IMG/VR virus record: IMGVR_UViG_3300034418_000893
Span: 1-22,712 of that record
Direction: 5' to 3' (one strand)
DNA length: 22,712 nt
Origin: a virus
The position numbers and the translations under genes are program-made. This document shows positions 1 through 22,712 of this stretch, one piece after another. Position 1 is the stretch's first letter. Each line of letters starts with the position of its first letter. Under the pieces are notes generated by a model, which made no database searches, had not been told where the DNA came from, and saw nothing but the letters and a program-made list of their open reading frames with translations.

Positions 1-659
1 GAAGCATTAGCATTAGTTGAGATAGGTAGCGATCCACTTGAGGTATGATTGGTATTAATTATATATATATTACCATTCGTTGTATCTTTGATAAGATCTC
101 TTTGAACATATGCCGTACTTGCTGCCCAGTTACCTCTATAGTTACCTATTTCTTGTGAAAATTCTAATGCATTACCAGCACTGTTTACAGTTAATAACTT
201 ATTTGCGACCAGCTCTGGGAATGTTAAACCATACGCTGTTGATGTAGTAGAAGAAGCTCTAGGAGATAAATTAATATCAATTCCTTTTTGCTGTATCATA
301 GCAATAATTTTATCTAATTCTGTATTAAGTGTTTCTATTGGGAATACACCAGAACTAGGAAAATCTGTACTTCTTGATACTGTTAAATTTCTAGTAATTG
401 TATATTTATCACCAGCAGTAGCACCAGATCCTAAAGTAATATTACCACCACCTGTTTCTCCAGCACCACTTACTGAGTATTGTACTACAGTAGTTGGATT
501 ACTAGATAATGTAAGAGTAGTATCTACTCCACCAGAATTAGTATTTTTTACTTGTAAATCAGCGTCAGCAAAAAATTCAAATGGAACAGCAAATGTAGTT
601 TGACCACTACTTGCAGTATATTGTATTCTTGGATCAGTTGCCGATATTGTTATACTCAT
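1..659 (-). CDS. Tail fibre protein, T7 gp17-like N-terminus (partial, runs off left edge)
   Basis: Reading leftward from an ATG at 659 the frame stays open to the window edge, giving 219 complete residues. Residues 1-125 resemble the N-terminal particle-binding domain of T7-type tail fibres: an early VPFEFFADADLQV stretch, a Gly/Thr/Ser-rich beta region, YTITRNLTVSRSTDF, and a helix near ETLNTELDKIIAMIQQ. In this family that part docks the fibre on the tail. From about residue 172 a GNWAASTAYVQRDLI stretch followed by GNIYIINTNHTSSG looks like a small carbohydrate-binding-type beta domain, which fits receptor contact; this is inference. The start overlaps the stop of the upstream ejection-protein gene in an ATGA junction, so it is probably translated by coupling. 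The receptor-binding tip is outside the window. Confidence 0.85.
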   Translation of the reverse strand, partial: MSITISATDPRIQYTASSGQTTFAVPFEFFADADLQVKNTNSGGVDTTLTLSSNPTTVVQYSVSGAGETGGGNITLGSGATAGDKYTITRNLTVSRSTDFPSSGVFPIETLNTELDKIIAMIQQKGIDINLSPRASSTTSTAYGLTFPELVANKLLTVNSAGNALEFSQEIGNYRGNWAASTAYVQRDLIKDTTNGNIYIINTNHTSSGSLPISTNANA

Positions 660-3600
660 CTTAGTCCTTTTTGTTCTACCTCGTCAAATAATGAATCTAA
701 AAACCATACATTCTGAAACGGTAAAAGTCTACGCACATTCCTTGCTGTGTGATGATTGTACTTACCTGTACCCCAACTAAACGCAATATCTGCTATATTT
801 TCTAATTGAGAAGCTGTTGGGCCAAGAACATCAGCTATTGGCATACCATAAGGCCCAAGATTTTTTCTTTGATTATATGTTCCATATGGTTTTTTAGCTC
901 CTAATAATGGTCTAAATCCTATTTGATTATTACTAAGTCTTTCAACCGCATTATTAATATCTGAAAAATATCCACCTAAACCAGATCTATCAAATGCATC
1001 TACAAGTTTTTGACCAGTAGGTTTTTTAGAATAATCTCTATTAAATGCTTTTTGTCTATATGCATCTACCATAGCACCAGCTGCCATTAACATTAAAATA
1101 CTTTGCATAAATAATGCGTCTTTTTCTTGCAAACCTCTAAACAACATTCTTTGTGTAGAAGCTATACCAAATTTTTTAAACTGTAATAATATCCCACCTA
1201 GTTCAGTATTTGCCCATAATGGCACATCACCTTTGCCAGGTGTTACAATATCTATTTTTGCTTGTTTACCTAATGCAGCATGAAATGCTTTTGCTGCTTC
1301 TATACCATCATCTGTTTGATCCCATACTTCTGTATTACCAACTCTCATATGTTTATAATTATCACCTACAGATTTCCATGATTTAGCATTTTTACCATAT
1401 CCATGTTTTGTATATTGCGTATATATTTTTTTTGCTAGATCATCTGTTATACCAAGATTTCTTAATCTCATTTTATTAACTTTATCTAATTTTCCAGTAA
1501 GAACTAATTTTTCGATTGATTCTAACATTCTAGCTCCATTAAAATATACAGCCATTGTTTTAACACCTGTATTCCATGGATTACTTAAATTTAAAAATGT
1601 AAAATATAAATTACCTACTGAGCTAACACCTCTTTCAAATTTATTAAAAACTCCAAATGCATCATCTATTCCATACATTGACATAGCTCTTTGACTTGTT
1701 GCCATATCTAATGCTTCACCACCAAGATTAGCTGATCTATTTGACATTTTGTATATTTCTTTTGCCATTCCACTAGAATACATTTCCCAAGATAATTTAA
1801 ATGTTTTACCAACACCATTAATAGCAACTAATCTAGCAGTATCTACAACTTGACTTAATCCTGTCAACATACTCATAGCATTATATAATTTAGCTATTCT
1901 TATTCCTCTACTTATAGCTCTATTAGGATCTTCTGGTAATCCATAAGTACCTCTAGATAATGCTATTGAAGCATCTAAATCTTCTAATATTTCATCTTTT
2001 TCTTTAATTAATTTTTTAGTTTTAGCAGTCATAACTTTTTTACCATTTACAACTTTTAAACTATCTTCAATCATATCATCATATTCTTCAGCTATTTGTC
2101 TTATACCTACAATATGTTTACCAGCTTGATAGTTAGATCCATATCCCATAGGATCACCAAATCTTTTTGTTAATTCAATATCTGGTATTGTTTGATTGTA
2201 ATACATTCTATTAATTATATTAATATCTTTTTCAATAAACCCAGCTGCAGCTAATTCTTCATAATCAATATTTAAATTTCTTGCTCTAAATCTAGATGAT
2301 ATTCTATCCATCTTAGTTAATAGTTCTGTTTCTAATAATTCTTTTTGATTAGAATCTAATGTAGAATATCTTGATAATCTTTTAAATTGTCTGCTTAAAT
2401 TTTCAAAAGCTATATATGGTTGATACTCTATAAAACTTTCAATAACTTTATCTATTTCATCATCTGATAAATTTAATTTAGATCTTTCTATTGATCTACG
2501 CATTATTAATTCAAAATCTTTAAACCTTCTAACTATTTCATCTTTTTTGTAAATAATAGGTACATAAGTTTCTTTTCTTAATATTCCATTTTCTTTTATA
2601 TCATCTCTTACTTTTTCTAATCTTCTTATTCTTGCAGCTATGTTTGCTTTAACATCTGCTTTTTTTACAGTTACTTCTAATAGTTCTAAATATTGTATTT
2701 GTGTATTTACCCATGCTGGAACAATTTCTAATGATTCATATTCTTTACCAATAGTATCAAAAAAATCATCAGATCCTTTTGACGCTTTAATTACTTCAGG
2801 TTCTACATTTTTATCACCTAGTCTATGCATAGTAATTTGTTCTCTAAATTGTTTTGGAGAAAGAATTTTTGCATTACCTTTATTAGTTCCTCTTTTCATA
2901 TCTAATGTTCTTTCAAAAAAACCTTGTGGTTTTAAACCTACTCTTTTTAAATACTCAGTATATGCTCCTTCAATAATTGTAGTATTTTTTAAAACAAGAC
3001 TTGTAAATCTAGCAGCTATATTTCTTTCTATTGTTTGAGAAACACTAACTCCATCTTTAGCATTTTTAACTTGATATAATGGATTGTCTAAAACATTTTC
3101 TATAAATATTTGAGCATTACTTATTCCTTTTTGCAATACTCTAACTACTGGATTCATAGGAAAATCTTCTGCTATAAATCCTAATCCAGTTTTTTTTATT
3201 TTATTTAATGCTTGTATTTCTTCTTCTTTTAATAAATCATTATTTTTTCTTGCAGCTGCTCCTACACTATATTTACTATCAAAAATAATTTCATCAGTTT
3301 TATCTAATGCATTAGCATTATCATCAAATTTTTTACCTACACTTTTAGGAATACTAGGAAACATAGCTGGTATAATAAAACCACCAGCACTAATCAAAGC
3401 TGTTTCATGCATTGGTCTTTCATCAGTCAACATTCTTTTTGATAATTCTTCAGCAGTTACTATACCACCAAAACCAGCAGCTCTTTTTAATCTACTACCA
3501 CTCATTAATAAACTACCAGCTTTTGTAAAAGCAAACAAACTAGAAGGATCTAATAAACCACCAATTACTCTTCCAATAATATAAGCTGGAGATCCACCAA

Positions 3601-3934
3601 CTTTTTGTTGTTTTTCTATAAATTTTTTAATTAAAACTTTAGTATGTTCTGCATTATTACTATGCATAAAATTACCAATGTAATCTTGATATTGATCTAA
3701 TTGAGGATCTGCAAATATATTATAATCAGGATCATAGTCATACATAGAGGTATCACCTCTAACAGCTTTTGCAGCATATAATGCTCCAAGAGTAAAAGTA
3801 TTTTCATCAACTACTCCTGTACCAAAATTTACACCAGCTTGATAAATATCTTCAAAAGCAGAAGTTCTATCAACTGGTTTTATATCTTTGTATGTTCTAA
3901 AGGAACGACCAAAACCAATACCTATTTCAGGCAT
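656..3934 (-). CDS. Large internal virion (ejection) protein, T7 gp16-like without its N-terminal lytic domain
   Basis: A 1092-residue protein directly upstream of the tail fibre, the gp16 slot of T7. In T7, gp16 leaves the capsid into the host envelope and helps form the DNA-conducting channel. Hydrophobic segments lie at about 116-146 (IIGRVIGGLLDPSSLFAF), 178-193 and 943-958 (SILMLMAAGAMVDA). The C-terminal region has AFDRSGLGGYFSDINN, LGPTASQLENIADIAF and RRLLPFQNVWFLDSLFDEVE, a pattern shared by the ends of gp16-like proteins. The middle is long, helical and charged. No transglycosylase domain is seen at the N-terminus (T7 gp16 is 1318 residues with one); a lysozyme-like domain lies in the preceding gene. 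The start has AGAGGAAAAATAATG and overlaps the upstream stop by one base (TAATG). The gene is very A+T-rich. Confidence 0.8.
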   Translation of the reverse strand: MPEIGIGFGRSFRTYKDIKPVDRTSAFEDIYQAGVNFGTGVVDENTFTLGALYAAKAVRGDTSMYDYDPDYNIFADPQLDQYQDYIGNFMHSNNAEHTKVLIKKFIEKQQKVGGSPAYIIGRVIGGLLDPSSLFAFTKAGSLLMSGSRLKRAAGFGGIVTAEELSKRMLTDERPMHETALISAGGFIIPAMFPSIPKSVGKKFDDNANALDKTDEIIFDSKYSVGAAARKNNDLLKEEEIQALNKIKKTGLGFIAEDFPMNPVVRVLQKGISNAQIFIENVLDNPLYQVKNAKDGVSVSQTIERNIAARFTSLVLKNTTIIEGAYTEYLKRVGLKPQGFFERTLDMKRGTNKGNAKILSPKQFREQITMHRLGDKNVEPEVIKASKGSDDFFDTIGKEYESLEIVPAWVNTQIQYLELLEVTVKKADVKANIAARIRRLEKVRDDIKENGILRKETYVPIIYKKDEIVRRFKDFELIMRRSIERSKLNLSDDEIDKVIESFIEYQPYIAFENLSRQFKRLSRYSTLDSNQKELLETELLTKMDRISSRFRARNLNIDYEELAAAGFIEKDINIINRMYYNQTIPDIELTKRFGDPMGYGSNYQAGKHIVGIRQIAEEYDDMIEDSLKVVNGKKVMTAKTKKLIKEKDEILEDLDASIALSRGTYGLPEDPNRAISRGIRIAKLYNAMSMLTGLSQVVDTARLVAINGVGKTFKLSWEMYSSGMAKEIYKMSNRSANLGGEALDMATSQRAMSMYGIDDAFGVFNKFERGVSSVGNLYFTFLNLSNPWNTGVKTMAVYFNGARMLESIEKLVLTGKLDKVNKMRLRNLGITDDLAKKIYTQYTKHGYGKNAKSWKSVGDNYKHMRVGNTEVWDQTDDGIEAAKAFHAALGKQAKIDIVTPGKGDVPLWANTELGGILLQFKKFGIASTQRMLFRGLQEKDALFMQSILMLMAAGAMVDAYRQKAFNRDYSKKPTGQKLVDAFDRSGLGGYFSDINNAVERLSNNQIGFRPLLGAKKPYGTYNQRKNLGPYGMPIADVLGPTASQLENIADIAFSWGTGKYNHHTARNVRRLLPFQNVWFLDSLFDEVEQKGLR

Positions 3935-5232
3935 TATTTTTCCTCTACATTATTAGTGTATTGACCATTTGCCCAAGCTAATAATATTTTTGCTCTTTTA
4001 TCATTACGAACAAAAATACCAGATTTTTTATCATCTCTTGCTGCTAAACCATCATTATACAATTCTTGTAACACAGTTACTTTTCTTGTTGCGTAATTAG
4101 AATCTTCTTTTCTTAATGCACTTCCATCATTTGTGTATGCAGTATATGTTCCTAAATAAGACTTATCACCTGTTTTAATATAATTAGCTAATGCTTCTGT
4201 AAATGCTGGGCCTAATAATCCTTGATATTGCATATCTGCTAATACAATTTGTAAATGACTATTTTTAACTCCACTTATATCTACATCTAAATTTTTCATT
4301 TTTTGTTTAGATATTTTTTTTGCTTCATCTACTTTTATTCTAGTAATAGCATCACCATCTTCTTTTGTAATTTTTTCAGTTTTATTTTTTAATTTTTCTA
4401 TATTATATCCTCTACTAACCAGTTCATTAATAACACCTTTATCATTTAAAGATAATCCATATCCAATAGTAATATCACCTTTTATATTTTCATATGCTTC
4501 AAATTTAAATATACCACCTTCTTCATTATCAATAATAAAATTATATGCACCATCAGTATATGTAATTCCTAATTTATTACCTTCATTAATTTTTTTTAAA
4601 ACTTTTTGAGATTGTTCTTCCCAATTATCATAATTATAATCTAGGCCTGGAATTAAACTTGCTACTTTTTCTGCTCCTTCTTTACCTAAATTATGAATAT
4701 CATTTTTTAATTTAAACATAGTAAATCTTGTAAATTCTGCAAGTTGCCTTCTGCTTTGTGTTATCCAACCGTTTCCTGTTCCTATTATTTGATCATATGT
4801 TTTTTTTCTATCTTTAAAACCTTCTGACCATTCAGAACGATATGCATCATTTCTTAAATTATCAGGACTAAATTGTAAATAATCAGGTTTGCTTCCTGAA
4901 AAATCATATGGAGCATATAATGTATCTTCATCAGGATTAGATAAATCATAAAATGTTCCATCACCATCATAATCAATTCTTATTCTATATGCTGGTTTAT
5001 CAATTCCTGAACTTTTATCATAAGTAAATCTTATTCTTTTATCATCAATCATTTCAAATAAATTATTTTGATCCATAAAATCTTCAGTAATATTCATTTC
5101 TCTTCTTATTTCTTCACTCATACCAAACAATCTATTTTGTATAGTTTTTACTGCATCAGTTTTTATTTCATCTTCAGTAAGATATTTACTGTATGTTTGC
5201 ATAATAGGAAATTGTACTAATTCTTTTGCCAT
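3934..5232 (-). CDS. Virion-associated protein with T4-type lysozyme-fold domain (ejection/peptidoglycan-degrading)
   Basis: A 432-residue protein starting MAKELVQFPIM. This start lies one base after the stop of the upstream gene, with purine-rich GAAGGGTATGGG before it. A longer frame back to 5307 only adds residues read out of frame from the upstream gene. Residues about 231-395 resemble T4 lysozyme: IIDNEEGG carries the presumed catalytic Glu (E238), and GDITIGYGLSL carries the conserved Thr (T255) and the TIGxG turn. Later come LADMQYQGLLGPAF and a helical end. Aligned on YKDTEGYYTIG of T4, the position of Asp20 is Asn (N248), next to Glu247. Residues 87-92 (DYDGDGT) resemble a calcium-binding loop. 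Its position between the gp15-like and gp16-like genes suggests it works in the ejection channel, opening the cell wall during infection. It could instead be the lysis endolysin; no other lysin is visible. Confidence 0.75.
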   Translation of the reverse strand: MAKELVQFPIMQTYSKYLTEDEIKTDAVKTIQNRLFGMSEEIRREMNITEDFMDQNNLFEMIDDKRIRFTYDKSSGIDKPAYRIRIDYDGDGTFYDLSNPDEDTLYAPYDFSGSKPDYLQFSPDNLRNDAYRSEWSEGFKDRKKTYDQIIGTGNGWITQSRRQLAEFTRFTMFKLKNDIHNLGKEGAEKVASLIPGLDYNYDNWEEQSQKVLKKINEGNKLGITYTDGAYNFIIDNEEGGIFKFEAYENIKGDITIGYGLSLNDKGVINELVSRGYNIEKLKNKTEKITKEDGDAITRIKVDEAKKISKQKMKNLDVDISGVKNSHLQIVLADMQYQGLLGPAFTEALANYIKTGDKSYLGTYTAYTNDGSALRKEDSNYATRKVTVLQELYNDGLAARDDKKSGIFVRNDKRAKILLAWANGQYTNNVEEK

Positions 5233-5233
5233 A

Positions 5234-7435
5234 TTATTCAAACCCATACCCTTCAGCATTAATATCACTAAGAGCAAAATTAATAATTTCATTAATGTCA
5301 TTTTCAATTTCTCTTTTAGTTCTTATTTTTAATTCTTTTTCTGTTATTGGTTTACCTCGTGTTTTATAATATGAGATCATATAATTAGGCAATCTATCTA
5401 ATAATTCTTCTACCATAGAATCCATTTGTAATTGTTCTTTTTCTTGATCTGTTACTACAAATTCTCTTAATATAGGTATATCTATTAATGGCTTTACTGC
5501 TGGCTCTTTAAGTATTCCAGTACCAACATTTGTTCCCATATTTATACCAAACACTGATATAGCTGCCATTTCCATTTTTGATTGTAATTGGTTAGCTAAT
5601 ACATCTTCATCTAATAATTCTAATTTTTGATTAAAAACAGTTAATAATTTATCTGATTCATCTTGTGTGTATTCATTATGTAATTCAAACCAATTTTTAA
5701 TAAAATCACTTTCAACAATACCTCCACCTTCTCCAGATCCACCTAAAGTATTTTCTCTATAACTTTTATAATCTTTATAAAATTCAGTAAGCAACATTTC
5801 ATCTTCAGAAGATAAACCTTCTATTGACATACCTTTAACCGAAGGTACATCTTCTTTTAACGATTTTACCATACCAGCTATTTCTACAAGAGTATCTCTA
5901 TTACCTTCTTTTTCTAAATTTAAAGGATTGTTTAAATTTTCTGTTATATATCTTGTTAATACTGGAGGTACTACTCCCATATTTATTGCATATTGTTTTA
6001 ATTTATAAAAATCACCTTCCATAGCTTCTTCATTATTCATCATAGCAAAATCATATTCTAATGATAATCCATCTGACGTTTTACCTGTCATATCATAAAT
6101 ATGTTGTTCTATAATTTGATTTTTAATATCAGCTTCATTAATCTCACTTTCAGGTATTCCTTCAGCTAACATTAATTCTCTTATTCTACCTATTGTTCCT
6201 ATCCAACTTTTATTATATTTACCTAAATTATAATCTTTATTTTTATACATAATTTGAGTTGTGTCAGTATCAGAAGTGTAAAGTATTTTACTTAAAGCAC
6301 CTATAATATTACTTTTAGTATTTGCTGTTATAATTCTTTCTCTATCTTCTGTTGTTGCATCAATAGCATTTAAACTTCTTGTTAATTCTTCATTAGTATA
6401 TGTTGTATATGGTTTATTAGCACTTGCTTCCATAGCATTTATATTTCTATTATATGTAGCAGCAATTGCATTTTTTATATTGTTTTGTTCTGTTGTCATT
6501 TGATTATGCATATTATCTACATAACTAATTGCATTTTCTTGTAACCCTATTCTTTCTTCATTTGTTGTATTAGTTAATGTAGTAAATCCATCAAGATTAT
6601 CTACATCAGGATTATTAATATATTCTTTCATATTTTTTTTAATTTGATTTAATGCAATTTCAACATTTGTTTTTTCTTGTTTTTTTCCAATAAATTCTTT
6701 TTGGTAAAATCCATCACCATTTAAATCTGCTTGCAATAAATATTCTTTATCTAATATTTGTGCAGCTTCTAATAATGCTCTATTTTTTGAATTTAATCTT
6801 GCACCTTCAAAAGCTATTTGATGTTTTCTTTTCCATATTTCAGGAGAATCTAATCCACTTCTAAATTGTGGATCTAATGAATTATACATATTTTCATAAG
6901 AAACTGCTTTTTCTGAAAATTCAGCTAACACACTACTAAACATTTGATTATCCCATTCTGCATAAGGAGTTTGTTCTAAGTTTCTTAAATTATTATCAAG
7001 CCATACTTGATTACTATCTTGATTTAATTTTATTAATTCTGCTTGTTGTGCATTATAATGTCTGTTAATTATTTGCTGTCCTTCTCTTGCAGCCATCATA
7101 CCAGCATATTGTTTTGCCCAACCTTTATATTTATTTGGTACTTGATTTACTAATTCAGAAACATAAGGATCTACACTTTTAGTAAATCCATTTGGATTCA
7201 TTCTATTTTGCATAGCAAAATCATTTATTGCTTTATAAGTATCAATACTAAATTGTGCTTTCCATTTTTCTTCTTCCATAGTAGCAATACGTTTAGTTTG
7301 AACATCTAAATTTTTACCAATGCTTTCAGCAGCTGTTGCTAACCAATCACCACCATAAGTAGGAACTACTCCCATTCTGCTAGCTATTGAACTAGGAGTA
7401 ACTGATGTTTCTTTTTTTCCTCTAGTTAATGCCAT
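5234..7435 (-). CDS. Internal virion protein, T7 gp15-like
   Basis: A 733-residue hydrophilic, mostly helical protein in the gp15 position (T7 gp15 is 747 residues). In T7, gp15 stacks on gp16 in the inner core and forms part of the periplasmic DNA tunnel. The N-terminus runs MALTRGKKETSV, then MGVVPTYGGDWLATAAESIG; the region to about residue 180 is rich in Gln and Asn, with long helices (AKQYAGMMAAREGQQIINRH), a pattern common in gp15-like proteins. DLNGDGFYQKEF at 237-248 resembles an EF-hand loop. No enzyme motif was found. It starts by a one-base TAATG overlap with the gp14-like gene and ends one base before the lysozyme-like gene, so the ejection genes are read as one unit. The assignment rests on length, order and composition, not on a diagnostic motif. 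Confidence 0.7.
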   Translation of the reverse strand: MALTRGKKETSVTPSSIASRMGVVPTYGGDWLATAAESIGKNLDVQTKRIATMEEEKWKAQFSIDTYKAINDFAMQNRMNPNGFTKSVDPYVSELVNQVPNKYKGWAKQYAGMMAAREGQQIINRHYNAQQAELIKLNQDSNQVWLDNNLRNLEQTPYAEWDNQMFSSVLAEFSEKAVSYENMYNSLDPQFRSGLDSPEIWKRKHQIAFEGARLNSKNRALLEAAQILDKEYLLQADLNGDGFYQKEFIGKKQEKTNVEIALNQIKKNMKEYINNPDVDNLDGFTTLTNTTNEERIGLQENAISYVDNMHNQMTTEQNNIKNAIAATYNRNINAMEASANKPYTTYTNEELTRSLNAIDATTEDRERIITANTKSNIIGALSKILYTSDTDTTQIMYKNKDYNLGKYNKSWIGTIGRIRELMLAEGIPESEINEADIKNQIIEQHIYDMTGKTSDGLSLEYDFAMMNNEEAMEGDFYKLKQYAINMGVVPPVLTRYITENLNNPLNLEKEGNRDTLVEIAGMVKSLKEDVPSVKGMSIEGLSSEDEMLLTEFYKDYKSYRENTLGGSGEGGGIVESDFIKNWFELHNEYTQDESDKLLTVFNQKLELLDEDVLANQLQSKMEMAAISVFGINMGTNVGTGILKEPAVKPLIDIPILREFVVTDQEKEQLQMDSMVEELLDRLPNYMISYYKTRGKPITEKELKIRTKREIENDINEIINFALSDINAEGYGFE

Positions 7436-7962
7436 TATAATCCATACGGATAATTAGTCCGCCCTCTACTATTATATGTATATGTTTGATTAATTGATGG
7501 TTGTTTATTTCCTTTCATATATTTATATGTTGCATAACCACTTGTTAATTCTGCAATAACAGAAGTATAACCACCAAAAACTAAATCTCTTTCTTTCATT
7601 CTATTTTCAAACATCATGCTGCTATATTTTGTATCTACAACTTTTCCCATAAGCCTAATATCTGCAACATCTTTATTCATATTTTTTGATACTTGTTTAT
7701 TAATATTTAAAAAACTCATACTATCATCTGAATATCCAGCAATAGATTGAAATGCTGCATTGTTAGCTAATTCTTCTTCAGCTTGTTGTCGTCTTTGATT
7801 TTCAGCCTCTAATGCTCTTAATGCAGCTAATCTTGATTCTGCTGCAATTCTATAATTTTCTCTTGCTAATGCAGCTCTTTGAGCTTGTATACCTTGTAAT
7901 TGACCAACAGTTTGTACTCCTTGACTAATGGCAAATAATGTTGCTGCTTCTACACCACTCAT
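7435..7962 (-). CDS. Internal virion protein, T7 gp14-like
   Basis: A 175-residue protein (T7 gp14: 196) between the tail nozzle and the gp15-like gene. In T7, gp14 is ejected first and forms a pore in the outer membrane. The N-terminus (residues 1-25) is mildly hydrophobic with Ala and Gly (VEAATLFAISQGVQTVGQLQ). It is followed by a long Ala/Glu/Arg helix (about 26-70) likely to form a coiled coil, then a helical middle and a Tyr/Asn/Arg-rich tail. Alanine-rich helical proteins of this size in this place are typical of gp14-like proteins. Start and stop are joined to neighbours by ATGA (upstream) and TAATG (downstream) overlaps. Confidence 0.72.
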   Translation of the reverse strand: MSGVEAATLFAISQGVQTVGQLQGIQAQRAALARENYRIAAESRLAALRALEAENQRRQQAEEELANNAAFQSIAGYSDDSMSFLNINKQVSKNMNKDVADIRLMGKVVDTKYSSMMFENRMKERDLVFGGYTSVIAELTSGYATYKYMKGNKQPSINQTYTYNSRGRTNYPYGL

Positions 7963-10178
7963 GCGAACTGTAACTCCATAGCTATTCCTAATACCTTTAA
8001 TGGTAAAGGATCGTTTTGGCTAATAGTAATTGTAGGATTTTTACTATAACCTAAAAAATTAAATTCTTTTTTATCTGTAACTGGACTAATATCTGTACCA
8101 GCAGTAAAACCAGCTTGTTGTATTACTAACTCTTTTGAATTTAAATCTTGTGCTTTCATAGTTATATCTAACCCACCAGATATATCTACAATAGCTTTAT
8201 TAACTCGTCTAGGTTGTCCTGTTAATGGGCCTGTATCTATTTCTTTATCTATTGGCATTGTTTCTAATATAGGAGTAAAATTAAATCCTACTCTAGTTCC
8301 AGTTGGAAAAGGAGCAGAAGTTAATGTTATTCTATTATTACTATCTACTGTAAATTCACCTAAAGATCCATTACCATATACTGCAAATACTTTATCTGTG
8401 TTTTCATAAATTGCATTTACTGTATGAACAAATCCTTCTACAATAGTTATTACAGCATTATCACTAGGACTAACTGCTAAGTTTTGATCTAGTGTTAAAT
8501 CATATCCAGCAGCAGTTTGTGTAACAGCAGTAATAGTATATTTAGTTGCATTACCAGCAATAGTAAAAGTTTCTTGTATAGCTGGTGCAGAAGTAAATCC
8601 ATCTACAGATAATGAGTTTCCAGTTTGACTAGCTCCATTTACTAAAGGTGTACCTTTTTGAAATACAGTAGTAGTAGTAGAACAATCAAGAGTAATACTA
8701 TCATCATTTGCATATCTTTCTAAAAAATATTTTGTACCAGAAGGAACTACTCTTTTTACTATAACAAATAATTGATCATTTAATGCTGCTATACTATGAT
8801 ATTTATCTCCAGTTTGTGTTTCCCACATAGTCCAACCAGCTATTTTTTCATCACGAATAGAATGAAATACAGCTATTTTACCATCATCATTAGATCCACT
8901 ATTTAAGAAAAAAGCAAATTGTTCTGGTTTAATTTCATTACCAGTCATCATTGATAATTGTTTTGGTGTATCAATTAAATGAGAAGCTAATACAGATACA
9001 CTTGTAGATCTATATGCTTGTTCAATATCTGAAAAAACATATTCTCTAATTGCTTTACCATTTTTTTGACTAAACAAAGAAGCACCATCAAAAGGTATTG
9101 GCGCAGCTCTATTGCAGCCATAAGGTGTTTGTCTTAAAAATGCTATACTTGCTGGAGTAATTGCAGCAGACTGTGATGATACAGGTACATAATATTCACC
9201 ACTATCTGTAAATATTTGTAAGTTACGAGAAGATAATAAATGCCTTACTTCATTTACTTCACCACTTGCAATAGATACATTAATTGCTTCATTAGCTAAT
9301 CCAGTTCCTAAATCAAAATTAAAATAACCTCCAATTTGACTTGCAATAATTGCTGAAGGTTTATCTCTTACTCCTCCAAACCATAATCTATTATCATGGA
9401 AACAAACAGCTTGAGGATAACCTCTAGGAACAGAAATAAGTTCTTCTTCCCAATCATATAAAGGCCCAGTTCCTGAAGCTACTGTTTCAATAATTGTTCC
9501 TGTTACTACTGTTGGACTTGTATACCCAGTTATTTTAACTTGAGATCCATCTATTTTTAAATAATGATTTACATAATCTGCTGTAAAAAAACCACTAGAC
9601 GCTGTAATTGTTCTACCTGTTCCTGTTGCTGCTGTACTTAATGTTAATGTTACATCATGGCTTTCATATTTATAAAATGGTGCATGAGTTTTATATGCAC
9701 CAGAAACTACCACATCTTCATCTTCTTCAAATTCAAATTCAGAAACACTAAATGTACTTGCAGAAGTTCTTTTAATTTGAATTGAAGGATTATTTCTATG
9801 TGTAATAAAAACAGTATCACCAAACTGTGCAAAATTTAATTCAAATAATTGAGCAGTAGTCCAATTACAATTAGAAGTTATATTAGATTGTATTACAGCA
9901 CCACTATTAGAATAAACATCAAGTCTATTATTTGATAAAACAAATATTGCAACCTCATCATTAGAAAATATAAATGGAATAATTCTACATTCTGCTGGCA
10001 TTGTAGCCATATACTCAGTAGCTGGTCTACGCATTACTCCACCTTCATCTAATAAATACCAGTTGCGTACTTGTTTACCACCTTCAAAATATGCTTTAGC
10101 ATCAGTTCTTGCATTAAGGAGATTATTAATTTCTCCAGCAGAAAAATTTGTATATACTTGTCTTACTTTTCTAGGCAT
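7959..10178 (-). CDS. Tail nozzle / tail tubular protein B, T7 gp12-like
   Basis: A 739-residue, beta-rich protein (T7 gp12: 794). The N-terminus VYTNFSAGEINNLLNARTD followed by GGKQVRNWYLLDEGGVMRRP is the signature opening of gp12-like nozzle proteins, with the FSAGEI and GG..RRP turns. Later segments such as AVCFHDNRLWFGG, EVNEVRHLLSSRNLQIFTDSGE and FLRQTPYGCNRAAPIPFDG fit the blade repeats of the nozzle. The protein caps the adaptor, closes the tail channel until adsorption and carries the fibres. It follows the gp11-like gene by a TAATG junction, the order found in T7. Start ATG at 10178. Confidence 0.88.
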   Translation of the reverse strand: MPRKVRQVYTNFSAGEINNLLNARTDAKAYFEGGKQVRNWYLLDEGGVMRRPATEYMATMPAECRIIPFIFSNDEVAIFVLSNNRLDVYSNSGAVIQSNITSNCNWTTAQLFELNFAQFGDTVFITHRNNPSIQIKRTSASTFSVSEFEFEEDEDVVVSGAYKTHAPFYKYESHDVTLTLSTAATGTGRTITASSGFFTADYVNHYLKIDGSQVKITGYTSPTVVTGTIIETVASGTGPLYDWEEELISVPRGYPQAVCFHDNRLWFGGVRDKPSAIIASQIGGYFNFDLGTGLANEAINVSIASGEVNEVRHLLSSRNLQIFTDSGEYYVPVSSQSAAITPASIAFLRQTPYGCNRAAPIPFDGASLFSQKNGKAIREYVFSDIEQAYRSTSVSVLASHLIDTPKQLSMMTGNEIKPEQFAFFLNSGSNDDGKIAVFHSIRDEKIAGWTMWETQTGDKYHSIAALNDQLFVIVKRVVPSGTKYFLERYANDDSITLDCSTTTTVFQKGTPLVNGASQTGNSLSVDGFTSAPAIQETFTIAGNATKYTITAVTQTAAGYDLTLDQNLAVSPSDNAVITIVEGFVHTVNAIYENTDKVFAVYGNGSLGEFTVDSNNRITLTSAPFPTGTRVGFNFTPILETMPIDKEIDTGPLTGQPRRVNKAIVDISGGLDITMKAQDLNSKELVIQQAGFTAGTDISPVTDKKEFNFLGYSKNPTITISQNDPLPLKVLGIAMELQFA

Positions 10179-10786
10179 TATCCGACCACAAGTCCACTAC
10201 GACTGCTTCTTCTTTCTGTTATAAATCTATCAGTAGAAAGTGTTTTAGTAGTAGTTTCTTGTGAGTCAGTGTTTTTAGCTATTAGCATTTGTCTTTCACT
10301 TAGTTGATCAAACTCTCTTACTAAAGCTGCGTCTCTTGCTACTGATCCACCAAAAATACTAGCTAGTTTATATTCTATTGCTAATCTAAAATGAGGAGGA
10401 AATTGATCTTCACTTTGTCTAAAAATATAATCCATAATTACTGTGCTTTGAGATCCAAAACCATCTAAATAAATTTTATCTTCGTATCTATTATACTGTA
10501 TTAATGCATCATTAACTGTAACTGCTAATATTTTTAAACATTCAGGATTAGCTGGTATTTGATATGCATATTCAAATCTACCAGTAGGAGAATCTGCTAA
10601 TAAAGATAATTGTTGTTGTCCTGTTGCAAATCTCCAATTATGTCTAGTTAAACTAGATTCAATAATTTCTTCGTATATTGTGTTAGTTACGTTAGCTTCT
10701 GTTGTTCCATCAGTAAATGAAGCAATAGGATTTGCTCCTATCATTACTAATGCTCTTGAAGCTATATCTACTTTGGTTACTGCCAT
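10178..10786 (-). CDS. Tail adaptor / tail tubular protein A, T7 gp11-like
   Basis: A 202-residue protein (T7 gp11: 196). The opening TKVDIASRALVMIGANPIAS followed by a TEANVTNTIYEEIIESSLTRHNWRFA helix is characteristic of gp11-like adaptors. A beta part (FEYAYQIPANPECLKILAV) and a helical end (FRLAIEYKLASIFGG) follow. Adaptors form a dodecameric ring under the portal and join it to the nozzle. The C-terminus from about 170 is Thr/Arg/Ser-rich and probably flexible. It ends in TAATG with the nozzle gene and begins three bases after the stop of the preceding unknown gene. Confidence 0.9.
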   Translation of the reverse strand: MAVTKVDIASRALVMIGANPIASFTDGTTEANVTNTIYEEIIESSLTRHNWRFATGQQQLSLLADSPTGRFEYAYQIPANPECLKILAVTVNDALIQYNRYEDKIYLDGFGSQSTVIMDYIFRQSEDQFPPHFRLAIEYKLASIFGGSVARDAALVREFDQLSERQMLIAKNTDSQETTTKTLSTDRFITERRSSRSGLVVG

Positions 10787-10789
10787 ACA

Positions 10790-11569
10790 TTAATATCTTG
10801 GTATATTTAAAGATAAGTTTTTTCCAGCAATATTATAAATACCATATTTATTTGCTAAATACATACTTTGTTCTTTAAATTCTTCTTTTCTTTTTTGTGG
10901 ATCATCAGATAAAACAATACTATCAAGTATAGCTAATCTAGTTCTTATATCATCTACTGCTTTTGGACTAAACATAAAACTATCTGTAGTAACTGTATTT
11001 CCATCTTTAAATTTTAAATTAAAACCACCATCTGCATTTTTTTCATAACTATACATTTGTTGACTTTTTAAAGTAGATTTTAAAACTGAAGGTGTTAATA
11101 ATGCAGCTGCACCAATAACTGCTGCTTTATTTGGATCAGATTTAATTGCTGTCATAGTATCATCAGCAAATTTTCCTGTTGCACTTTGAGCTTTATTTAA
11201 TGTATCTTTTGCTTTTTTCTTTGCTCCTGAAAATGCTTTTTCTCCTTTAGTAAATGCTTTAGTTTTACTAATTGCATCTAATTTTTCTGCTGTTGTTGGT
11301 TTTCCTCCAACATATAAAGTTTTTTCTTGAGCTCTTATTGGATTTTTTACACCTTTAGGTAAAGGCATACCTTTTATATTTTGTGGTTGAGATTTAGATT
11401 GTTCTAAATTTTTTAATCTTTGTTTTGCTGGCCCAGTAATTTTTTCACTAATAAATTTACTTTCTTTTTTTAATTGAGATCCAATTTTTTTCTTTTTCTT
11501 TTTAGCAACTTTAATAGCTTTACCTATTATTTTAGTTGCTCCTTTTACTACACTTCCAGTTATTGCCAT
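10790..11569 (-). CDS. Unrecognised basic protein between capsid and tail genes
   Basis: A 259-residue protein I do not recognise. The first 60 residues are strongly basic (VAKKKKKKIGSQLKKE, six Lys at 23-28) and Gly/Ala-rich, likely to bind DNA or RNA or to be disordered. About 107-135 is again Lys/Ala-rich (KKKAKDTLNKAQ). Residues 149-163 are a short hydrophobic stretch (AAVIGAAALLTPSVL), perhaps too short for a membrane span. The C-terminal 90 residues look folded and mixed. It has its own strong AGGAG site seven bases before ATG and follows a hairpin at 11589-11607, so it starts a new expression segment after the capsid genes. The position between capsid and adaptor suggests a minor virion protein or an internal DNA-associated protein; this is inference. 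Confidence 0.75.
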   Translation of the reverse strand: MAITGSVVKGATKIIGKAIKVAKKKKKKIGSQLKKESKFISEKITGPAKQRLKNLEQSKSQPQNIKGMPLPKGVKNPIRAQEKTLYVGGKPTTAEKLDAISKTKAFTKGEKAFSGAKKKAKDTLNKAQSATGKFADDTMTAIKSDPNKAAVIGAAALLTPSVLKSTLKSQQMYSYEKNADGGFNLKFKDGNTVTTDSFMFSPKAVDDIRTRLAILDSIVLSDDPQKRKEEFKEQSMYLANKYGIYNIAGKNLSLNIPRY

Positions 11570-11588
11570 AATTTCTCCTATTTGACTA

Positions 11589-11607
11589 GAGGGGGATAAA
11601 CCCCCTC
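11589..11607 (-). terminator. G/C-rich hairpin after the capsid-decoration genes
   Basis: A perfect 7-bp stem (GAGGGGG / CCCCCTC) with a 5-base loop between the decoration-like gene and the next gene. In the minus (transcribed) direction no U-run follows, so it is not a standard intrinsic terminator. It may attenuate transcription, protect the 3' end of abundant capsid mRNA, or mark a processing site. Confidence 0.4.
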
Positions 11608-11623
11608 ATAGTTGTTAATCTCC

Positions 11624-11878
11624 TTATGCAAGAGCTACTGTTGTTACAGTAGTTGCACCTGTTTCAGAAGTAACTGTTATTACGTCCATTTCGTGAGTTC
11701 CACCTACACCGATTGAACAAAGGATAACATCACCTTTGCTTAATTCTTTGTAAGCAGAATTGAAATAGCCAGAAGCTACAACAGCTGCCTTAGCATCACC
11801 ATCAGTATAAAACCATAGTGAGTTTCCAGCACCAGCTCCTGATATTTTCTTAATCGGATTTGAAGTTTCGTATGCCAT
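11624..11878 (-). CDS. Head decoration-like small protein
   Basis: An 84-residue, beta-rich protein directly after the major capsid gene. It begins MAYETSNPIKKISGAGAGNS followed by LWFYTDGDAKAAVVASGYF, then KGDVILCSIGVGG, and ends in repeated Thr/Val strands (VITVTSETGATTVTTVALA). Small proteins with the NSLWFYTDGD...GYF pattern are common next to capsid genes of tailed phages and are thought to decorate or stabilise the head. AGGAGATAAATAATG gives a strong start. Codon use is clearly more G/C-rich than that of the tail genes and matches the capsid gene, which fits high expression. Confidence 0.7.
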   Translation of the reverse strand: MAYETSNPIKKISGAGAGNSLWFYTDGDAKAAVVASGYFNSAYKELSKGDVILCSIGVGGTHEMDVITVTSETGATTVTTVALA

Positions 11879-11888
11879 TATTTATCTC

Positions 11889-12734
11889 CTATTCCGCACA
11901 CTTCTGTACTCTAATACCATTAGTATCAATTAGAATTGATCCCATAGATAAGTAAGAAGTCATTAAGTGAGATACCTTTTCAGGTATGTAGTTTACTTCA
12001 GTTCTAACTTCAGATCCTACACCTAGACCCATTGATGACTTGTGCCATGCAATAGTGTGTCTATCAGTAGAGCCAGATGAATCTAGACCAGAATGTACAA
12101 ATACTAAGAAACCTAAGAATTTTTTCGCTGTGTAATTCATACCAGAGAAAGGTAATTCGTTAGATCCAATGTATTCCATTCTTGACCATTGATCATCATC
12201 AAGTAAGTTAGACCATTGATTAGGGCCGATTGCCCAGTATCTTGAGCCATCATCAGGAACATCATTAGTTCCGAAAAGCGCTTGCATTTCTTGGAACTTA
12301 TCTACGTTCATGTCAGTTGCCACAGTACCACCTTGAGCACCAGCATTGTTAGCTAGTGTAGTAGCAGAACTCATAGCATCTGTAATGATAGAATCAGTTT
12401 TACGACCAAGAGCATATGCTGCATTATTTGCAACAACTGATCTTTCGTCAATATTGGTTTTAAGCTCGTCTAGTTTGTCTACGTAATCAGACGCATAGAA
12501 ATCAGCTAGAGTTGCAGTTACATTTGTGTGAGAAATGTTCATAGCAACTACTTCTGCGTGTCTTGCTTTGCTTGTAGCTTCACCTGTTCCAACTTTTTGG
12601 AATTTTACAGATTCACCACTTACTCCGTTTACAGTACGCACTAGGCTTTTTAGCTTACTACCCATTCTTTGATATGCCATATGCACTTCAGCTTCGAACT
12701 GAGTGATAAAAGCATTAGTAATAGAAGCAGACAT
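11889..12734 (-). CDS. Major capsid protein
   Basis: A 281-residue protein downstream of the scaffold. The opening (SITNAFITQFEAEVHMAYQR) then VRTVNGVSGESVKFQKVGTG is a typical N-terminal arm, and DFYASDYVDKLDELKTNIDE with AAYALGRKTDSIITDAM is the long spine-helix region of HK97-fold coats in short-tailed phages. RYWAIGPNQWSNLLDDDQW and FLGFLVFVHSGLD fit the P- and A-domain parts. It has the strongest ribosome site in the window (GGAGG five bases before ATG) and a G/C-richer codon choice than most neighbours, as expected for the most abundant protein. A 95-base spacer with a 14-bp palindrome lies upstream. Confidence 0.93.
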   Translation of the reverse strand: MSASITNAFITQFEAEVHMAYQRMGSKLKSLVRTVNGVSGESVKFQKVGTGEATSKARHAEVVAMNISHTNVTATLADFYASDYVDKLDELKTNIDERSVVANNAAYALGRKTDSIITDAMSSATTLANNAGAQGGTVATDMNVDKFQEMQALFGTNDVPDDGSRYWAIGPNQWSNLLDDDQWSRMEYIGSNELPFSGMNYTAKKFLGFLVFVHSGLDSSGSTDRHTIAWHKSSMGLGVGSEVRTEVNYIPEKVSHLMTSYLSMGSILIDTNGIRVQKCAE

Positions 12735-12739
12735 TTTAA

Positions 12740-12744
12740 CCTCC
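12740..12744 (-). promoter_or_regulatory. Strong Shine-Dalgarno site of the major capsid gene
   Basis: GGAGG five bases before the capsid ATG, the closest match to the anti-Shine-Dalgarno sequence in the late operon; fits high translation. Confidence 0.8.
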
Positions 12745-12808
12745 GTATGCTTGTTAAGTTTACCTAGATTGTCTCACAGGAGTTTGATATGTTATCTTTA
12801 CAGGCATA

Positions 12809-12822
12809 TCTAAGGCCTTAGA
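12809..12822. repeat. 14-bp perfect palindrome upstream of the capsid gene
   Basis: TCTAAGGCCTTAGA reads identically on both strands. It lies in the only spacer of nearly 100 bases inside the head module, 75 bases before the capsid start. It could be an operator-type site for a dimeric protein or a short RNA hairpin. No convincing -35/-10 pair was found in the same spacer. Confidence 0.6.
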
Positions 12823-12829
12823 GGTCTAT

Positions 12830-13102
12830 TTATTCTTTACTGACATTTTTTTTAAGATTTTTCAACTCACAAATATCAACAACATTTTCTTTAGGAATAA
12901 CACAAGTATCACCAATATCTGTATCATTATATGTCATGTATAAAATTAATACATCATCATCATCTTTTAAGACATATCCTTCACTATAATTTATAGCTGG
13001 TTTTAATTTTTTACCCTCAATAGGATCTAGCCATTCAGCAAACGATTGTGCATCACGCCAAGTAGCTTTAACTCGCCTTTTGATTTCCGTAGTACTTTTC
13101 AT
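12830..13102 (-). CDS. Small conserved phage protein between scaffold and capsid
   Basis: A 90-residue protein. The pattern KRRVKATWRDAQSFAEW, then AINYSEGYVLKDDDDVLILY and VIPKENVVDICEL, is one I associate with a widespread family of small, probably beta-barrel phage proteins of unknown function (WxDA near the start, SxGYVLxDDDD, then IPK). The gene overlaps the end of the scaffold gene by 35 bases and has a poor ribosome site, so it probably depends on coupling with scaffold translation. The Lys/Asn-rich last 15 residues are likely flexible. Confidence 0.75.
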   Translation of the reverse strand: MKSTTEIKRRVKATWRDAQSFAEWLDPIEGKKLKPAINYSEGYVLKDDDDVLILYMTYNDTDIGDTCVIPKENVVDICELKNLKKNVSKE

Positions 13103-13805
13103 ATAAGTTACTTACTTTATTAATATAAGCTTGATCTCTATCTCCATCTTTCCAATATCGAGGATCTTTCATCATAGATCTAAGATCATCTAAACTAGGA
13201 GCAGCATCAATAGCTGTTTCAGTTTGTGGTATTGGTGCATCTTTATTAAGTTTCATTATTTCTTCTAATGCTTTTACACCTTTAGCTGTACTAGCAAATT
13301 CAGATATAGCATCATAGGAATCAGTAGATAAATTTTTCTTACTCCATAAATCAGCAGCTTCTATTCTTGCATTTGCATTTTCACCTAATAATTGTTTCTC
13401 ATTTTCAAGATCAGGTAAACTTCCTATCTCATTATTAACAAAAGCTTCTATACCTGTATTAAATTGATCTTGAGATAATCCAGCTTCTTTTGCAGTTTTT
13501 TGCCACCATTGTAATAAAGGCATTTCAGGATCAATATCCATTTGTACATTTTCTGGTATTTCAGGCATACTGATTTCATAGTTTTCAGGAACTTTAGCTT
13601 TTAATTCATTAGCTATATCTTCTCTAATTTGCTTAGATAAATCTTCTGTTCTTGATCCTAATTTTTTTTCTAATGAATTATAACTACTGGATAGTTCTTC
13701 TATATTAATTTCATTAGTATCTTTGTTCCAAAATTTATCTTGAACAAAATCTGGTTTAGAGCTTTCTTCTGTTTGTTCTGTTTGAGTAACTACTTCTTCT
13801 TCCAT
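13068..13805 (-). CDS. Capsid scaffolding protein
   Basis: A 245-residue acidic, helical protein upstream of the capsid gene. Residues 1-20 are Glu/Thr-rich. DKFWNKDTNEINIEELSSSY then LEKKLGSR (about 23-52) is the common opening of scaffold proteins in T7-like phages. A Pro/Glu/Met-rich section (about 78-95) and helical segments follow. The C-terminus (LDDLRSMMKDPRYWKDGD then QAYINKVSNLYEKYY) is helix-turn-helix and basic, as in scaffold proteins that bind coat subunits. A GAGG six bases before the ATG gives a good start. Scaffold directs procapsid assembly and leaves before packaging. Confidence 0.88.
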   Translation of the reverse strand: MEEEVVTQTEQTEESSKPDFVQDKFWNKDTNEINIEELSSSYNSLEKKLGSRTEDLSKQIREDIANELKAKVPENYEISMPEIPENVQMDIDPEMPLLQWWQKTAKEAGLSQDQFNTGIEAFVNNEIGSLPDLENEKQLLGENANARIEAADLWSKKNLSTDSYDAISEFASTAKGVKALEEIMKLNKDAPIPQTETAIDAAPSLDDLRSMMKDPRYWKDGDRDQAYINKVSNLYEKYYGNQKAS

Positions 13806-14044
13806 TCTTTACCTCGCTTAATTCTATTTTTAATTTGTTGCAGCATAAATCGTTGTCCTTCTAAATGCCATAATACTCTACTATCAGCAGTAGGATTTAC
13901 TGTAGTATTCATAACAATACTATCAAAGTATTCCAATATTTTTTTTCCGTCAGGATCAGAAAAAACTGCAGCAAATATTTGATCTATTTCGCTAGTATCT
14001 TTTTTATTGTCCTTCTGGCGATTGACTAGGGATTCCCAACTCAT
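13790..14044 (-). CDS. Bbp19-like small phage protein
   Basis: An 84-residue protein between portal and scaffold. DQIFAAVFSDPDGKKILEYF (21-40) followed by LWHLEGQRFMLQQIKNRI (58-75) matches the Bbp19-like phage family in my memory: an F..DG..xL motif, then EGQR before a helix. The function is unknown, but the family is usually found between portal and scaffold or coat genes. It overlaps the portal end by 41 bases and the scaffold start by 16, so it is read by coupling. The tail is Lys-rich. Confidence 0.8.
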   Translation of the reverse strand: MSWESLVNRQKDNKKDTSEIDQIFAAVFSDPDGKKILEYFDSIVMNTTVNPTADSRVLWHLEGQRFMLQQIKNRIKRGKEWKKK

Positions 14045-15605
14045 TTTGTGCCATATTAGACTGTTGTGCCATGTTTTGCAACGATTGAATTATTTGTTGC
14101 TGCTCTTGTGGATCTCGTATTAATTTTTCTGGTAATCCTAATTTTTCTGCTAAATATCTAGCTACTTCATCTTGTTTAACAATCATATTAAGAATTTGTG
14201 GGCCAAATGTTTGAGCTAGTATTGCATTAAAATTATTAACTACTGCAACATCTTGTTGATGTTGAGCTTGAGCTAATGGTGATTGAGCTATGACAGTTAC
14301 TTCTCTATTATCAATTTTTGGAATTGCTATTCTACCTTGTTTAGATAATATTCTAATTACTCTACGAAGTAATGGTGTTACAAATTCTGATTGTAGTCTA
14401 CCAAATGATGATCCAATTTGTCTTGATAGATCTGCCATTCTTTCAGATACTTCAGTAGCAGACATTGGTGTACCTTCTGGTCTACCTAATGTTTCCATGT
14501 ATAATGCTTTCTTAATATTTTGACGCATATCAGCTAATATTAATTGAGCTACATCAAATCTACCAGCACCAGCTAAAGGTGTAAGACCTCTACTATTTGG
14601 AGCTACAGGAATTAAAGCACCTGGCACAAGATTTATATTATCAGGATTAACAACACCATCATCTTCATAAGTATATATTCCACTAATATTCATTTGTGCA
14701 TTTTGTAATATTAGTTCTACTGTAAGATTAGTTGTTTTAATTGCAGCCATGCTATTAAATACAGGCCCTCTTCCATAAACTTCACCTGATCCTTTATTCC
14801 ATCTAAATACAATATAAGGATTGCTACCAACTCCATCTAATTCTTTTTCAAAAATAATTTCTTCTTCATTCATACAAGCAACACAATATTTATATTTTTC
14901 TGTGTTTGCTTCATCGTAAATTTTGTAAACACCTTCTACAATATTTGCTTTTTTAGTTTCATTATTCTCAATAGCTTTTAACATCTTTTCAGACATTTCT
15001 GCTTTAGGATAAGCAGTCATTAATTGATTATATGCTATCTGTCTTTTTCTAAATACTGTATCTACTTTATTATCTGGCCCATTGTTTAACATTACTTTAG
15101 GCAAAGGAATTGCAGTAAATTTTATAGGATTTAATGCATCACCTTCTTCTACTAGCATTACACCAGTGCCAATAGCACAATCCATAAATGCTTCATGTAC
15201 TTCTTGATTAAAGTTTGATCCAGCTAATATTTCAAAAACATATTTAGTTATCTCATCTAATGCTTCATTAACTGCTGGTCTTTGATCTTCTGGTATATCA
15301 GTACCAGCTTCAAAGTTTGCCCATCTGCCATAAGTAGGAACTATACCAGCTTGTAATCTACTAGCAAATTCTTGAATACCTACTACTGCAGTTTCATCAA
15401 ATATTTTATCAGTACGTCTTTCGCCTATTGTTTCTTCATAAAAAGATTCTCTTGAAGGCATTGTATATTCATATGCTTCTTCATATTTATCTTTCCAATG
15501 ATCAAAGATTGTTTCTGCATCTTGATACTTTTTAAAAAAATTTTTAAATTTATTATCAGTATATCCTGATGAAATATTTTTTTCTGCTACTGGTATAAAT
15601 GCCAT
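14004..15605 (-). CDS. Portal (head-to-tail connector) protein, T7 gp8-like
   Basis: A 533-residue protein, the size of T7 gp8 (about 535). KDKYEEAYEYTMPSRESF near residue 40, TAVVGIQEFASRLQAGIVP, EALDEITKYVFEIL and EAFMDCAIGTGVMLVEEG are the conserved path of head-tail connector proteins of T7-like phages. GRPEGTPMSATEVSERM with the following long helix is the channel/crown region. The C-terminus is Gln-rich (QQQIIQSLQNMAQQSNMAQN). Portal forms the dodecameric DNA gate that nucleates the head and docks terminase. TAATG junction with the upstream gene. Confidence 0.94.
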   Translation of the reverse strand: MAFIPVAEKNISSGYTDNKFKNFFKKYQDAETIFDHWKDKYEEAYEYTMPSRESFYEETIGERRTDKIFDETAVVGIQEFASRLQAGIVPTYGRWANFEAGTDIPEDQRPAVNEALDEITKYVFEILAGSNFNQEVHEAFMDCAIGTGVMLVEEGDALNPIKFTAIPLPKVMLNNGPDNKVDTVFRKRQIAYNQLMTAYPKAEMSEKMLKAIENNETKKANIVEGVYKIYDEANTEKYKYCVACMNEEEIIFEKELDGVGSNPYIVFRWNKGSGEVYGRGPVFNSMAAIKTTNLTVELILQNAQMNISGIYTYEDDGVVNPDNINLVPGALIPVAPNSRGLTPLAGAGRFDVAQLILADMRQNIKKALYMETLGRPEGTPMSATEVSERMADLSRQIGSSFGRLQSEFVTPLLRRVIRILSKQGRIAIPKIDNREVTVIAQSPLAQAQHQQDVAVVNNFNAILAQTFGPQILNMIVKQDEVARYLAEKLGLPEKLIRDPQEQQQIIQSLQNMAQQSNMAQNELGIPSQSPEGQ

Positions 15606-16351
15606 TATAATCCTCCAACCATTCTACCTTCTATTGTTCTTTTTTTCCCACCAAAAAATGTTCTTGATCCTTTTACAGCTGCTTCTTTTCTAGCTATTGC
15701 AGCTTTTCTATTTAATGCTTGTTGTACTGCTGCAGCTTCTCCACTTTCTGCCTGTGCTTTAGTATCTTGTATTGTTGCATCAGAAGTATCTCTTGTACTT
15801 GGACTAGCTGCTGCATAAGATGTAGAACTTTGTAATGCAGTATTAAAACTAGTTACATAATCTGAATATCTTTTTTTATTATAATCCATAAATGCTGCAC
15901 CCATTAATGGAACACCCAAAGTTGCCATAGCTCCTGTTGCAATCATTTGTAATCTTTTTTGTGATTCAAACATTTGTTTAGAAATAGGTATTTGACCCAT
16001 AATAGTTGATTCACCACTACCCATAGAAGCACCCATTACAGATCCAGTTCCTGATATAATTTGATTATTTACAACATTTTGAAAACTTCCTGTTTCAGGA
16101 TTGTATGTTCCCATACCAGCTTCTGCCATTCTTTTTTTAGCTGATTCAGATGCAGCTTTTCCATACATTTGAGGGTTAGGTGCATTTGATGCAACATATC
16201 CCATTTGTGGGCCACCAATACCTCCTACTGCTGTTAAACCAATATCTTTTTTTACTTGTTTAGAAATTTGATTAGCTTGATTATTATTATTGTTATTACT
16301 TCCACCTCCTCCTCCACCAGAAGATGAACTTGTACTTGTATTACCGCCCAT
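15605..16351 (-). CDS. Unrecognised Gly/Asn-rich protein between terminase and portal
   Basis: A 248-residue protein with no family I recognise. Residues 1-25 are low complexity: four Ser, six Gly (12-17), six Asn (19-24). A Gly/Met-rich region follows (GAGMGTYNPETG, then SGTGSVMGASMGSGESTIMG). Residues 134-155 form one hydrophobic stretch (LQMIATGAMATLGVPLMGAA) that could span a membrane. The C-terminal 60 residues are an Ala/Gln/Arg helix ending in GSRTFFGGKKRTIEGR. TAATG junctions bind it to both neighbours, so it is made with portal. A virion-associated or lysis/membrane role is possible, with the single membrane segment as the only hint; not established. Confidence 0.7.
   Translation of the reverse strand: MGGNTSTSSSSGGGGGGSNNNNNNQANQISKQVKKDIGLTAVGGIGGPQMGYVASNAPNPQMYGKAASESAKKRMAEAGMGTYNPETGSFQNVVNNQIISGTGSVMGASMGSGESTIMGQIPISKQMFESQKRLQMIATGAMATLGVPLMGAAFMDYNKKRYSDYVTSFNTALQSSTSYAAASPSTRDTSDATIQDTKAQAESGEAAAVQQALNRKAAIARKEAAVKGSRTFFGGKKRTIEGRMVGGL
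16280..16318 (-). repeat. Low-complexity Gly/Asn codon tract
   Basis: A run of six Gly codons (GGN) and six Asn codons (mostly AAT) inside the 248-residue gene, a length-variable trinucleotide tract. On the plus strand it reads as ATT repeats followed by CCT/CCA. Confidence 0.8.
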
Positions 16352-16572
16352 TATTTTTCCTTACCTTCTTGATAAAATCCTCTACCACCAGCTCTTGAGA
16401 ATAATGATCTCATTCCAACCATACCTTTTTCTTTTCTTTTTTTTAATTTAGCTTCTTTTTTTTCTAATTCTTCTTGTTCTTTTAATTCTTCTTTTCTTCT
16501 TCTTTCAATATCTTCTCTAACTGCTTTGTCTGCAGCAGTTTCTTGATACTTTGGCTTTCTAAATGCACCCAT
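16351..16572 (-). CDS. Small charged coiled-coil protein, conserved in marine podoviruses
   Basis: A 73-residue protein: MGAFRKPKYQETAADKAVRE, a continuous Glu/Lys/Arg helix (about 20-48), and an end GMVGMRSLFSRAGGRGFY. This opening and the RSLFxRxGGRGF end are familiar to me from small unnamed proteins near portal and terminase genes of marine T7-like phages. No function is known. It lies two bases after the permuted papain-like gene and overlaps the Gly/Asn-rich gene by one base. Confidence 0.75.
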   Translation of the reverse strand: MGAFRKPKYQETAADKAVREDIERRRKEELKEQEELEKKEAKLKKRKEKGMVGMRSLFSRAGGRGFYQEGKEK

Positions 16573-16574
16573 AA

Positions 16575-16988
16575 TTATAGTTCTATTTCACACATTCCAT
16601 TCTTTTTCAACGCACAATATAGCTGATTAGGTGTAAATATCCAAAACCTAGACCAACCTATCATTCTTTGCACATAACTAACGCAGCTATGTTCTTTAAT
16701 CCATGATCCCATAATAACTGGGAATTTAGATACTTTATTCTGTACTGGCACTTTCAATATGTGTCCATTCTTCATTTGTATTAATCTAAATATTTTATCT
16801 ACTTCTTGTTCATCAAGTATTTCTATATTTAATTTACCAAATAAATATTCTGCTATTAACCATATTTTTTTTTCAGGATCATATCCCATTACTCCACAAT
16901 GTTTAAAACCTTTTTTAAAAAATTTAGTATGCCTATGATAATCTCTATTTTCGTAGAAATATACTAACCATTCATTCTGTTTTGCCAT
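16575..16988 (-). CDS. Permuted papain-fold (NlpC/P60-like) protein, probable
   Basis: A 137-residue protein just after large terminase, overlapping its end by 25 bases. FKKGFKHCGVMGYDPEKKIW places a His (H30) at the start of a strand. EHSCVSYVQRMIG places a Cys (C102) at the start of a helix, followed by FTPNQLYCALKKNG. His-then-Cys is the order in permuted papain-like domains, and the H...CV..V...LG...TP.QLY layout recurs in small phage proteins of this neighbourhood. If active it would be a thiol hydrolase (peptide or amide bond). The third catalytic residue is not clear, so it could be a non-enzymatic relative. Substrate unknown. Confidence 0.6.
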   Translation of the reverse strand: MAKQNEWLVYFYENRDYHRHTKFFKKGFKHCGVMGYDPEKKIWLIAEYLFGKLNIEILDEQEVDKIFRLIQMKNGHILKVPVQNKVSKFPVIMGSWIKEHSCVSYVQRMIGWSRFWIFTPNQLYCALKKNGMCEIEL

Positions 16989-18481
16989 ACACTTCTTCTT
17001 TTTTTATTACCAAATATATTCCAACCTCTAGTCTTAACTACTGTTGGATTTTTAGCTTTACCAGATATTAATTGTTTACCTTCACCAGCTCCTAATAATA
17101 AATATTGTAATGCGTCATGAACATGAGAATATCTATTCTTCATTGGCTTTTCATCATACCTATCACCTGAAGTCTGCATTCTTCTGTAGAAATAACCACC
17201 ATTAAATCCTTTTTTAAGATTAATACATCTATGATCTACTAAGAAACCAGCAGATCCTTCTACTAATCTAGCTAATGAAGTTTCAACAGCTTCTATTCTA
17301 AGAGCTACATCATTACTATGAGTAGGTTTACCCATTATGCCATTTTGTCGCAGTATTTGAAATGGTGTAGTTTCATCTGTTTGAGCTCTAAAATCTCCAG
17401 CTGGATCACCAAATACTTCTATATCTAAGTTTCTATAATTCTTTGCAAATTCATATTTTAATAATTCACTAAATCTTGCAATACCCATATCAAAACAAAC
17501 TAACTCCTGAAGTATTATCCATCTACCATTAGGTAGCTTTTGACCGAACACTGCAGCTGGTGTTAGTCCAAAGTCAATACCAACAAAAACTGTTGTTTGA
17601 GCTGGCTCTAGATCTTCTTTTGATAAATGTATTTCCATATTCCAGTTAGGATATACTGGTTTACCTTCTTCTAAAGATCCTAGTTTATTCATTACATAAA
17701 CATCAATCCACCCTTTCATCTTACCTTTGATAATATTGTTATAATAATCTTGTGTAAGATTGTTTTGATTTTCACATTTACTATTTCTTTTATATCCTTT
17801 GAGTGTACCATCTTTATTTTTATCTTCTAATAAAGCAGATGGCTGCGTATAAAAATTCCAGTTCTCAGGCTTCACTAACATTAAAGCTTCATCTCTTGAA
17901 AGATGATCTGGTACTGGTACATCACCAGCCATAATAGGCCACCAATGATCTTCTTCTGGTGCGTTTGTATCTGCAATAACTCCATACCAAGAAGCACCAC
18001 CATCACGCATACTAGGATATCTACCTACCCTCATAGTACAAGCGTCAATAATGCTCTTAGGAAGCTCTCTGGCTTCGTTTACCCATACACCTGTTAGTTC
18101 TAATGATAAAAGCTTTTTAACGTCCTCAGGCCTATCTAAAGCTAAGAATATGACCTCTAATTCTAGTTCACCTACATTTATTCTATGCGTATAAGGTACT
18201 GACCATGAAAATACACCCCATTCATTCTCAGGAAACCAATCTAACCATGTCTTGATAGTAGTTGTTTTAAGTTGCGGATTAGTATTCCGAATAACTGCCC
18301 ATCTACTTTTTCTTTTTCCTTGGGCATTTTTCTCTTGTTGGAGAGCTCGTCTAAGTACTTCAATAGCGCAAGCAACAGACTTGCCACTTCCTACTGGCCC
18401 TCGTAAACCTCTAAAAAATTCATTGCCCTTTAGAAAGTTCTTTAAGGTATTGCCATCTGGTTTGTAACTTAGCTGTGCCAT
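16964..18481 (-). CDS. Terminase large subunit (TerL)
   Basis: A 505-residue DNA-packaging motor. The ATPase part has Walker A at 28-35 (GPVGSGKS, K34) and Walker B LTGVWVNEARELP with the catalytic Glu E136. The nuclease part shows its acidic residues in order: D303 (VFVGIDFGLTPA), D359 (EVFGDPAGDFRAQT) and D456 (YSHVHDALQYLL). T7 gp19 has 586 residues; this shorter form fits other marine podoviruses. The ATG comes directly after the stop of the nested 75-residue gene (TAAATG). The first 62 bases are also covered by the end of the resolvase frame. Confidence 0.95.
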   Translation of the reverse strand: MAQLSYKPDGNTLKNFLKGNEFFRGLRGPVGSGKSVACAIEVLRRALQQEKNAQGKRKSRWAVIRNTNPQLKTTTIKTWLDWFPENEWGVFSWSVPYTHRINVGELELEVIFLALDRPEDVKKLLSLELTGVWVNEARELPKSIIDACTMRVGRYPSMRDGGASWYGVIADTNAPEEDHWWPIMAGDVPVPDHLSRDEALMLVKPENWNFYTQPSALLEDKNKDGTLKGYKRNSKCENQNNLTQDYYNNIIKGKMKGWIDVYVMNKLGSLEEGKPVYPNWNMEIHLSKEDLEPAQTTVFVGIDFGLTPAAVFGQKLPNGRWIILQELVCFDMGIARFSELLKYEFAKNYRNLDIEVFGDPAGDFRAQTDETTPFQILRQNGIMGKPTHSNDVALRIEAVETSLARLVEGSAGFLVDHRCINLKKGFNGGYFYRRMQTSGDRYDEKPMKNRYSHVHDALQYLLLGAGEGKQLISGKAKNPTVVKTRGWNIFGNKKRRSVWQNRMNG

Positions 18482-19010
18482 TTATACCAGATTCTTGTCT
18501 ATCGCTTCTCTTAGCAATTTTTCTCTGACTTTTGGGCCAAGGCTTTCTATCAATTTGTCGCATTCCCTGTCCGTTACTGAAGCTTCGGGAAGGAATTTTA
18601 GATGTACCTTTCTTACGATCTGCCTTAGCTTCCGTCTTTCTGCTAGAGAAATGTTGAACAGCTGCCTGTTCTCCAGATTCGTTACGTCGTCTGTTTTGTC
18701 TATACTCATACAAAAACTCCTTAAATAAATCCCAATCAAGATATACCATTGGGTTAGAAAAGTCTTTCTTTAATACTAAAAGATCAGCAGATCCTTTCCA
18801 TTTATCTAATTGGGCGAAGCCCTCGCCATTTTTTCTAGCTTTGACTTCAATGTTAGTTCCCTGAAATAGGTCAGATACTTGAACATCATGAGGGAACGCA
18901 GCAATAGCACCAGATAAAGGTTGTCGTCTGGCATTAAACCCTTCAGCTTGAAAGAGTTTTACTATTTCGTTCTCTACTCTAGTACCCTTTCTTTTTGCTT
19001 TGCTTGACAA
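18420..19010 (-). CDS. Holliday-junction-resolvase-like PD-(D/E)xK nuclease with long overlapping C-terminal frame
   Basis: A frame of 196 residues. Residues 1-105 form an archaeal-Hjc-type nuclease: TRVENEIVKLFQAEGFNARR with E13, PLSGAIAAFPHDVQV with D42, NIEVKARKNGEGF with E55 and K57 (the PD-ExK core), then LDKWKGSADLLVLKKD. Such enzymes cut branched DNA, for example junctions left before packaging. From about 103 the frame has no stop for another 90 residues, giving an Arg/Lys/Ser-rich tail that covers the entire nested 75-residue gene and the first 62 bases of TerL. The tail may be a basic DNA-binding extension, or merely the consequence of the overlap. The start overlaps the end of a 39-residue basic gene by 32 bases. 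Confidence 0.8.
   Translation of the reverse strand: MSSKAKRKGTRVENEIVKLFQAEGFNARRQPLSGAIAAFPHDVQVSDLFQGTNIEVKARKNGEGFAQLDKWKGSADLLVLKKDFSNPMVYLDWDLFKEFLYEYRQNRRRNESGEQAAVQHFSSRKTEAKADRKKGTSKIPSRSFSNGQGMRQIDRKPWPKSQRKIAKRSDRQESGINGTAKLQTRWQYLKELSKGQ
18482..18709 (-). CDS. Small helical protein, fully nested in the resolvase frame
   Basis: A 75-residue protein beginning MSIDKTDDVTNLENRQLFNI, then SLAERRKLRQIVRKVHLKF and ECDKLIESLGPKVREKLLRE. It looks like a small folded helical protein and resembles, from memory, a conserved gene just before TerL in marine phages. The start is fixed by AAGGAG seven bases before ATG (18717-18722), one of the best ribosome sites here; an ATG 30 bases further up lacks one. 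The stop TAA touches the terminase ATG. The whole gene lies inside the resolvase frame (18420-19010) in another reading frame, and the stretch is G/C-richer than average, as double coding would predict. Function unknown; a packaging accessory role is plausible from position. Confidence 0.75.
   Translation of the reverse strand: MSIDKTDDVTNLENRQLFNISLAERRKLRQIVRKVHLKFLPEASVTDRECDKLIESLGPKVREKLLREAIDKNLV
18717..18722 (-). promoter_or_regulatory. Shine-Dalgarno site deciding the nested gene start
   Basis: AAGGAG, seven bases before the ATG at 18709, inside the resolvase coding frame. It is the main sequence evidence that the nested frame is translated. Confidence 0.75.
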
Positions 19011-19098
19011 CTTTCATTCCTTTTTTCTTTGCTGTTTCTTTTGCTTTTTTCTTTCCAGCAGCAGTATATGGAAATTTCATTTTACCAACTTTAGGCAT
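18979..19098 (-). CDS. 39-residue Lys-rich micro-protein
   Basis: It begins MPKVGKMKFPYTAAGKKKAK and ends KVVKQSKKKGY, about 40 percent Lys. The VGKxKFPYTAAGKKxA pattern is one I associate with tiny conserved proteins of marine phages; function unknown. It overlaps the preceding 62-residue gene by 8 bases (AATGCCTAA) and the resolvase start by 32 bases, so it is almost certainly read by coupling. Probably nucleic-acid-associated, judged only from charge. Confidence 0.65.
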   Translation of the reverse strand: MPKVGKMKFPYTAAGKKKAKETAKKKGMKVVKQSKKKGY

Positions 19099-19279
19099 TT
19101 TCGACCTCACTTTCTTTACTGACTTTAGACTTTAAAACTTGACTACGCAATACTATTCTATCTTCATAAGCTTTATCTAGCTTATTTATTAATACATTAT
19201 TTATTTCTTTAATATCTTTTACTTCTTCTTGAAGTATTCTTACAGTAGTCGTTAAATCATCAATAGTCATAGTTTTCAT
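19091..19279 (-). CDS. Small coiled-coil protein
   Basis: A 62-residue protein, MTIDDLTTTVRILQEEVKDI then a continuous heptad-like Leu/Ile/Val pattern to about residue 50; probably a dimeric coiled coil. Two starts are possible: the first ATG at 19279 lies too close to GAGGA, while an ATG at 19270 (MTIDDL, 59 residues) has GAGG at a workable distance. It is the first gene after the promoter candidate at 19316-19344. Function unknown. Confidence 0.65.
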   Translation of the reverse strand: MKTMTIDDLTTTVRILQEEVKDIKEINNVLINKLDKAYEDRIVLRSQVLKSKVSKESEVENA

Positions 19280-19315
19280 TCCTCGTTGTTATAAAATTTT
19301 TTTAGGTAAACTACA

Positions 19316-19344
19316 ACTATATTAGAAATAAAATATTATTTCAA
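19316..19344 (-). promoter_or_regulatory. Candidate sigma70-type internal promoter
   Basis: On the minus strand TTGAAA, 17 bases, TATAGT, in the 73-base gap between the 82-residue basic gene and the coiled-coil gene. Both boxes match five of six consensus bases. In A+T-rich DNA such matches arise by chance, but this is also the only larger gap in this part of the operon. It would drive the coiled-coil, resolvase and terminase genes. Confidence 0.45.
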
Positions 19345-19352
19345 TTCACTTA

Positions 19353-19601
19353 CTAACAGTTCCACGCTCTAAGTGATTTATTTATTCTAGAATCAGGATC
19401 TCTTGCTGTTTTTGCAGAAGTCAGTTTCTTTTTCATACCTTTCATTCTAGCACAGAATGATTTTCTTCTCTTATTGCCCTTTTTCTTGGAAGGGGCTTTA
19501 AGATTGCCACCAGTAGCTCTGTTATAACTAGCTCTACCTTTGGCATTTAAACCACCACTAGGGTTTTTACCTTCTTTTCTTTGCCATGCTGGAGTTGCCA
19601 T
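19353..19601 (-). CDS. Small basic protein, DUF6321-like
   Basis: An 82-residue protein: MATPAWQRKEGKNPSGGLNA followed by KGRASYNRATGGNLKAPSKK, then SFCARMKGMKKKLT and a RINKSLRAWNC end. The PAWQRxEGKNPxGGLNxKGRASY opening with the SFCARMxGM and LRxWxC pieces matches DUF6321 from memory, a family of unknown function found in phages and some giant viruses. Two Cys residues in a Lys-rich protein might bind metal; not shown. It is joined to the next gene upstream by a TAATG overlap, with AGGAG for its start. Confidence 0.75.
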   Translation of the reverse strand: MATPAWQRKEGKNPSGGLNAKGRASYNRATGGNLKAPSKKKGNKRRKSFCARMKGMKKKLTSAKTARDPDSRINKSLRAWNC

Positions 19602-19846
19602 TAAAAACTCCTAAACTTTTTTACTTTAGCTGCTATACTTTTAGGCTGCTTAGACACTTGTTTGCCTTTTTTCTTTGTTTTTCTTTTAGCAGCAGTAGTT
19701 CTAGCGTATTCACTAGGAGATAAAGCTTTAATAGCAGCACTTGGCAAATATCTTTCCCCTGTTTCAGAAGATTTCTTCCCAGATTTGGTACGCCATTTCT
19801 GTTTACCCCATGCTTTTAGCGATTGTTGTGACCTTGCTAAAGCCAT
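19601..19846 (-). CDS. Small basic protein, DUF5872-like
   Basis: An 81-residue protein: LARSQQSLKAWGKQKWRTKS, then GERYLPSAAIKALSPSEYAR and TAAKRKTKKKGKQVSKQPKS. The SLKxWxKQKWRTxSGKxS and RYLPxxAxKALSPSEYAxT blocks fit DUF5872 from memory, unknown function, seen in phages and large DNA viruses. It is strongly basic overall. TAATG overlaps couple it to the genes on both sides. Confidence 0.75.
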   Translation of the reverse strand: MALARSQQSLKAWGKQKWRTKSGKKSSETGERYLPSAAIKALSPSEYARTTAAKRKTKKKGKQVSKQPKSIAAKVKKFRSF

Positions 19847-20025
19847 TATCTATATCCACCACCAGCAGCTTTATATCTTTTGGCTAATAGCTGTGCTTTT
19901 CTAGCAGACCATTGTCCAGCAGCAGTACCTTGTACAGCAGATGACTTAATGGACTGAAACAGTCTTTTTCTAAGAGTAGGCTTAGTATAGTTACCAGCCT
20001 TATTTACTGTACTTTTTTTCTTCAT
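19846..20025 (-). CDS. 59-residue basic micro-protein
   Basis: It begins MKKKSTVNKAGNYTKPTLRK, then GQWSARKAQLLAKRYKAAGG and ends GYR. The AGNYTKPTLRKRLF and GQWSARKAQxLAKRYKxxGGGY blocks recur, as I remember, in tiny marine-phage proteins next to the two DUF-like genes that follow here. It ends in TAATG with the 81-residue gene. Function unknown; highly basic with one conserved Trp. Confidence 0.7.
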   Translation of the reverse strand: MKKKSTVNKAGNYTKPTLRKRLFQSIKSSAVQGTAAGQWSARKAQLLAKRYKAAGGGYR

Positions 20026-20086
20026 AATTTTTTTTGCCTTGCAAGGCGTGAGAGAAACCCTCTCTTGGTTTATCGTCTAAAGACAT
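20000..20086 (-). CDS. Possible 28-residue protein after small terminase
   Basis: A short frame, MSLDDKPREGFSHALQGKKN to a TAA, with AAGG before its ATG. It overlaps the next gene by 26 bases, like other pairs here. The frame contains a 12-bp palindrome, so the stretch may instead be a structured leader. Only context supports it. Confidence 0.35.
   Translation of the reverse strand: MSLDDKPREGFSHALQGKKNYEEKKYSK
20036..20047. repeat. 12-bp palindrome next to a 5-bp hairpin
   Basis: GCCTTGCAAGGC is a perfect palindrome, followed at 20050-20064 by GAGAG/CTCTC around a 5-base loop. They sit just before the basic micro-protein genes and could form RNA structure in the operon message. Confidence 0.5.
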
Positions 20087-20208
20087 TTTACCTTAAATCT
20101 TAGAAATATTTTTGTCTACGCACATATGTTTACTTTTTTTAACTCTGTTGTGTGTATGACATCTTTACCACTAACCACTTGTTAGTTTTTAACCCCCACC
20201 CTCTCGTT
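20087..20208. other. Short spacer after small terminase
   Basis: About 120 bases between the TerS stop and the next candidate gene. A 6-bp stem (ACTAAC/GTTAGT) with a 5-base loop lies at 20170-20186. No convincing promoter or gene was found. Confidence 0.5.
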
Positions 20209-20589
20209 CTAGCTAAGATCGATACTAACCTTTATATCTCCGACTACTTGGTGATTAACTTTGTCTGGTGTACGTAATCCAACTCTATCTAGTATATCCT
20301 TACTCGCTTCTAGTTGTACGTACTCTGATTTAGCATTGTTACTAAGTTGTACTAACTTATTACTTGCGGTGACAGCACCTAGACCTATCGTTCTTGACAC
20401 ACATTCCATCATGTATCTCTGTACTTTTGGAAGTCGTAATGTACGAGAAGCACTTACCCTAGCTGATTCTCTACTGACTTTTGTTGAATATCCAGCCTTT
20501 TCTGCTGCTTCAACTATACTACAACCTGTTGATACGATGGTATCGACAAGAGCCTTCTGTTTATCTGTTAATTCCGTATTATCCGTCAT
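20209..20589 (-). CDS. Terminase small subunit (TerS)
   Basis: A 126-residue protein: LTDKQKALVDTIVSTGCSIV then EAAEKAGYSTKVSRESARVS is a helix-turn-helix of the terminase small-subunit type (about 8-45), followed by SRTLRLPKVQRYMMECVSRT, a helical oligomerisation part, and a short beta end (VVGDIKVSIDLS). TerS recognises the packaging start and loads TerL. It is the first gene of the leftward operon, behind the promoter at 20608-20635, with only about 12 bases between the predicted start of transcription and ATG and a weak ribosome site. It is separated from TerL by about 1.7 kb of small genes and the resolvase. Confidence 0.88.
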   Translation of the reverse strand: MTDNTELTDKQKALVDTIVSTGCSIVEAAEKAGYSTKVSRESARVSASRTLRLPKVQRYMMECVSRTIGLGAVTASNKLVQLSNNAKSEYVQLEASKDILDRVGLRTPDKVNHQVVGDIKVSIDLS

Positions 20590-20607
20590 CTTCGTTATCG
20601 TTGGATA

Positions 20608-20635
20608 ATTGTAATCATTGATAAAATCATGTCAA
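20608..20635 (-). promoter_or_regulatory. Sigma70-type promoter of the late (leftward) operon
   Basis: On the minus strand a perfect TTGACA (20630-20635), 16 bases, and TACAAT (20608-20613), placed just upstream of TerS. The predicted transcript would begin about 12 bases before the TerS ATG. It is the best promoter match in the window and implies that host RNA polymerase can read the structural operon. Confidence 0.65.
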
Positions 20636-20849
20636 GTATAATCAACACAGTGTGACAATATGGAGCTAATCCAGCTCTCGCTAAAGTGCAGCCAAGGTCT
20701 GCACCCTAAAGGGCTTCGATCTGGGCTAAAGAGAATAAAAGAATAAAAATAAAGAATTAAGAATAAGAATATAATAACAATAATAGAAAGGATAAATAAT
20801 GATAATAATAAATATGATAATGTTAATATATATAATTATTAAAATAAGA
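20636..20849. other. Divergent intergenic region, part 1: hairpins and A+T tract
   Basis: No gene. Near the terminase side are three adjacent hairpins: GAGCT/AGCTC (20663-20677), GTGCAG/CTGCAC (20686-20704) and CCC/GGG (20704-20713). They are followed by about 120 bases (20728-20849) almost free of G+C, with repeated GAATAA-like units. The layout resembles a replication origin (unwinding tract next to structured sites) or a packaging site beside TerS. Function is inferred. Confidence 0.5.
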
Positions 20850-21001
20850 TGGATCGCTGAAACGGTCAAATGCCATACAAGTAAAACCAAGTAAAGATGC
20901 GAATAGTTCGCGGATCCACGATAGCTTCGCTATCTCACTCCACAAACGATTCGATCTTGACTAAGTTTTCCTAGTATAGCAGAGAACAGGCATAAGCCTG
21001 T
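20850..21001 (+). other. Divergent intergenic region, part 2: structured leader of the rightward operon
   Basis: A stretch with normal G+C and many inverted repeats: long-range TGGATC (20850-20855) with GATCCA (20913-20918), and hairpins GCGAA/TTCGC (20899-20911), GATAGC/GCTATC with a 3-base loop (20920-20934) and ACAGGC/GCCTGT (20986-21001). The last ends 42 bases before the likely start of the first early gene. If transcribed it would be a highly folded leader or a small RNA. No good plus-strand promoter was found. Confidence 0.5.
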
Positions 21002-21043
21002 ATGGACGAGCCATACAAACTTAATATTATGAAAGGTACTAAA

Positions 21044-21661
21044 ATGAATAAATTAAATGATAAATTAATAAATGACTTAATTGACACTTACTACAAAGCA
21101 TTAGAGCTTATGTATGATAATCATGTAAATACTGAATTATTAGATATTGACGCGGAAGGCAACAATGTCAATAATAGTTTACAATCATTTACTTATCAAA
21201 TGAACGGCATTATTCCTAGTTTATATAATCAAGTTTCATACGCTGACAAAATGCTTAATTATGCAGAAAATGGTTTAAAATGGGAAAAAGACAAACAAGG
21301 AGCTAGTTCAAGAATTGCTAGCCTTGATATGTATGCTAGATCACAAGAAATCAGTTCTGTTAAATTATCCCAATTAGAGCAACAATATAACGCTAGAGAA
21401 CATAACTTCAATCATGCATACGCTAGAATGATTGCATATACTAAATACTTCAAGGAAGTAACAGGTGACGAATATGTTCCTTTCACAAGTAAAGGAGCTA
21501 AACCAGTTAGCGAAGAAACAAAAAAGAAAGTTAAAGTTCTTGAAGGTAAAGAAAAAAAGAAACTTGCAGCTTTCTATAATAAAAACATAAATAAAATTGC
21601 TAAAGTTTTAGACAATGAAGATGGTACAATATCTCCTGAATTAATCCCAGCTCAAATATAG
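21044..21661 (+). CDS. Unrecognised early protein, helical
   Basis: A 205-residue protein, MNKLNDKLINDLIDTYYKAL onward. I do not recognise it. It is mostly helical: a coiled-coil-like part at about 85-125 (RIASLDMYARSQEISSVKLS), a Lys-rich segment near 160-175 (ETKKKVKVLEGKEKKK) and an acidic/Pro end. The start at 21044 is preferred because AAAGG lies seven bases upstream; an in-frame ATG at 21002 falls right behind a hairpin and has no ribosome site. First gene of the rightward operon and followed by a terminator, so probably expressed alone and early. Function unknown; a host-takeover protein is a guess from position. Confidence 0.75.
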   Translation: MNKLNDKLINDLIDTYYKALELMYDNHVNTELLDIDAEGNNVNNSLQSFTYQMNGIIPSLYNQVSYADKMLNYAENGLKWEKDKQGASSRIASLDMYARSQEISSVKLSQLEQQYNAREHNFNHAYARMIAYTKYFKEVTGDEYVPFTSKGAKPVSEETKKKVKVLEGKEKKKLAAFYNKNINKIAKVLDNEDGTISPELIPAQI

Positions 21662-21693
21662 TTGGGATTATATCTAAAAAGCGAAAAAAAATT

Positions 21694-21712
21694 CGCGAGC
21701 CTACGGCTCGCG
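21694..21712 (+). terminator. Intrinsic terminator after the first early gene
   Basis: An 8-bp perfect stem (CGCGAGCC / GGCTCGCG) with a 3-base loop, followed by TTTCTATT and preceded by an A-run. The U-tract is short and interrupted, so termination may be partial, allowing read-through into the next genes. Confidence 0.7.
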
Positions 21713-21718
21713 TTTCTA

Positions 21719-21788
21719 TTGGTTAAGAATAACATACAAAAGCCACAATTCGGTGGTAATGCCAGGTGCATTGGACAGACTTAACCGA
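21719..21788 (+). ncRNA. Structured RNA leader, predicted three-way junction
   Basis: Between the terminator and the 165-residue gene. A 9-bp closing helix pairs TTGGTTAAG (21719-21727) with CTTAACCGA (21780-21788), including one U-G pair. Inside are a hairpin GCCAC/GTGGT (21742-21746 with 21753-21757, loop AATTCG) and a second hairpin TGCCA/TGGACA (21760-21764 with 21772-21777, one bulged A, loop of seven). The joining strands are 14, 2 and 2 bases. The ribosome site GGAGA follows eight bases later and is not paired in this fold. It matches no class I can name; a riboswitch, a regulatory leader or an RNA-protection element are all possible. Confidence 0.5.
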
Positions 21789-21807
21789 AAACAACGGAGA
21801 ATAATAT

Positions 21808-22305
21808 ATGATAACTAAAGCATTTAAATCAGGTATATGGGTAGGTAGCTCATTACTAAACAGTAAACTATACAAAGCTGCTAAGCGTAAAGGTGTATGG
21901 TATTACCGATTATTTATATCAGAAGATTTTGCTAAAACTATGAGCGATATCTATGATATGAATGTTCTTGAAAGAAAACTAAAAGGTCTATCGAGATTAA
22001 AGAAAAGAGTATTTAATGTAGATGATAATGGCAATATATGGGATCCAGCTACTGGTGAAATATTTGGCAATGTAAATACATTAAAAGAAACACCAGCTAC
22101 TCCTAAGACAGAGCCGAAAGCTGACTTTGACTTTGAACATACAGCTTCAGAACTCATAAGAAAACATTATGGAGAAGAAGATGTAAACGCTATTGCTGGT
22201 GCTGTTAATCAAGAACTCATGGATAAACATAATTATGTAACTTCTATAGAAGAAGATGAACAAATTATTGACATGATTAATGAATATACAGCAAATCAAA
22301 GATAA
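21808..22305 (+). CDS. Unrecognised early protein
   Basis: A 165-residue protein starting MITKAFKSGIWVGSSLLNSK, with GGAGA seven bases before ATG. The N-terminal 75 residues are basic and mixed (KRKGVWYYRLFISEDFAKTM then LERKLKGLSRLKKRVF). DDNGNIWDPATGEIFGNV at about 73-90 looks like a beta hairpin or small sheet. A Pro/Thr/Lys linker follows (about 95-110), then an acidic helical end. I do not recognise the family. It is controlled by the structured leader just upstream and joined by TAATG to the next short gene. Confidence 0.75.
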   Translation: MITKAFKSGIWVGSSLLNSKLYKAAKRKGVWYYRLFISEDFAKTMSDIYDMNVLERKLKGLSRLKKRVFNVDDNGNIWDPATGEIFGNVNTLKETPATPKTEPKADFDFEHTASELIRKHYGEEDVNAIAGAVNQELMDKHNYVTSIEEDEQIIDMINEYTANQR

Positions 22306-22376
22306 TGAGTATCTTAGACATAACCATATTACTAATAGTAGGTATTACTATGGTATACATACAAGCGAGAAAATAA
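22305..22376 (+). CDS. 23-residue single-span membrane micro-protein
   Basis: A short frame, MSILDITILLIVGITMVYIQ then ARK, with TAATG overlaps at both ends. Almost the whole peptide is one hydrophobic helix of membrane-spanning length with a positive C-terminal end. The tight overlaps with both neighbours and the clean membrane pattern argue that it is a real gene despite its size. The role is unknown; a holin-like or membrane-acting early peptide is only a guess. Confidence 0.6.
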   Translation: MSILDITILLIVGITMVYIQARK

Positions 22377-22588
22377 TGAACTTACAAGAAAAATTTAAAA
22401 CAGAAAGCTTATTAATTAAAGATAAAGTAAAAAGTAGAGATAATTATAGAACTGTTGTTATAAAAACTGAATATAATAATAAAATAGAAGATTTAGCAAG
22501 ATATTATCAAATACCAAAATCAAGAGTATTATCAGTAATTATAAGTGATGCTCATACAACAATAATGAAAGGAAATGATAATGAGTAA
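22376..22588 (+). CDS. Ribbon-helix-helix-like DNA-binding protein
   Basis: A 70-residue protein: after a Lys-rich N-terminus comes a strand RTVVIKTEY (25-33), a helix NNKIEDLARYYQ (34-45), a turn IPKSR, and a helix VLSVIISDAHTTI (51-63). This strand-helix-turn-helix order is that of Arc/CopG-type repressors, in which the strand contacts DNA. An early repressor or regulator is likely. The start at 22376 is set by the TAATG junction with the membrane peptide; an upstream in-frame ATG at 22280 would read through the end of the 165-residue gene and the whole micro-protein gene. Confidence 0.65.
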   Translation: MNLQEKFKTESLLIKDKVKSRDNYRTVVIKTEYNNKIEDLARYYQIPKSRVLSVIISDAHTTIMKGNDNE

Positions 22589-22712
22589 AATAGGTAACTG
22601 GGTATTAGAAATGACCGAAGCTGCAGCTGAACTTACTAGAGAAGAATTTATCAAAAAGTATGGAGAAGCTAATGCAGATGTATGGGATAATAATAAAAAA
22701 GAAGAATTAGAA
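22581..22712 (+). CDS. Small protein, partial (runs off right edge)
   Basis: It starts MSKIGNWVLEMTEAAAELTR and overlaps the previous gene by eight bases. 44 residues are visible; acidic and helical. MSKIGNWVLEM-type openings are common in small unnamed early phage proteins. No function can be given. Confidence 0.6.
   Translation, partial: MSKIGNWVLEMTEAAAELTREEFIKKYGEANADVWDNNKKEELE

Follow-up and report, generated by a model that had tools for sequence, protein, structure and literature searches.

A predicted structured leader ahead of an early gene in an uncultured pelagiphage lineage

Does the short stretch between two early genes of this phage encode a regulatory RNA and, if it does, of what kind? 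The window analyzed here is the entire virus record of 22,712 bases, and an earlier note had singled out positions 21719–21788 as a compact three-way-junction RNA with the shape of a small riboswitch or regulatory RNA. The riboswitch idea is reasonable because riboswitches are known in marine phages that infect streamlined hosts, such as the OM43 phage Melnitz, in which a glutamine riboswitch was predicted (PMC9004378). Our comparison of related loci indicates that the stretch is most likely an ordinary, fast-changing leader and not a new riboswitch. The reading that we favor, with a probability of about 0.5, is a lineage-specific structured 5′ leader that would mainly insulate or stabilize the start of the downstream gene (gene 2), with no ligand sensing.

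Setting and predicted fold of the leader

The large terminase encoded in the window is 65% identical to the terminase of Pelagibacter phage EXVC031P Hodr, which suggests that the window belongs to a pelagiphage or a close relative. The structural genes are oriented leftward; from approximately position 21,000, a short series of early genes proceeds rightward. Gene 1 (21044–21661, plus strand; 205 aa) is the upstream neighbor of the leader, an ORF conserved in the loci of relatives; gene 2 (21808–22305, plus strand; 165 aa) follows, with its ATG at 21808. Around 40 viral contigs encode gene 2 and, in the collections searched, it was seen in the phage lineage of the window alone: among 50,697 phage records there were neither relatives of gene 2 nor DNA resembling the gene 2 end of the window. 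Its product has no family, no recognized domain and no relative in the PDB, the structure model is poor, and many of the first ~70 residues are basic. Gene 1 lies upstream of gene 2 in the loci checked, and the stretch between both genes varies.

The leader is preceded by an intrinsic-terminator-like hairpin of 8 bp (21694–21712, plus strand), which is followed by TTTCTATT. Both sides have changed in 4/8 pairs of this stem, and its covariation score was matched by none of 500 shuffles; the terminator stem is under strong pairing selection. The Shine-Dalgarno sequence of gene 2, CGGAG (21795–21799, plus strand), lies on the other side of the leader, which bears out the placement between a terminator and a ribosome site given by the earlier note.

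The minimum-energy fold of 21719–21788 (−17.3 kcal/mol) reproduces exactly the shape that had been described, a 9-bp closing helix around two inner hairpins. The closing helix P1 pairs 21719–21727 with 21780–21788 (both plus strand; 9 bp including one G-U), and its 3′ strand reads CTTAACCGA. The hairpin P2 (21742–21757, plus strand; GCCAC-AATTCG-GTGGT) pairs 21742–21746 with 21753–21757 (5 bp), and the hairpin P3 (21760–21777, plus strand) has 4 bp plus 2, its outer pair being a G-A mismatch in the window. The joints of the fold are 14, 2, and 2 bases long. The leader has a G+C content of 41%, and the genes on its two sides have 30% and 32%, in agreement with the higher value claimed relative to neighboring coding sequence.

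Taken as a single sequence, the leader fold is weakly unusual. Its energy has a z of −2.42 relative to shuffles, with as good a fold in 3/200, and in a ranking of 4,528 seventy-base segments from both strands it stands at 2.3% by energy and at 7.5% by z, with many other parts of the window ahead of it. A sequence as long as the window should contain several perfect stems like P1 (defined as 9 bp with at least three G-C pairs and a span of at most 78); 22 were counted, against 6–17 in block shuffles. It is the comparison with relatives, rather than the single sequence, that points to part of the leader fold being real.

Two further parts of this early region appear to have structure of their own. 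A 10-bp hairpin holds the gene 1 stop codon (21643–21669, plus strand); its shape is kept in L012 and L021, which were read directly, despite altered pairs. The leader of gene 1 (20850–21043) exists in two unrelated versions that are swapped among phages of the lineage, one found in the window, L012, L021, and L032 and the other in L005, L014, L018, and others; both appear hairpin-rich. On the minus strand, 20664–20731 gave a sub-threshold match to the Flavo-1 RNA (E = 0.019; a score of 24 bits where the cut-off is 42), and this match adjoins the divergent intergenic region.

Leaders of related phages and support for the helices

The leaders at this site fall into several types: (i) the type of the window, which has all three helices P1–P3; (ii) a shorter type that forms a rod tipped by P2 (L014–L016, L020, L022, and L028–L030); (iii) a type with other hairpins (L026 and L027); (iv) a type in which a 55-codon frame comes first, then P2, then a 3′ part that varies (L008, L012, L021, and L032); and (v) a longer RNA-like insert that lacks P2 (L017–L019, L023–L025, L046, and L047). 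The 55-codon frame lies between the terminator and gene 2 (L032:4775–4942; also L008, L012, and L021). P1, P2, and P3 occur together in the closest subgroup only. In L008, with a gene 2 that is 99% identical to that of the window, P2 and P3 are kept, the sequence 5′ of P2 differs, and P1 is unable to form. The compact three-way junction of the earlier note thus holds for the nearest subgroup of leaders and fails beyond it, L008 being without P1 and L014 and L020 having a rod instead. The sequence that the insert of the sister phages shares with the leader of the window is limited to the 3′ end. Judged from these sequences, the interval between gene 1 and gene 2 looks like a spot of leader-module exchange.

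Each of the ten distinct short leaders outperforms its dinucleotide shuffles, the fraction of shuffles that fold as well being 0.000–0.046, and RNAalifold over the aligned short leaders returned P2 as the sole common helix. This conserved core is found in most relatives: in seven distinct versions 100% of its cells are paired, with compensatory changes at one pair (C-G/U-A) and at another (G-U/A-U/G-C). The inner helix of the rod subgroup has a G-C to A-U exchange. P3 is confined to the nearest subgroup and L008, and one of its pairs is changed on both sides within the window subgroup. P1 in that subgroup of four sequences is invariant except for the outermost pair, which is lost in 2/4, and no compensatory change was found in it. 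Of the three helices in which compensatory changes would, by the earlier note, support the fold, P2 has them, P3 has a single double change, and P1 has none. The covariation set comprises 4 to 10 distinct leaders, so that the counts are small and partly reflect ancestry.

P1 as the closing helix of all relatives was considered and rejected, as strong 9-bp pairing is confined to the nearest subgroup. Relatives without its 5′ strand nevertheless keep the 3′ strand, the conservation of which is therefore no proof of P1. Pairing of the post-terminator with the pre-ribosome-site segment was compared within and between phages, and in most cases a phage's own combination does no better than a swapped one. 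The terminator (21694–21712) lies in the same intergenic region as the leader fold and is a hairpin too, but it covaries strongly, whereas P1 does not covary. P2 itself is missing altogether in some sister phages (L017–L019 and L023–L025), and the leader therefore has no indispensable part. Of the properties expected of a structured 5′ mRNA leader, the short leaders have better-than-shuffle folding and, in a few sequences, compensatory changes in P2, the rod inner helix, and one P3 pair, but not in P1.

Alternative readings of the leader

Hairpins at the 5′ ends of phage and bacterial mRNAs can make messages more stable or leave the ribosome site accessible. The leader of gene 2 resembles such structured leaders in having a short hairpin 5′ of an open Shine-Dalgarno sequence together with variable extra helices, and differs from them in being swapped between close relatives. 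We infer that the leader would be transcribed as RNA and would affect stability or translation. Transcription would reach it by read-through of the gene 1 terminator or from a putative promoter just after; no clear promoter was found 3′ of the terminator. P2 and the lineage-specific helices (P1 and P3 in the window) would then fold downstream of the terminator and ahead of the ribosome site, and the fold may insulate the ribosome site from upstream RNA, constitutively, and may stabilize the start of the gene 2 message.

The predicted accessibility of the ribosome site is consistent with such a role. In the fold of the window with P1 formed, the Shine-Dalgarno sequence is unpaired at 37°C with a probability of 0.96, or 0.77 with slightly different ends, and with 0.87–0.90 if the fold omits the 5′ strand of P1; being mostly unpaired with or without P1, it gives the predicted fold no clear off state. 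A constitutive leader fits best. At 15°C, in a longer fold, the site is less open (0.47–0.60), with no clear dependence on P1, and in another subgroup it is half-paired by a separate 3-bp stem; a ribosome site masked consistently across the leaders was not found.

The shape of a three-way junction and its position before the ribosome site, together with the capacity of phages of streamlined marine bacteria to carry riboswitches (Melnitz; PMC9004378), are what speak for a small metabolite riboswitch built on the junction. Both the predicted glutamine riboswitch of Melnitz (PMC9004378) and the leader are compact RNAs that adjoin a terminator in phages with streamlined marine hosts; the leader, however, matches neither the glnA RNA nor any other Rfam riboswitch family and has no conserved binding core. 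No Rfam riboswitch family was detected in the leader by cmscan, either at gathering scores or at E up to 5, in keeping with the earlier observation that no known class signature could be recognized. At the gathering score, neither the window nor 12 related loci matched any known RNA family; under relaxed settings all matches stayed below threshold and were biologically odd, and no tRNA or tmRNA was found. An aptamer core conserved in both sequence and structure was not found either: the P2 stem alone is shared, the junction bases and P1 are not kept, and many relatives have no junction. In the loci checked, no further copies of the element were found in the same genomes or before other genes; there is one per genome, always before gene 2, and the terminator is upstream, not downstream, of the fold. 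With no family match, no conserved core, a junction that is often absent, a single copy before the same gene, and a ribosome site that is not consistently masked, a riboswitch is very unlikely, and the riboswitch reading is left unsupported. A translated leader peptide is just as improbable. In the window, an open frame of 19 codons begins with an ATG at ~21760, runs into the start of gene 2, and could couple translation, and similar frames occur in L014 and L020, but L001 (gene 2 99% identical) has ATT for ATG and an in-frame stop within that stretch, and L021 has no ATG there; with start codon and frame lost in L001, this candidate was rejected.

Two other readings deserve more weight. The site could be mostly drift, with P2 a minor inherited hairpin and P1 and P3 chance pairings in an often-recombining spot. 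The frequency of P1-like stems by chance, the modest rank of the fold within the window, the lack of compensatory change in P1, and the repeated replacement of the site by unrelated sequence all agree with this, but a P2 pairing kept through paired changes and 10/10 distinct short leaders that beat their shuffles speak against drift, and we regard it as possible if rather unlikely. A protein-binding operator, at which a protein (the gene 2 product, or another of phage or host origin) would bind the hairpin and repress or protect the message, is a doubtful proposition. The occurrence of the element once in each genome and always before gene 2, as seen in the loci checked, and the abundance of basic residues in the first ~70 of its product would suit an operator; against it, gene 2 has no recognized domain and a poor model, and an RNA site matched to the gene 2 protein is not conserved, because sister phages keep the gene with unrelated leaders. 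The constitutive structured leader remains our preferred reading.

RNA of sister phages and exchange of early-gene leaders

In the same intergenic place, sister phages have a conserved multi-helix RNA of ~185 nt with a predicted pseudoknot (L018:4728–4910; also L017, L019, L023, L024, L025, L046, and L047). Across five distinct sequences, 43 pairs are kept at 99.5%, and three of these pairs are changed on both sides; the pseudoknot helix is invariant, and hence has no covariation support. The RNA had no Rfam match at gathering score, and a sub-threshold similarity to RAGATH-7 (E = 0.09) appeared in L017 and not in L046. Among viral contigs, a 20-base piece of it occurs in this lineage only. 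The pseudoknotted RNA is a more interesting and better-supported lead than the leader of the window.

A broader and more speculative proposal, which we consider rather unlikely as it stands, is that the interval from the terminator to the ribosome site of gene 2 is an RNA cassette slot, in which interchangeable structured RNAs (the three-way junction, the rod, and the ~185-nt pseudoknotted RNA) would control the early operon or be expressed with it, and that the pseudoknotted form would constitute a class of RNA not yet described.

For the leader of the window, the comparison corrects a possible over-reading: the junction shape would be a lineage-specific elaboration of one hairpin, with no conserved aptamer. 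Early-gene leaders in this uncultured pelagiphage lineage appear to be structured and swapped as modules, and the analysis of one of them points to a better-supported RNA in the sister phages.
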